The position numbers were made by a program, and so were the translations under genes. DNA of 64,000 bases. Origin: Verrucosispora sp. NA02020. GTDB taxonomy: Bacteria > Actinomycetota > Actinomycetes > Mycobacteriales > Micromonosporaceae. The stretch is taken from NCBI RefSeq assembly GCF_013364215.1, contig NZ_CP054923.1, positions 2,480,001-2,544,000 of the forward strand, read 5' to 3'. The stretch's first letter is position 1. Each line of letters starts with the position of its first letter. Positions 1 to 64,000 of the stretch are shown in pieces. The notes beneath the pieces were generated by a model, which saw only the letters and a list, made by a program, of their open reading frames with translations, did no database searches and had not been told where the DNA came from.

Positions 1-141
1 GAGAGCACGGGTGACCGGGCGGCGCCGACGGACCGGGCCGAGACGCCGCCGTCCGGAGTCGACGGCGGCCCGTCCACGGGCACGGACGCCCACGCGGCGG
101 ATGAGGTCGGCCGCAGCGCCGACGGGAAGGGTCAACAGTGA
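1..141 (+). CDS. C-terminal end of an upstream gene (partial)
   Basis: An open frame enters from the left edge and ends in a TGA that overlaps the GTG start of the next gene by four bases (GTGA), as in many junctions of this window. Nearly all of its codons end in G or C, as expected for real coding sequence in this genome. The 46 visible residues are polar, rich in Gly, Asp, Ala and Thr, and look like a disordered tail ending in Gly-Gln-Gln. The product cannot be identified from this fragment. Confidence 0.5.
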   Translation, partial: ESTGDRAAPTDRAETPPSGVDGGPSTGTDAHAADEVGRSADGKGQQ

Positions 142-3100
142 AATCGTCGGAGCGACCGGAGGACGGCCAGGAGGAGCGGCGTCCCAAGGGCCGCCGCTGG
201 GGCCGGAGCAAACCCGAGGCCGCCCCGGAGGACCCGGGCCCCGGTGAGGACTTCGGCTGGATCGACGACCTGCGCTCGGCGAAGCAGCAGCGCGGCGAAC
301 TCGGCCCGGACGGGGTCGCCCCGCCTCCGGACGGCCCCGGCGCCCGCCCCGGCCCGCCGGCACCGCCGGTCACCGACCGTCCCGGCCAGGTACCTCCGGT
401 CCGTCCGGGGCAGCCGCCCGCCGGACGCCCGGCGTCACCGGCCGGGTCCGTTCCGCCGCCGCCTCCCGGATCCGTCCCGCCACCTCCCGGAGCAGTCCCG
501 CCGCCGCCCGGCGGCCGGGCCCCGATGCCGCCCGGACCCGGCGCACCGGATCCGTCCGCCGGTCCACCGGCTGCTCCGCCCCGCCGGCTCCCGACCGAGA
601 CACCACGCTCCCGTCCGGTCGACGGGCCGTGGCCTGGCGCACCGGCCCCCCGGCCGCCCGCCGGTCCGCCGCCTCACGCTGGTCCGCCCCCGGCTGGTCC
701 GCCTCACGCCGGTCCGCCTCACGCTGGTCCGTCTCCGGCAGGTCCGCCTCACCCTGCTTCGCCCGCTAGCGGGCCCCGGCCGGCCGCCGCCGCGCCTCCG
801 GCCTCCGGCCCCCGGCCACCCGCCGGACCTGGCGACCGGGCTCCAGGTCGGCCGCCGTTCGCTGCCGGTCCGTCGCCGACGGAACACGGCGACCGGGCCC
901 CGGGTGGACCGCCGTTCGCGGCTGTCCCGCCGCCCGGCGGGCGGCGGGAAGCCGGCCCGACGGGCGAGCCGACCGGTGGCTGGTCGTCCGTCGAGGCGGG
1001 CGGTCCGCCCGGTTGGCGTGGGCGTCCCGGACCCGCCGAGCCGCCCTCGGGTGCGCCGGGCGGTCCCACCTCCGCGATGCCGACCGGCCCGGTCCCTGGC
1101 ACGCCGACCGGCCCGGTCCCGGGTGTGCCGACCGGGCCCGAGTCCGGTGGACCGGCCGGCCCCGCCCCGCATCAGCCCGCTCCACGGCGGAACCCCTCCG
1201 GGCGGCCCAGCGGGATTCCGGCCAGCGCGCGCCGGACCGTCCCGCGCGGTCCCGCCCGGGGCACGCCGCCGGATCCGGGCGCTGGTCCGCGTACCGCTGA
1301 CCGCACCGACCCCGACGTGACCGCCGGCGGCCGGAGCGGAGGCCTCGGTGGCCCCGCCGTCGCTGGTGGGCCCTCCGCCGAGCCGGCGGGAGGCCGCCGG
1401 GGTGGACGGCGCCGCGCCGCCGAGCCCGAGGAAGAGCAACCGATCGTCCCGCTGTCCGGCAACGCGCCGGAGATCCCCGGCGTGCCGTCCGGCGACCCGT
1501 CGGCGATTCCTGTCGCCCCGCCGGAGACCCGCACCGCTACTCCGGCAGGCACCGACAGTTCGTTCCGGGGCCGCCGCGCCGCGCTGGAGGAACCGGCGAC
1601 GCCACCGGCCGCGCGCCGGACCGACGAGCAGACCGAGACACCGGTACGGGGCCGCCGCGCGGCCGACGTCCAGGAGACGCCGCCCCAGGGGCGGCGGGCC
1701 GCCGACGAATCCGGGCGCGCTCCCGCCCCGGGCGACACCGGCGAACGACCGTTCGCGGCCCGGCCGGGTGACACGGGTGGGCGTCCCTTCGCGTCGCGGT
1801 CCGGCGACACCGGTGAGCGGCCCTTCGCCTCGCGGCCCGCTGACACCGGTGAGCGTCCCTTCGTGTCCCGGCCGGCTGACACGGGTGAGCGTCCGTACGT
1901 GTCACGGCCCGGTGACACCGGTGAACGGCCGTTCGCGGCCCGGCCCGGTGACGGTCGGGCCGGGCGTCCGGAACGGCCGGCCGACTGGCTGCGGCAGGCC
2001 GGGCGGGGACACCACACCGATCCGGCACTGCCGACGGTCAAGAGACGGCCCGGTACCCCGCCCGGCGGTCCGGCCGGGCACTCGGGCGGTACCCCGTCCG
2101 GCGGTACGGCGATGCTCGGTGGTCGTCGTGACCCGGACGGCCCCTCGCGCGCGATGCCGGACGACCAGACGGAACCGGGCGGGATCCCGGGCTGGCCCGC
2201 CGCAGCCATTCCCGGAGCCGGCAACGCCGCGCCGGTACGCCCCGGTGGTGCGCGCCCCGACGGACCGTCGACCGACGGGCCACCGACCGACCGTGGTCGG
2301 CCCGACGGGTCGCCGGCCGAGCACGGCCGCCCCGACGCACCGCGCGCCGGTCGTGGTCGCCCCGACGGCACGTCGGTGGATCGTGGTCGCCCTGACCGAG
2401 CGCCGGTGGATCGTGGTCGGCCCGACGGGCCACCGGTCGGGCGGGGCCGGGCCGAACCACCCGGTGGAGCCGGACCGGCCGGGCCCGGGGCAGTCCCCGG
2501 CCGACCCGGACCCGAGGCGTCCACGGGCCGCGCCCGACCGATCGGTCACCCGGACGGCGGTCCGGGTGGGCCCCCGCGTGGCACCGCTCCGACGGACGGC
2601 ATGCCCCCCGGGCCGCCGAGGGGCAGCGCACGCCCCGACGCCGGTCCTGCGGCGCGTGGACCGCTGTCCCCGGACGCCACCGCGGCGCGTGGACCGGTGT
2701 CGCCGGACGGCGGGCCGCCGCGTGGTGCCGTACCCCCCGACGCCGGCTCTGCGCCGCGCGGACCGGTGCCTCCGGACGCTGGGCCGCCGCGTGGCGCGAC
2801 GGGCCCCGAGACGATGGCGGCAGGTCCCGGCGCGGGACCGGGCCGTCCCGGCGGCATGCCACCGGGACCCGCGCGCGGTGCCGCCCGGCCCGCTGGCCCG
2901 CCCCACCCGGAGGGGGGACCGCGCCGCCCCGACGGCGGTCCGGCACGCCCTGACGCGGGCCCCCGTCGCCCCGACGGCGGTCCGGCGCGCCCCGAGGGCG
3001 GTCCAGGTGGTGGGCCTGACAGTGGTCCGGGACGACCCGAGGGTGGCCACGGGCGTCCGGACGCCGGTCCGGTGTCCGGTGCTGCGCCCGGCCGTCCGTC

Positions 3101-4061
3101 GCCGCCCGCCGCAGGTCCCGGCGAACCGCCGGCCGCAGTGGCCCGCGCCACCGCGTCGGCCCCCCGCCCCGACGACCGGCCGGCCGGTCGGGCCACGCCG
3201 CCACAACGGGACCCGGCCCGCGAGCCGTCCGGTGCCGCACCGGTGCCCCCGCCGCCGCGTTCCGGGGAGGCGCCTGCGGTGGCCCGGGCCGCCGCCGTGG
3301 TGCCCTCCGCCGACCCGACCGGGCCCCGGCCCGCACCGGATCCGGCGCTACGGCGACCCACCGACCCGGACGACGGGGACGGCGACCGGCCCGACGAGGA
3401 GGCACTGGAGGCCGACCCGGAGACGCGCCGTCAGGCCGGTGCCGGCCAGCGTCGCCGTACGCTGCTGCTGGCCCTGGTCGCCGTGCTCCTGCTCGGTGGT
3501 GTACCGGCCTTCTTCGGCGTGCAGGCGATGAACCGGGACCCGGTCTTCGTCTCGCTCGACGAGCTGGAGGTGCCGGAGTGGGCCGCGGCGCAGCCGGAGG
3601 ACTTCACCAGCGGCAGTCGCTGGTGCCTGCTCGACTGTCGGCTGCGTGAGCGGACCGCCACCTCCGAGCGGTCGCCGGAGGAGACGGCCCAGGTGTACGA
3701 GGACGCGCTGAGCCGCGACGGCTGGCAGCCCTGGCAGCCCGCGTACTGCCCGGGGCAGGAGGAGAAGGGCAGCTACACCTGCTGGCGGCGCGACGAGTTG
3801 ACGCTGGACCTGTGGGTCCGGGAGCCGACCTGCGTACCGCCGCCGGTGGACGGTGAGCCGGCGGTCGTGCCGTCGCCCGACCCGTCGACCGCAGCCGAGG
3901 AGTGCTCCGGTTCGTTGGTCTCGGTGAAGGTCCGCAATGCGATCGACGACGAGCGGACCAGGCCACAGCCGGACACCGATCCGTCACTGACCGGTGAGGA
4001 TCCCTACCCGACGCTGACCGACGATCCGCTGGGCGAGTTGACGCCGTCACCACCGTCCTGA
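138..4061 (+). CDS. Giant Pro/Gly/Arg-rich protein with one C-terminal membrane segment
   Basis: The 1307-residue protein begins with a charged stretch containing DFGWIDDLRSAKQQRGELG, followed by about 1050 residues of low-complexity Pro/Gly/Arg/Ala sequence. Within this are tandem 12-residue repeats of the type DTGERPFASRPA (about residues 530-610) and GRPDG-type repeats (about 700-790). One hydrophobic helix (about 1108-1130, LLLALVAVLLLGGVPAFFGV) follows basic residues. The last 175 residues form a compact Cys- and Trp-containing domain that should lie outside the cell, with the repeat region in the cytoplasm. The GTG start overlaps the previous stop. Function is unknown; a scaffold or envelope-linked role is only a guess. 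Expression of the frame is supported by its length and GC3. Confidence 0.8.
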   Translation: MKSSERPEDGQEERRPKGRRWGRSKPEAAPEDPGPGEDFGWIDDLRSAKQQRGELGPDGVAPPPDGPGARPGPPAPPVTDRPGQVPPVRPGQPPAGRPASPAGSVPPPPPGSVPPPPGAVPPPPGGRAPMPPGPGAPDPSAGPPAAPPRRLPTETPRSRPVDGPWPGAPAPRPPAGPPPHAGPPPAGPPHAGPPHAGPSPAGPPHPASPASGPRPAAAAPPASGPRPPAGPGDRAPGRPPFAAGPSPTEHGDRAPGGPPFAAVPPPGGRREAGPTGEPTGGWSSVEAGGPPGWRGRPGPAEPPSGAPGGPTSAMPTGPVPGTPTGPVPGVPTGPESGGPAGPAPHQPAPRRNPSGRPSGIPASARRTVPRGPARGTPPDPGAGPRTADRTDPDVTAGGRSGGLGGPAVAGGPSAEPAGGRRGGRRRAAEPEEEQPIVPLSGNAPEIPGVPSGDPSAIPVAPPETRTATPAGTDSSFRGRRAALEEPATPPAARRTDEQTETPVRGRRAADVQETPPQGRRAADESGRAPAPGDTGERPFAARPGDTGGRPFASRSGDTGERPFASRPADTGERPFVSRPADTGERPYVSRPGDTGERPFAARPGDGRAGRPERPADWLRQAGRGHHTDPALPTVKRRPGTPPGGPAGHSGGTPSGGTAMLGGRRDPDGPSRAMPDDQTEPGGIPGWPAAAIPGAGNAAPVRPGGARPDGPSTDGPPTDRGRPDGSPAEHGRPDAPRAGRGRPDGTSVDRGRPDRAPVDRGRPDGPPVGRGRAEPPGGAGPAGPGAVPGRPGPEASTGRARPIGHPDGGPGGPPRGTAPTDGMPPGPPRGSARPDAGPAARGPLSPDATAARGPVSPDGGPPRGAVPPDAGSAPRGPVPPDAGPPRGATGPETMAAGPGAGPGRPGGMPPGPARGAARPAGPPHPEGGPRRPDGGPARPDAGPRRPDGGPARPEGGPGGGPDSGPGRPEGGHGRPDAGPVSGAAPGRPSPPAAGPGEPPAAVARATASAPRPDDRPAGRATPPQRDPAREPSGAAPVPPPPRSGEAPAVARAAAVVPSADPTGPRPAPDPALRRPTDPDDGDGDRPDEEALEADPETRRQAGAGQRRRTLLLALVAVLLLGGVPAFFGVQAMNRDPVFVSLDELEVPEWAAAQPEDFTSGSRWCLLDCRLRERTATSERSPEETAQVYEDALSRDGWQPWQPAYCPGQEEKGSYTCWRRDELTLDLWVREPTCVPPPVDGEPAVVPSPDPSTAAEECSGSLVSVKVRNAIDDERTRPQPDTDPSLTGEDPYPTLTDDPLGELTPSPPS

Positions 4062-4082
4062 GCCGATTGTCATCACGGACGG

Positions 4083-4133
4083 TAGGGTCTGCATCTGGCG
4101 GCCCGCCCGCTGCCAGCAGGCGCGAGGCGGGCC
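4083..4133 (+). promoter_or_regulatory. Possible -10 box and hairpin ahead of the DUF948-DUF6167-alaS operon
   Basis: TAGGGT at 4083-4088 fits the actinobacterial TANNNT -10 pattern. It is followed by an 8-bp hairpin, GGCCCGCC (4100-4107) with GGCGGGCC (4126-4133). The hairpin could end transcription of the upstream gene or sit in the leader of the alaS operon; the sequence does not decide. No T-box features were recognised. Confidence 0.35.
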
Positions 4134-4210
4134 ACCGATGACGGCGTGGGCGAGAAGGTCGTACGTCTCGTGGGCCGTGGTGTCCCGGGACCGTGTTGAG
4201 GAGGACAGGC

Positions 4211-4672
4211 GTGGGCTTTTTGGAGGTCGCGGCGTTGATCGCGGCTATCGCGTTCGCGATGCTGGTGCTGATCCTGACGCTGCCCATCCTGCGGCTGCGG
4301 CACACCGTGGACGCGACCACCCAGATGATCAACGACCTCAACGACCGGACCGGGCCGTTGCTCGGTGACGTGAACACCACCGTGCGGAACGTCAACGTCA
4401 CCCTCGAACAGGTGCAGACGTCGCTCGACGGGGTGAACCTCCAGCTCGCCAAGGTCGACACCATGACCAGTCACGCGCAGAACATCAGCGCCAACGTCGC
4501 CAACCTGGTCACCGTCGTCTCGGCCGCCGCCGCCAACCCGCTGGTCAAGGTGGCCGCCTTCGGCTACGGCGTGCGCAAGGCCGCCTCGGCCCGGCGCAGC
4601 GCCGAGACCGAGCGCGAGGTCCGCGACACCATCAAGTCCCAGCGGCGCGCCGCCCGGCGCGGCAACCGCTGA
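4211..4672 (+). CDS. DUF948 family membrane protein
   Basis: The protein of 153 residues has an N-terminal transmembrane helix (VAALIAAIAFAMLVLILTLP), then a long amphipathic helical segment with heptad-like spacing (TQMINDLNDRT, VNVTLEQVQTSLDGVN), then a basic tail ending RRAARRGNR. This is the DUF948 architecture, which resembles methyl-accepting proteins but has no signalling tip. GTG 4211 was chosen because AGGAGG lies at 4199-4204, six bases upstream; an in-frame start at 4193 overlaps that site. It sits directly before a DUF6167-type gene and alaS, the usual actinobacterial arrangement. The biochemical role is not established. Confidence 0.85.
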   Translation: MGFLEVAALIAAIAFAMLVLILTLPILRLRHTVDATTQMINDLNDRTGPLLGDVNTTVRNVNVTLEQVQTSLDGVNLQLAKVDTMTSHAQNISANVANLVTVVSAAAANPLVKVAAFGYGVRKAASARRSAETEREVRDTIKSQRRAARRGNR

Positions 4673-4692
4673 CCGACGGCGGAGGTACGAGC

Positions 4693-4998
4693 ATGAAGCG
4701 GCTGTTCTGGCTGGGCATCGGTCTGGCCGTCGGCGTGGTGGTGGTGCGCCAGGCGACCCGTGCCGCGCACGCCTACACCCCGGCGGGGATCGCCGACAAC
4801 CTGTCACAATCCGCTGGCGGTCTCGTCGAGGAACTGCGTAGCTTCGTGGCGGACGTACGCGCCGGGATGGCCGAGCGGGAGCACGAGATCCACGAGGCGT
4901 TCGCCCAGGGCGAGGCGTTCGACGACCAGTTCGCCGACGTGCGCGACGAGCCGCGCATCGGTGACAGAGACATCTTTCCGGAGGAACCCCAGCGATGA
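4693..4998 (+). CDS. DUF6167-type small membrane protein
   Basis: The protein of 101 residues opens with [20 protein letters not shown], a single N-terminal membrane helix. A helical and acidic soluble part follows ([14 protein letters not shown]). GGAGG lies upstream at the right distance. The gene ends in an ATGA overlap with alaS, so the two are probably translationally coupled. Proteins of this kind precede alaS in many actinobacteria; no enzyme motif is visible. The family name is given from context and general appearance. Confidence 0.8.
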
Positions 4999-7673
4999 AG
5001 ACGGCGGAGATCAAGCGGCGGTATCTCGCCCACTTCGAGGCGAACGGCCACGCCGTGGTGCCGTCCGCTCCGCTGCCCGCCATCAACGACCCGAACCTGC
5101 TGTTCGTCAACGCCGGCATGGTGCAGTTCGTCCCGTACTTCCTCGGGCAGCAGACGCCGTCGTTCTCCCGGGCGGTGAGCGTGCAGAAGTGCATCCGCAC
5201 GCCGGACATCGACGAGGTCGGCAAGACCAGCCGGCACGGCACGTTCTTCCAGATGAACGGCAACTTCTCTTTCGGCGACTACTTCAAGGACGGCGCGATC
5301 CCGTTCGCCTGGGACCTGGCCACGAAGCCGGTCGAGGCGGGCGGCTTCGGGCTGGACCCGGAGCGGGTCTGGGCGACGGTCTACCTGGACGACGACGAGG
5401 CGTACGACATCTGGCGGCGCGTCGGGGTGCCGGTCGAGCGGATCGTGCGCCGGGGCAAGAAGGACAACTTCTGGTCGATGGGCATTCCCGGCCCGGCCGG
5501 CCCCTGCTCCGAGCTGTACTACGACCGTGGGCCGGAGTACGGCGCCGAGGGCGGCCCCGAGGTCGACGAGGACCGGTACCTGGAGTTCTGGAACCTCGTC
5601 TTCATGCAGTACGAGATCGCGGACGTGCTCGACAAGGAGCAGTTCCGGATCGTCGGTGAGCTGCCGAAGAAGAACATCGACACCGGCATGGGCCTGGAGC
5701 GGATGGCCTCCATCCTGCAGGGCGTCGACAACCTGTACGAGATCGACGAGGTCCGGCCGATCCTGGACCGGGCCGCCGAGCTGACCGGCAAGCGGTACGG
5801 GACGCACTCCGGGCACGCGGCGAACCAGTCGCACCCCGACGACGTCCGGCTGCGGGTGGTCGCCGACCACGTGCGCACCGCGTTGATGCTGATCGGTGAC
5901 GGGGTGACCCCGTCCAACGAGGGCCGTGGCTACGTGCTGCGGCGGATCATGCGCCGGGCGATCCGCGCGGTGCGACTGCTGGGCTGGCAGGAGCGGGCGC
6001 TGCCCGAGCTGCTGCCGGTGGCCCGGGACTGCATGGCCCCGTCGTACCCGGAGCTGGCCGCCGACTTCGACCGGATCTCCGCGTACGCGTACGCGGAGGA
6101 GGACGCGTTCCTGGCGACCCTGCGGGCGGGCACCACGATCCTGGACACCGCGATCAGCGAGACGAAGTCGGCGGGTAGGCCGGCGCTCTCCGGGGACAAG
6201 GCGTTCCAGCTGCACGACACGTACGGCTTCCCGATCGACCTCACCCTGGAGATCGCGGCCGAGCAGGGCCTCCACGTCGACCAGGAGGGCTTTCGGCGGC
6301 TGATGGCCGACCAGCGGTCCCGCGCCAAGGCCGACGCGCAGGCCCGCAAGACCGGGCACACCGACCTGTCGGCGTACCGGTCGGTGCTCGACGCCGGTGG
6401 TCCGGTGACCTTCACCGGTTACACCGAGGTCTCCCGCGAGTCGACGGTGCGGGCGGTGCTCGGCACCGACGGGCCGCGTGCGGCGGCGGTCGAGGGTGAC
6501 CTGGTCGAGCTGGTCCTGGACACCACGCCGTTCTACGCCGAGGGCGGCGGGCAGCAGCCCGACGTTGGCATGATCACCGTGGGCGGCGGGCAGGTCGAGG
6601 TCCTCGACGTGCAGCAGCCGGTGCCGGGGCTGATCGTGCACCGGGCCCGGGTGCTCCGGGGCGAGGTGCGGGCCGGCGAGACCGGGTACGCCGAGATCGA
6701 CTCCAGCCGTCGACGGGCCATCTCCCGGTCGCACACCGCGACCCACCTGGTGCACCAGACCATGCGCAACTTCCTCGGCGAGTCCGCCACCCAGGCCGGT
6801 TCGCTGAACGCCCCGGGTCGGCTGCGGTTCGACTTCAACACCGCGACCGGGGTGGCGCCGAGCGTGCTGCGGGACGTGGAGCAGCAGGTCAACGAGGTGC
6901 TCCTGGCGGACCTGGAGGTGCACGCCTTCGTCACCTCGTTGGAGGAGGCGCGCCGGATCGGCGCCATGGCGCTCTTCGGCGAGAAGTACGGCGACCAGGT
7001 CCGGGTGGTCGAGGTCGGTGACTACGCCCGCGAGCTGTGCGGTGGCACCCACGTGGCCCGCTCCGGCCAGCTCGGTCTGGTCAAGATCCTCTCGGAGTCG
7101 TCCATCGGTTCCGGCGTCCGTCGGGTCGAGGCGCTGGTCGGCATGGACGCGTTCAACTTCCTGGCCCGCGAGCACCTGCTGGTGGCCCGGCTCGCCGAGC
7201 TGTACCGGGTCCCCTCCGACCAGGTGGCGGACCGGGTCGAGCAGACCGTCACCCAGTTGCGCGACGCGGAGAAGGAACTGGAGAAGCTGCGCGCCCAGCT
7301 CGTACTCGGCGGTGCGGCGGCCTTCGCCGCGCAGGCCCGGGACGTGCGCGGGGTGGCCTACGTCGGCATCGAGGCGCCCGAGGGGGCGGCCGGCAACGAC
7401 GTCCGCACGTTGGCCCAGGAGATCCGGGGCCGGATCGACGCGGCCCGGCCGGGCGTGGTCGCGGTGGCGGCCCGCGCGAACGGCAAGGCGTCCCTGGTGG
7501 TGGCGGTGAACTCGGCCGCCCGCAGCCGTGGTGTCGCCGCGAACGATCTGGTCAAGGCGGCGTTCTCCGGGCGCGGCGGTGGTAGCCCGGACCTGGCCCA
7601 GGGGGGCGGCCTGCCCGAGTCGGAGGTCCCGAACCTCCTGCTCGCAGTGGAGAAGACGGTCGCCGAGGCGTGA
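4995..7673 (+). CDS. alaS: Alanine-tRNA ligase
   Basis: AlaRS attaches alanine to tRNA(Ala) in the cytoplasm and edits mischarged Ser and Gly. The 892-residue length is normal for the family. The class II catalytic core is at the N-terminus ([15 protein letters not shown], then GMGLERM). The editing domain carries its zinc-binding motifs HTATHLVHQ near residue 578 and CGGTH near 681. A coiled stretch ([14 protein letters not shown]) and the Gly-rich C-Ala domain ([14 protein letters not shown]) finish the protein. ATG 4995 overlaps the previous stop. A strong hairpin follows 16 bases after the stop. Confidence 0.97.
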
Positions 7674-7688
7674 TTCCTCAGTACCTGA

Positions 7689-7721
7689 CGGCAGGGCGGA
7701 CCGACCCGGTCCGCCCTGCCG
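7689..7721 (+). terminator. Strong hairpin terminator after alaS
   Basis: A perfect 14-bp stem (7689-7702 with 7708-7721) and a 5-base loop lie between alaS and ruvX. No T-tract follows, which is common for actinobacterial terminators. Confidence 0.75.
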
Positions 7722-7746
7722 CCTATTCCGGGCGAGGTGACGAAGC

Positions 7747-8208
7747 GTGACCGGGTTGTCCCGCGGTGTGCGGTTGGGCGTGGACGTCGGACAGGTCCGG
7801 ATCGGGGTCTCCCGGTCGGATCCGCACGGGGTTCTCGCCACCCCTCTGGTCACCCTCTCGCGGGATCAGAACCCCAGGTCAGACGCGGTACCGACGGACC
7901 TCGTCCAGGTGGCCGCACTGGTCGCCGAACATGAGGCGGTCGAGGTGGTGGTGGGCCTACCGGTCAACCTGGCGGGTAAACACGGCCCCGCAGCGGAGCA
8001 CGTGAAGGCGTACTCTCGACAACTGGCCGATGTGATAGCGCCTGTTCCGGTGACGCTGACTGACGAGAGGATGTCCACGGTCGTGGCCAGTCGTAGGCTT
8101 GCCGAGCGCGGTGTCCGGGGGAAGAAACAACGGGCGGTGGTCGACCAGGCCGCCGCGGTGGAGATTCTGCAGAGCTGGCTGGACGCGCAGCGGAGGCGGA
8201 CCGAATGA
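7747..8208 (+). CDS. ruvX: Putative pre-16S rRNA nuclease / Holliday junction resolvase-like, YqgF family
   Basis: The 153-residue protein has the RNase H-like YqgF fold. Near the N-terminus is RLGVDVGQVRIGVSRSDP, with the first metal-binding Asp. VVVGLPVNLAGKHGPAAEHV lies mid-protein, followed by LTDERMSTVVA and a C-terminal VDQAAAVEILQSWL with the final acidic pair. Family members mature the 5' end of 16S rRNA in E. coli; a Holliday-junction role was proposed earlier. The GTG start is followed by an ATGA overlap with mltG, the conserved order in actinobacteria. Confidence 0.93.
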   Translation: MTGLSRGVRLGVDVGQVRIGVSRSDPHGVLATPLVTLSRDQNPRSDAVPTDLVQVAALVAEHEAVEVVVGLPVNLAGKHGPAAEHVKAYSRQLADVIAPVPVTLTDERMSTVVASRRLAERGVRGKKQRAVVDQAAAVEILQSWLDAQRRRTE

Positions 8209-9401
8209 TGGACGATCTGGACCTCGGGTTCGACGAGCAGGACCGGGGGGACAAGGGCAAGCACCGGCGTGGCCGCAAGCGCGGCGGCCGGTCCGGTGGC
8301 GGCAAGGGCAAGACAGTGCTCGCCCTGCTGCTGGCGCTGGTGCTGCTCGGCGGCATCGGCGGCGGCGCCTTCTACGGCTTCGACCGGATCCAGAGCTACT
8401 TCGTCACACCGGACTTCGACGGCGACGGCACCGAGGACGTGACGATCCAGATCCCGCAGGGCGCGTTCCTCGCCGACATGGCCGTGGTGCTCCGCGACGC
8501 CGGCGTGATCAAGAGCACCAAGGCGTTCACCGAGGCGGCGCAGGAGAACTCCCGCAGCCGCAACATCCAGCCCGGCACGTACAAGCTGCGCAAGGAGATG
8601 AGCGGCGCGAACGCCCTGGCCGCTATGCTCGACCCGCAGAACCGGATCGTCAACGGGCTCACCATCCCCGAGGGGCGCACCGCAAAGAGCATCTTCAAGC
8701 TGCTCAGCGAGCAGACCGACATCCCGGTCAAGGAGTTCGAGGCCGCCGCGAAGGACCCGGAGAAGCTGGGCGTACCGGACTGGTGGTTCAAGCGGGAGGA
8801 CGGCAAGAAGTCCGCCAAGTCCATCGAGGGCTTCCTCTTCCCGGACACCTACGAGATCCCGCCGAACGCCACCGCCGAGGCGATCCTGGGGCAGATGGTC
8901 GACCACTTCCTCTCCGTCACCGGGCAGATGAACTTCGCCGACCGGGTGCAGAAGGAACGCGGCGGGATCAGCCCGTACGAGGCGTTGATCGTGGCGTCGC
9001 TGGCCCAGGCCGAGGCCGGCACCAAGAAGGACCTCGGTCGGGTCGCCCGGGTCGCCTACAACCGGGTCTACTCGGGCACGTTCGACTGCAGCTGCCTGGA
9101 GATGGACGTCACGGTCAACTACTACTTCGAGTCGATCGGGCAGGAGGGCAAGACCTCCGGCCAGATGACGCGGAGCGACCTCGACAACCCGAAGAACCCG
9201 TACAACCGCAAGCTCCCGGGCATGGTCCCGACGCCGATCAACAACCCGGGCAAGGAAGCGCTGGAAGGCGCGATGGACCCGCCCCCCGGCGACTGGCTCT
9301 TCTTCGTGGCGATCGACAAGGAAGGCAACTCCGCCTTCACCAAGGACTACAGCCAGCACGAGCGCAACATCGAGAAGGCCAAGGAGAACGGCGTCCTGTG
9401 A
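8205..9401 (+). CDS. mltG: Endolytic murein transglycosylase MltG
   Basis: This is a membrane-anchored lytic transglycosylase that cuts nascent peptidoglycan strands. It has a basic cytoplasmic N-terminus (KHRRGRKRGGRSGGGKGK), one transmembrane helix (about residues 38-60), a LysM-like segment (SRNIQPGTYKLRKEM) and the YceG catalytic domain. The likely catalytic glutamate is Glu270 in SLAQAEAGTKK, matching the conserved Glu of E. coli MltG; ARVAYNRV follows as in the family. Length is 398 residues. Either ATG at 8205 or the adjacent ATG at 8208 could be the start. The stop overlaps the GTG of aroE. Confidence 0.94.
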   Translation: MMDDLDLGFDEQDRGDKGKHRRGRKRGGRSGGGKGKTVLALLLALVLLGGIGGGAFYGFDRIQSYFVTPDFDGDGTEDVTIQIPQGAFLADMAVVLRDAGVIKSTKAFTEAAQENSRSRNIQPGTYKLRKEMSGANALAAMLDPQNRIVNGLTIPEGRTAKSIFKLLSEQTDIPVKEFEAAAKDPEKLGVPDWWFKREDGKKSAKSIEGFLFPDTYEIPPNATAEAILGQMVDHFLSVTGQMNFADRVQKERGGISPYEALIVASLAQAEAGTKKDLGRVARVAYNRVYSGTFDCSCLEMDVTVNYYFESIGQEGKTSGQMTRSDLDNPKNPYNRKLPGMVPTPINNPGKEALEGAMDPPPGDWLFFVAIDKEGNSAFTKDYSQHERNIEKAKENGVL

Positions 9402-10237
9402 CGGTGGTGGCACGGCGGGCGGCAGTGCTGGGCAAGCCCATCGCCCACTCGCTCTCCCCGGTGATCCACAACGCCGGCTACGCCGCCGCCGGGCTCACCG
9501 GCTGGTCGTACACCCGGATCGAGTGCGCGGCGGCGGAGCTGCCGGACCTGGTCGCCGGGCTGGGCCCGGAGTGGGCCGGGCTGTCGGTGACGATGCCCGG
9601 CAAGGAGGCGGCACTGACCGTCGCCGCCGAGGTCTCGCCGGTCGCCGCCGCCGTCGGCGCGGCCAACACGCTGGTACGCCGCCCCGACGGCACCTGGTAC
9701 GCGGACAACACCGATGTCACCGGCATGGTCGACGTGCTGACGTCCGCAGGCGTACGCGCGAGTGCGTCCGTCACGGTGCTGGGTGCCGGTGGCACGGCGC
9801 GGGCGGCGCTGGCGGCGGCGGCCCGACTCGGCGCGACCGGCGTGACCGTGGTGGCCCGCCGCCCGGTGGCCGTCGACGAGTTGGCGCCCGTGGCGACCGC
9901 GCTGGGCCTGACGCTGACCGCCGCTTCCTGGGCGGACGCGGCGGAGCTGACCGACGTCGACCTGCTGATCTCCACGGTGCCGAAGGGCGCCGCCGACGAG
10001 CTGGCCGATGTGGTGCGCTGGCGTCCCGGCACGGTGCTCTTCGACGCCATCTACGACCCGTGGCCGACCCCGCTGGCCGCGTCGGCCGCTGCCGCCGGCT
10101 GCCCGGTCGTCTCCGGCCTGGACCTGTTGCTGGCCCAGGCCGTCGGCCAGTTCGAACAGTTCACCGGCGTTCCCGCCCCCCGCGCCGCAATGGCCACCGC
10201 ACTGACCGCCGCTCGGGTCGCTGCTCAGGTCGACTGA
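9398..10237 (+). CDS. aroE: Shikimate dehydrogenase
   Basis: AroE reduces 3-dehydroshikimate to shikimate with NADPH. The 279-residue protein starts at GTG 9398, inside the mltG stop (GTGA). It shows the substrate motif GKPIAHSLSP, the catalytic Lys69 (in MPGKEA) and Asp106 (in NTDVTG), and the nucleotide-binding loop VLGAGGTARAAL. The end has GLDLLLAQAVGQFE, typical of AroE. The remaining aro genes start 14 kb downstream, so the pathway cluster has been split by the block at 10238-24590. Confidence 0.95.
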   Translation: MTVVARRAAVLGKPIAHSLSPVIHNAGYAAAGLTGWSYTRIECAAAELPDLVAGLGPEWAGLSVTMPGKEAALTVAAEVSPVAAAVGAANTLVRRPDGTWYADNTDVTGMVDVLTSAGVRASASVTVLGAGGTARAALAAAARLGATGVTVVARRPVAVDELAPVATALGLTLTAASWADAAELTDVDLLISTVPKGAADELADVVRWRPGTVLFDAIYDPWPTPLAASAAAAGCPVVSGLDLLLAQAVGQFEQFTGVPAPRAAMATALTAARVAAQVD

Positions 10238-10294
10238 CCGCCGTGTGGTCGGCTTGGCCGTCGCGCGCTTACCGCATCTCGGGTCGACTGACCG

Positions 10295-10353
10295 CTCGAT
10301 CCAGGATCGAGTGGCCTTCTTCTGCTCGGGAAGCCACTAAATCCTGGATCGAG
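10295..10353 (+). repeat. Palindromic intergenic element, nested inverted repeat
   Basis: The left arm (10295-10315) and right arm (10333-10353) are inverted copies matching at 19 of 21 positions, with a 17-base centre. The left arm itself contains a 17-base palindrome, CTCGATCCAGGATCGAG. It lies 57 bases after aroE and may act as a transcription stop or be a dispersed repeat. Confidence 0.7.
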
Positions 10354-10568
10354 TGCCTTCGCCGCCTGTGGTCGGGGCGTCCGGGGTGGGGCCGTCCGGG
10401 GTGGCGGCGTGGGGCTGCCCAGGCGAGGAACCGGGTGAAGAGGGTGGCCGGGTCGGGGCCGTCGTGCTGGTCCGCGACACCAAGGACCGGGACGGCGGCA
10501 CCCTGCGGTTCGCGCCGACCGCCTGGCAGTCGTTCGTCGCGCTGGCGAAGCAGGCCGCCCCGAACTGA
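10353..10568 (+). pseudogene. DUF397 remnant
   Basis: The last 38 residues of this 71-codon frame, VVLVRDTKDRDGGTLRF followed by a Pro-Thr-Ala-Trp segment, match the C-terminal half of DUF397, a small actinobacterial domain usually paired with an XRE regulator. The N-terminal half of the domain is missing and is replaced by Gly/Pro-rich sequence that overlaps the palindromic element. No regulator gene lies next to it. It is most likely a truncated relic left at an insertion or deletion junction; expression is doubtful. The rest of 10238-10954 holds a terminator and, close to 10955, an untraced promoter region. Confidence 0.55.
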
Positions 10569-10587
10569 GCCGCACGTGCGGCACCGA

Positions 10588-10612
10588 AGGCCCCCGACCA
10601 CGTCGGGGGCCT
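10588..10612 (+). terminator. Hairpin terminator
   Basis: A perfect 11-bp stem closes a CAC loop at 10599-10601 (GGCCCCCGAC paired with GTCGGGGGCC plus an A:T pair). It lies 20 bases after the DUF397 remnant. Confidence 0.75.
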
Positions 10613-10954
10613 CCGTCGTGCCCGTGCCGCTGAGTGCGCCCGTACCGCTGGGTCGCGGCATCGCCCGGCGCGGACTTGCGTATCGGTCGTCACTGGGGTA
10701 GATCATCGATCCCGGCCCGGATGCGACGCCGCTCGGCGCTGAGATGTGGTCCCCGCTGCGGCGCTGACCTGCGGATCGGCCGGTGCTGAGTCGCCAGACT
10801 GCCGGTACGCTGCCGCAGCTCCGACCGGGCGCGGTGTCGCAGCGTCGGCTTAGGCGAACTTTAAGACGCGCTTAGGTTCCCCGGTCATTCACACGCTCTG
10901 TTGTGTACGCCGATACGCTCCACAGCGTTATCGCCGAATTCACAAGGAGTCTGA

Positions 10955-12664
10955 GTGACCAGGCGCGGACTGCACCGCCTCATCCGGCATCAGGGCCCCC
11001 GGCGCAAGGCCGTGGTGCTCGGTGTCCTCGGCACCACGGTCGTACTCGGCATCGGCGCGACCATGGTGCCCCTGATCGCCGACGACGACCTCTCCATACC
11101 GGTGGTGTTCGACACCACCGCCACGAGCGTTCCGCAGGACGGCGACAACAGCGTCAAGACGACGTTGGCCACCTGCGCCGCCCCGTGTGACGGCAACCCC
11201 CGTGGGGACCGGCAGGCGGTCCTCGCCTTCTCGGTGACCTCACTTCCCGCGAACGCGACGAACATCCGGGCGACGTTGCGGGTGCACTCCTGGCAGGCGT
11301 TCGACGCGGCGGTGACCGCGCACGACTCCGGGCTCGACGCCCGGGCCGCCCGGCCGGCTCCCGGTCAGGTCGGTGCCGCCCTGGACGCGGTGTCCGGCGT
11401 CGGCAAGGGCTTCAACGAGTGGGACGTCTCCAAACTGGTGACCGGCAACGGCACCTGGACGGTGTCGCTGGCACAGGCCGGGCTGGGCAGCCGGATCTAC
11501 TGGGCGTCGGGGGAGAACCGCAACCCGGACGTCCGTCCCCGCCTGGTGTTGCGCTACGACGCGGGTACGCGTCCGGCACCCGCCCCGTCCAGCGTCTCGC
11601 CGACGCCCTCGGCCGCGTTGCCGACCCGTCCACCCGCCTCGCCGACCGTGTCGCCGAGCGTGAGCCCGAGCCCGGCCCGGCCCAGCCCGACGCCGACCAA
11701 GCCACCGGCGGACCCCGGTGCGTGCGGTCAGGTGTCGGCGAAGCTGGTGCCGTCCTGCGGTGCCTGGTGGGGGATGTACTCACCCTCCGGGGCGGGCAGC
11801 GGATGGGACCACGGTAAGGCGATCACCGACGTGGAGAAGCAGGTCGGGCGGACGTTCGACATCGTGCACCGCTACCACGACTTCTCCAACAGCGGCAGCA
11901 ACGGTGCCTTCCCCGACGCGTACCAGCAGCAGCAGATGCGCGAGGGTCGGCTGATGTTCTTCGCCTGGGAGAGCCGGGTCTTCTCGTCCGGCACGGTGCT
12001 CACCTGGCGGGACGTCTACAGCGGCCGGTACGACCAGACGATCGACGACGTGGCCGGCCGGATCAAGGCGGCCGGGGTGCCGGTGTTCATGGGCTTCGAC
12101 CACGAGCCGGAGGACGAGCCGGAGAAGGGCAGCGACGCCGAGTTCGTCCGTGCCTGGCGGTACGTGCACGACCGGTTCGCCGCGGCGCAGGTCCGTAACG
12201 CGGTGTGGGTCTGGACGATGATGGGCTGGTCCGGCCACTACAACCGGTACGCCGGCCTGTACCCGGGTGACGCCTACGTCGACTGGGTGGCCTGGGATCC
12301 GTACAACTTCCACGTCTGCAACGGCAGTACGACCTGGAAGAGCCCGAGCACCACGATCGGTTCGTTCTACCGCTGGTTGGACGACACCGGGATCGGCAAG
12401 GGCAAGCCCCGGATGCTGGCCGAGTTCGGCACGAACTTCGACAGCGCCGACCCGAACGCCAAGCGGCGGTGGTTCGAGGAATTCCCGGCGGCGCTGAAGG
12501 CGCATCCGAAAATCAAGGCGGCGATCTACTTCAACTCTCCGGGGATGACGAAGACGACGAACGTCTGCAACATGACAATGAACCAGGACCCCAGCGCGGT
12601 GGCCGGATTCGCCGCCGCCGGACGCGACAGTTACCTTCGGCAACCCACCGGAGGCAGCCGCTGA
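10955..12664 (+). CDS. Secreted GH26-like glycoside hydrolase with N-terminal beta-sandwich domain
   Basis: The 569-residue protein has a basic N-terminus and a hydrophobic export segment (about residues 20-43). A DNRLRE/CBM-like beta-sandwich follows (about 47-205, DNSVKTTLATC ... PRLVLRYD), then a Ser/Pro/Thr linker (205-250) and a TIM-barrel domain resembling GH26 beta-mannanases. The candidate acid/base is Glu384 in FDHEPEDE and the candidate nucleophile is Glu490 in LAEFGTN, a spacing compatible with clan A enzymes. GTG 10955 has AAGGAG five bases upstream. It probably acts on an extracellular glycan; the neighbouring polysaccharide operon makes self-produced polymer a possible substrate, but this is inference. 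Confidence 0.8.
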   Translation: MTRRGLHRLIRHQGPRRKAVVLGVLGTTVVLGIGATMVPLIADDDLSIPVVFDTTATSVPQDGDNSVKTTLATCAAPCDGNPRGDRQAVLAFSVTSLPANATNIRATLRVHSWQAFDAAVTAHDSGLDARAARPAPGQVGAALDAVSGVGKGFNEWDVSKLVTGNGTWTVSLAQAGLGSRIYWASGENRNPDVRPRLVLRYDAGTRPAPAPSSVSPTPSAALPTRPPASPTVSPSVSPSPARPSPTPTKPPADPGACGQVSAKLVPSCGAWWGMYSPSGAGSGWDHGKAITDVEKQVGRTFDIVHRYHDFSNSGSNGAFPDAYQQQQMREGRLMFFAWESRVFSSGTVLTWRDVYSGRYDQTIDDVAGRIKAAGVPVFMGFDHEPEDEPEKGSDAEFVRAWRYVHDRFAAAQVRNAVWVWTMMGWSGHYNRYAGLYPGDAYVDWVAWDPYNFHVCNGSTTWKSPSTTIGSFYRWLDDTGIGKGKPRMLAEFGTNFDSADPNAKRRWFEEFPAALKAHPKIKAAIYFNSPGMTKTTNVCNMTMNQDPSAVAGFAAAGRDSYLRQPTGGSR

Positions 12665-12675
12665 CCTGAGGTAAC

Positions 12676-12728
12676 CCGCGGGCGGTCCGGTGCCGAAGAG
12701 GTGCTGTCCGACATGCGACCGCCCGCGG
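12676..12728 (+). terminator. Hairpin after the GH26-like gene
   Basis: A perfect 12-bp inverted repeat, CCGCGGGCGGTC (12676-12687) with GACCGCCCGCGG (12717-12728), has a 29-base loop. It lies 12 bases after the stop codon. Confidence 0.6.
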
Positions 12729-12835
12729 TGTTGTCTGCAACTGGATGAACTGACCGCCCAATCGGCGGATGTCGCCTCCGGGGCGAACGGGAGAAGCTAC
12801 GCAACGCACATTCCCGTCCACCCTGGAGGCGCAGC

Positions 12836-14830
12836 GTGCCCATAATCTCCTTCCCGTGGCGGAACACCCGCCGAAAGCGCGTACGGGCAGGGGCTGTCGC
12901 ATTAGCAACCGTCGCGGCCGTCCTGGCCGTGCCCAGCGCGACATCCGCCGCCGTGGTGCCGGTTCCCGAACCGGCGACTCTGGTGTCCGCGAACCCCGCC
13001 GACGAGACCCCGCACGCGCGGGACGGTGAGGCCCGTGCCTTCGCACAGGTCGGCAACACGGTGTTCGTGGGAGGAAGCTTCACCCAGATCCGGCAGACCG
13101 TCAGTACGCCGTGGATCACCCAGCGTTATCTCTTCGCCTACGACCGGACCACCGGGACGATCTCCACCGCCTTCCTGCCGGTGCTCGACGGGGCGGTCAA
13201 CTCGCTCATCGCCGGTCCCGGCGGGACGCTGATCGTCGGCGGCGTCTTCAAGAACGTCAACGGGGTGGCCCGCCGCAACCTGGTGGCGCTCGACCCCTCC
13301 ACCGGCATGATCATCGACAGCTGGGTGGGCCGGTCCGACGGTGGCACCGTGCGCGACCTGGTGCTGCACGGCAACTGGCTCTACGTGGCCGGCGCGTTCA
13401 ACTGGCTCAACGGCACGGCGCACGCCGGGCTCGGGCGGCTGAACGCGACCACCGGTGCGATCGACCCGACCTTCAACATCAACACCTCGGTCGGTCGACA
13501 CGACACGAGCATGTACGCGTGGGCCATCGACGTGTCGCCGGACGGCAACACGCTCGTGGTCGGCGGCAACTTCATGTTCGTCAACGACCTGCCGCGCAAC
13601 CAGATCGCGCTGATCGACCTGACCGGTACGCCGAGCGTGATCGACTGGAGCAGCGAACGGTTCGTGGCGCCGTGCGCGGCACCCACCACCTTCGTGCACT
13701 ACGTCCAGGATGTGCGTTTCGGTGGTGACGGCAGCTGGTTCGTCGTCGGCACCAACGGCGGCGCGGGCTGGCCGTCGGCGTACTGCGACGTGCTGGTGCG
13801 CTTCGAGACCGCCGCCCGGGGCAGCGGTCAGAACGCCACCTGGGCCAACTTCACGGGCAACGACACCATCACCTCGGTCGAGGTGGCCGACAACATCATC
13901 TACCTCGGCGGGCACTTCCGCTGGTTGAACAACCCGAACGCCAGCGACAAGGCGGGCAACGGCGCGATCGACCGGCTCGGCATCGGCGCGGTCAACTCGG
14001 CCACCGGCATGCCGGTGAACTGGAACCCGCGTCGCAGCGGCGGCTCGGCCCTGCCCTCGGGCGCCAGCTCGTGGGGCTCGACCGTGCCGGTCCTCTGGCG
14101 GGGTCCGGACGGCCTGTACTTCGGGCACAACTCCGACGGCATGGGCAACGAGTACCACGGCCGGCTGGGCATGTTCCCGGTCAGCGGTGGACGCACCATC
14201 ACTCCGCGCAACCCTCCGACGGCCGCCAGCGGTCACCTCTACCTGAACGTCGGTAGCGGTTCGGTGGCGAAGGTGCCGTTCGACGGCAGCACCCTCGGCA
14301 CCGCCACCACGGTGAGCCAGGCCAACTACACCGGTGCCGGGGCGACCTGGCGGGTGGACGACCGGATCTACTGGTCGCGGCTGGTCTCCGGTTCGCCGAC
14401 CGGCAGTCGGATCGACATCTCGATGTTCAACGGCACCACCATCGGTGTGCCGTGGGAGGCGTCCGGCTACAACGACTGGTTCAACCCGGCGCAGCTGAAC
14501 GGGGCGTTCTTCCTCGACGGGCGGCTCTACTACACCCGGACCGGGACGAACAACCTGTATTACCGGTTCTTCGAGATCGACGGCAACTACCTGGGTGCCA
14601 CCGAGTTCACGGTGCCGACCACGGGCATCACCTGGTCGTCCGTACGCGGCATGGCCTGGGTGAACGGGAAGATCGTCTACGGGGCGACCGACGGGTCGCT
14701 GCGCAGCGTGCCCTTCGACCCGACCCTGGCCCCCGCTGCGGCGGCCACCGGTGCCGAGGCTACGGTGATCGCCACCGCTACCACGGAGCTCACCTGGTCG
14801 ACGTCGTCGATGTTCTTCTCCGTGCAGTAG
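12836..14830 (+). CDS. Secreted beta-propeller protein with delta-60-like repeats
   Basis: The 664-residue protein has an N-terminal signal peptide (basic start, then AVALATVAAVLAVPSATSAA). The mature part is built from repeats of the type (V/I)xVGGxF..VNG..R..L..LD..TG, for example TVFVGGSFTQI, LIVGGVFKNVNGVARRNL, LVVGGNFMFVND and IIYLGGHFRWLNN. Such repeats form propeller blades and occur in actinobacterial surface proteins. No catalytic residues are recognisable. GTG 12836 has GGAGG six bases upstream. It lies between the glycosidase and the polysaccharide operon, so a cell-surface or glycan-binding role is plausible but unproven. Confidence 0.75.
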   Translation: MPIISFPWRNTRRKRVRAGAVALATVAAVLAVPSATSAAVVPVPEPATLVSANPADETPHARDGEARAFAQVGNTVFVGGSFTQIRQTVSTPWITQRYLFAYDRTTGTISTAFLPVLDGAVNSLIAGPGGTLIVGGVFKNVNGVARRNLVALDPSTGMIIDSWVGRSDGGTVRDLVLHGNWLYVAGAFNWLNGTAHAGLGRLNATTGAIDPTFNINTSVGRHDTSMYAWAIDVSPDGNTLVVGGNFMFVNDLPRNQIALIDLTGTPSVIDWSSERFVAPCAAPTTFVHYVQDVRFGGDGSWFVVGTNGGAGWPSAYCDVLVRFETAARGSGQNATWANFTGNDTITSVEVADNIIYLGGHFRWLNNPNASDKAGNGAIDRLGIGAVNSATGMPVNWNPRRSGGSALPSGASSWGSTVPVLWRGPDGLYFGHNSDGMGNEYHGRLGMFPVSGGRTITPRNPPTAASGHLYLNVGSGSVAKVPFDGSTLGTATTVSQANYTGAGATWRVDDRIYWSRLVSGSPTGSRIDISMFNGTTIGVPWEASGYNDWFNPAQLNGAFFLDGRLYYTRTGTNNLYYRFFEIDGNYLGATEFTVPTTGITWSSVRGMAWVNGKIVYGATDGSLRSVPFDPTLAPAAAATGAEATVIATATTELTWSTSSMFFSVQ

Positions 14831-14872
14831 CGTTCACTGTTCGTAATGTAACCTCGGTAAATTGTTCATGTT

Positions 14873-14903
14873 GGGCCGGCGGCGGATCCACCGTCGCCGG
14901 CCC
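14873..14903 (+). terminator. GC-rich hairpin between the propeller gene and the polysaccharide operon
   Basis: A 9-bp perfect stem, GGGCCGGCG (14873-14881) with CGCCGGCCC (14895-14903), lies after an AT-richer stretch at 14838-14872 that could hold the operon promoter. If that promoter is real, the hairpin lies in the operon's leader instead of ending the upstream gene. Confidence 0.5.
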
Positions 14904-14923
14904 ACGGAACGTGGGGAGGACCG

Positions 14924-15466
14924 TTGACCGGCATCCGGCGTGGATTCGTGGTGCGCATGGTCTTCGCGATCAAGCGTCGCTGGTACGCCCTGCGCTATCC
15001 GCGCCTGACCCTCGGGCGGGACGTCGAGATCCGGGGACGGATTCGGCTGCGGCGCGGGGTCCGCGTGACCATCGGTGACCGGACCAGGGTGAACAAGCTG
15101 GTCCGTTTCGCCGGTCCGGGCGAGGTGCGCGTCGGGGCCGACTGCCTGCTCAACGCGACATGGGTGGGCACGTGGACGTCGGTGACGATCGGGAATCGGT
15201 GCCTGTTGTCCGACTGCGAGTTGCTGGACAATGACTTCCACAACCTGCCACCGGCTCAGCGGCACGATCCGCCCACCCCGGCCACGCGTGCGCCCATCAC
15301 GGTCGAGGACAACGTCTGGATCGGCGCGCACGCGCTGGTCATGAAGGGTGTACGGATCGGCCGGGACAGCGTGGTGGGGGCTGCGACCGTGGTGCGGACG
15401 GACGTGCCGCCCGGAGTCGTGGTCATCGGCAACCCACAACAAACGGTGAAGAAGTTCAATGACTGA
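14924..15466 (+). CDS. Left-handed beta-helix acyltransferase (WcaF/Maa type)
   Basis: The 180-residue protein shows hexapeptide repeats of the LbetaH acetyltransferase family: VEIRGRIRLRRGVRVTIGD, then the C-terminal VEDNVWIGAHALVMKGVRIG and SVVGAATVVRTDVPPGVVVI. It probably O-acetylates a sugar of the polysaccharide made by the following genes. The TTG start at 14924 is backed by GGGGAGGA just upstream, although ATG 14957 cannot be excluded. The stop overlaps the next start by eight bases. This looks like the first gene of the operon. Confidence 0.85.
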   Translation: MTGIRRGFVVRMVFAIKRRWYALRYPRLTLGRDVEIRGRIRLRRGVRVTIGDRTRVNKLVRFAGPGEVRVGADCLLNATWVGTWTSVTIGNRCLLSDCELLDNDFHNLPPAQRHDPPTPATRAPITVEDNVWIGAHALVMKGVRIGRDSVVGAATVVRTDVPPGVVVIGNPQQTVKKFND

Positions 15467-17084
15467 TGCCGCTCCGAGCCCCTGGGCCAACGACGGTGCG
15501 AACGCCGAGTCGTCGCCCCGCTCCGTCACCATCAGCGACGTGCTGCGCGTGCCGCTGCACCGGATCCGGCAGGTCGGCGCGGTCGCCGCGCTCGGGCTGC
15601 TGGCCGCCGCGGGCTACGCGTTCCTGGCCCCGTCGGCGGTGAGCGCAAACGCGGTGGTGGCGGTCCGTCCGGTGGTCACCGACGCGTTCACGCCCAGCGG
15701 CGCCAACGCCGACCGCGCGGTGAACATGAACGTGGAGAGCCGCATCGCCACCGGCACCGAGGTGGTCGGGAAGCTGGCCGACGAGTTCGGCTCGGACCAG
15801 CGTTCGGTCCGCGACGCCCTCGAGGTCGAGGTGCCCACCGGTGGGCAGATCCTGCGCTTCGTCTACCAGGCCCGCAGCGCCGACGACGCGGTGCTCGGTG
15901 CCAACCTCGCCGCGGAGAGCTACCTGAACGTCCGGCGGGCCATGTACGAGCGGCAGCGCGAGGAGATGCTCCGCTCGTACGACGAGAGCATCGAGAAGGT
16001 CGCCACCCAGCAGGCGGCGGCGCAGCGACGGGTGAACAACTCCCGGGACACCGCCGCCAGCAACGTGGCCGTCGCCGAGCTGAGCGCGATCAACAACCAG
16101 CTCACCCAGCTCAACTCCGCCCGCACCGAGATCGCCGCCGTCGACGTGAACCCGGGGTGGGTCACCCAGTCCGCCGAGCGGGCGCTGACCTCGGCGGCCG
16201 GCAACGCACCCATGCTGATGGCCGCCGGGCTGCTCGGTGGTGCCCTGATCGGTCTGGTGCTCGCGTTCGCCTGGGAGTCCTTCGACCGGCGGGTGCGGAC
16301 CGTCGTCGACGCCAAGGACAACACCGGTCTGCCGCTGCTGGGCACCATCCGGTACACCGGCCTGCGCGGGCGGGCCGTCGACGCGGACGTGCGCTACGTC
16401 GCGATGGCCATCGCCGAGCGGGTACGCCATCCGGCCCGGGTCGCCGTGGTCACCGCCCGGGAGGACGCCAGCGCGATCACCGCCGGGCTGGCCGTGGCGC
16501 TGGCGGTGGCCGGTCGCGAGGTGTTCGTCGCCGACGACAGCGGCCGGATCGACCGGCTGCGCGCCGCCGTGCAGGCCGACCGGGACCGGCTGCCGCCCAG
16601 CATCGACCCGAGCCGGCCCACCGTGCCCAAGCCGCGCACCGCACCGGCCCGGCCGGTCAGCATGGAGGGGCCGGACGACTCGCCCACCGAGATCATCCGC
16701 CGTCCCTCGCCGCACCCGCCGGGTGCGCGTCCCTCGACCGACCCGGAGGCGACGATCACGATTCCCCGGGTCACCTCCGCCAAGGCCAGCGTCACCCCGG
16801 TCGTCAACGGTCAGGTGAGCACCGGTGACCAGGTGACCGTGGGCGCCGGCAGTGTCCGGTTCGGCACCTGGCGTCAGGGTGCGGACCAGCGTCTGGTGCT
16901 CTACAACGCCCCGCCGGCCGAGGCCGACGAGCGGGGTGTGGCCGTGGCCCGGCAGGGCACCGCGGTGGTGGTGGTCGAGCGGGACCGGACCAGGCAGACC
17001 GATTTGCGTCGGCTCGCCGAGCGACTGCGGGCGGCCGGGGTGAATCCGCTCGGCTTCGTGCTCTCGCGCAGCGGCCGAGGCTGA
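15459..17084 (+). CDS. Wzz/chain-length-determinant protein with degenerate tyrosine-kinase-like domain
   Basis: The 541-residue protein has two transmembrane helices (about residues 39-58 and 250-272) flanking an extracytoplasmic helical region. That is the layout of polysaccharide co-polymerases that set chain length. The cytoplasmic C-terminal part resembles the BY-kinase/CpsD ATPase fold (VAVVTAREDASAITAGLAVA, then GREVFVADDSG). It lacks the Walker A GxxGxGK(S/T) sequence, has a Pro-rich insert at about 390-450, and shows no Tyr-rich tail. It therefore probably does not bind or hydrolyse ATP as canonical members do. It overlaps the acyltransferase upstream and is followed within five bases by the polymerase gene. 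Confidence 0.82.
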   Translation: MTDAAPSPWANDGANAESSPRSVTISDVLRVPLHRIRQVGAVAALGLLAAAGYAFLAPSAVSANAVVAVRPVVTDAFTPSGANADRAVNMNVESRIATGTEVVGKLADEFGSDQRSVRDALEVEVPTGGQILRFVYQARSADDAVLGANLAAESYLNVRRAMYERQREEMLRSYDESIEKVATQQAAAQRRVNNSRDTAASNVAVAELSAINNQLTQLNSARTEIAAVDVNPGWVTQSAERALTSAAGNAPMLMAAGLLGGALIGLVLAFAWESFDRRVRTVVDAKDNTGLPLLGTIRYTGLRGRAVDADVRYVAMAIAERVRHPARVAVVTAREDASAITAGLAVALAVAGREVFVADDSGRIDRLRAAVQADRDRLPPSIDPSRPTVPKPRTAPARPVSMEGPDDSPTEIIRRPSPHPPGARPSTDPEATITIPRVTSAKASVTPVVNGQVSTGDQVTVGAGSVRFGTWRQGADQRLVLYNAPPAEADERGVAVARQGTAVVVVERDRTRQTDLRRLAERLRAAGVNPLGFVLSRSGRG

Positions 17085-17088
17085 GGCG

Positions 17089-18441
17089 GTGCCGGTGATC
17101 CAGGCACCGCCGGCCACCGAGCCGGCGCCGCCGGCAGCCGCCGACACCCCGTCGGTCCTCGCCCCGCCACCACGGCTGCCGCTGTGGCCGCTGATCGCCA
17201 TGTTCGGGCTGGTGCCGATCTGGTGGCTAGCCGGATTCTTCTATCTCGGCTGGCCGCTGCTGGGCGCGTTGCTGTTCGTGCTGCTGGTCACCCGAGGGCG
17301 GGTGCCGTTGCCGCCGGCCACCGGGATCTGGCTGCTGTTCCTGGCCATCGTGCTGGTCAGCGTCACCCAGTTGCAGTCGCCGGTGTCGTTGCTGACCTTC
17401 GCCCTGCGGCTGGGCTTCTACCTCACCGCGGTGGTGGTCGGCGTCTACGTCTACGCGGTCGCCCGGGAACGCCCCGACCAGACCGCCGTCCTGGTGCCGC
17501 TCTGCGCGTTCTGGTTCGGGCTGGTCGTGCTGGGCTGGCTGGGTGTGATGGTGCCGAGGTTCGAGATGACCACGCCGGTCGAGGTGCTGCTGCCGGGCGG
17601 GGTGTCCGGCACCCCGTTCATCAACGACATGGTGCACCTGGCCACCGCCGAGTACAGCGCCCGGTCGTTGAACCCGATCTTCCGGCCGGCGGCACCCTTC
17701 GCGTACACCAACAACTACGGCAGCGCGTACGCGATCACGCTGCCCTGCGTGGTCGCCTTCACGATGCTGCGCCGACGGGGGCTGCTGCGCTGGGCGCTGC
17801 TCGCCTCGCTGCCGCTGTCGCTGGTGCCGGCCTTCCTCACGCTCAACCGCGCGATGTTCCTCAGCCTCGGCGCCGGCCTGGCCGTGCTCGGCCTGCGCGC
17901 CGCGTTGCGCGGCAACGTCCGGGTGGCGGCCTCGATCGTCGGCGTGGTGCTGGTCGGTGGCCTGGTCACGCTCTTCATCCCGGTGACCGAGTTGATCGGG
18001 AACCGGGTCGAGTCCAGCGACACCAACACCGACCGGTTCTCGCTCTACTCGGAGGTGTTGCGCCGGGTGGGCGACTCACCGTGGCTGGGCTACGGCGCCC
18101 CGGTGAACGTCGACACCGTCTCCGCCGACGCGCCGATCGGCACCCAGGGCCAGCTCTGGATGGTGCTGTTCAGTCACGGCGTACCCGCGCTGCTCTGCTT
18201 CCTCGCCTGGTTCGTCGTCGCCGCGTTCGTCTGTGCCCGCGCCACCTCGGCAGCCGGGCAGTGGCTCTCCATCGTCCCGGTGGTCTGCCTGGTGCAGGTG
18301 CCGTTCTACGGGATGGCCAACCAGAACCTCGCCGTCGCCTTCTTCGCGGTCGGCTTCGCGATGGCGCTCACCGAACGGGAGGTGCACCGCGCGGACAGGC
18401 GGTCCCGACCACGACCACGACCGGCGGTGCGACCGACATGA
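17089..18441 (+). CDS. O-antigen ligase/polymerase-like membrane protein
   Basis: The 450-residue protein has about ten to twelve hydrophobic segments. A large loop contains NTDRFSLYSEVLRRVGDSPW and GYGAP, the signature region of the O-antigen ligase (Wzy_C) superfamily. It would polymerise repeat units or transfer glycan on the outer face of the membrane. The start is GTG 17089, with a second GTG six bases later as an alternative. It ends with an ATGA overlap with the flippase. Confidence 0.84.
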   Translation: MPVIQAPPATEPAPPAAADTPSVLAPPPRLPLWPLIAMFGLVPIWWLAGFFYLGWPLLGALLFVLLVTRGRVPLPPATGIWLLFLAIVLVSVTQLQSPVSLLTFALRLGFYLTAVVVGVYVYAVARERPDQTAVLVPLCAFWFGLVVLGWLGVMVPRFEMTTPVEVLLPGGVSGTPFINDMVHLATAEYSARSLNPIFRPAAPFAYTNNYGSAYAITLPCVVAFTMLRRRGLLRWALLASLPLSLVPAFLTLNRAMFLSLGAGLAVLGLRAALRGNVRVAASIVGVVLVGGLVTLFIPVTELIGNRVESSDTNTDRFSLYSEVLRRVGDSPWLGYGAPVNVDTVSADAPIGTQGQLWMVLFSHGVPALLCFLAWFVVAAFVCARATSAAGQWLSIVPVVCLVQVPFYGMANQNLAVAFFAVGFAMALTEREVHRADRRSRPRPRPAVRPT

Positions 18442-20021
18442 CCGTCACCACCAGTTCCCCGGCCGGGGACCGGCCCGCCGGAACGGATCCGGGCCGGGAC
18501 GACGGCGCGACCGAGACCCGGCGCAGCGTCCGCAGCGGTGTCGCCGGGCTGGTCGGCGCCGCCACCAGTGGCCTGTTCGGCTTCGTGCTGGCGGTCGTCA
18601 TCACCCGGGGGTACGGCACGACCGGGTCCGGCGCGTTCTTCGCCGCGATCGGCGTGGTGACCGTCGCCGCCGCGGTCTGCACCCTGGGCGCGGAGACCGG
18701 GCTGATGTGGGCACTGCCCCGGCGCCGGGCCGGGGCGAGTGGCGACGCCGCCCGGGTGCTGCCGGTGGCCCTGGTGCCGCCGCTGCTGTTCGCGGTGCTG
18801 ATCGCGATCGGTGGTGCGTTGCTCGCCGGTCCGCTGGCCGGGCGGCTGCTCGGGCCGGAGGGGGAGTCGCTGCTGGTGGTCACGTTCGTCGCGGTGCCGG
18901 TGGTGGTCGCGATGAACCTGCTGCTGGCCGTGGTGCGGTGCGTGCGCCCGATCCGCTCGTACGTGGCGGTGCAGTTCCTGCTGCTGCCGGTGGCCCGACC
19001 GGCGCTGGTCGGCATGGCGTTGCTGGTCGGCGGCGGGCTGGTCGCCGGCATGACGGGCTGGCTGGTGCCGGCCGCCGTCGGGTTGCTGGTCTGTCTGATG
19101 ATGGTCGCCCGGCCGCTGGGCGTGGGTCGCGGCGTCCGGCTGCGTCCGGAGCCCACGGACTGGTCCACGTTCTGGCGGTTCGCGCTGCCTCGGGCCGCCT
19201 CCGCCGCGATCGACGCCGGCAGCATGTGGGTCGGCGTCCTGCTCACCTCGGCCCTGGCCACCCAGGCCGACGCCGGTGTCTTCGGCGCGGTCGGCCGGTA
19301 CGTCCTCGCCGGGCAGTTGGCGATGCAGGGCCTGCGGGTGGCGGTCTCGCCGCAGTTGTCGCGGTTGCTCGGGAGGGGCGAGCGGGTCGCCGCGGCGGCC
19401 GTGCACCGGCAGTTGACCACCTGGGGGCTGGTGCTGTCCTGGCCGGTCTACCTGCTGCTCGCCGTGTTCGGACCGGCCTTCCTGGCGCTGTTCGGTCCCG
19501 AGTTCACCGCCGGTGCCGCCGCGTTGACCGTGCTCGCCCTGGCGATGCTGATCAACACCGGCGTCGGCAACGTGCAGAGCCTGCTGCTGATGGGTGGGCG
19601 CAGCGGCCTGCACCTGGCCGGCGCGCTGGCCGGACTGGTGGTCACCGTCGGTCTCGGCCTGGTGCTGATCCCCGCGTACGGCGCCACCGGCGCGGCCCTG
19701 GCCTGGGCGGCCGGCATCGCGACCGAGAACCTCACGGCGGTCACCTGCGCCCGGCTGGTGGTACGCCAGCCGTTGGTCGACGCGGGGATGCTGCGGGCGG
19801 CGGCGGCCACCGTCGGCGGCGTCGGGCTGGCCTCGGTCGCCGGCCTGGTGGTGGGCGGTCGGGGCATTCCCGGCCTCCTGGTGGCGGTGGCCGTGTTGGC
19901 CGCCGGCTGCGTCGGCTTGTTGACGTTACCCCGGGTGCGACGCGGCATCCGGGCGACCATGGTGCAGATTCGGGGCGGGTCGCCGCAGGGCACCCCGCCC
20001 CCGCCGTCGAAGGGCAGGTGA
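18438..20021 (+). CDS. Polysaccharide flippase (Wzx/MviN-like, MOP superfamily)
   Basis: The 527-residue protein has about fourteen predicted membrane helices. Features include GLVGAATSGLFGFVLAVVIT near the start, a conserved Arg in FALPRAASAAID, and GNVQSLLLMGGR late in the protein. Family members move lipid-linked repeat units across the membrane. The frame is open far upstream, but ATG 18438 is the natural start because it overlaps the upstream stop as ATGA and precedes a short hydrophilic tail. It pairs functionally with the polymerase and chain-length protein. Confidence 0.86.
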   Translation: MTVTTSSPAGDRPAGTDPGRDDGATETRRSVRSGVAGLVGAATSGLFGFVLAVVITRGYGTTGSGAFFAAIGVVTVAAAVCTLGAETGLMWALPRRRAGASGDAARVLPVALVPPLLFAVLIAIGGALLAGPLAGRLLGPEGESLLVVTFVAVPVVVAMNLLLAVVRCVRPIRSYVAVQFLLLPVARPALVGMALLVGGGLVAGMTGWLVPAAVGLLVCLMMVARPLGVGRGVRLRPEPTDWSTFWRFALPRAASAAIDAGSMWVGVLLTSALATQADAGVFGAVGRYVLAGQLAMQGLRVAVSPQLSRLLGRGERVAAAAVHRQLTTWGLVLSWPVYLLLAVFGPAFLALFGPEFTAGAAALTVLALAMLINTGVGNVQSLLLMGGRSGLHLAGALAGLVVTVGLGLVLIPAYGATGAALAWAAGIATENLTAVTCARLVVRQPLVDAGMLRAAAATVGGVGLASVAGLVVGGRGIPGLLVAVAVLAAGCVGLLTLPRVRRGIRATMVQIRGGSPQGTPPPPSKGR

Positions 20022-20028
20022 GGTCGTC

Positions 20029-20931
20029 GTGTCGTCCATCCGGGACCGGGTGAAGCAACTGGTGCCGACCCAGGTGACGAATCGGGTGCGGGAGAGCCTC
20101 GTCGACTACGGTGTCCGCACCAGCGACCGGCGTCCGCTGCCGGACTTCCTCATCATCGGGACCAAGCGGGGCGGGACCACCTCGCTGTGGAACTACCTCA
20201 TCCAGCATCCGCTGGTGCCCCGGCTCTTCCCGGCCTGGAACACGAAGTCCTCGCACTACTTCGAGGAGCACTGGGGTCGCGGCGAGGCGTGGTACCGCTC
20301 GCACTTCCCGACCCTGCGCCAGCGGGAGGCGCTGGAGAGCCGCCACGGCGGCCCGGTCCGCGTCGGCGAGGCGGCACCGCTGTACATGTTCCATCCGCTG
20401 GCCGCCGAGCGGGTCGCCGCGCTGATGCCGACGGTGAAGCTGATCGTGCTGCTGCGGGACCCGGTCGAGCGGGCGTACTCGCACTGGAAGGAGCGGCGGA
20501 CCAACGGCGTGGAGCCGCTGGACTTCGCCGCCGCGTTGGCCGCCGAGCCGGAGCGTACGGCGGGGGAGCGGGAGCGGTTGATCGCCGAGCCGGAGTACTT
20601 CAGCGAGCCGTACGACTGGCACACCTACCGGGCCCGGGGCCGCTACCTGGAGCACCTGGAGCCGTGGCTGGACCGGTTCGACCGTTCGCAGCTGCTCTTC
20701 CTGCCCAGCGAGGACCTGTACGGCGACGCACGGGCCACCTACCGCCGGACCCTGGACTTCCTCGGCCTGCCCGCTTTCGACCTGCCGGACTTCAAGGTCT
20801 ACAACGACCGGCGGTCGGCACCGCTGGAGGCGGACCTGCGTGCCGAGCTGACCGAGTACTACCGCCCGCACAACGAGGCGCTGCGGCAGCGGCTGGGGCT
20901 GTCGCTCGACTGGCCGGACCGGGTCGCGTGA
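20029..20931 (+). CDS. Sulfotransferase (PAPS-dependent)
   Basis: The 300-residue protein has both PAPS-binding motifs: the 5'-phosphosulfate loop IIGTKRGGTTSLWNYL near residue 46 and the 3'-phosphate motif VLLRDPVERAYSHW near residue 145. LGLPAFDLPDFKVYN near the C-terminus fits the heparan-sulfate/NodH-type family. Its place inside a polysaccharide operon suggests that a sugar hydroxyl of the polymer, or a lipid intermediate, is sulfated. GTG 20029 follows the flippase after seven bases, and the stop overlaps the next GTG start. Confidence 0.88.
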   Translation: MSSIRDRVKQLVPTQVTNRVRESLVDYGVRTSDRRPLPDFLIIGTKRGGTTSLWNYLIQHPLVPRLFPAWNTKSSHYFEEHWGRGEAWYRSHFPTLRQREALESRHGGPVRVGEAAPLYMFHPLAAERVAALMPTVKLIVLLRDPVERAYSHWKERRTNGVEPLDFAAALAAEPERTAGERERLIAEPEYFSEPYDWHTYRARGRYLEHLEPWLDRFDRSQLLFLPSEDLYGDARATYRRTLDFLGLPAFDLPDFKVYNDRRSAPLEADLRAELTEYYRPHNEALRQRLGLSLDWPDRVA

Positions 20932-22190
20932 CCACGGCGGCCACCGCGACGGCCGACCCCCGCTCGCGGGACGACGGCCTGGGCTGGGTCACCCGGGCGG
21001 TCTTCGGCGACGAGCGGATCGCCCTCTCGGTGGACGCCGGGCCGCCCGCCGGGCACACCGTGGTGGCCCGGTACGCGGTCGTCCCGTCGATCGCCCGGGC
21101 CCGGTTCCTGCTGCCGCTGGGTGCGCCCCGGGTGACCGCGGCGGCGCTGCTGGCGTACAACGCGTTGCGGCCGGCGAAGGTGCGGGCGGTGCGGGCCGCG
21201 CTCGGTGCGGCGGCCCGGGTCGGCATCGTCGACCGGGCCTCGTTCCCGGTGCTCACCGTCGCGGTGCCGACCGGGCTGGACCCGGCCGAGGCGCTGCTGG
21301 CCGCCCGGGTCGCCGCCGCGCTCGGCGACGAGCCGCTGTACGCGGCGTGCGGGGTCCGCCCACCGGATCCGAACCACAAGCCGACCCTGCAACTGTTCGA
21401 CCGCACCGGTGCGCCCCGTGGCTACGCGAAGATCGGCTGGAACGACGCCACCCGCGCCCTGGTCACCACCGAGGCGGCGGCGTTGCGGGAGGTGGCCGCC
21501 TCGGCCGGGGTGGGCGGGCATCCGGGCACCCCCCGGCTGCTCACCGAGCTGAGCTTCGCCGGGCAGGTGGTGGCGGTGGTCGAGCCGCTGCCGGCGCGGA
21601 TCCGGGGCGTACCGGTCGACGGGCCGCCGGAGGTCGCGGCGCTGCTCGCGGTGGCCCGCCGGGGTGGGCCGGCGACCGCCTCCCGGCCGCTGGCCGGTTC
21701 GGCGTTCCTGGCCCGGCTGGCCGAGCAGGCACAGCGGTCCGCCGCGGCCGAGGGGGTCGGTGACCGTGCGGTGACCGCCGTCGCCGCACTGGCCCACCGG
21801 TACGGCGACGTGGACGTGGAATTCGGCCACTGGCACGGCGACTGGGTGCCGTGGAACCTCGGTCGGCACGACGGTGACCTCGTCGCCTGGGACTGGGAGC
21901 ACAGCGGGCCGGAGGTGCCGGTCGGATTCGACCTGGCCCACGACGCGTTCCAGCGGTCGGTGGTGCTGCGCGGCGAACCGGCCGCCCACGCCGCCGGGCA
22001 GGTCGACGCCGGGCTGGCCCGGCACGGTGCCGCCCTCGGGTTGGATCCGGCCCGGCAGCGGCTGGTCGCCGACGCCTACCTGGTGGAGATGTGGTTGCGT
22101 ACCTGGCGGCTCGCGGACGCCGGGGCGGGGTGGAATCCGGCACTGCATCCCGCGTTGCTGGACGTCATCGAGAAACGACATAGCGGCTGA
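20928..22190 (+). CDS. Phosphotransferase (APH/choline-kinase fold) in polysaccharide operon
   Basis: The 420-residue protein has the kinase catalytic loop HGDWVPWNLG (about residues 302-311) and the metal-binding WDWEHSG about ten residues later, as in the aminoglycoside phosphotransferase/choline-kinase superfamily. The N-terminal half is divergent and I see no clear ATP-binding Lys motif. Its position between the sulfotransferase and glycosyltransferase genes points to phosphorylation of a sugar or head group, not antibiotic resistance; this is inference. GTG 20928 overlaps the upstream stop as GTGA. Confidence 0.75.
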   Translation: MTTAATATADPRSRDDGLGWVTRAVFGDERIALSVDAGPPAGHTVVARYAVVPSIARARFLLPLGAPRVTAAALLAYNALRPAKVRAVRAALGAAARVGIVDRASFPVLTVAVPTGLDPAEALLAARVAAALGDEPLYAACGVRPPDPNHKPTLQLFDRTGAPRGYAKIGWNDATRALVTTEAAALREVAASAGVGGHPGTPRLLTELSFAGQVVAVVEPLPARIRGVPVDGPPEVAALLAVARRGGPATASRPLAGSAFLARLAEQAQRSAAAEGVGDRAVTAVAALAHRYGDVDVEFGHWHGDWVPWNLGRHDGDLVAWDWEHSGPEVPVGFDLAHDAFQRSVVLRGEPAAHAAGQVDAGLARHGAALGLDPARQRLVADAYLVEMWLRTWRLADAGAGWNPALHPALLDVIEKRHSG

Positions 22191-22206
22191 TCCATCCGCA
22201 GCACCA

Positions 22207-22227
22207 CACTGTCGATGTCGGACAGTG
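22207..22227 (+). terminator. Short hairpin within the polysaccharide locus
   Basis: CACTGTC (22207-22213) pairs with GACAGTG (22221-22227) across a 7-base loop, 17 bases after the kinase-like gene. The 212-base gap here is the longest inside the operon, so a weak stop and a second promoter are possible. No clear promoter was identified. Confidence 0.4.
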
Positions 22228-22402
22228 ACGAGAAAGTTCCAGGTGGTGACGATGGTCGGCGGCCGGTCGGCCACTCGGCCCACCGCAACCGCCACGTACG
22301 GAGATCACGTCACACCCGGTCACACCTTTCACCGCCGGGCGACGTGTGGTCTGCTGCTGCGTGGCGCCGACAGGAATTCCAAGCGAACTTGTGGGGAGTC
22401 GC

Positions 22403-22891
22403 GTGGACGCGAAGATCGACGAGCCCGGGTCCGACCAGCAGCCGGTGTTACTGCTGGTCGGTTCGAGTGGCGGGCACCTGGCCCAGCTGCTGGCCCTACG
22501 GCCCTGGTACGAGACGTGGCGACGGTGCTGGGTCACCTTCGACACCCCGGAGGCGGTGTCGCTGCTCGCCGGGGAGGACCTGGTGCCGGCGTACCATCCG
22601 ACCACCCGCAACGTGCGCAACCTGCTGCGCAACGCGGTGCTGGCGGCCCGGGTGCTGCGGCGGCGCAACGTGGCGGCGGTGGTCACCACCGGGGCCGGCG
22701 TGGCCGTCCCGTTCGTGGTGCTCGCCCGGCTGCGCGGGATCCCGACCGTCTACATCGAGGTCTACGACCGGATCGACACGCCGACGCTGACCGCCCGGCT
22801 GTGCCGCCCGTTCCTGTCGGCGATGCTCGTGCAGTGGGAGGAGCAGCGCCGCCAGTACCCGGAGGCCACCGTCGTCGGGACGCTGCTGTGA
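22403..22891 (+). CDS. Alg14/PssD-type glycosyltransferase subunit
   Basis: The 162-residue protein has the N-terminal nucleotide-fold motif VLLLVGSSGGHLAQLLAL, then VTTGAGVAVPFVVLARLRGI and TVYIEVYDR, as in the Alg14 family. In bacteria these (PssD, EpsE, Cps14F-like) anchor and activate a separate Alg13-like catalytic subunit; together they add a sugar to a lipid-linked acceptor. GTG 22403 has GGGGAG four bases upstream and is preferred over an upstream in-frame GTG. It overlaps its partner by GTGA. Confidence 0.85.
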   Translation: MDAKIDEPGSDQQPVLLLVGSSGGHLAQLLALRPWYETWRRCWVTFDTPEAVSLLAGEDLVPAYHPTTRNVRNLLRNAVLAARVLRRRNVAAVVTTGAGVAVPFVVLARLRGIPTVYIEVYDRIDTPTLTARLCRPFLSAMLVQWEEQRRQYPEATVVGTLL

Positions 22892-23577
22892 GCGCGGCCG
22901 GCGACGCGCACCGGGTCGCGCCGGTACGCCCGCGCCCCACCCGGGTCGAGCCGGGCCGGGTGCCCGCGCCGCGCGGGCCGCACCCGGACGGCCGCACCCA
23001 CGTCCTGGTCGCGGTCGGCACCGACAAGCACCCCTTCGACCGGCTGGTCGACTGGCTGCGGGACTGGCACGGCGAGGTCGCCGGCGAGGTGGTGCTGACC
23101 GTGCAGCACGGGCACACCCGCGCCGACGGGCTGCCCGACGCGGTGCCGTTCCTCGGCCACGCCGAGCTGCAGACCGCGATGGCCGGGGCCGACCTGGTGG
23201 TCTGCCACGGCGGGCCGGCCACCATCCTGGAGGCGCGCCGGCACGGGCACATGCCGATCGTGGTGCCCCGCGACCCGACCCGGGGCGAGCACGTCGACGA
23301 CCACCAGTTGCTGTTCGCCCGCCGGCTCGGTGCGGCCGGGCTGGTGGCGCTCTGCGAGTCCCGGCAGGAGCTGCTCGACGCGCTCGCCGCCGGTCGGGCC
23401 GACCGGTCCCGGTTCGCCGTGACGGTCGACGCCGAGGCGGTCGAGGGGCAGCGGGCCGCGGTCCGCCGGGTGGGGACCATCGTCGAGGAATTGGTGGCCG
23501 AGGCCGCGCAGCGGCGTCACCGGCCGTGGTGGCGGCCGTGGCGTGGGCCCGGTCCGAACGGAAGGCGGAACCGATGA
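22888..23577 (+). CDS. Alg13/PssE-type glycosyltransferase catalytic subunit
   Basis: The 229-residue protein has a Pro/Arg-rich N-terminal tail of about 35 residues, then VLVAVGTDKHPFDRLVDWL. The donor-binding GT-B C-terminal motif is ADLVVCHGGPATILEARRHG with PIVVPRDPTRGEHVDDHQ. This is the glycosyltransferase 28 C-terminal fold. It should work with the Alg14-like protein directly upstream. GTG 22888 overlaps the upstream stop and the gene ends in an ATGA overlap with the next glycosyltransferase. The exact sugar is unknown. Confidence 0.86.
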   Translation: MSAAGDAHRVAPVRPRPTRVEPGRVPAPRGPHPDGRTHVLVAVGTDKHPFDRLVDWLRDWHGEVAGEVVLTVQHGHTRADGLPDAVPFLGHAELQTAMAGADLVVCHGGPATILEARRHGHMPIVVPRDPTRGEHVDDHQLLFARRLGAAGLVALCESRQELLDALAAGRADRSRFAVTVDAEAVEGQRAAVRRVGTIVEELVAEAAQRRHRPWWRPWRGPGPNGRRNR

Positions 23578-24494
23578 CCTCCTACCCGAGCGTGAGCGCC
23601 GTGGTGCCCACCCGGGATCGCCCCGAGCTGCTGCGGGCCGCGGTCCGCGCGATCGTGGCGCAGGACTATCCCGGCCCGGTCGAGGTGGTCGTGGTCTACG
23701 ACCAGTCCGAGCCGGACCCGTCGCTGGTCAATCTCTCCGGCCCGGACCGGACGGTCCGCGTGGTGACCAACACCCGCACGCCGGGGCTGGCCGGGGCCCG
23801 CAACTCGGGCACGCTGGTGGCCACCGGTGAGCTGATCGCCTTCTGCGACGACGACGACGAGTGGCTGCCCGGGAAACTGCTGGCACAGGTCGACGCGCTG
23901 AACGCGGTGCCCGGCGCCGAGTTCGTCAGCTGCGGCATCCGGGTCACCTACGACGGGCACACCGTCGAGCGGGTGCTGGACCGCGACTCGATCAGCCTGG
24001 CCGACCTGCTGCGGGACCGGATGACCGAGCTGCACCCGTCGACCTTCGTGATCCGCGCGGCCGCGTTGCGCGACGGGTTCGGGCTGGTCGACGAGGAGAT
24101 CCCGGGCAGCTACGCGGAGGACTACGAGTTCCTGCTCCGGGCCGCCCGTAGCGCCCCGCTGGTGAACCTGCGCGCCCCGTACGTGACGGTGCGCTGGCAC
24201 AAGCGGTCGTACTTCGCCCAGCGCTGGGACACCATCTCCGAGGCGTTGCAGTGGTTGCTGGAGCGGTATCCGGAGTTCGCCACCCAGCCGGCGGGGGAGG
24301 CCCGGGTCGCCGGGCAGATCGCCTTCGCCCGAGCCGCCTCGGGGGACCGTCGCGGAGCGGTGCGCTGGGCCCGGCGCACCATCCGCCGCAACCCGCGCGA
24401 ACCCCGGGCGTACCTGGCCCTGGCCGTGGCCGGACGGGTGGTCCGCGCCGACGCCGTGCTGCGCACGCTGCACAAGCGCGGCCGGGGCATCTGA
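23574..24494 (+). CDS. Family 2 glycosyltransferase
   Basis: The 306-residue protein is a GT-A enzyme. It has the nucleotide-sugar motif VSAVVPTRDRPELLRAAV at the N-terminus, ARNSGTLVATGELIAFCDDD with the DXD-like acidic cluster near residue 85-95, and EDYEFLLRAAR as the likely catalytic-base region. ATG 23574 overlaps the previous stop as ATGA, whereas in-frame starts further upstream lie inside the previous gene. It closes the polysaccharide operon and is followed by a hairpin terminator. Confidence 0.88.
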   Translation: MTSYPSVSAVVPTRDRPELLRAAVRAIVAQDYPGPVEVVVVYDQSEPDPSLVNLSGPDRTVRVVTNTRTPGLAGARNSGTLVATGELIAFCDDDDEWLPGKLLAQVDALNAVPGAEFVSCGIRVTYDGHTVERVLDRDSISLADLLRDRMTELHPSTFVIRAAALRDGFGLVDEEIPGSYAEDYEFLLRAARSAPLVNLRAPYVTVRWHKRSYFAQRWDTISEALQWLLERYPEFATQPAGEARVAGQIAFARAASGDRRGAVRWARRTIRRNPREPRAYLALAVAGRVVRADAVLRTLHKRGRGI

Positions 24495-24518
24495 CCGATC
24501 GGGTCTCGGCGTGCCGTT

Positions 24519-24546
24519 CGCCGCGTCCGCAGGGCGGGACGCGGCG
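24519..24546 (+). terminator. Terminator of the polysaccharide operon
   Basis: A perfect 10-bp stem, CGCCGCGTCC (24519-24528) with GGACGCGGCG (24537-24546), and an 8-base loop lie 24 bases after the last glycosyltransferase and before the aroC promoter. Confidence 0.65.
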
Positions 24547-24577
24547 GGCGGTGCGCGTCGGCGGGCACCGGGCGTGA

Positions 24578-24583
24578 CAGACT
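24578..24583 (+). promoter_or_regulatory. -10 element for a leaderless aroC mRNA
   Basis: CAGACT lies seven bases upstream of the aroC GTG, and no Shine-Dalgarno sequence precedes that GTG. This spacing puts the transcription start on the start codon, the usual layout of actinobacterial leaderless genes. The rpe gene in this window has the same layout. Confidence 0.55.
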
Positions 24584-24590
24584 GGCCGCT

Positions 24591-25769
24591 GTGTTGCGCT
24601 GGTTGACCGCAGGGGAATCACACGGGCCCGCTCTCGTCGCGATGCTGGAGGGGGTGCCGGCCGGGATCGAGGTGACCTCCACCGAGATCGCCGGGGAGTT
24701 GGCGCGTCGCCGGCTCGGCTACGGCCGAGGTGCGCGAATGGCCTTCGAGCAGGACGAGATCGAGATCATCGGCGGCCTGCGTCATGGCGTGACGCTCGGT
24801 AGTCCGGTCGCGATGCGGGTCGGCAACTCCGAGTGGCCCAAGTGGCGCACCGTGATGGCCGCCGACCCGGTCGATCCGGAGGAGCTGGCCCGGCAGGCCC
24901 GCAACGCCCCGCTGACCCGGCCCCGGCCCGGTCACGCCGACCTGGCCGGCATGCAGAAGTACGGCCACACCGACGCCCGGCCGATCCTGGAGCGGGCCAG
25001 CGCGCGGGAGACCGCCGCCCGGGTGGCCGTCGGCACGGTGGCGAAGGCGCTGCTCCGTCAGGCCCTCGACGTCGAGATCGTCTCGCACGTGGTCGAGTTG
25101 GGTCCGGTCGCCGTCAAGCCGGGGCTGCGTCCCCGGCCCGAGGACGCCGAGCGCATCGACGCCGACCCGCTGCGCTGCCTCGACCCGGAGGCGAGTGCCC
25201 GGATGGTCGCCGAGGTCGACGCCGCGAAGAAGGCCGCCGACACCCTCGGCGGCGTGGTCGAGGTGCTGGCGTACGGCGTACCGCCGGGCCTGGGCAGCCA
25301 CGTGCAGTGGGACCGCAAGCTCGACGCCCGACTGGCCACCGCGCTGATGTCGATCCAGGCGATCAAGGGTGTGGAGATCGGCGACGGCTGGCAGCAGGCC
25401 CGGTCCCGGGGCTCCGAGGCCCACGACGAGATCATGCCCACCGCCACCGGCGTCCGGAGGGTCACCGACCGGGCCGGCGGGCTGGAGGGCGGCATCACCA
25501 CCGGTGAACCGCTGCGGGTGAAGGCCGCGATGAAGCCGATCTCCTCGCTGAACCGCGCCCTGGCCACGGTGGACGTGACCACCGGCGAACCGGCCACCGC
25601 GATCAACCAGCGCTCCGACGTCTGCGCGGTGCCCGCCGCCGCCGTCGTCGCCGAGGCGATGGTGGCGCTGGTGCTGGCCGAGGCGGCGGTGGAGAAGTTC
25701 GGTGGCGACTCGATCGCCGAGATGCGGCGTAACCTGACCGGCTACCTCGACGCGCTGGTGATCCGGTGA
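24591..25769 (+). CDS. aroC: Chorismate synthase
   Basis: AroC converts 5-enolpyruvylshikimate-3-phosphate to chorismate using reduced FMN. The 392-residue length is typical of actinobacterial enzymes. Signatures are [17 protein letters not shown] at the N-terminus, [26 protein letters not shown] and [12 protein letters not shown], followed by MKPISSL. The GTG start has no ribosome binding site and is probably leaderless. The stop overlaps the GTG of aroK. This gene restarts the aro cluster after the 14-kb accessory block. Confidence 0.96.
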
Positions 25770-26287
25770 CCGCTCCGACCCGCCCGGTCTGCGTCCTGGT
25801 CGGCGCACCCGGCTCGGGCAAGACCACCGTCGGGCAGGGGCTGGCGGAAGCGCTCGGGGTCGAGTTCCGCGACACCGACGCCGACATCGAACGGCTCGCC
25901 GGCAAGCCGATCCCGGAGATCTTCCTCGACGAGGGGGAGGCGCACTTCCGCGCCCTGGAACGCGCCGCGGTGGCGGCGGCACTGGCCTCCTGCTCCGGCG
26001 TGCTCGCCCTGGGCGGTGGCGCGGTGCTCGCCGAGGAGAACCGGGCCGCGCTGGTCGGGCACCGGGTCGTGCACCTCTCCGTCGAGTTGCCCGACGCGGT
26101 CAAGCGGGTCGGTCTCGGTGCCGGACGGCCGCTGCTGGCGATCAACCCCCGGGCCACCCTGAAACACCTGATGGACCAGCGCCGGCCGCTCTACACCGAG
26201 GTGGCCACCCACACGGTCGTGACCGACGGCCGGACGCCGGAGGAGATCGTCGCCGAGATCGCGCAGCTGCTGCGCACGGAGGGTTAG
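25766..26287 (+). CDS. aroK: Shikimate kinase
   Basis: The enzyme phosphorylates shikimate at the 3-hydroxyl with ATP. The 173-residue protein has Walker [10 protein letters not shown] at the N-terminus, the shikimate-binding [16 protein letters not shown] with the conserved Arg, and ALGGGAVL. The lid region carries GRPLL, as usual. GTG 25766 overlaps the aroC stop. It is normal in length and motifs. Confidence 0.95.
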
Positions 26288-27810
<1,523 letters not shown>

Positions 27811-27864
27811 CCCGGCCCGCTGCGCTGACCCGGCCCGCTGCGCTGACCCGGCCCGCTGCGCTGA
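27811..27864 (+). repeat. Three tandem 18-bp repeats directly after aroQ
   Basis: Three perfect copies of CCCGGCCCGCTGCGCTGA follow the aroQ stop without a gap, and a degenerate fourth starts at 27865. Each copy ends in TGA, as the aroQ gene does. In the rest of 27811-28321 only the inverted repeat pair at 27978-28100 and the efp promoter stand out. Confidence 0.85.
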
Positions 27865-27977
27865 CCCGGCGCGTGGCCGAGATTGATACCCGCTCCGGCG
27901 CTGAGGCGTGACGGTAGCCGGGAGTGACGGTCGCGCTGAGTGATTGCCCGGAGCGGCGGTCGTGGTGGTCCCGCTGG

Positions 27978-28100
27978 CCTTTGCTCTGCTTCAACCCACG
28001 CAATAGCTGCTGAACAGGGGCGATGTGGGGCGTGGTCTCCGCTGTCCGGGTTCGATCAACGCGGACGGTGACCGTTGCGTGGGTTGAAGCAGAGCAAAGG
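27978..28100 (+). repeat. Inverted pair of a 26-bp intergenic repeat
   Basis: Positions 27978-28003 and 28075-28100 are perfect reverse complements over 26 bases; the left copy begins CCTTTGCTCTGCTTCAACC. The 71 bases between them carry no other obvious structure. The same unit occurs at 38831-39003. The pair could form a very stable hairpin after the aro operon and before efp, and may serve as a terminator, but its sequence conservation suggests a dispersed repeat family. Confidence 0.85.
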
Positions 28101-28277
28101 CGGCGTGGGGGGGGTGATCCTGGGGAACGGCGACGCTACCGGCCGTGACGATCGAATGGGTGCGGTGGTCCTCCGGGCCCTGCCCGATCGCCCCGACTGG
28201 CGGGACCGGGTGGCCGCCGGATCGGGGGTCGCGGGGTGAGCGGGACGGCGGCGGGCAGCGGGTCGGGCGGCGGCGAG

Positions 28278-28283
28278 TAGACT
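28278..28283 (+). promoter_or_regulatory. -10 element of efp
   Basis: TAGACT fits the actinobacterial TANNNT pattern and would give a leader of roughly 30 bases. The identical hexamer precedes metK and def in this window. No convincing -35 box is visible. Confidence 0.5.
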
Positions 28284-28321
28284 TGTCAGGTCTGTCCGCC
28301 AGCTGATGATCAAGGCAGGAA

Positions 28322-28882
28322 ATGGCCACCACCAACGACCTGAAGAACGGCCTGGTACTCAACCTCGACGGGGAGCTCTGGGCCGTCGTCGAGTTCCAGC
28401 ACGTCAAGCCCGGTAAGGGTGGTGCGTTCGTGCGTACCACGCTGAAGAACGTGCTCTCCGGCAAGGTCGTCGACAAGACCTTCAACGCGGGCACCAAGGT
28501 CGAGACCGCGACCGTGGACAAGCGCACCATGCAGTACCTCTACGCCGACGGCGAGGACTTCGTCTTCATGGACATGGAGACGTTCGACCAGATCACGGTG
28601 CCCGGCGGGACGGTCGGCGAGGCCGCCAACTATCTGCTGCCCGAGGCCGAGGCGATCGTGGCCACGCACGAGGGCGTCCCGCTGTACATCGAGCTGTCGA
28701 CCTCGGTCGTGCTCGAGGTCACCTACACCGAGCCCGGCCTGCAGGGTGACCGTTCGACCGGCGGCAACAAGCCGGCGACCGTGGAGACCGGCGCGACCGT
28801 GAACGTGCCGCTCTTCATCACCACCGGCGAGAAGATCAAGGTCGACACCCGCGACGGTCGTTACCTCGGCCGCGCCTCCTGA
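28322..28882 (+). CDS. efp: Translation elongation factor P
   Basis: EF-P enters ribosomes stalled at consecutive prolines and promotes peptide bond formation. The 186-residue protein has the three beta-barrel domains expected. The decoding-loop tip is [11 protein letters not shown] with Lys32, as in actinobacterial EF-P, which often works without a modified lysine. The long Pro-rich protein at 138-4061 would be an obvious client. AAGGCAGGAA precedes the ATG. The stop overlaps the nusB start by one base. Confidence 0.96.
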
Positions 28883-29316
28883 TGGCCGAGGGTCCCAAAC
28901 AGCAGATGCCGGCGCGCCGCAAGGCGCGCAAGCGGGCGCTGGACGTGCTCTTCGAGGCCGACCTGCGTGATCGTCCACCGGTGGAGGTGCTCGCCGGTTA
29001 CATCGAGCGGCTCGACAAGCCGCATCCCGAACACCTCGGGTACGCGGTCGGCCTGGTCGAGGGCGTGGCCGGGAACCTGGACCGGATCGACGAGCTGATC
29101 GCCAGTTACGCCGAGGGCTGGACGCTGGACCGGATGCCGACGGTCGACCGGAACCTGGCCCGGATCGCGGTCTACGAGCTGCTCTACATCGACGAGATCG
29201 ACGACGCGGTGGCGATCAGTGAGGCGGTGGAGTTGGCCCGACAGATGTCGACGGACGACTCGCCACGCTTCCTCAACGGTCTGCTCGGCCGGATCGCCGA
29301 GTACGCGACCCGCTGA
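28882..29316 (+). CDS. nusB: Transcription antitermination factor NusB
   Basis: NusB with NusE binds boxA RNA and promotes antitermination on rRNA operons. The 144-residue all-helical protein shows RRKARKRALDVLFEADLR at the N-terminus, an Arg-rich boxA-binding surface, and the conserved VDRNLARIAVYELLY and PRFLNGLLGRIAE. The ATG shares its A with the efp stop (TGATG), so the two are coupled. The gene faces bldD across a shared terminator. Confidence 0.95.
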   Translation: MAEGPKQQMPARRKARKRALDVLFEADLRDRPPVEVLAGYIERLDKPHPEHLGYAVGLVEGVAGNLDRIDELIASYAEGWTLDRMPTVDRNLARIAVYELLYIDEIDDAVAISEAVELARQMSTDDSPRFLNGLLGRIAEYATR

Positions 29317-29383
29317 ACGCTCCCGCCGACAGGCCGGACGCACCAGGGCCGGCGCGACAACCGGTCCCGCGACAGCCGGACCT

Positions 29384-29426
29384 ACGACAAAGGGGCCCAT
29401 GCCGGATGGCAGGGCCCCTTTGTCGT
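29384..29426. terminator. Bidirectional terminator between nusB and bldD
   Basis: A perfect 15-bp stem (29384-29398 with 29412-29426) and a 13-base loop lie between two convergent genes. The A- and T-rich ends of the stem (ACAAAG and CTTTGT) give short U-runs in both directions. Confidence 0.85.
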
Positions 29427-29432
29427 CAGGGG

Positions 29433-29921
29433 TCAGGAGGCGAAGAACGCCCGCGGGTCGGCGACGAGCACACCGTGCTCGGTCAGGCGCTCGATCAGGC
29501 CGGACGGGGAGGCGTCGTAGACGATGGCGAGGGCGCGCAGGTCGTCGGCGCGGATCGACAGCACCCGACCGTTGTAGTCGCCCCGCTGCTGCTGGATGGC
29601 GCGGGCGTACCGGGCGACGTAGGCGAGCTCCTCGCTGGCCTCGTCGTAGAGCCGCTCCAGGTCCAGCACGATCTTGCTGGTGGGCTCGTGCCGCACTCCG
29701 CTGCCGTCGGGCAGCAACTCCGATACGGGAACGCGGTAGAACTCGGCCAACTCGGCCAGACGGGACACGGTGACGGCACGGTCGCCGCGCTCGTACGAGC
29801 CGACCACCACCGCCTTCCAGCGCCCGTTCGACTTCTCCTCCACGCCCTGCAGGGACAGGCCCTGCTGCTGGCGGATGGAGCGCAGGCGGGCGCCCAGAGA
29901 CTTGGCGTATTCAGAGGGCAT
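29433..29921 (-). CDS. bldD: BldD-like developmental regulator, c-di-GMP binding
   Basis: BldD represses sporulation genes during vegetative growth and dimerises when four c-di-GMP molecules bind its C-terminal domain. The 162-residue protein has an XRE-type DNA-binding domain (about residues 5-70, GARLRSIRQQQGLSLQGVE and VVVGSYERGDRAVTV), nearly identical to Streptomyces BldD. The c-di-GMP motif RGD-X8-RxDD is present as Arg113-Gly-Asp and Arg124-Ala-Asp-Asp; Streptomyces has RQDD. The gene lies between nusB and pyrR as in Streptomyces. A GGDEF protein is at 56713. Confidence 0.95.
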   Translation of the reverse strand: MPSEYAKSLGARLRSIRQQQGLSLQGVEEKSNGRWKAVVVGSYERGDRAVTVSRLAELAEFYRVPVSELLPDGSGVRHEPTSKIVLDLERLYDEASEELAYVARYARAIQQQRGDYNGRVLSIRADDLRALAIVYDASPSGLIERLTEHGVLVADPRAFFAS

Positions 29922-30203
29922 TCGGACACTCCCAGTGCTGCTCGGGGTTCTCCCAGCGATCGCTACGGAGCGTGACGGTACGGGGATTCGTACACCCGGT
30001 CAAGTGGTCGAGAGCCGCCGGTTGGAGGCTCCGGGTGAGTTGTCCCGTTCTGCCCGCTGAACCGATACGCGTACGGTCACGCCGTGCGTGGCCGGGACCA
30101 CTCGCTCCCGAGGGTGGTCGCGGCGACGACCACTGGTAACGTGGCCGAAGCCCCTCCGCCGGCCGATCTTGACCGGTCCGGAGTACCCGACGTCCTTTAA
30201 CGA

Positions 30204-30230
30204 CCCGTCCCGTGAGGCGGGGAAGGAGGT
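30204..30230 (+). promoter_or_regulatory. PyrR-binding RNA hairpin next to the pyr operon ribosome binding site
   Basis: The RNA UCCCGUGAGGC at 30208-30218 matches the PyrR-binding loop consensus (UCCNGNGAGGYU). It is closed by CCCG (30204-30207) and CGGG (30218-30221). The Shine-Dalgarno sequence GGAAGGAGGT (30221-30230) starts on the last base of the stem, and GTG follows at 30236. This fits translational repression by UMP-bound PyrR, as described for mycobacteria, because there is no attenuator terminator here. The 314-base gap 29922-30235 otherwise holds the divergent promoters; TAACGT at 30137-30142 is a possible -10 box. Confidence 0.75.
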
Positions 30231-30235
30231 CCGCC

Positions 30236-30823
30236 GTGGCCTACCCATCGGCTGCCCATTCGTCGCCGCCGCGACAACCCTCGGTGAAGGTGATCCTGAC
30301 CAGCGCCGACGTGCAACGCGTCGTCGACCGGATCGCACACCAGATCCTCGAGAAGACCCAGGGCGCCGGCGACACCGTGTTGTTGGGCATCCCGACCCGT
30401 GGCGCCCCGCTCGCCCGGCGCCTCGCCGCGCGGATCAGCGCCTTCGAGGACGTCTCCGTTCCGGTCGGCGTGCTGGACATCACGCTCTACCGCGACGACC
30501 TGCGCCGCAACGCCACCCGGGCGGTCGGTCCGACCCAGCTCCCGGCCGGCGGCATCGACGGCATGCGGGTGGTCCTCGTCGACGACGTGCTCTTCTCCGG
30601 CCGCACGGTCCGCGCCGCGCTGGACGCGCTCGGCGATCTCGGACGGCCCTCCTCGGTGCAACTCGCCGTGTTGGTCGACCGGGGCCACCGGCAGTTGCCG
30701 ATCCGCGCCGACTACGTGGGCAAGAACATCCCGACGGCCCTCGCCGAGAGCGTCAAGGTCACGCTCGCCGAGACTGACGGTGCCGACGAGGTCCGTCTCT
30801 ACGGGGAGGTAGCCCTCTCGTGA
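30236..30823 (+). CDS. pyrR: Pyrimidine operon regulator / uracil phosphoribosyltransferase PyrR
   Basis: PyrR binds pyr mRNA in the presence of UMP and also has UPRTase activity. The 195-residue protein contains the PRPP loop [20 protein letters not shown], the flexible [10 protein letters not shown] region and [20 protein letters not shown], all typical. GTG 30236 is set by GGAAGGAGGT five bases upstream; an earlier in-frame ATG at 30212 lies inside the RNA hairpin. The stop overlaps pyrB. Confidence 0.95.
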
Positions 30824-31746
30824 TCAGGCACCTGCTCTCCGGCGCCGACCTGGACGCCGAGACCGCGACCCAGATCCTGGACACCGCCGGGGAGATGTCC
30901 GCGGTGGCCGGGCGTGAGGTGAAGAAGCTGCCCGCGCTGCGCGGCCGGACGGTGGTGAACCTGTTCTACGAGGACTCCACCCGTACCCGGATCTCCTTCG
31001 AGGCGGCGGCGAAGCGGCTCAGCGCCGACGTGATCAACTTTTCCGCGAAGGGTTCCAGCGTCGCCAAGGGCGAGAGCCTGAAGGACACCGCGTTGACCCT
31101 CCAGGCGATGGGCGCCGACGCGGTGGTGGTCCGCCATCCTGCCTCCGGTGCCCCGCACCGCCTCGCCGACTGGGTCGACGGCTCGGTGGTCAACGCCGGT
31201 GACGGCACCCACGAGCACCCGACGCAGGCGCTGCTCGACGCGTACACGATGCGCTCCCGGCTGGGCCGCCTGGCCGGCCTGTCGGTCGCGGTGGTGGGCG
31301 ACGTGCTGCACTCCCGGGTGGCCCGCTCGAACGTGCTGCTGCTGTCCACGCTCGGCGCGAAGGTGACCCTGGTCGGGCCGCCGACGCTCATCCCGCGCGA
31401 CATCGTCGCCGCCCTCGCTCCCGGCACCGACGTCTGCTACGACCTGGACGCGGTGCTGCCGTCGTCGGACGTGGTGATGATGCTGCGGGTGCAGCGGGAG
31501 CGGATGGGCGACTCCTACTTCCCGTCCGCCCGCGAGTACGCCCGCCGCTACGGCCTGGACGGCCCGCGGATGCGCCGGCTTCCGGAGCACGCGATCGTCA
31601 TGCACCCCGGTCCGATGAACCGGGGCATGGAGATCACGCCGGAGGTCGCCGACTCGCCCCGCTCCACCATCGTCGAACAGGTCGCCAACGGGGTCTCCGT
31701 GCGGATGGCCGTCCTCTATCTGCTGCTCGGGGGGAACAACCGGTGA
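30820..31746 (+). CDS. pyrB: Aspartate carbamoyltransferase catalytic subunit
   Basis: PyrB condenses carbamoyl phosphate with aspartate, the first committed pyrimidine step. The 308-residue protein has the carbamoyl-phosphate loop [19 protein letters not shown] near residue 48, [19 protein letters not shown], and [13 protein letters not shown] near the C-terminus. No pyrI-type regulatory gene is nearby, as expected for actinobacteria. GTG 30820 overlaps the pyrR stop, and the gene ends overlapping pyrC. Confidence 0.96.
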
Positions 31747-33074
31747 ACTCGTACCTGATCAGGAACGTCAGCGTGCTCGGTGCCGCACCGACCGACCTGC
31801 TGATCCGCGACGGCGTGGTCGCCGAGGCCGGCGCGGGGCTCTCCGCGCCGGACGCGACCGTGGTCGAGGCCGCCGGGCTGGTCGCCCTGCCGGGCCTGGT
31901 CGACCTGCACACACACCTGCGCGAGCCGGGCCGGGAGGACGCCGAGACGGTCGAGACGGGGTCGCGGTCGGCGGCGCTGGGCGGGTACACGGCGGTCTGC
32001 GCGATGGCGAACACCTCGCCGGTGGCGGACACCGCCGGGGTGGTCGAGCAGGTGTGGCGGCTCGGTCGGGAGGCCGGGCTGGTCGACGTGCAGCCGATCG
32101 GCGCGGTCACCGTCGGGCTGGCCGGTGAGCGCCTCGCCGAGCTGGGCGCGATGGCCGACTCCGCCGCCCGGGTGCGGATCTTCTCCGACGACGGGCACTG
32201 CGTCGCCGACCCCCGGCTGATGCGCCGCGCGCTGGAGTATGTCAAGGCGTTCGACGGCATCATCGCCCAGCACGCCGAGGAGCCCCGGCTCACCGAGGGC
32301 GCGCAGATGCACGAGGGCGAGGTCTCCACCCGGCTGGGCCTGACCGGCTGGCCGGCGGTGGCCGAGGAGGCCATCATCGCCCGGGACGTGCTGCTGGCCG
32401 AGCACGTCGGCAGCCGACTGCACGTCTGCCACGTCTCCACCGCCGGCAGCGTCGAGGTGCTGCGCCAGGCGAAGGCCCGGGGGGTACGGGTCACCGCCGA
32501 GGTGACCCCGCACCACCTGCTGCTCACCGACACTCTGGTCGGTGGGGGAAGCGAGCTGGCCAGCCCGGAGGTCGCGGACGGATGGAGCCCGGCCGGGTCG
32601 TACGACCCGGTCTTCAAGGTGAACCCGCCGCTGCGGACCGCCACCGACATCGCCGCCCTGCGGGCCGCCCTGGTCGACGGGGTGATCGACATCGTGGCCA
32701 CCGACCACGCCCCGCACGCGGTGGAGGACAAGGAGTGCGAGTGGGCGTACGCCCGGCCCGGGATGCTCGGGCTGGAGACGGCGCTGTCGATCGCGCTCGA
32801 CGTGCTCGGCCCGGAGTGGGACCTGATCGCCGAGCGGATGTCGCGCACGCCGGCGCGGATCGCCGGTCTGACCGAGCACGGGCACGACCCGGCGCCGGGC
32901 ATACCGGCCAACCTGACCCTGGTCGACCCGGAGGTCCGCCGGGTGATCGAGCCGGCCGAGATGGCCAGTCGTAGCCGCAACACCCCGTACGCCCGGATGA
33001 CGCTGCCGGGTCGCATCGTGGCGACCTTCCTGCGTGGCGAGGCGACGGTCCTGGACGGAAAGGCAATCAAGTGA
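31743..33074 (+). CDS. pyrC: Dihydroorotase (class I)
   Basis: PyrC cyclises carbamoyl-aspartate to dihydroorotate. The 443-residue length and the zinc motif [16 protein letters not shown] near residue 55 mark the class I amidohydrolase type. Further metal ligands lie in LHVCHVST and the late [18 protein letters not shown] 31743 overlaps pyrB, and the stop overlaps carA as GTGA. Confidence 0.96.
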
Positions 33075-34226
33075 GTCGTAGGCGTCCCGCGATTCTCGTC
33101 CTGGAGGACGGTCGCACGTTCCACGGCGAGTCGTACGGCAGCGTCGGGGAGACCTTCGGCGAGGCGGTGTTCAACACCGGCATGACCGGTTACCAGGAGA
33201 CGCTGACCGACCCGTCGTACCACCGTCAGGTCGTCGTGCAGACCGCCCCGCACATCGGCAACACCGGGGTCAACGGCGAGGACGACGAGTCACGACGCAT
33301 CTGGGTGGCCGGGTACGTGGTGCGTGACCCGGCCCGGGCCAGCTCGAACTGGCGGGCCACCGGTGGCCTGGAGGACCGGCTCGGCACCGAGGGCATCGTC
33401 GGCATCAGCGGGGTGGACACCCGGGCGTTGACCCGGCACCTGCGCGAGCGCGGCGCGATGCGGGTCGGTATCTCCAGCGTCGAGGACGACCCGCGGGCGC
33501 TGCTGGCCCGGGTACGCGAGTCGCCGCAGATGCTCGGCGCGGACCTCTCCGCCGAGGTGACCACGGCGGAGCCGTACGTGGTGCGGGCCGAGGGCGAGCA
33601 CCGGTTCACGGTGGCCGCGCTCGACCTGGGGATCAAGCGCAACGTGCCGCGTCGGCTCGCCGCCCGTGGGGTGACCACGCACGTCATGCCGGCGCACTCG
33701 TCCATCGAGGACCTGCTGGCGACCGGGGCGGACGCGGTCTTCTTCTCGCCCGGTCCGGGCGACCCGGCCACCGCCGACGGGCCGGTCGGGTTGGCCCGGG
33801 AGGTGCTGCGGCGGCGGATGCCGCTGTTCGGCATCTGCTTCGGCAGCCAGATCCTGGGGCGGGCGCTCGGCTTCGGCACCTACAAGCTCGGTTACGGCCA
33901 CCGGGGCATCAACCAGCCGGTCATCGACCGGGTCACCGGCAAGGTGGAGGTGACCAGCCACAACCACGGCTTCGCGGTGGAGGTGCCCGGCGTGACGCCG
34001 GGTGCGGTGGTGCCGGACCAGGTGATCGAGACCGAGTTCGGCGGCGTGCAGGTGAGCCATCTCTGCCTCAACGACAACGTGGTCGAGGGGCTGCGGGCCC
34101 GGGACGTGCCCGCCTTCACCGTCCAGTACCACCCGGAAGCGGCAGCCGGTCCGCACGACGCGGACTATCTCTTCGACCGGTTCGCCGAGTTGATCGAGGG
34201 CCGGACCCACAGCGAGGGGCGTACGA

Positions 34227-34234
<8 letters not shown>
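33071..34234 (+). CDS. carA: Carbamoyl-phosphate synthase small (glutaminase) subunit
   Basis: CarA hydrolyses glutamine and channels ammonia to CarB. The 387-residue protein has the N-terminal CPSase_sm domain ([18 protein letters not shown]) and a class I glutamine amidotransferase domain. The nucleophile Cys is in [15 protein letters not shown] and the His/Glu pair in [13 protein letters not shown]. The stop overlaps the carB start by eight bases. It serves both pyrimidine and arginine synthesis. Confidence 0.96.
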
Positions 34235-37594
<3,360 letters not shown>

Positions 37595-37598
<4 letters not shown>

Positions 37599-38635
37599 TC
37601 TTCGAGCGGACGCTGCGGCGCGGGCTGTTCCGCATCGGTGGTGGTGACGCCGAGGCGGCGCACGAGTGGACGCTGCGCCGGTTGGCCGCCCTCTCCGGGC
37701 GGCCGGTCGCGCTGGCGGCACTGCGGGCCCGGTACGCCGTGCCCGCCCCCCGTACGGTCTTCGGGGTGCGGTTCCCCAACCCGGTCGGCCTGGCGGCCGG
37801 GATGGACAAGGACGGTGCCGCGCTGCCGGCGTGGCCGGCGCTCGGCTTCGGCTTCGTCGAGGTCGGCACGGTCACCGCGTACCCGCAGCCGGGCAACCCT
37901 CGGCCGCGGCTGTTCCGGCTGCCGGACAGCGAGGCCGTGATCAACCGGATGGGGTTCAACAACGCCGGGGCCGAGGCGCTGGCCGCCCGGCTCGCGGCGT
38001 TGCCCCGTCCGCTCGGCGTACCGCTGGGGATCTCGCTGGGCAAGTCGAAGGTGACGCCGCTGGACGAGGCGGTGGAGGACTACCGGGCGTCGTACCACGC
38101 GTTGCGCGGGCACGGCGACTACTTCGCGGTCAACGTCTCCTCGCCGAACACGCCGGGGTTGCGCGCGTTGCAGGACCGCGCCCACCTGGATGCGCTGCTG
38201 GCCGCGCTGGTGGGGGAGAAGCCGGTGCTGGTGAAGATCGCGCCGGACCTGACCGACGCGGCCATCGCCGAGCTGCTGGAGGTCTGCCTGGCCCGGGGCG
38301 CGGCCGGGGTGATCGCCACGAACACCACCCTCGGCCGCACCGGGCTCGCCCCGGCCGACGAGGCCCGGTCCGCCGAGACCGGGGGGCTCTCCGGCCGCCC
38401 GCTGGCCGACCGGGCCCGGCAGGTGGTGTCCTTCGTGCACACCGAGACCGGTGGCCGGCTGCCGATCATCGGCGTGGGCGGCATCGTGGACCCCGACGAC
38501 GCCGCCCGGATGTTCGACGCGGGCGCCAGTCTGGTCCAGCTCTACACCGGCTTCATCTACCGGGGGCCGGCTCTGCCCCGCGCGGTCGCCCGCGCGGCGG
38601 CGGCTGCCCCGGCTCCGGCCACGACCGGGTCGTGA
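37595..38635 (+). CDS. pyrD: Dihydroorotate dehydrogenase, quinone-dependent (class 2)
   Basis: PyrD oxidises dihydroorotate to orotate at the membrane with FMN and quinone. The 346-residue protein carries the N-terminal helical extension of class 2 enzymes ([16 protein letters not shown]). [13 protein letters not shown] and the catalytic-Ser segment [15 protein letters not shown] follow, with VGVGGIV and [13 protein letters not shown] binding FMN. The frame is open far upstream, but GTG 37595 overlaps the carB stop and gives the expected length. It is the last pyr gene before the repeat-filled gap and bioA. Confidence 0.95.
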
Positions 38636-38830
38636 GCCGGATGAGGCGGCGGCGCCACCCCCGCTCCCGCCGGAGCGGACGGCCACGAACACCAGGCGCC
38701 GCCGCCCCCACCATGCCGACCTCGGCATGCTCGCCTCACCCGGGGCAATCGCCTCTCCCCGAAGGCCCGCCTCTCCCCGGACACCGTCGTGCCTCCGTGC
38801 CCCGGAGTCCGTCCGCGCGCTGGCGGGGTA

Positions 38831-39003
38831 CGGCCGGTCGGCCGGTGGGGTGCTCCCGCGTGGCCTTTGCTCTGCTTCGACGGGCGCATCGGTGGGGTCC
38901 GGCCGGTCGGCCGGAGGAGTGCCTCCGCGCGGCCTTTGCTCTGCTTCAACCCACGCATCGGTTTCAGCCGAGAACCAGTGCGTGGGTTGAAGCAGAGCAA
39001 AGG
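38831..39003 (+). repeat. Second locus of the CCTTTGCTCTGCTTC repeat, direct and inverted copies
   Basis: Two direct copies of a 69-bp unit start at 38831 and 38900; each has a GGCCGGTCGGCCGG part, then CCTTTGCTCTGCTTC at 38864 and at 38933. The second unit's 25-base end (38933-38957) is perfectly inverted at 38979-39003 across a 21-base loop. That arm is the same sequence as the repeat at 27978-28003. It fills much of the 460-base gap between pyrD and bioA; 38636-38830 shows nothing I can name. Confidence 0.85.
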
Positions 39004-39095
39004 GGCCACAGGGGAGTGCGGGGCGGTCGCGCGGACGGCGAGTCCCCGCTACCGGAGGCGGGAGTGGGCATGGGCAGCGTGGAGAGGGAGGGCGG

Positions 39096-40370
39096 ATGAC
39101 GCCGGAGGAGATCCTCACCGCCGACGCGGCGCACGTCTGGCACCCGTACGCGGCGCTGCCGCCGGCGGTGCCGCCGTACCTGGTGACGGAGGCCGAGGGC
39201 GTACGGCTGCGGCTGGCCGACGGCCGCACGCTCGTCGACGGCATGTCGTCCTGGTGGTCGGCGATCCACGGTTACCGGCATCCGGTGCTGGACGCGGCGG
39301 TGACCGACCAGCTCGGCCGGATGAGCCACGTGATGTTCGGCGGGCTGACCCACGAACCGGCCGTGCGGTTGGCCCGGACCCTGGTCGAGTTGGCGCCGGA
39401 GGGGTTGGCGCACGTGTTCCTGGCCGACTCCGGGTCGGTCAGCGTCGAGGTCGCGGTGAAGATGTGCCTGCAGTACCAGCGGGCCGTCGGTCGGCCGGAG
39501 CGCCGCCGGCTGGGCACCTGGCGGGGCGGGTACCACGGCGACACGTTCCACCCGATGAGCGTCTGTGATCCCGAGGGCGGCATGCACCACCTCTGGGGCG
39601 ACGTGCTGCCCCGGCAGGTGTTCGCGCCGGTGCCGCCCGGTGGCTTCGCGTCCGATCCCGACCCGGCGTACGAGGCGGCGCTGGTGGAGGCGGTGGAGCG
39701 GCACGCCCACGAACTGGCGGCGGTGATCGTCGAGCCGGTCGTCCAGGGGGCCGGTGGGATGCGTTTCCACCATCCGCACTACCTGCGGGTGCTGCGGGAG
39801 GTGACCCGGGCGCACGGGGTACTGCTGATCTTCGACGAGATCGCCACCGGCTTCGGTCGGACCGGGACGATGTTCGCCGCCGAGCACGCCGGGGTCAGCC
39901 CGGACGTGATGTGCGTCGGCAAGGCGCTCACCGGCGGCTACCTGACGCTGGCCGCCGCGCTCTGCACGGCGGAGGTGGCGCGGGGCATCCGGACCGGCGG
40001 GGTCCTGGCGCACGGCCCGACGTTCATGGGCAACCCGCTCGCCTGCGCGGTCGCCAACGCCTCGCTGGGACTGCTGCGGGCCGGTGACTGGGCCGGTGAG
40101 GTGGCGCGGCTCCAGCGCGGCCTGCATGACGGGCTGGAGCCGCTGCGCGGCGCACCGGGCGTGACGGACGTGCGGGTGCTCGGCGGGATCGGCGTCGTGC
40201 AGCTGGACCACGAGGTGGACGTCGCCGCCGCCACCGCCGCCGCGGTGGCCGAGGGCGTGTGGCTGCGGCCGTTCCGGGATCTGGTCTACACGATGCCGCC
40301 GTACGTCACCTCGGACGCCGATCTGGCACGGGTGGCGACCGGTGTCGCGGCAGCTATCAGGGCGGGCTGA
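39096..40370 (+). CDS. bioA: Adenosylmethionine-8-amino-7-oxononanoate aminotransferase
   Basis: BioA makes 7,8-diaminopelargonate in biotin synthesis, using S-adenosylmethionine as amino donor. The 424-residue fold-type I PLP enzyme begins with HVWHPYAAL, the BioA signature. It has [32 protein letters not shown], the PLP lysine in VGKALTGG, and [15 protein letters not shown]. The ATG has GGAGGG-type sequence upstream. It sits alone between pyrD and pyrF, with no other bio gene in the window. Its SAM demand is served by the two metK genes nearby, though that proximity may be chance. Confidence 0.93.
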
Positions 40371-40446
40371 GTAGATCGTCGCGGATCAGGGACACAGGTT
40401 GAGTAGACGAGCGCGACAGGTTGAGGACGAGAGGAAAAGCTGGCTG

Positions 40447-41283
40447 ATGGAGAGTTTCGGCACGCGGCTGCACCGGGCGGTCGACGAGCGGGGTCCGCTC
40501 TGCGTAGGCATCGATCCCCATCCGGAACTGCTGGCGAAGTGGGGGCTCGACGACGACGTCGACGGGTTGCGACGCTTCGCCCGGACCGTCGTGGACGCCC
40601 TCGGTGACCGGGTTGCGGTGGTCAAGCCCCAGTCGGCCTTCTTCGAGCGGTTCGGGTCTCAAGGGGTGGCGGTACTTGAGTCAACTATCCGACAGTTACG
40701 AGATTCCGGATCGCTCGTTCTGCTGGACGTCAAGCGCGGCGACATCGGTTCGACCGTCCGCGCGTACGCCTCGGCGTACCTGGACCCATCCAGTCCCATG
40801 TATGTCGACGCGGTGACCGCGAGCCCCTTCCTGGGGGTCGGCTCGCTCGCTCCGATGTTCGAGCTGGCCGTCGAGCACGGCGGCGGAGTCTTCGTCCTGG
40901 CGCTCACCTCCAACCCCGAGGGCGCCTCGGTCCAGCGTGCGCGCGGTGCCGACGGGCGCACCGTCGCGCAGACCGTGATCGACGAGATTTCCCAGCTCAA
41001 CGCGGGTGCCGCCCCGCTGGGGAGCATCGGCCTGGTGGTCGGTGCGACGGTCGGCGAAACCGGCTGCGACCTCTCCGCGGTGAACGGTCCGCTGCTCGCA
41101 CCCGGGCTCGGCGCACAGGGCGCCACGGCCGACGATCTACGGGTCGTCTTCGGTTCGGCCCTTACCTCCGTGCTGCCCTCGTACTCCCGGGAGGTGTTGG
41201 GAGCGGGCCCACGGCCGGAGGCGCTGCGGGCCGCGGCGGAGCGCGCCGTGGCGGACTGCCGGGCGGCCCTGGCGATGTCATGA
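40447..41283 (+). CDS. pyrF: Orotidine 5'-phosphate decarboxylase (type 2)
   Basis: PyrF makes UMP from OMP. The 278-residue protein belongs to the longer actinobacterial/myxobacterial type. It has LCVGIDPHPELL at the N-terminus and the catalytic VLLDVKRGDIGSTVRAYA near residue 95, then VTASPFLGVGSLAPM and the phosphate-binding LAPGLGAQGAT. ATG 40447 has GAGAGG about a dozen bases upstream; an in-frame ATG at 40399 is less likely. It is separated from the other pyr genes only by bioA. Confidence 0.94.
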   Translation: MESFGTRLHRAVDERGPLCVGIDPHPELLAKWGLDDDVDGLRRFARTVVDALGDRVAVVKPQSAFFERFGSQGVAVLESTIRQLRDSGSLVLLDVKRGDIGSTVRAYASAYLDPSSPMYVDAVTASPFLGVGSLAPMFELAVEHGGGVFVLALTSNPEGASVQRARGADGRTVAQTVIDEISQLNAGAAPLGSIGLVVGATVGETGCDLSAVNGPLLAPGLGAQGATADDLRVVFGSALTSVLPSYSREVLGAGPRPEALRAAAERAVADCRAALAMS

Positions 41284-41454
41284 CTGACTGACGGCTCGGT
41301 CACTTTGCGGTGATCATCGCGTGCCCACGTTGCCGAAAGCTCCGTTGACCGCTAGTTTTCCCCGCGCTGGGAACCCCTTGGTTCACAGCGACACCACGTT
41401 TCACAGATGCGGCGGTGCGTCCCGCCCGTCGCGATAGGGACCTGAGGAGAACTG

Positions 41455-41772
41455 GTGCCGCTCCCGTCACTGACCCCTGAGCAGCGCGCAGCCGCGCTGG
41501 AGAAGGCTGCGGAGATCCGCAAAGCCCGTGCCGAGCTGAAGGAGCAGCTCAAGCAGGGCAAGACCACCCTCGGAGCCGTTCTTGCGCGCGCCGAGTCCGA
41601 CGATGTCGTCGGCAAGCTGAAGGTGTCGGCCGTGCTGCAGGCGATGCCCGGAATCGGCAAGATCCGAGCCACCCAGATCATGGAGAAGCTCAAGATCGCC
41701 GACAGCCGTCGCCTGCGTGGCCTCGGCGAACAGCAGCGCAAGGCCCTGCTTGGGGAGTTCGCCGCCAACTGA
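41455..41772 (+). CDS. mihF: Integration host factor, actinobacterial type (mIHF/sIHF)
   Basis: This nucleoid protein binds and bends DNA. The 105-residue, Lys-rich protein matches the mIHF family: LPSLTPEQRAAALEKAAEIR, a long helix, then the helix-two-turns-helix DNA-binding region VSAVLQAMPGIGKIRA and IMEKLKIADSRRLRGLG. GTG 41455 has GAGGAGA upstream. It precedes the guanylate kinase gene, as in Streptomyces. It has no sequence relation to the IHF of enterobacteria. Confidence 0.96.
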   Translation: MPLPSLTPEQRAAALEKAAEIRKARAELKEQLKQGKTTLGAVLARAESDDVVGKLKVSAVLQAMPGIGKIRATQIMEKLKIADSRRLRGLGEQQRKALLGEFAAN

Positions 41773-41797
41773 GCACGGCTGCGTGTAGAAACAAGCA

Positions 41798-42331
41798 GTG
41801 AGCTTGGATGACGAGACGCGCCCGGCGGCTCGGCTCACTGTCCTGGCCGGCCCATCCGGCGCCGGTAGGGAGAGTGTCGTCGAGCTGGTCCGGGCGCGTT
41901 CTCCGTCTGTGTGGACGCCGCTCGCGGTCACCACCCGGCCCCGCCGGGAGGGCGAGATGGAGGGCGTCCACCGGCACTTCCTCGCCCCGCGGGAGTTCGA
42001 CCGCCGGGTGGCCCGCGGCGAACTGCTGGAATGGAGCCGCTACGGGGCGTACCGGCGTGGCACGGAGCTGGCGCCGGTGCGTGACCGGCTCGCCGCCGGA
42101 GCGCCGGTCCTGCTGCCGCTCGACCTCGACGGGGCGCTGCTGGTCCGCGCGGTGGTACCCGACGCGCGACTCGTCCTACTCCATCCGCCCGGCCGCCGTC
42201 CGGGTACGGCCGTCCTGACGTCCTTCGACCGCAGCGTGTCGCACGACCGCACCGAGCGCGTGGTGGACGAGCTGGTAGGGTTGATCGGTTCTTCATTCCT
42301 GGCTTCGGCCCGGCCGCGTCCGCGCGGTTGA
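41798..42331 (+). CDS. gmk: Guanylate kinase-like protein with altered P-loop
   Basis: Guanylate kinase converts GMP to GDP. The position between mihF and rpoZ and several family motifs fit: [51 protein letters not shown] and VLLPLDLDGALLVR. However, the P-loop has Arg24-Glu instead of the invariant Lys-(Gly/Ser). The Arg-rich lid region that normally follows DVxGA is shortened to LHPPGRRPGTAVLTSFD. At 177 residues it is a little shorter than usual. The enzyme may be inactive or changed in function; a second guanylate kinase may exist elsewhere. I saw no frameshift. Confidence 0.75.
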   Translation: MSLDDETRPAARLTVLAGPSGAGRESVVELVRARSPSVWTPLAVTTRPRREGEMEGVHRHFLAPREFDRRVARGELLEWSRYGAYRRGTELAPVRDRLAAGAPVLLPLDLDGALLVRAVVPDARLVLLHPPGRRPGTAVLTSFDRSVSHDRTERVVDELVGLIGSSFLASARPRPRG

Positions 42332-42383
42332 GCGCCGGCCCCGCGTGCCACGCGGTCCGTGCGAAAGACGCAGAGGTTAATCC

Positions 42384-42647
42384 GTGGGATCCATCGCCAA
42401 CCCCGAAGGCATCACCAACCCGCCGATCGACGAGCTCCTGGAGAAGACGACGTCGAAGTACGCGCTGGTCATCTTCGCGGCCAAGCGCGCGCGTCAGGTC
42501 AACGCCTACTACAGCCAGCTCGGCGAGGGCCTGCTGGAGTACGTCGGCCCGCTGGTCGAGACGACCCCGCAGGAGAAGCCGCTCTCGATCGCGATGCGCG
42601 AGATCAACGCCGGCCTACTCACCGCCGAGCCGACCGACCAGCCGTAG
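42384..42647 (+). CDS. rpoZ: DNA-directed RNA polymerase subunit omega
   Basis: Omega helps assemble RNA polymerase by clamping beta prime. The 87-residue protein shows [37 protein letters not shown] and [15 protein letters not shown], as in actinobacterial omega. GTG 42384 has GAGG upstream. The next gene, coaBC, starts 13 bases later. Confidence 0.95.
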
Positions 42648-42660
42648 GCTCCGCGCGTCG

Positions 42661-43872
42661 ATGAGCGCCCGGATCATCCTCGGTGTCGGTGGCGGCATCG
42701 CCGCCTACAAGGCGTGCGAGGTGCTACGCCGGTTCACCGAGTCGGGCCACCAGGTCCGGGTCGTGCCGACCGCCGCCGCGTTGCGGTTCGTCGGCGCGCC
42801 GACCTGGGCGGCGCTCTCCGGTCAACCGGTCTCCGAGGACGTCTGGTCCGACGTGCACGAGGTGCCGCACGTCCGCCTCGGTCAGCAGGCCGACCTGGTG
42901 GTGGTCGCACCCGCCACCGCCGACCTGCTGGCCAAGGCCGCGCACGGCCTCGCCGACGACCTGCTCACCAACACCCTGCTCACCGCCCGCTGCCCGGTGG
43001 TGCTGGCGCCGGCCATGCACACCGAGATGTGGGAGCACCCGGCGACCGTCGCCAACGTGGCGACGTTGCGGGCCCGGGGCGTACGCGTCATCGAACCGGC
43101 GGTGGGTCGGCTCACCGGTGCCGACACCGGCAAGGGCCGGTTGCCCGATCCGGCCGAGATCTTCGCGGTCGCCCGCCGCGCGCTCCGCCGGGGCGTCGAC
43201 GCCCCCGCCGACCTGGCCGGCCGGCATGTCCTCGTCACCGCCGGCGGCACCCGTGAACCGCTGGACCCGGTGCGCTTCCTCGGTAACCGGTCCTCCGGCA
43301 AGCAGGGCTACGCGTTCGCCCGGGCGGCGGTCGCCCGAGGTGCCCGGGTCACGCTGATCTCGGCGAACGTCGAGCTACCCGACCCGGCCGGAGCGGACAT
43401 CGTCCGCGTCGGCACCACCGGCGAGTTGCGTGACGCCACGCTCGCGGCCGCCGTCGACGCCGACGCGGTGGTGATGGCGGCGGCTCCGGCCGATTTCCGT
43501 CCCGCGACGTACGCGCCTGGCAAAATCAAGAAGTCGGACGACGGCACCGCGCCCAGCATCGCGCTCGTGACCAACCCGGACATCGCCGCCGAGTTGGGCC
43601 GGAGCCGCCGACCGGAGCAGCTGCTGGTGGTGTTCGCTGCGGAGACCGGCGACGCCGAGGCCAACGGACGGGCCAAGCTCGCCCGTAAGCGGGCCGACCT
43701 CATCGTGATCAACGAGGTCGGGCCGGACAAGGTCTTCGGTGCCGAGACCAACGCGGCCACCGTCATCGGTGCGGACGGTTCGGTCACCCAGATGCCCGAA
43801 CAGTCCAAGGAGGACCTCGCCGACGAGGTGTGGGACCTGGTGGTCTCCCGGCTCGCCGACGGCGCCGCCTGA
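42661..43872 (+). CDS. coaBC: Phosphopantothenoylcysteine decarboxylase / synthase
   Basis: CoaBC carries out two coenzyme A steps: ligation of cysteine to 4'-phosphopantothenate with CTP (CoaB) and decarboxylation (CoaC). The 403-residue protein has the flavoprotein CoaC domain first (LGVGGGIAAYKACEVLRRF, the active His in DVHEVPHVRLG, PAMHTEMWEHP). The CoaB domain follows (VTAGGTREPLDPVRFLGNRS and NEVGPDKVFG). ATG 42661 is chosen because it begins the conserved domain; the frame is open upstream through rpoZ. Confidence 0.95.
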   Translation: MSARIILGVGGGIAAYKACEVLRRFTESGHQVRVVPTAAALRFVGAPTWAALSGQPVSEDVWSDVHEVPHVRLGQQADLVVVAPATADLLAKAAHGLADDLLTNTLLTARCPVVLAPAMHTEMWEHPATVANVATLRARGVRVIEPAVGRLTGADTGKGRLPDPAEIFAVARRALRRGVDAPADLAGRHVLVTAGGTREPLDPVRFLGNRSSGKQGYAFARAAVARGARVTLISANVELPDPAGADIVRVGTTGELRDATLAAAVDADAVVMAAAPADFRPATYAPGKIKKSDDGTAPSIALVTNPDIAAELGRSRRPEQLLVVFAAETGDAEANGRAKLARKRADLIVINEVGPDKVFGAETNAATVIGADGSVTQMPEQSKEDLADEVWDLVVSRLADGAA

Positions 43873-43919
43873 CCACGATCCACCTGTTGACCATCGACCG
43901 GCGCTCGGCGGTGAGTGAC

Positions 43920-43925
43920 TAGACT
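43920..43925 (+). promoter_or_regulatory. -10 element of metK
   Basis: TAGACT lies 33 bases before the first metK start, with TTAGGAG as ribosome binding site at 43948-43954. The second metK has no such promoter and must be co-transcribed with the first, unless it has one inside the first gene. Confidence 0.5.
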
Positions 43926-43958
43926 GCCGCGGAACGACGTCCACAACTTAGGAGTGCC

Positions 43959-45152
43959 GTGACACGCCGCCTCTTTACGTCCGAATCGGTCACGGAAGGC
44001 CACCCGGACAAGATCGCTGATCAGATCAGTGACGGTATTCTCGATGCCCTGCTCACTCAGGATCCGCATAGCCGTGTGGCGGTGGAGACTCTGATCACGA
44101 CTGGTCAGGTGCATGTGGCGGGTGAGGTGACGACGAAGGCGTATGCCGATATTCCGTCGATCGTGCGGGAGACGATTCTGGGTATCGGGTATGACTCGTC
44201 GAAGAAGGGTTTCGATGGGGCGTCGTGTGGGGTGAGTGTGTCGATTGGGGCGCAGTCGCCGGATATTGCGCAGGGTGTGGATAACGCCTTTGAGTTGCGG
44301 ACGGGTTCGTCGGAGTCGGCGTTGGATGCGCAGGGTGCCGGTGATCAGGGGATGATGTTTGGTTTTGCGTGTTCGGAGACGCCGGAGTTGATGCCGTTGC
44401 CGATCGCGTTGGCGCATCGGTTGGCGCGTCGGTTGTCGGCGGTGCGGAAGGACGGGACGGTGCCGTATCTGCGTCCGGATGGTAAGACGCAGGTGACGAT
44501 CGAGTATGAGGGTCTGCGTCCGGTGCGGTTGAACACGGTGGTGGTGTCGTCGCAGCATGCGGCGGACATCTCGTTGGAGTCGTTGTTGGCTCCGGATGTG
44601 CGGGAGCATGTGATCGGGCCGGAGTTGGAGGGCCTGGGGTTGGATGTTGAGGGGTATCGGTTGTTGGTGAATCCGACGGGCCGGTTTGAGATCGGTGGTC
44701 CGATGGGTGATGCGGGGTTGACGGGTCGGAAGATCATTGTGGATACCTATGGTGGGTATGCGCGGCATGGTGGTGGGGCGTTTTCGGGTAAGGATCCGTC
44801 GAAGGTGGATCGGTCGGCGGCGTATGCGATGCGGTGGGTGGCGAAGAACGTGGTGGCGGCGGGGTTGGCGGAGCGGTGTGAGGTGCAGGTGGCGTATGCG
44901 ATCGGTAAGGCGCATCCGGTGAGTTTGTTCGTGGAGACGTTCGGTACGGAGACGGTGTCGGTGGCGTCGATCGAGCGGGCGGTGTCTGAGGTGTTCGATC
45001 TGCGTCCGGCGGCGATCATTCGGGATCTGCACCTGTTGCGTCCGATCTATGGGCAGACGGCGGCGTATGGGCATTTCGGTCGGGAGTTGCCGGATCTGAC
45101 GTGGGAGAACACGGACCGGGCCGCCGACCTCAAGTCGGCCGCAGGAGCCTGA
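43959..45152 (+). CDS. metK: S-adenosylmethionine synthetase, first of two identical copies
   Basis: MetK makes S-adenosylmethionine from methionine and ATP. The 397-residue protein has all family signatures: [20 protein letters not shown] at the N-terminus, [13 protein letters not shown], and [18 protein letters not shown]. The start GTG has TTAGGAG upstream and a TAGACT promoter box. Codon use differs from neighbours: GGT, GAT, TAT, TTG and TCG are frequent, and C is scarce in the coding strand except near both ends. The protein is identical to the downstream copy except residue 2 (Thr here, Ser there). Confidence 0.97.
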
Positions 45153-46354
45153 CACAAGCGTGTCACGCCGCCTCTTTACGTCCGAATCGGTCACGGAAGG
45201 CCACCCGGACAAGATCGCTGATCAGATCAGTGACGGTATTCTCGATGCCCTGCTCACTCAGGATCCGCATAGCCGTGTGGCGGTGGAGACTCTGATCACG
45301 ACTGGTCAGGTGCATGTGGCGGGTGAGGTGACGACGAAGGCGTATGCCGATATTCCGTCGATCGTGCGGGAGACGATTCTGGGTATCGGGTATGACTCGT
45401 CGAAGAAGGGTTTCGATGGGGCGTCGTGTGGGGTGAGTGTGTCGATTGGGGCGCAGTCGCCGGATATTGCGCAGGGTGTGGATAACGCCTTTGAGTTGCG
45501 GACGGGTTCGTCGGAGTCGGCGTTGGATGCGCAGGGTGCCGGTGATCAGGGGATGATGTTTGGTTTTGCGTGTTCGGAGACGCCGGAGTTGATGCCGTTG
45601 CCGATCGCGTTGGCGCATCGGTTGGCGCGTCGGTTGTCGGCGGTGCGGAAGGACGGGACGGTGCCGTATCTGCGTCCGGATGGTAAGACGCAGGTGACGA
45701 TCGAGTATGAGGGTCTGCGTCCGGTGCGGTTGAACACGGTGGTGGTGTCGTCGCAGCATGCGGCGGACATCTCGTTGGAGTCGTTGTTGGCTCCGGATGT
45801 GCGGGAGCATGTGATCGGGCCGGAGTTGGAGGGCCTGGGGTTGGATGTTGAGGGGTATCGGTTGTTGGTGAATCCGACGGGCCGGTTTGAGATCGGTGGT
45901 CCGATGGGTGATGCGGGGTTGACGGGTCGGAAGATCATTGTGGATACCTATGGTGGGTATGCGCGGCATGGTGGTGGGGCGTTTTCGGGTAAGGATCCGT
46001 CGAAGGTGGATCGGTCGGCGGCGTATGCGATGCGGTGGGTGGCGAAGAACGTGGTGGCGGCGGGGTTGGCGGAGCGGTGTGAGGTGCAGGTGGCGTATGC
46101 GATCGGTAAGGCGCATCCGGTGAGTTTGTTCGTGGAGACGTTCGGTACGGAGACGGTGTCGGTGGCGTCGATCGAGCGGGCGGTGTCTGAGGTGTTCGAT
46201 CTGCGTCCGGCGGCGATCATTCGGGATCTGCACCTGTTGCGTCCGATCTATGGGCAGACGGCGGCGTATGGGCATTTCGGTCGGGAGTTGCCGGATCTGA
46301 CGTGGGAGAACACGGACCGGGCCGCCGACCTCAAGTCGGCCGCAGGAGCCTGAC
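43963..46354 (+). repeat. Tandem duplication of metK, two 1191-bp units
   Basis: Bases 43963-45153 and 45164-46354 are identical as far as I compared line by line, with period 1201. The units start within the second codon of each gene and end one base after the stop codon. The only coding difference I found is A at 43962 versus T at 45163. The ten bases between the units are unique. Confidence 0.93.
45160..46353 (+). CDS. metK: S-adenosylmethionine synthetase, second identical copy
   Basis: The product is a full-length, apparently intact 397-residue MetK. All motifs are as in the first copy and the only visible residue change is Ser2. It starts seven bases after the first copy's stop. The nearest Shine-Dalgarno-like AGGAG (45143-45147) is the 3' end of the first copy and lies 12 bases before GTG 45160, somewhat far for efficient initiation, so translation may depend on reinitiation. 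Copy two carries the same unusual codon use. Its end runs into the priA start region. Confidence 0.95.
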
Positions 46355-48344
46355 CGGCACGAGGAGTGACGACCGGCGACCCGCTGACGGGTCGCCGGTC
46401 GCTCGTGTCTGTGTCGACGTACCGCTGCCGCACCTGGATCGGCTCTTCGACTACCTGGTCCCGTCGGACCTCGCCGACGACGCGGTCCCCGGCGCGCGGG
46501 TGAAGGTCCGCTTCGCCGGTCAACTCGTCGACGGTTGGGTGCTGGAACGGGCCGACCGCTCCGACCACCCGAAGCCGGTGTACCTGACCAAGGTGGTCTC
46601 GCCGGTGCCGGTGCTGGCACCCGAGGTGGCACGGCTGGCCCGGGCCGTCGCCGACCGGTACGCCGGCAGCCTCGCCGACGTGCTGCGCCTCGCCGTGCCG
46701 CCCCGGCACGCCCGCGTCGAGAAGGAGATCCTCACCCCGCCCCCCGACCAGGCGCCGTCGGTCACCGAAGCCACCCCCACCCCGGAGACACCCGATCCGG
46801 GTGGGTGGCGGGACTACCCGGCCGGACCGGCGCTGCTGCGCGCCCTGACCGAGGGGCGGTCGCCCCGGGCCGTGTGGTCGGCGTTGCCGGGGGAGGACTG
46901 GGCGGCCCGCTACGCCACCGCCGTCGCCGCCACCGTGGCCTCCGGCCGGGGTGCGCTCGTGGTGGTCGCCGACGGCCGGGACCTGGACCGGCTCGACGCC
47001 GCGCTCACCGCCACGCTGGGCGCCGGGCGGCACGTCTGCCTCTCCGCCGCGTCGGGACCGGCCCGTCGCTACCGGGCCTTCCTGGCCGCCCGCCGCTCCA
47101 CCGCCCCGGTGGTGATCGGCACCCGGGCGGCCATGTTCGCTCCGGTGGCCCGGCTCGGTCTGGTGGCCGTCTGGGACGACGGTGACGACCTGCACGCCGA
47201 GCTGCGGGCCCCGTACCCGCACGCCCGCGAGGTGCTGCTCACCCGGGCCCAGCTCGACGACGCGGCGGCGCTGGTGGGCGGTTACGCGCGTACCGCCGAG
47301 GCGCAACTGCTGGTGGAGACCGGCTGGGCCCGCGAGGTGGTCGCGGACCGGGCGGTGCTGCGGGCGCGTACCCCGGCGGTCGCTCCGACCGGCGACGACC
47401 CGCAGCTGGCCCGCGATCCGGGCGCGGCGACCGCGCGGCTGCCGAGCCTGGCCTGGACGGCGGCCCGGGAGGCGTTGCGGGCGGATCTGCCGGTGCTGGT
47501 GCAGGTACCCCGTCGGGGTTACATGCCCTCGGTGGCCTGCCAGGACTGCCGGACCCCGGCCCGCTGCCCGCACTGTGCCGGGCCGCTGGCGTTGTCCTCC
47601 GCCGGTCGGCCGCCGGCCTGCCGCTGGTGCGGCCGGGTCGCCGCCGCGTACGCCTGCCCGCACTGCGGGGGACGGCGGCTGCGTGCCTCGGTCACCGGTG
47701 CCCGGCGTACCGCCGAGGAGTTGGGCCGGGCCTTCCCCGGGGTGGCGGTCCGGACCTCCGGGCGGGAGGAGGTGTTGGCCGACGTGCCCGGCGGCGCCGG
47801 ACTGGTGATCGCCACGCCGGGTGCCGAACCGGTCGCCGAAGGTGGGTACGGCGCGGTGCTGCTGCTGGACACCTGGGCCATGCTCACCCGGGCCGACCTG
47901 CGGGCGGGGGAGGAGGCGCTGCGCCGGTGGGCGGCGGCTGCCGCGCTGGCCCGGCCGGCGGCGGCGGGCGGCCGGGTGGTGGTGGTCGCCGACGGCGCGT
48001 TGGCGCCGGTGCAGGCGTTGCTGCGGTGGGATCCGGGCTGGTTCGCCGCCCGGGAGTTGGCCGAGCGGCGGGAGTTGGGCTTCCCGCCCGCGATGCGGAT
48101 GGCCAGCGTGACCGGGCTGCCGGTGGCGGTGGCCGACCTGCTGGCGCAGGCGCGGCTGCCGGAGGAGGCGGAACTGCTCGGCCCGGTGCCGGCCGACGGC
48201 GACCGGGAACGGATGCTGGTCCGGGTGCCCCGGGCGCGGGCGGCGGCCATGGCCGAGGCGTTGCACGCGGCGGCGGGGTCGCGCACCGCCCGCAAGGCCG
48301 CCGAACCGGTACGCCTCCAGGTCGACCCGCTCACGCTGTTCTGA
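46302..48344 (+). CDS. priA: PriA-like primosomal protein N', probably without helicase activity
   Basis: PriA reloads the replisome at stalled forks. The protein has the N-terminal DNA-binding domain ([20 protein letters not shown]) and two zinc-binding clusters ([18 protein letters not shown] and CPHCGG at about residues 413-454). The actinobacterial form lacks recognisable Walker A and DExH helicase motifs, and I see none here. The start is unclear: GTG 46302 lies 52 bases inside metK, and CTG 46350 overlaps its stop as CTGA. No other normal start is in frame before the conserved region. Confidence 0.85.
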
Positions 48345-48458
48345 CGCCGAACGGTGACGCTGAGTGACTGTCGGTCGCCGGATGTGACCTGATCCTCGCG
48401 TGTGGTGTCGACGCGCCGCTCCCGAGTTGCGCGCGCGGGAGTCCCGTGGTCAAGGTGG

Positions 48459-48464
48459 TAGCAT
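48459..48464 (+). promoter_or_regulatory. -10 element upstream of the kinase/ParB-like gene
   Basis: TAGCAT fits the TANNNT pattern. Transcription would begin near the ATG at 48473, which opens a 26-codon frame ending at 48553, followed by the main gene at 48627. A small hairpin (CACGAC with GTCGTG) lies within that short frame. Confidence 0.4.
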
Positions 48465-48626
48465 CGCCCGTCATGCCGGGGCGCACGACGAGTCCAGGTC
48501 GTGACGCGGCGTCAGGCACGTGGAGCCGGAGTTGTCGCGGGTCGGCGTGGTGACGGCGGGACCGGGTCGGTCCGGCGCGATATCGATGACGATCCAGTAC
48601 AGCCGGTGATCAGGGGTGGACCAGTC

Positions 48627-49610
48627 GTGACCGTTCGTCAGTCGATCGTCTTCAACGGTGACCTCGGCAGCGGCAAGAGCACCGTGTCGGTGGTGATCGC
48701 CGAGCGGCTCGGCCTGCGCCGGGTCAGCGTCGGTGACCTGTACCGGCAGATGGCCCAGGAGCGTCAGATGACCGCGCTCCAGCTCAACCTGCACGCCGAA
48801 CTCGACCAGGCGGTCGACGGCTACGTCGACCAGCTCCAGCGCGACATCGCCGCCTCCGGCGAGAGCCTGGTGATGGACTCGCGGCTGGCCTGGCACTTCT
48901 TCACCGACGCGCTCAAGGTGCACATGATCACCGAGCCGGGTGAGGCGGCCCGCCGGGTGCTGCTGCGGCCCTCCGGCCCGGCGGAGAGCTACACCTCGAT
49001 GGAGGAGGCAAAGGCCAAGCTGCGGGAACGCAGCGAGAGCGAGCGCAACCGCTTCGTGGTCCGGTACGGCGTGGACAAGGCCCGGCTGCGCAACTACGAC
49101 CTGGTCTGCGACACCACCCGGGCGCCCGCCGGCGAGGTGATCGAGCGGATCGTCGACGCGTACGAGGGCCGGCTCGCCCCGGAGGTGCTGCGCGCCGCGC
49201 CGCCGCTGCTGCTGCTCGACCCGGCCCGGGTCTACCCGACCGAGGACGTGACGGAACTGCGCGGGCTCTGGGACTCCAGCGTCGTCGACGAGGTCGTCGC
49301 CGCCGGTGAGACCGCCCTGGAGCCGTTGGAGATCGGCTACACCGGCGAGTACTTCTTCGTGGTGGACGGGCACCGTCGCCTCAGCGCCGCGCTGCGCGGC
49401 GGGTTCCGGCTGGTGCCCGGCCGGCTGGTGGCCGAGGTCGACGAGCCCGTGGTGGGGGGGATGAGCGCGGTCGACTACTTCGCCGCGCAGGCCCGGCCCA
49501 GCCTGATCCACGACTGGGAGGCGGCCCACGACATCCGCCTGCCGCTGCCGGAGCACGCGCTGCTCGGCGGGGACGCGGTGCTGGCGGGGGAGTCCGGCAC
49601 CGCGGGGTGA
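48627..49610 (+). CDS. P-loop nucleotide kinase fused to ParB/sulfiredoxin-like domain
   Basis: The 327-residue protein has a cytidylate-kinase-like N-terminal half. Walker A is GDLGSGKST (residues 11-19), followed by the NMP-binding VSVGDLYRQMAQ, the late VMDSRLAWHF, and Arg-rich RSESERNRF as lid. From about residue 195 it continues as a ParB N-terminal/sulfiredoxin-like domain: LLDPARVYPTEDV, EPLEIGYTGEYFFVVDGHRR (DGHRR at 247-251) and LVPGRLVAEV. ParB proteins bind CTP, and relatives such as SbnI phosphorylate serine. GTG 48627 has GGGGTGGA upstream. No function is known to me; nucleotide sensing or metabolite phosphorylation is a guess. Confidence 0.75.
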   Translation: MTVRQSIVFNGDLGSGKSTVSVVIAERLGLRRVSVGDLYRQMAQERQMTALQLNLHAELDQAVDGYVDQLQRDIAASGESLVMDSRLAWHFFTDALKVHMITEPGEAARRVLLRPSGPAESYTSMEEAKAKLRERSESERNRFVVRYGVDKARLRNYDLVCDTTRAPAGEVIERIVDAYEGRLAPEVLRAAPPLLLLDPARVYPTEDVTELRGLWDSSVVDEVVAAGETALEPLEIGYTGEYFFVVDGHRRLSAALRGGFRLVPGRLVAEVDEPVVGGMSAVDYFAAQARPSLIHDWEAAHDIRLPLPEHALLGGDAVLAGESGTAG

Positions 49611-49665
49611 ACCGCCGCCGTGCGGCGCGGGCATGATGGAACCTCCCGACCCGCAGGAGGCCGCC

Positions 49666-50934
49666 ATGGACGCCGCCGGCACGCTCGCGCTACTCATGTC
49701 GCCCACCGGGCGGGTCGATCCCTATCCGGCGTACGAGCGGATGCGTGCTTTCGGGCACGTCGTCCCGGCCGGTCCCGGCTTGTTCGTGGTGACCGGGTAC
49801 GCCGAGGCCGACGAACTGCTCCGGGACCCGAGTTTCCAGGTGCTCGACGGCGAGTTGCGGGACCAGGTCCTGCCGCAGTGGCGGGAGAGCCCGGCGCTGT
49901 CGTCGATCGCCCGGTCGATGCTGCGGACCAACCCGCCGGACCACAGCCGGATGCGGCGCCTGGCGGCGGGCGCGTTCACCCCGCGCCGGATCGCGGGTAT
50001 GCGGGACGTGGTGTCCGCCCAGGCCGACGAGCTGATCACGGCGATGGCGGCGGCCGGCCGCGACGGCGTACCCGTCGACTTCATGGCCGAGTTCGCCTAC
50101 CCGCTGCCGGTCGCGGTGATCTGCGAGCTGCTCGGTGTACCGTCCGCCGACCGTCCGCTGTTCCGGCGGTGGGCGGCCGACCTGACCGGGGTCCTGGAAC
50201 CCGAGATCACCCCGGCGGAGCTGGCCGTGGCCGACGCCGGTGCCACCGAGCTGCGCGACTACTTCACCGAGCTGGTGGCGGCCCGCCGCCGACAGCCGGC
50301 CGACGACCTGACCACCGCGCTCGTGCAGGCGCACGACGCCGGTGACCGGCTCTCCGGCGAGGAGCTGCTGGCCAACCTGGTGGTGCTGCTCGTGGCGGGC
50401 TTCGAGACCACCACCAACCTGCTCGGCAACGGCCTCGCGGTGCTGCTGGCGCACGCGCGGGAGGCCGACGTGCTGCGCCGCCACCCGGAGCACGCCCCGG
50501 CGTACGTCGACGAGCTGCTCCGCTTCGACTCGCCGGTGCAGTTGACCACCCGGACCAGCACCGCGACCGTCCGCCTCGGCGGTGTCGAGGTGCCCGCCGG
50601 CAGCTGGATGTTGGTGCTGCTCGGCGCGGCCAACCGCGACCCCCGGCGGTACCCTGAGCCGGCGCGGTTCGACCCGTGGCGGGCCCAGCTCGGCCCGCTC
50701 TCCTTCGGTGCCGGCCCGCACTACTGCCTCGGTGCGGGGCTGGCCCGGCTGGAGGCGCAGGTGGCGTTCCCGGCCGTGCTGCGGCGACTGCCCGGGCTGG
50801 CTTCGGCGGGCACCCCCCGCCACCGCACCCGGTTGACCCTGCGCGGGTACGACACGCTGCCGGTCACCGTCGGCGAGCTGGCGCCGCACGCCGATCGTGG
50901 TGCGCCGACCGGCACCTCCGCGGGCACTCCGTAG
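49666..50934 (+). CDS. Cytochrome P450 (CYP105/107-like class)
   Basis: The 422-residue soluble P450 has the I-helix oxygen-binding motif VAGFETTTN, the K-helix Glu-x-x-Arg in VDELLRFDSP, and the heme loop FGAGPHYCLGAGLARLEAQ with Cys354 as the iron ligand. The substrate is unknown. No ferredoxin gene or biosynthetic cluster is adjacent. ATG 49666 is set by AGGAGG five bases upstream. The stop codon TAG forms part of the TAGACT box of the next promoter. Confidence 0.93.
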   Translation: MDAAGTLALLMSPTGRVDPYPAYERMRAFGHVVPAGPGLFVVTGYAEADELLRDPSFQVLDGELRDQVLPQWRESPALSSIARSMLRTNPPDHSRMRRLAAGAFTPRRIAGMRDVVSAQADELITAMAAAGRDGVPVDFMAEFAYPLPVAVICELLGVPSADRPLFRRWAADLTGVLEPEITPAELAVADAGATELRDYFTELVAARRRQPADDLTTALVQAHDAGDRLSGEELLANLVVLLVAGFETTTNLLGNGLAVLLAHAREADVLRRHPEHAPAYVDELLRFDSPVQLTTRTSTATVRLGGVEVPAGSWMLVLLGAANRDPRRYPEPARFDPWRAQLGPLSFGAGPHYCLGAGLARLEAQVAFPAVLRRLPGLASAGTPRHRTRLTLRGYDTLPVTVGELAPHADRGAPTGTSAGTP

Positions 50935-50937
50935 ACT
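50932..50937 (+). promoter_or_regulatory. -10 element of def, overlapping the P450 stop codon
   Basis: TAGACT begins on the TAG stop of the P450 gene. It is followed by a leader of about 35 bases with TAAGGAG at 50962-50968 before GTG 50978. Confidence 0.5.
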
Positions 50938-50977
50938 GGTACGGCACTCCCGTCCCACCGTTAAGGAGCCGACCCGC

Positions 50978-51538
50978 GTGACCGTTCAGCCCATCCGTCT
51001 GTTCGGGGACCCGGTGCTGCGCACGCCGGCCGATCCGGTGGTCGACTTCGACGTCGAGCTGCGTTCGCTCGTCGCCGACCTGACCGACACCATGCGTGAG
51101 CGCAACGGCGCCGGCCTCGCCGCGCCGCAGCTCGGGGTGGGCCTGCGGGTGTTCACCTTCGACGTCGACGACGTGCTCGGTCACCTGGTCAACCCGGTGC
51201 TGGAGTTCCCCGACGAGGAGGAGCAGGACGGCCCGGAGGGCTGCCTGTCCATCCCCGGGCTGTACTTCGACACCAAGCGACGGCAGAACGTGATCGCCAA
51301 GGGCTTCAACGGCTACGGCGACCCGATGCAGATCGTCGGCACCGGCCTGATGGCGCGCTGCGTGCAGCACGAGACCGACCACCTGGACGGGGTGCTCTTC
51401 ATCGACCGGCTGGACCAGGCCGGCCGCAAGGAGGCGATGAAGGCGATCCGGCAGGCCGAGTGGTACGACGTCGCCGCGCCGCCCACGGTGAAGCTGAGCC
51501 CGCACGGCAGCGGCAGCCCCTTCGGTCTGGGGCGGTGA
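50978..51538 (+). CDS. def: Peptide deformylase
   Basis: The enzyme removes the formyl group from nascent N-terminal methionine. The 186-residue protein has all three deformylase motifs: [18 protein letters not shown] with metal ligand Cys89, and QHETDHLDG with His131, Glu132 and His135. It has a short Gly/Pro-rich C-terminal tail, common in actinobacterial type 1 enzymes. GTG 50978 has TAAGGAG nine bases upstream. It is followed after four bases by fmt, which makes the formylated initiator tRNA. Confidence 0.96.
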
Positions 51539-51542
51539 GTCG

Positions 51543-52469
51543 ATGCGCGTGATCTTCGCCGGTACGCCGGCCGTCGCCGTCCCCGCCCTCGCCGCCGTGG
51601 CCGCCTCGCGGCACGAGCTGGTGGCCGTCGTCACCCGGCCGGACGCCCCGGCCGGACGCGGTCGTGGCCTGCAACGCTCACCGGTCGGCGCCTGGGCCGA
51701 CGAGCACGGCGTCGAGGTGCTGACCCCGGCCCGTCCCCGGGAGCCGGAGTTCCTGGAGCGGCTGCGCGAGCTGGCACCGGACTGCGTGCCGGTGGTCGCC
51801 TACGGCGCGCTGGTGCCCCCGGTGGCGCTGGAGATCCCCCGGCACGGCTGGGTGAACCTGCACTTCTCGCTGCTGCCGGCCTGGCGGGGTGCCGCACCCG
51901 TGCAGCACGCCGTGCTGCACGGCGACGAGCTGACCGGGGCCAGCGTCTTCCAGTTGGAGGAGGGGCTGGACACCGGGCCGGTGTACGGCACCCTGACCGA
52001 CGAGATCCGACCCGCCGACACCTCCGGCGACCTGCTGGAGCGGCTGGCCGACAGCGGTTCAGGGCTGTTGGTGGCGGTGCTGGACGCGCTGGAGGACGGC
52101 ACCGCCCGCGCCGAACCGCAGCCCGCCGACGGGGTCTCGCTGGCCCCGAAGCTGACCGTCGAGGATGCCCGGGTGCGCTGGGCCGACCCGGCGTTCGCGG
52201 TGGACCGCCGGATCCGCGCCTGCACCCCGGCGCCCGGCCCGTGGACGACCTTCCGGGACGAGCGGGTGAAGCTCGGCCCGGTCACCCCGGCACCCGACGG
52301 CCCCGATCTCAAGCCCGGTGAGCTGCTGGTGGAGAAGGCGCGGGTGCTGGCCGGCACGGCCACCGTCCCGGTCCGCCTCGGCGAGGTGCGGGCGGCGGGC
52401 AAGCGGGTCATGCCGGCGACCGACTGGGCACGCGGTGTCCGGGTCGCCACCGGGGAGGAGTTCGCGTGA
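51543..52469 (+). CDS. fmt: Methionyl-tRNA formyltransferase
   Basis: Fmt formylates initiator Met-tRNA with 10-formyltetrahydrofolate. The 308-residue protein begins [18 protein letters not shown] and has the catalytic region [19 protein letters not shown] with the Asn/His pair. EGLDTGPVY with the conserved Asp follows, then the C-terminal beta-barrel (VRIGEV-like sequence). The gene overlaps rsmB by GTGA. The def-fmt pairing is conserved in most bacteria. Confidence 0.96.
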
Positions 52470-53881
52470 GGGAGACCACCGCTCGTCGAGGGCCCGAGCG
52501 CCGTGGCCCCCGGAGCGGGCGCAACGCCGCGGACCGGCCACGTCACGCCGCGTACGAGGCGGTCGCGGCGGTGCACCGGGACGACGCGTACGCCAACCTG
52601 GTGCTGCCGGCGATCCTGCGCGACGAGGGACTGATCGGCCGGGACGCCGCCTTCGCCACCGAGCTGACCTACGGCACGCTGCGCCACGTCGGCACGCTCG
52701 ACGCGATCCTCACCGCCGCCGCCGGTCGGGACGTGCAGCGGATCGATCCGCCGGTCCGTGACGCGTTGCGGATCGGCGCGTACCAACTCCTGCACACCCG
52801 GGTGCCCGCCCACGCGGCGGTGTCGTCCACCGTCGACCTGGTGCGGGTGGTGGGCCCGGGGGCCACCGGCTTCGCCAACGCGGTGCTGCGCGAGGTCGCC
52901 GAGCGCGACAACGAGGCATGGGTGGCCCGGCTGGCACCGCCGCTGGAGACCGACCCGATCGGTCACCTCGCCCTCGCCTACAGCCATCCACAGTGGATCG
53001 TCCGGGCGTTCTCCGAGGCGCTCGGCGGGGACCTCGGCGAGACCACCCGACTGCTGATCGAGGACAACGAGCGCCCGCCGGTGCACCTGTGCGCGCGGCC
53101 GGGCCGGGCCGACCCGGTCGAACTCGCCGACGAGGTGCGTGGCGCTCCGGGCGCCTTCTCGCCGTACGCGGTCTATCTCGGCGGCGGTGCCCCCGGCGAC
53201 CTGGCGGCGGTGGTCGACGGCCGGGCGCACGTGCAGGACGAGGGGTCCCAGTTGGTGGCCGACGCCCTCGCCGCCGCGCCGCTGGACGGGCCGGACGGCC
53301 GCTGGCTCGACCTCTGCGCCGGTCCCGGCGGCAAGTCGGGGCTGCTCGGCGCGATCGCCGCGCAGCGGGACGCGCGGTTGACCGCGGTGGAGGTGGCCGA
53401 GCACCGGGCCCGACTGGTCGAGAACGCGACCCGGGGGCTGCCGGTGACCGTGCTGCACACCGACGGCCGGCTGGTCGGCGGCGAGCCGAAGCTGCCGGAG
53501 GAACACTTCGACCGGGTGCTGGTCGACGCGCCCTGCACCGGCCTGGGCTCGCTGCGTCGCCGGCCGGAGTCGCGCTGGCGGCGCCAGCCCTCGGACCTGC
53601 CCGCCCTGACCCGGTTGCAGCGTGAGCTGCTCACCGCCGGGCTGCGGGCGGTACGCCCCGGCGGGGTGGTGGCGTACGTGACCTGCTCGCCGCACGTGGT
53701 GGAGACGCACGTGACGGTCACCGAGGCGGCCCGCCGCTGCGGCGCACCGGTGGACTTCGTGGACGCCCGGCCGTTGCTGCCGGCCGGCATGCCCGGGCTC
53801 GGCGACGGGCCGACCGTGCAGTTGTGGCCGCACCGGCACGGCACCGACGCGATGTTCCTGGCTCTGCTGCGCCGCACCTGA
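52466..53881 (+). CDS. rsmB: 16S rRNA m5C967 methyltransferase RsmB
   Basis: RsmB methylates C967 of 16S rRNA. The 471-residue protein has the N-terminal NusB-like RNA-binding domain ([20 protein letters not shown] and [15 protein letters not shown]). The SAM-dependent domain follows with [36 protein letters not shown], and [13 protein letters not shown] bearing the catalytic Cys. The protein starts with an Arg-rich tail. GTG 52466 overlaps fmt. The gene converges on the lipoprotein pair downstream. Confidence 0.94.
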
Positions 53882-53919
53882 GCCTCGCCGCACCGCGTTG
53901 CCGGGCATGGGCGAAGCGC

Positions 53920-53956
53920 CCCGGGCCCGCCGGTCAGGTGATCGGCAGGGCCCGGG
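53920..53956. terminator. Inverted repeat between rsmB and the convergent lipoprotein gene
   Basis: CCCGGGCCC (53920-53928) and GGGCCCGGG (53948-53956) form a 9-bp stem with a 19-base loop. The right arm lies in the last codons of the minus-strand gene. It probably stops transcription from both sides. Confidence 0.5.
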
Positions 53957-54818
53957 TGCCGCCGCCCTTGAGTGACCGGGTCAGGGTGCGCTCGTGCAGC
54001 CACAGGAAGCACTGCACCCCACGGTCGCCGCTGCGCCAGTCCGGCTCGGAGGGGTGGTAATAGATCGTGCCGACGCGGTATTGCAGGTTGCCGTCGTCGG
54101 GTACGCCGGCGTACTTCGCGATCAGACTGCGGCAGGCGCGGTGCGCCCGCGCGCTGTCCTTGAGGAACGCCGAGTAGCTGGTGGCCGGGGCCTTCCACAC
54201 CCCGACGAACTCGGCCCGGTGCCGGGCGCTGCACTTCACGGCCACCATCTCGGTGACGTCGTCACCCTTGGTCTCGGCCTCGAAGCAGCCGTGCCGCAAC
54301 GGCGACGACCCCTCCAGCGTGCCCGCCAGGCTGGCGGTGCGGCGGACCGGGTTGGGGGTGTCCAGCCCGCGCATCTCGTGGGCGTCGCAGCGGAACCAGC
54401 GGGCCCCGCCGGTCCAGGCCCGGGGCGACGGGAAGACGACGGTCAGCCCGATCCGGGCGGTCCGCCAGTCGCCGCCCAGCACGCCCCGGACGGCCCGGTC
54501 GCACTCGCCGTACGCGGTGCGCATCGCCCGGCTGCCGGCCTCGGGCGGAGCCGTCCCGCCCGCCCCGGTCAGCCGCCCGACGTGCAGCGTCTCGGCCCGG
54601 TGCGGCTGCGCGCAGTCCACCGGCGCGTACCCGCCGAGGTATCCGACGTCCTGCGGTTGGGTGTGGCAGGTCTGCGCCGCCGGGGTGAACACCTCCGGCG
54701 CGGCCATCACCGGCCAGTCGTCGACCAGGTCACCGTCGATGCCGGCCGGTCTGGTGCTGCACGCGGCCAGCGCCAGCGTCACCGCGCCCAGCGCGACCCC
54801 GATCCACCACCGTCGCAT
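53934..54818 (-). CDS. Septum-formation-domain lipoprotein, copy A
   Basis: The 294-residue protein has a lipoprotein signal peptide, MRRWWIGVALGAVTLALAAC, with the lipobox Cys at residue 20. The rest is two tandem Cys-containing domains like the septum formation family (PF13845 type): [38 protein letters not shown], and a final CFLWLHERTLTRSLKG. The ATG at 54818 has AGGAGG upstream. It is a close relative of the next gene, from which it is separated by 78 bases. Function in envelope or septum biology is inferred from the family name only. Confidence 0.8.
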   Translation of the reverse strand: MRRWWIGVALGAVTLALAACSTRPAGIDGDLVDDWPVMAAPEVFTPAAQTCHTQPQDVGYLGGYAPVDCAQPHRAETLHVGRLTGAGGTAPPEAGSRAMRTAYGECDRAVRGVLGGDWRTARIGLTVVFPSPRAWTGGARWFRCDAHEMRGLDTPNPVRRTASLAGTLEGSSPLRHGCFEAETKGDDVTEMVAVKCSARHRAEFVGVWKAPATSYSAFLKDSARAHRACRSLIAKYAGVPDDGNLQYRVGTIYYHPSEPDWRSGDRGVQCFLWLHERTLTRSLKGGGTRALPIT

Positions 54819-54896
54819 CCCCCGTCGACCTCCTGCCGCGCGTGGCCGTGACCGCGGACACGGCACGCCACGGTGCGGCAGCATACGGCACCGTGG

Positions 54897-55784
54897 TCAG
54901 GTGACGGGTAGTCCCTGCGGGCCGACACCGCGCATGGAGCCGGTCAGCTTGCGGTCGTCGCTCCACAGGAAACACCGCACTCCCCGGTCGCCCTCCTCCC
55001 ACTCGCGCTGCGACGGCGGATAGAAGATCGAGCCGGCACGGTACGGCAGGTCGGCGTTGTTCGGTACGTCGGCGAAGGAGGCGATCAGCTCCATGCACCG
55101 CTGGTGCGCCCGGGCGGAGGAGTCGACGAACTCCTTCCAGCTCATGTCCCGCTCGACGTAGACCCCGACGAATTCGGCGCGGTGCGGTTCGGTGCAGAGC
55201 ACCGGTGCCATGTAGTTGAGGTTGTCGCCGATCAGCTTCGGGTCGAAACAGCGGTGCACCAGCGGCGAGTCGCCGATGAGGGCACCGCGCAGGCTGCCGG
55301 TGCGGTTGACCGGGCGGGTGTTGTCGATGCTGTCGGTCTCGCTCAGGTCGCAGCGGAACCACCGGGCGCCGCCGTTCCAGGCGGAGACCGAGGGCAGCGC
55401 GATGTTCATCGTCAGTCGTGCGGTGTGCCAGTCGCCGCCGAGCACCAGGCGGGCCCGCTGGTCGCACTCGGCCCGCGCGGTCCGCAGCGCCGCCGAGCCC
55501 GGTTCCGGTCGCCGTCCCCGCGCGTCCGACCCGGTGAACGTGCCCACGTGGACCGCCTCGGCGAGGTGGTTGCGGGCGCAGTCCACCGTCTCGTATGTGC
55601 CCGCCTGCACGATCGGGGTGATCCGGGGCAGGCAGGCACCGGTGGCCGGGACGAACATCGTCGGCGCCCGCAGGGCGGGCCAACCGTTGGTGATGTCGCC
55701 GTCCGTCCCGCCCGGCCGTACGCAGCCACTGAGCACCATCGCCGCCGCGCCGGCCAGCGCCAGCGTCGCGAGCCACCGTCGCAT
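54897..55784 (-). CDS. Septum-formation-domain lipoprotein, copy B
   Basis: The 295-residue protein has signal peptide [20 protein letters not shown] followed by the lipobox Cys. It shares with copy A the spacing of cysteines and motifs such as [37 protein letters not shown] and [14 protein letters not shown]. The two probably arose by tandem duplication followed by clear divergence, unlike the metK pair. Its start lies at 55784; an earlier in-frame start would add 56 non-conserved residues. Confidence 0.8.
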
Positions 55785-56018
55785 CGTCCGCCCTTTCCGG
55801 GAACCGTCGCCCGGCTGTCGGCTCCCGTGCCCACCGGCCTGCACGTTACCGTCACCGTCCCCGATGGAGTGTTGCCGCGATTCGGACCATTGGCCAGTCA
55901 AGTCCCCGCTTCGTCCGGTTCCACTGGTCCGAAGGGGGTCATTCTGCACCAATGGTCACGCCCGAGTCACCGGGCGTCCCCGTTGGTGGCGTGCTGCCGC
56001 GACCGTCGGGCGCGTTCG

Positions 56019-56024
56019 TACACT
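56019..56024 (+). promoter_or_regulatory. -10 element of a leaderless rpe mRNA
   Basis: TACACT lies six bases before GTG 56031, which has no Shine-Dalgarno sequence. This places the transcription start at the start codon. Confidence 0.6.
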
Positions 56025-56030
56025 GGCCCA

Positions 56031-56711
56031 GTGACCGTACCGCCGCCGATCGTCGCGCCCAGTATCCTCGCCGCCGATTTCGCCCGTCTCGCCGAAGAGG
56101 TCCGTGCCGTCGAGGACGCCGCGGACTGGCTGCACGTCGACGTGATGGACAACCACTTCGTGCCCAACCTGACCATCGGGCTGCCCGTCGTGCAGAGCCT
56201 GCGGGCCGCCACCCGGCTGCCCTTCGACGTGCACCTGATGATCGAGGACCCGCAGCGCTGGGCACCCGGCTACGCCGACGCCGGCGCGTACAACGTGACC
56301 TTCCACGCCGAGGCGTGTGACGACCCGGCGGCCCTGGCCAAGGACCTGCGGGCAGCCGGCGCCAAGGCCGGCCTGGCGATCGACCGGGACACCCCGATCG
56401 AGCCGTACCTGGACCTGCTGCCGAGCTTCGACACGCTGCTGGTGATGACCATCAAGGCCGGCTTCGGCGGGCAGCGGTTCATGCCGCAGTTGCTGGAGAA
56501 GGTCCGCCTCGCCCGGCGGCACGTGGACGCCGGCCATCTCGAACTGCGGATCGAGGTGGACGGGGGGATCGCCGCCGACACCATCGAGCAGGCCGCGGCA
56601 GCCGGTGCCGACGCCTTCGTCGCCGGCACTGCGGTCTACGGCGCGGACGACCCGGCCGAGGCCGTACGCCGACTGCGTGCGCTGGCGGAGCGCGCGGCGC
56701 CCGGAGCCTGA
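56031..56711 (+). CDS. rpe: Ribulose-phosphate 3-epimerase
   Basis: Rpe interconverts ribulose 5-phosphate and xylulose 5-phosphate. The 226-residue TIM-barrel protein shows [20 protein letters not shown], the metal ligands in [35 protein letters not shown] and RIEVDGGI with the second catalytic Asp. Ribulose 5-phosphate is also a substrate of RibBA in the downstream rib operon. The GTG start is probably leaderless. Confidence 0.95.
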
Positions 56712-56712
56712 G

Positions 56713-57693
56713 GTGGAGCCGGCCGGGGAACACAAGGACGTGATCCTGGTCGTCGACGACGACCGGGACATCGCCCGTTTCGTCGAGGTGAACCTGCGAC
56801 TGCACGGCTTCGAGGTGGTGCTCGCCGGGGACGGTCAGGAGGCGCTCGAACTGATCGAGCGGCAGCGGCCGGACCTGGCCGTGGTGGACCTGATGATGCC
56901 CCGGGTGGACGGCCTGGAACTGACCCGGCGGCTGCGCGCCGATCCGATGACCGCCGCGCTGCCGGTGATCATGCTGACCGCCAAGGGGATGACCGTGGAC
57001 AAGGTCCACGGGCTCAGCGCCGGTGCCGACGACTACCTGGTCAAGCCCTTCGACACCGCCGAGCTGGTCGCCCGGGTCAGCTCCACGCTGCGGCGCAACA
57101 AGGAGTTCCGCGAGGTCTCCCCGCTGACCGGGCTGCCCGGCAACAGCCGGATCCGGCGGGAGATCGCCGACCGGATCCGGGTCGGCTCGGACTACGCCGT
57201 CGGCTACATCGACGTCGACCGGTTCAAGAGCGTCAACGACCGGTACGGCTTCTCCCGGGGTGACGGCTTCATCTCGGCGCTGGCCCGCAGCCTGCACCGG
57301 GCGGTGGTCTCGGTCGCGTTGCCCCCGGCCTTCCTCGGGCACGTCGGCGGCGACGACTTCGTCTTCGTCTGCACCCCGGAGCAGGTCCTGCCGCTCACCT
57401 CCCGGGTCTCGGCGGACTTCGAGACGGCCGCCGACGCGCTCTACGACCCGACCGACCGGGAACGCGGCTACGTGGAGCTGAAGGACCGGCGGGGCAACGT
57501 CCGGCGGGCCGCGCTGGTCACGCTCTCCATCGGGGTCTCCGTCTCGGACCGGGACAAACGCCTCACCGACCCCCTGGAGGCGATGACGATCGCCTCGGAG
57601 ATGAAGACCGTGGCCAAGAGCCAACCGGGCTCGTACGTGGCGGTGGACCGCCGTCGGGGTGTCGCCGACCCCGGTCACCGACATGTGAAGTAG
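56713..57693 (+). CDS. Response regulator with GGDEF-like output domain
   Basis: The 326-residue protein has a receiver domain (about residues 10-125) with the phosphoacceptor Asp59 in VVDLMMP and the conserved VKPF near residue 109. A GGDEF-like domain follows (about 135-310). The signature is GGDDF at residues 212-216, where the catalytic Glu of GG(D/E)EF is replaced by Asp, and the upstream IDVDRFKSVNDRYG is intact. It may be a weak cyclase or a c-di-GMP/GTP sensor. No histidine kinase gene adjoins it. GTG 56713 follows rpe after one base, so the two are probably co-translated. Confidence 0.85.
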   Translation: MEPAGEHKDVILVVDDDRDIARFVEVNLRLHGFEVVLAGDGQEALELIERQRPDLAVVDLMMPRVDGLELTRRLRADPMTAALPVIMLTAKGMTVDKVHGLSAGADDYLVKPFDTAELVARVSSTLRRNKEFREVSPLTGLPGNSRIRREIADRIRVGSDYAVGYIDVDRFKSVNDRYGFSRGDGFISALARSLHRAVVSVALPPAFLGHVGGDDFVFVCTPEQVLPLTSRVSADFETAADALYDPTDRERGYVELKDRRGNVRRAALVTLSIGVSVSDRDKRLTDPLEAMTIASEMKTVAKSQPGSYVAVDRRRGVADPGHRHVK

Positions 57694-57754
57694 CTCGCCG
57701 GGGTGGCGCAGAACCCTGCGAAGCGTGTAAGACTTCCCTCAGTACCCACCACGC

Positions 57755-57920
57755 GCTGGCGGGACTCGGTGTAATTCCGAACCGGCGGTGATCCACGGTC
57801 CGACCGTGGTAAGCCCGCGACCCGGGAGCGGTTCGTCCGCCCGGTGGACCTGGTGAGAATCCGGGGCCGACGGTTGGGGGCGGCTGGTCCGCACCCAGAC
57901 AGTCCGGATGGGAGACAGCG
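57755..57920 (+). ncRNA. FMN riboswitch (RFN element)
   Basis: The aptamer shows the conserved RFN blocks in order: GGCGGGACTCGGTGTAATTC, CCGGCGGTGAT, AAGCCCGCGA, GGTGAGAATCCGG, then AGTCCGGATGGGAGA. It lies upstream of ribD and should switch the rib operon off when FMN is plentiful. The 148 bases between the aptamer end and the ribD ATG hold the expression platform; I saw no obvious terminator, so control of translation is possible. It occupies most of the gap 57694-58068. Confidence 0.95.
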
Positions 57921-58068
57921 CGCGGGACGGCACGGGCGTGTGGTTCGCCGGACTCTCGGCGTGCCCACCGTCTGCCGGGGGCGGCTGTGCCGTACCCGGA
58001 TCTGCGCCGCCTGCTCGCGAGTCGATCTTCCTGCCCGCGCGAGCAGAGCGAGAGGGCAGGGCCAGGTG

Positions 58069-59130
58069 ATGGCGAGCGTCTCCGTCGACGAGGCGATGCG
58101 TCGCGCGATCGAGCTCGCGGCGCGCGGACTCGGCACGACCAGTCCGAATCCCGTGGTCGGCTGCGTCCTACTCGACGCCGACGGCGAGGTGGTCGGCGAG
58201 GGCTTCCACGCGTACGCGGGCGGACCGCACGCCGAGATCGTCGCGCTGGCCCAGGCCGGGCGGCGCGCCAAGGGCGGCACCGCAGTCGTCACCCTGGAAC
58301 CCTGCGACCACACCGGCCGCACCGGCCCCTGTAGCGCCGCCCTGGTCCAGGCCGGGGTCGCCCGCGTGGTGATCGCCGTACCGGACCCGAACCCGGTCGC
58401 CACCGGCGGCGCGGCGACCTTGCGGGCCGCCGGGGTCCGGGTCGACCTGGGGGTACGCGGCACCGAGGCGGAGAGCGGCAACATCGCCTGGCTGACCGCC
58501 ATGCGCCGGGGCCTGCCCTTCGTCATCTGGAAGTACGCCGCGACGCTCGACGGCCGTTCGGCGGCGGCCGACGGCACCAGCATGTGGATCACCTCCGAGG
58601 CGGCCCGGATGGACGTGCACGCGCTGCGGGCCACCGTCGACGCGGTGGTCGTCGGCGTCGGCACCGTGCTCGCCGACGACCCCCGGCTCACCGTCCGCAA
58701 CCTGCGCGACGGCAGCCTCGCCATCCAGCAGCCGCTGCGGGTGGTGGTCGACTCGGCGGGGCGTACCCCGGCCGACGCCGCGGTCCGCGACGGTGCGGCC
58801 CGGACCTGGATCGCCACCGCCGCCGAGGTGGGCACCGGCCCGGACGGCGGCGTGGACCTCTTCGCGCTGATGGCCGCGCTGCACGGGCGCGGGGTACGCG
58901 CCGTGCTGCTGGAGGGCGGCCCGCGCCTGGCCGGGGCGTTCCTCGCCGCCGGCCTGGTCGACCGCGTCGTCGGCTATCTCGCTCCCCGGCTGCTCGGCGC
59001 CGGACCCGCCGCTCTGGTCGACGCGGGTGTGAGCACCATCGCCGAGGCCATCGACCTGGAACTCACCGACGTTACGCAGATCGGTCCCGACCTGCGGATC
59101 ACCGCGCTGCCCCGAAAGAGGGAGGGCTAG
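58069..59130 (+). CDS. ribD: Bifunctional riboflavin deaminase / reductase RibD
   Basis: RibD performs the second and third steps after GTP cyclohydrolase II: deamination of the pyrimidine and reduction of the ribose side chain. The 353-residue protein has the zinc-dependent deaminase domain first (TSPNPVVGCVLLD, PHAEIVAL, EPCDHTGRTGPC). The reductase domain follows (FVIWKYAATLDGRSAAADG, WITS, VLLEGGPRLAGAF). ATG 58069 has GGGCAGGG upstream. It is under the FMN riboswitch and is followed after two bases by ribE. Confidence 0.95.
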   Translation: MASVSVDEAMRRAIELAARGLGTTSPNPVVGCVLLDADGEVVGEGFHAYAGGPHAEIVALAQAGRRAKGGTAVVTLEPCDHTGRTGPCSAALVQAGVARVVIAVPDPNPVATGGAATLRAAGVRVDLGVRGTEAESGNIAWLTAMRRGLPFVIWKYAATLDGRSAAADGTSMWITSEAARMDVHALRATVDAVVVGVGTVLADDPRLTVRNLRDGSLAIQQPLRVVVDSAGRTPADAAVRDGAARTWIATAAEVGTGPDGGVDLFALMAALHGRGVRAVLLEGGPRLAGAFLAAGLVDRVVGYLAPRLLGAGPAALVDAGVSTIAEAIDLELTDVTQIGPDLRITALPRKREG

Positions 59131-59132
59131 GC

Positions 59133-59750
59133 ATGTTCACCGGCATCGTCGAGGAACTGGGCGAGGTCGTCGGGATCACCCCGACGGCACAGGATTCGGC
59201 CACGGTCGCCGTACGCGGCCCACTGGTCACCTCCGACGCCCGACACGGCGACTCGATCGCGGTCAACGGCGTCTGCCTGACCGTGGTGGAGGTCGACGGC
59301 GGAGTGTTCACCGCCGACGTGATGGGCGAGACGCTCCGGCGTACGGCGCTGGGCGCGCTGCGCGCCGGCGACCCGGTCAACCTGGAACGCGCCGCCGCAC
59401 TGAACAGCCGCCTCGGCGGTCACCTGGTGCAGGGGCACGTCGACGGGGTGGGCGAGGTGATCTCCCGGGAACCGGCGCCGCGCTGGGAGACGGTCCGGTT
59501 CCGGCTGCCCGCCGCACTCTCCAAGTACGTGGTGGAGAAGGGGTCGATCACCGTGGACGGGGTGTCGTTGACGGTGGCCGAGGTCGGTGACGACTGGTTC
59601 TCCGTGGGCCTGATCCCCACCACGCTCTCGCTGACCACGCTCGGCGGCCGGACCGTCGGCGACCCGGTCAACCTGGAGACCGACGTCCTGGCCAAGTACG
59701 TCGAGCGCCTGCTCACCGCGCGCTCCACCGGAAGCGGAGTGCCGGCATGA
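59133..59750 (+). CDS. ribE: Riboflavin synthase
   Basis: The enzyme dismutates two 6,7-dimethyl-8-ribityllumazines to riboflavin. The 205-residue protein has the expected two tandem lumazine-binding repeats: MFTGIVEELGEV with IAVNGVCLTV, then GHLVQGHVDGVGEV with ITVDGVSLTV. The ATG follows ribD by two bases. It ends at an ATGA that begins the 80-bp insertion described separately. The gene name follows the actinobacterial convention. Confidence 0.95.
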   Translation: MFTGIVEELGEVVGITPTAQDSATVAVRGPLVTSDARHGDSIAVNGVCLTVVEVDGGVFTADVMGETLRRTALGALRAGDPVNLERAAALNSRLGGHLVQGHVDGVGEVISREPAPRWETVRFRLPAALSKYVVEKGSITVDGVSLTVAEVGDDWFSVGLIPTTLSLTTLGGRTVGDPVNLETDVLAKYVERLLTARSTGSGVPA

Positions 59751-59830
59751 GCGAGCGTCAGCGAGCGAATCATCGGTGCAGTAAGGCGCTGCCTCATGGC
59801 GGCACGGAGCGAAGCGGAGTGCCGGCATGA
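59731..59830 (+). repeat. 80-bp inserted unit with a 20-bp direct repeat at the ribE-ribBA junction
   Basis: GAAGCGGAGTGCCGGCATGA occurs at 59731-59750 and again at 59811-59830. The first ATGA is the end of ribE, and the second is the start of ribBA. Without one repeat unit of 80 bp, the two genes would overlap directly as ATGA. The unit encodes a 27-residue frame from the first ATG (59747) to the TGA in the second ATGA, so the stop/start chain is kept. Confidence 0.85.
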
Positions 59831-61086
59831 CCTTCGATCGCATCGAGGACGCGCTGGCGGAGATCGCCGCCGGTCGACCGGTCATCGTCACCGACGACGC
59901 GGACCGGGAGAACGAGGGCGACCTGATCTTCGCCGCCGAGTTGGCCACCCCGGAACTGCTCGCGTTCACCGTGCGGCACACCTCCGGCTTCATCTGCGTA
60001 CCGCTCACCGAGGACGAGTGCGACCGGCTCGACCTGCCGCCCATGCACCACACGAACCAGGACCGGCGGCAGACCGCGTACACGGTGACCGTGGACGCCC
60101 GCGAGGGCGTGAGCACCGGTATCTCCGCCGCCGACCGGGCGCACACCATCCGGCTGCTCGCCGACCCGGCCACCGGCCCGGCCGACCTGGCCCGACCCGG
60201 TCACGTGGTGCCGCTGCGGGCCCGCACCGGCGGGGTGCTGCGTCGGCCGGGGCACACCGAGGCGGCCGTGGACCTGACCCGGTTGGCCGGGCTGCGTCCG
60301 GCCGGCGTGCTCTGCGAACTGGTCAACGACGACGGCACCATGATGCGGTTGCCGGACCTGGAGAAGTTCCGGGCCGAACACTCGCTGACCCTGATCACCA
60401 TCGCCGACCTGATCGCCTACCGACGGCGCACCGAGAAGCAGGTGGAGCTGGTCGCCGACGCGCGGATGCCCACCGAGCACGGGGTGTTCCGGGCGTTGGG
60501 CTACCGCAGCGAGTACGACACGGCCGAGCACGTGGCGCTGGTGATCGGCGACATCGGTGACGGGCGCGACGTGCTGGTGCGGGTGCACTCCGAGTGCCTG
60601 ACCGGCGACGTCTTCGCCTCGGTGCGCTGCGACTGCGGGCCGCAGCTCAACGCCGCGCTGGAGCGGGTGGCCCGGGAGGGGCGGGGCGTGGTCCTCTACG
60701 TCCGAGGCCACGAGGGACGCGGCATCGGCCTGTTGCACAAGCTCCAGGCGTACCAGTTGCAGGACCAGGGCCGGGACACCGTCGACGCGAACCTGGACCT
60801 GGGCCTGCCGGCCGACGCCCGGGACTACGGCACCGGCGCGCAGATCCTCTACGACCTCGGGGTCCGCACGATGCGGCTGCTGACCAACAACCCGGCCAAG
60901 CGGGCCGGGCTGGAAGGCTACGGGCTCACCGTGACCGGCCGTGAGGGCCTGCCGGTGCGCCCGCACCCGGAGAACGTGCGCTACCTGCGCACCAAGCGGG
61001 ACCGGATGGGGCACCTGCTCGACCTGGACGAGGTGTCGGAGGCCCCGATGGGCCGTCCGGTCGCCGGCAAAGAGATCGGAGCGTAG
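59827..61086 (+). CDS. ribBA: Bifunctional 3,4-dihydroxy-2-butanone-4-phosphate synthase / GTP cyclohydrolase II
   Basis: RibBA makes both precursors of lumazine. The 419-residue protein has the DHBP synthase domain ([28 protein letters not shown], acidic and His ligands through GRPGH-like sequence). The GTP cyclohydrolase II domain follows ([20 protein letters not shown] with zinc cysteines, and [20 protein letters not shown]). Both domains look complete. The ATG overlaps the last codon of the short inserted frame. ribH follows after five bases. Confidence 0.96.
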
Positions 61087-61091
61087 GCGAG

Positions 61092-61592
61092 ATGGCGGGT
61101 TTCGGCGAGCCGGGGACGACCCCGGTCGACGCGTCCGGGATGACCGTGGGAGTGGTCGCCGCACGGTGGCACGGTGAGCTGACCGACCACATGCTGGAGC
61201 GGGCGGTCGCCGCCGCGCAGGCGTGCGGGGCGCGGGCCGTGACGGCCCGGGTGGCCGGCTCGGTGGAGCTGCCGGTGGTCGCGCAGGCGTTGGCCCGCCG
61301 CTGCGACGTGGTGGTCGCGCTCGGCGTCGTGATCCGTGGCGCGACCGCGCACTTCGACTACGTCTGCCGCTCGGTCACCGACGGGCTGACCCGCATCGCG
61401 CTGGACGAGGGCAAGCCGGTGGCACACGGCGTGCTCACCGTCGACACCATCGAGCAGGCCCGCGACCGGGCCGGGCTGCCCGGCTCCGCCGAGGACAAGG
61501 GCTGGGCCGCCACCGTCGCCGCACTCGACGCGGCGCTGGCCGTCCGGCAGGTCGCCACCGCCGGCAACCAACGCGTCGGCTTCGGCGCCTGA
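61092..61592 (+). CDS. ribH: 6,7-dimethyl-8-ribityllumazine synthase
   Basis: RibH condenses the two RibBA/RibD-derived precursors and assembles as an icosahedral or pentameric particle. The 166-residue protein shows VGVVAARWHGELTDHMLERA, a catalytic-region ALGVVIRGATAHFDYV, and GVLTVDTIEQARDRAG, as in the family. The stop codon lies inside the stem of a strong terminator. It ends the rib operon. Confidence 0.94.
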   Translation: MAGFGEPGTTPVDASGMTVGVVAARWHGELTDHMLERAVAAAQACGARAVTARVAGSVELPVVAQALARRCDVVVALGVVIRGATAHFDYVCRSVTDGLTRIALDEGKPVAHGVLTVDTIEQARDRAGLPGSAEDKGWAATVAALDAALAVRQVATAGNQRVGFGA

Positions 61593-61636
61593 CCGCCCGT
61601 CACCCCTCCGTCGCCGGAGGGGTGACGGGCGGTCAG
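61589..61636 (+). terminator. Strong terminator of the rib operon
   Basis: A perfect 21-bp stem (61589-61609 with 61616-61636) and a 6-base loop, GTCGCC, include the ribH stop codon. It is the longest perfect terminator-like stem in the window. Confidence 0.9.
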
Positions 61637-61661
61637 TGCAGAACTGCGAGCCGGCGCTTCA

Positions 61662-61671
61662 ATTGATCAAT
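61662..61671. promoter_or_regulatory. AT-rich palindrome upstream of the XRE regulator
   Basis: ATTGATCAAT is a perfect 10-bp palindrome in an unusually AT-rich stretch of this genome, inside the 251-base gap after ribH. It could be an operator for the regulator that starts at 61844, but no second copy was found. Confidence 0.3.
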
Positions 61672-61843
61672 GAATCGGTGGAGGATGTCGCTGGGAACCG
61701 CAACCTCTCTTCTTGGGTGGGTGCCTACGCGGATCGGAACGTGGCCTTTCGGCAACGACCAGCAGAGGCGAATTTCTCAGCGTGAAGCGGCGGATCCCGA
61801 CGCCAAGTCCTAGGACAGGTCCGGACGACGAGGGGACCGGGAT

Positions 61844-62986
61844 ATGCCTCCACGTGCCAGCACGATTGTGGACCCGCGTTTCGCTGCTGAGTTGCGGCGG
61901 TTGCGTGAGGAGCGGGGGCTTTCTCTGCGACAGTTGGCCGCCGTTGTCAACCACGGCAAGAGCCTGATTCACCAGTTCGAGTCGGGGCAGACCAAACCCA
62001 CCGTGGAGATCGCGGCCCGGCTGGACCGGGCGCTCCAGGCACAGGGAGCATTGGCCGGGATGGTGTCGACGGCTCCGGAGGTGGGGGAGCGGCTGGCATT
62101 TGCGGCGCTGCGGCCCCACCACGTCGATTCCGCTGCGGTCAACGCTCTCGGCAATCTCCTCGCGGGTTACCGCCTCTTGGAGGATGCCATCGGGTCTGGA
62201 CCCGTGATGGGAGCGGTCCGGATGCAACTCGACACGGTGGTGTCCCTGCTGCGCGACGCACCTGTGGGGACGAGAGCCGAGATGGTGGACATGGCTGCTC
62301 AGTGGGCACAGTTCGCGGGATGGCTGGGTATCGCCCGAGGGGACGCGAGTGCGGCGACTACCTGGCATGCGCGGGCTCTGCAATGGGCGAACGAGGCCGG
62401 CAACAAGAATCTAGTCGCCACTGTGCTGTCGTTTCAGGGCCACCAAGCGGAGTGGCAGGGTGATCTGCCGGCAATGGTCGGACTGTCCCGCGCCGCTCGA
62501 CGGGACGACAGCGTCGATGCTGCGCTGCGAGCCTACTGCGCAGGTCAGGAGGCTAGAGGATTGGCTATGGCGGGCGCGGCTGCCGCCGAAGTGAGTAGCT
62601 GCTTGGCCGAGGCGTCCGAGTTGGCCGACCAGGCTGCGGAGGGGCCATTGTCCCCGTGGGGCTACTGGTACACGCGGTCGTTCTTCGCCGTGCAGCACGG
62701 CATCGCGTGGCGCTACCTCGGCGCGACCGACAGCCGTGCGAACGACCGAGCGCTGGAATTGCTGATGACGGGTGTCGCAGGGGTGAGCGAGGAGGCGGCC
62801 GGAGCGGATTGGCACGGGCGCAACCTCGTGCACCTTGCCATCGCACAGGGGCAGGCTGGCGACCTGACAGCGGCCCGCGAGACGTTGGCAGCGGCGGATC
62901 AGATAGCCGTTGCCTCCGCGTCTCGACGGCTGACCAACGAGGTCATTGCGGCTGTCCGCGAACTCGCTCTGTCCGGCATGCCGTAG
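61844..62986 (+). CDS. XRE-family transcriptional regulator with TPR-like C-terminal region
   Basis: The 380-residue protein has an N-terminal helix-turn-helix (about residues 11-68: LRRLREERGLSLRQLAAV and SLIHQFESGQTKPTVEIAARL), then about 300 residues of helical repeats (WARALQWANEAG-like, RAARRDDSVDAALRAY). This is the layout of many actinobacterial sensory XRE regulators, which often control adjacent small genes. The ATG at 61844 has GGGACCGGGA upstream. The ligand and target genes are unknown. The region has lower GC3 than the backbone, suggesting accessory DNA. Confidence 0.8.
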   Translation: MPPRASTIVDPRFAAELRRLREERGLSLRQLAAVVNHGKSLIHQFESGQTKPTVEIAARLDRALQAQGALAGMVSTAPEVGERLAFAALRPHHVDSAAVNALGNLLAGYRLLEDAIGSGPVMGAVRMQLDTVVSLLRDAPVGTRAEMVDMAAQWAQFAGWLGIARGDASAATTWHARALQWANEAGNKNLVATVLSFQGHQAEWQGDLPAMVGLSRAARRDDSVDAALRAYCAGQEARGLAMAGAAAAEVSSCLAEASELADQAAEGPLSPWGYWYTRSFFAVQHGIAWRYLGATDSRANDRALELLMTGVAGVSEEAAGADWHGRNLVHLAIAQGQAGDLTAARETLAAADQIAVASASRRLTNEVIAAVRELALSGMP

Positions 62987-63104
62987 CGGACGAGGCGACT
63001 CGCTCGACTTGCTCTCCGTGATCTCAGGATGATCGAGGGTGACGGCGGCAGCAGTTATCATCCTCCATCCTCTTGCCGCCGCGCCCTCGTCGAAGGGCCG
63101 GGAA

Positions 63105-63272
63105 ATGGGCAGCAGAGACCGTCGGGCATCAGCGAGCCGTGGCGAAGAGATCGAGGCGGCCGAGCGGGAGGCCGCAAAGCAGCGGATTCTCGATCTCGCC
63201 GAAGCGGAGCGGATACCGGCCGAGGAGACAACCCGCGTGCGTCGGGCCGGCCGGGGCCGTCGTGCGGAGTGA
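63105..63272 (+). CDS. Small hypothetical protein before a second XRE regulator
   Basis: The 55-residue protein is very charged, with a helical Glu/Ala/Arg middle (GEEIEAAEREAAKQRILDLA) and an Arg-rich end, [17 protein letters not shown] 63105 has GGGCCGGGAA upstream; a GTG at 63039 would add 22 residues. It ends one base before the next gene. I do not recognise its family. Confidence 0.45.
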   Translation: MGSRDRRASASRGEEIEAAEREAAKQRILDLAEAERIPAEETTRVRRAGRGRRAE

Positions 63273-63273
63273 G

Positions 63274-64000
63274 GTGCCGATAGGGCGCCGCATGGCGCAG
63301 TGGCGGGTGCGGCGGCGAATGACCCAGCAGATGCTCGCCGATCGGCTGGGAAAGTCGAAGAGTTGGGTCGACAAGGTGGAGCGAGGTGCCCGTGCTCTCG
63401 ACCGGTACCCCCTGATCGAGGAGATCGCGCGGGTCCTGCGGGTTGATCCCTCCGTGTTGCTTGGTCGCCACGTCGGTGGGCTCTCATCGACGGTCAGCGA
63501 CAGAGCCGACGGGTTGGACGAGGTCTATGCCGTCGTCGCCTGCCATGACGTGTTTCGACCCAGCGCATCGAGCCGGTCGAGCGCTGTCGAAGAGGTTCGG
63601 CGACAGGTCACGCATGCCTGGTTGACCTATCACCACGCTCATTACCCGCAGGTGTTGCGGACTCTTCCGGAGCTGTTGGCGTCCGTGCAGCACACACATC
63701 GGTCCGATGTCCGGGCAGGAGTCGAACTCCTGGTGCAGGCGTACCGGATCACCTCGTTAGTGTCGGTGAAGATCGGCGAGGTCGCTCTGGCATGGCTGGT
63801 GGCAGACCGGGCAGTGACCGTCGCGAACCTCGATCCGTTGCTGGCGGCAACCGCTGCAATCCCACTCGGTCAAGCCTTACGGGCAGCAGGCCGGAACCAA
63901 CTCGCGGTTGCGGTAACGATCGCTGCGGAACGCTGTCTCGACCAGGGGCAGGCGGGAGCGGGAGATCTGTCCGTGCGGGGCACGCTGTTGCTGCAAGCCG
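63274..64000 (+). CDS. Second XRE-type regulator (cut by window end)
   Basis: The first 242 codons are present and the frame is open to the right edge. An XRE helix-turn-helix occupies about residues 3-60: RVRRRMTQQMLADRLGKSKS then WVDKVERGARALDRYPLIEE and LRVDPSVLLGRH. The rest is helical (VEEVRRQVTHAWLTYHHAHY, TLPELLASVQ) and resembles the sensory half of the regulator at 61844. GTG 63274 has GGAGTGA just upstream; GTG 63262 and ATG 63291 are alternatives. Confidence 0.75.
   Translation, partial: MPIGRRMAQWRVRRRMTQQMLADRLGKSKSWVDKVERGARALDRYPLIEEIARVLRVDPSVLLGRHVGGLSSTVSDRADGLDEVYAVVACHDVFRPSASSRSSAVEEVRRQVTHAWLTYHHAHYPQVLRTLPELLASVQHTHRSDVRAGVELLVQAYRITSLVSVKIGEVALAWLVADRAVTVANLDPLLAATAAIPLGQALRAAGRNQLAVAVTIAAERCLDQGQAGAGDLSVRGTLLLQA

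Follow-up and report, generated by a model that had tools for sequence, protein, structure and literature searches.

Concerted evolution of metK at two distant loci, with a keto/amino skew that may reflect strand-asymmetric biased gene conversion

What history lies behind two adjacent metK genes that differ at a single base? The window, i.e. the whole 64,000-nt stretch of DNA that was analysed, stems from a Micromonospora genome labelled G000 in all genome comparisons. It contains metK copy A at 43959..45152 and copy B at 45160..46353, both on the + strand and each encoding 397 amino acids from a GTG start. The sole difference between the coding sequences is at nucleotide 4, where A in copy A (codon 2 ACA, Thr2) is replaced by T in copy B (TCA, Ser2). 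Self-alignment of the window places an exact 1191-bp repeat at 43963..45153 and 45164..46354 (+ strand), with a period of 1201, and this length excludes chance identity. Copy B is a metK equivalog (TIGR01034, 552.1 bits versus a cut-off of 309.4) that has all three Pfam domains of metK (PF00438, PF02772, and PF02773), and copy A differs from it at residue 2 only. The original prediction of two complete metK genes with one change past the start codon agrees with these coordinates, the model match, and the alignment of the copies. The order at this native locus is coaBC - metK - priA, with coaBC (dfp) upstream at 42661..43872 (+; the start codon is our choice) and priA downstream at 46386..48344 (+; provisional start, best NCBIfam model 975.7 bits, just below the cut-off of 980). 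A search of 42000-48500 for inverted pairs (20 nt or longer) that could be the terminal repeats of a mobile element flanking the metK unit found none.

The two copies are separated by the 6-bp linker ACAAGC (45154..45159, +), which equals the 5′ flank of metK at a second locus, both in G000 and in G025, its closest relative by metK. The second codon of copy A is also found in the native metK genes of G119, G139, G078, G003, and G033, and that of copy B in both second-locus copies. The junction includes a palindrome, TGACAC-AAGC-GTGTCA (window 45147-45175), which can form a fold covering the copy B start codon; we rejected it as a meaningful element, as it is probably a chance product of the start and stop sequences. 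The start of copy B lies 7 nt past the stop of copy A, and translational coupling would be possible.

The original prediction understates the case, as the genome contains four metK copies, not two. The second tandem pair is located at C1:5054370-5056764, 2.5 Mb from the window pair and downstream of the gene for a molybdopterin-dehydrogenase FAD subunit. Three copies are identical, and the fourth, copy A, differs by one base. The motif ACAAGC precedes both second-locus copies, and at the native locus copy B only. G025, the assembly of which is one contig containing both loci, has one metK at each of the same two sites, and synteny with G000 at both loci is 92.8-95.7% over pieces of at least 1 kb, with gaps at the second locus. 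The G025 copies differ from each other at 2 of 1188 positions and from G000 at 54 of 1188, and the native copy of G025 carries the codon 2 of the second locus (TCA).

A separate metK pair occurs in G013, G033, G050, G072, and G128, where a second metK is found at a distance of 20-23 kb, inverted relative to the first, with flanks that are orthologous across the five species (84-92% identity). The copies within these pairs differ at 54, 3, 48, 2, and 0 positions, respectively. In G000/G025 as well as in the five-species group, paralogs within a genome are closer than orthologs between species. Near identity within genomes combined with differences between species argues for ectopic gene conversion, and, on these sequence comparisons, metK at the two distant loci is a case of concerted evolution by that process. 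Because the loci are common to G000 and G025, they do not represent merely a recent duplication, and the two-locus family is evidently older than the G000/G025 split, its members having been kept alike by conversion. The earlier suggestion of a very recent duplication thus holds for the tandem step, as the search for tandem metK genes in relatives found one copy per site and no tandem in G025, and fails for the two-locus family, which predates the split. The alternative offered at the same time, gene conversion, is favoured by the distances between the G025 copies and G000.

The observation that the repeat unit has gene-exact boundaries was correct, and it can be explained because homology between the loci does not extend beyond the gene, and the linker is the second-locus 5′ flank. 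The linker also suggests that the tandem probably arose at the second locus and was then copied to the window site, which is the simplest order. The second-locus metK of G000 would have duplicated in tandem, with that locus's own 5′ flank becoming the linker. Recombination inside metK would then have copied the array to the native locus, where copy A would have retained the native 5′ end and copy B would have ended up with the foreign linker and Ser2.

For comparison, 160 Micromonospora genomes were searched for metK, and 33 of them had more than one match. Both copies were aligned in 22 of the 33; the pair set leaves out the second copies of G142 and G144 (71-72% identity), the broken copy of G116, and the pairs of G002, G007, G038, G066, G076, G090, G091, and G148. 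The native metK was read in 107 of the 160 genomes, i.e. nine skewed or suspect genes, 43 controls (28 from single-match genomes and 15 with a diverged second copy), 40 later-drawn genes with one metK match each, which were chosen by us and not at random, and 15 further ones; G147, which had no match, is among the 53 genomes left out. Genes from other genera were scored against the Micromonospora baseline, not against that of their own genus. Two genomes showed peculiarities. G147 (120 contigs, rated 100% complete) is the sole Micromonospora genome of the 160 without a metK match, at E 1e-100 and also at 1e-20, perhaps because a repeat collapsed and left a gap in the assembly. The second metK of G311 (L112, C1:7534454-7535632) is 99.7% identical to the first but contains a TGA in frame, which may point to a recently formed pseudogene or to a sequencing error.

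The third codon positions of G000 metK have an unusual composition, i.e. A 0.015, C 0.14, G 0.61, and T 0.24, compared with means of C 0.55, G 0.41, and T 0.03 for the 43 control natives. We define K3 as the share of G and T at third positions, with G and T as keto (K) and A and C as amino (M) bases. K3 is 0.85 for G000 metK versus 0.38-0.55 for the controls. The third-position GC is 0.75 versus a control mean of 0.96, a fall in place of the rise that characterizes GC-biased gene conversion. The keto-rich zone covers approximately 44040..45120 (+) in copy A, where about the first 27 and the last 10 codons are not keto-rich, and approximately 45241..46321 (+) in copy B. Within a 503-kb sample of G000, metK is the most skewed window (0.83; the next value is 0.53 in size), and none of nine other skewed windows opened in that sample and judged by eye shows metK-like usage.

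Among the 22 aligned pairs, all six with at least 98% identity are skewed, five toward keto bases (G000, G025, G114, G033, and G072) and one toward amino bases (G128). The skew z of these natives is 5.7 to 11.1 in size relative to the 43 controls; the z-scores are descriptive only, because the nine skewed or suspect genes were picked after the pair data had been seen. In G128, K3 is 0.07, and 37 of the 43 Glu, Lys, and Gln codons are GAA, AAA, or CAA. The G050 pair (96% identical) is keto, and the G013 pair (95.5% identical) is split into keto and amino parts. G119 metK has a K3 of 0.68 and is counted apart, its second copy being cut by a contig end (372/378). Strong skew was found in none of the 40 later-drawn natives from single-match genomes (K3 0.37-0.50), and the natives of the 15 further relatives have values of 0.39-0.56. 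The highest K3 values among the other natives, 0.56 in G073 and 0.55 in G065, are mildly keto.

The substitutions relative to the control consensus are directional. Synonymous changes in G000 comprise 189 M>K and 5 K>M, and those in G128 129 K>M and 8 M>K. At positions 1-2 of codons with a changed amino acid, 15 changes lead to keto and 2 to amino bases in G000, and 30 to amino and 3 to keto bases in G128; the ratios are weaker in other skewed genes (e.g. 10:5 in G114 and 4:2 in G119) and about even in three controls. Between the metK genes of G000 and G128, 18% of third positions are the same and protein identity is 87%; the genes of G033 and G128, which have the locus pair in common, match at 37%, again with proteins 87% identical. 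Such a directional excess in converting sequences, seen in the six of six pairs, is the pattern of biased conversion. As judged from composition and substitutions, conversion appears to push one strand to G/T or to A/C, enough to alter amino acids. Replication strand was rejected as the cause of the sign, as the copies are arranged alike in genomes with keto (G033, G072) and with amino (G128) skew.

In the homogenised Micromonospora pairs, the skew appears for the most part to keep to the region in which the copies are identical. The G013 copies differ at offsets 3-14, 473-701, 905, and 929, and agree fully at 15-472 and almost fully from 702. Of these two stretches, the left one is keto (+0.50 over the baseline) and the right one amino (−0.67), and the diverged middle is neutral. 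In a pair of Streptomyces sp. NBC_01306, with copies 5.3 Mb apart, the first 280 codons have 83 M>K and 6 K>M changes, compared with 12 and 9 after codon 280, the part that contains 17 of the 25 differences between the copies. A lean toward M>K is also seen in the Streptomyces natives taken together (1437:832, up to 3.9:1 in one). A bin test was performed with 10 pairs chosen as partly identical. The skew was greater in identical than in diverged bins in eight of them, and the mean correlation of 0.26 was reached by 0 of 2000 within-pair rotations. The contrast is absent in G280 and reversed in G327, and it concerns one or two bins only in G129, G246, and G317. In keto-rich metK genes the skew does not extend to the first 20-30 or the last ten codons, which is expected because homology ends there; G128, however, is amino to the last codons. 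The pair of G257, from another genus of the family (L117, L118), is 93% identical with both copies keto-shifted along almost the whole gene, and is perhaps an old converting pair that is now diverging.

Several near-identical pairs are unskewed. No skew was found in the metK pairs of G311 (4 differences), G327 (24), and Streptomyces G548_3/4 (0) or in the tuf pair of G356 (8 of 1182 positions), and these pairs may be young. EF-Tu was considered as a second skewed family and rejected; 197 genomes of the class were searched, 13 were followed up, and four pairs were aligned, the sole near-identical one being that of G356. Streptomyces sp. NBC_01306 has five metK genes, of which L259 and L260 (contigs C1 and C4) are mutually identical and unskewed. 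The metK of Streptomyces sp. DH12 (L200) resembles converting copies in its keto profile; a single locus was seen, and a second copy would be predicted.

Which process could favour bases along this axis? The non-canonical mismatch repair enzyme NucS/EndoMS of M. smegmatis acts only on G-G, G-T, and T-T mismatches, with an effect of more than 500-fold, C-C being untested in vivo (PMC11551767). This substrate set comprises the keto-keto mismatches, i.e. it lies on the axis of the skew, and NucS is therefore proposed as the cause. In the nine genomes tested, nucS is present in all and MutS_V in none, although the presence of nucS alone does not discriminate, because the nine include G030, a control without skew. 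NucS inhibits homeologous recombination (PMC5290159). A 2026 preprint suggests that in mycobacteria it is less active during recombination, and makes a general mention of asymmetric repair among paralogs that recombine (PMC13061034).

The invading strand would decide whether any given keto/amino difference between two copies becomes a keto-keto or an amino-amino mismatch in the heteroduplex; within-class differences would produce neither. An invading 3′ tail with a keto base opposite a keto donor base would be cut and recopied from the donor. Amino-amino mismatches would be left alone, and the net effect would be a loss of keto bases from the invading strand. Tails entering from the left, being bottom strand, would make the coding strand G/T-rich, and entry from the right would make it A/C-rich; this is the least secure step. 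The direction rule fits both sides of G013, NBC_01306, and the left of G050. It is unproven, because the right-hand identical stretches of G312 (+0.35) and G265 (+0.41), from other genera, are keto, not amino; that of G050 reaches only +0.14, and an amino right-hand stretch was seen in G013 only. A toy simulation that assumes the rule yielded K values of 0.99 or 0.02 versus 0.50 without bias, which shows sufficiency only.

The alternatives differ in what they leave unexplained. An assembly artefact as the source of the tandem is quite improbable. Four near-identical 1.2-kb copies are hard to assemble, and the tandem is known from one assembly, but the CTGAC-ACAAGC-GTGTCA junction would need real DNA, as collapse or expansion should not invent an ACAAGC junction, and G000 consists of two contigs, one of 7.2 Mb. 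The two-locus result would be untouched in any case, because G025 shows both loci independently. A recent segmental duplication that left no time to diverge, with a composition unrelated to it, would agree with the lack of a tandem in G025 and with the unskewed near-identical pairs described above. For the two-locus family this reading is contradicted by G025, which has both loci with near-identical copies that are nevertheless 54/1188 from G000, and by the orthologous second pair in five species, each homogenised in whole or part; it holds for the tandem step only, and as a full explanation we regard it as scarcely credible. Under horizontal transfer, the metK body would have come from a donor with an unusual composition and been converted onto the native copy afterwards, in line with a third-position GC of 0.75 versus 0.83-0.96 in the eight scored neighbour genes. 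However, a strand asymmetry with T 0.24 and A 0.015 is not a usual genome-wide bias, G128 is a mirror image, the sign flips inside G013, and the protein stays close to the genus, all of which makes a foreign donor very improbable.

Two further explanations concern the skew itself. Selection on codons or mRNA, for expression or structure, could have made the odd third positions, as metK is likely highly expressed and its duplication might mark a demand for SAM. This is as hard to credit as a recent duplication, because related species are skewed in opposite directions, changed codons show the axis at positions 1-2 as well, and Leu is encoded by TTG in 20 of 34 cases in G000 versus 0-2 in the three controls listed; moreover, the skewed zone tracks the identical stretches in G013 and NBC_01306, and strong skew is absent from the 40 later-drawn single-copy genes. 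Another strand-sensitive recombination step in place of NucS, e.g. pairing in which RecA favours G/T-rich strands, is unlikely, though less so than the other four alternatives. RecA/Rad51 prefer G/T-rich DNA, i.e. the same base axis, keto is the commoner direction, and the left/right rule that G312 and G265 break would not be needed. On the other hand, if the tails enter from the gene ends, as the diverged middle of G013 suggests, the invading strands of G013 would be amino-rich, the opposite of the preference, and a pairing preference by itself does not choose the allele that is kept. We therefore regard, with modest confidence, ectopic conversion, a tandem copied from the second locus, and a NucS-driven, strand-asymmetric biased conversion as the best joint explanation, with the origin of the tandem and the cause of the bias as its inferred parts.

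Biased gene conversion is usually treated as a GC effect, and its mechanism in bacteria is debated. The metK skew resembles GC-biased gene conversion in that some bases are systematically favoured, and differs from it in the keto/amino axis, in its strand asymmetry, and in a sign that varies between species and within one gene. In contrast to G000 metK, E. coli tufA, which we take to be a converting gene in a MutS bacterium, has no keto/amino skew (0.01; fusA 0.06), a weak control because of codon selection. The tufA/tufB genes are likewise dispersed, near-identical housekeeping copies that are homogenised within the genome, and metK is absent from the main text of the survey of 26 concerted prokaryotic genes that describes them (PMC6053082). 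In the literature searched, with subscription literature mostly outside it, we found no report of concerted evolution of metK in Micromonospora, of a keto/amino conversion bias, or of a directional effect of NucS on base composition via conversion.

For bacteria with NucS in place of MutS, we tentatively suggest, at slightly less than an even chance, that long-recombining paralogs are pushed toward G/T on one strand and toward A/C on its complement; the invading strand would set the sign, and the push would be strong enough to alter the protein. If so, past conversion could be read from the skew in the genomes of actinobacteria, and duplicates with unusual codon usage in this group would not have to be of foreign origin or under selection for codons. 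Both the keto/amino axis and the asymmetry between strands point to a single enzyme whose substrates are known, which makes the path from mismatch chemistry to genome composition directly testable. The skew may also mislead trees: in the nucleotide tree, G033, G050, and G072 cluster with further keto-rich genes and are separated from G013 and G128, with which they share the locus pair.
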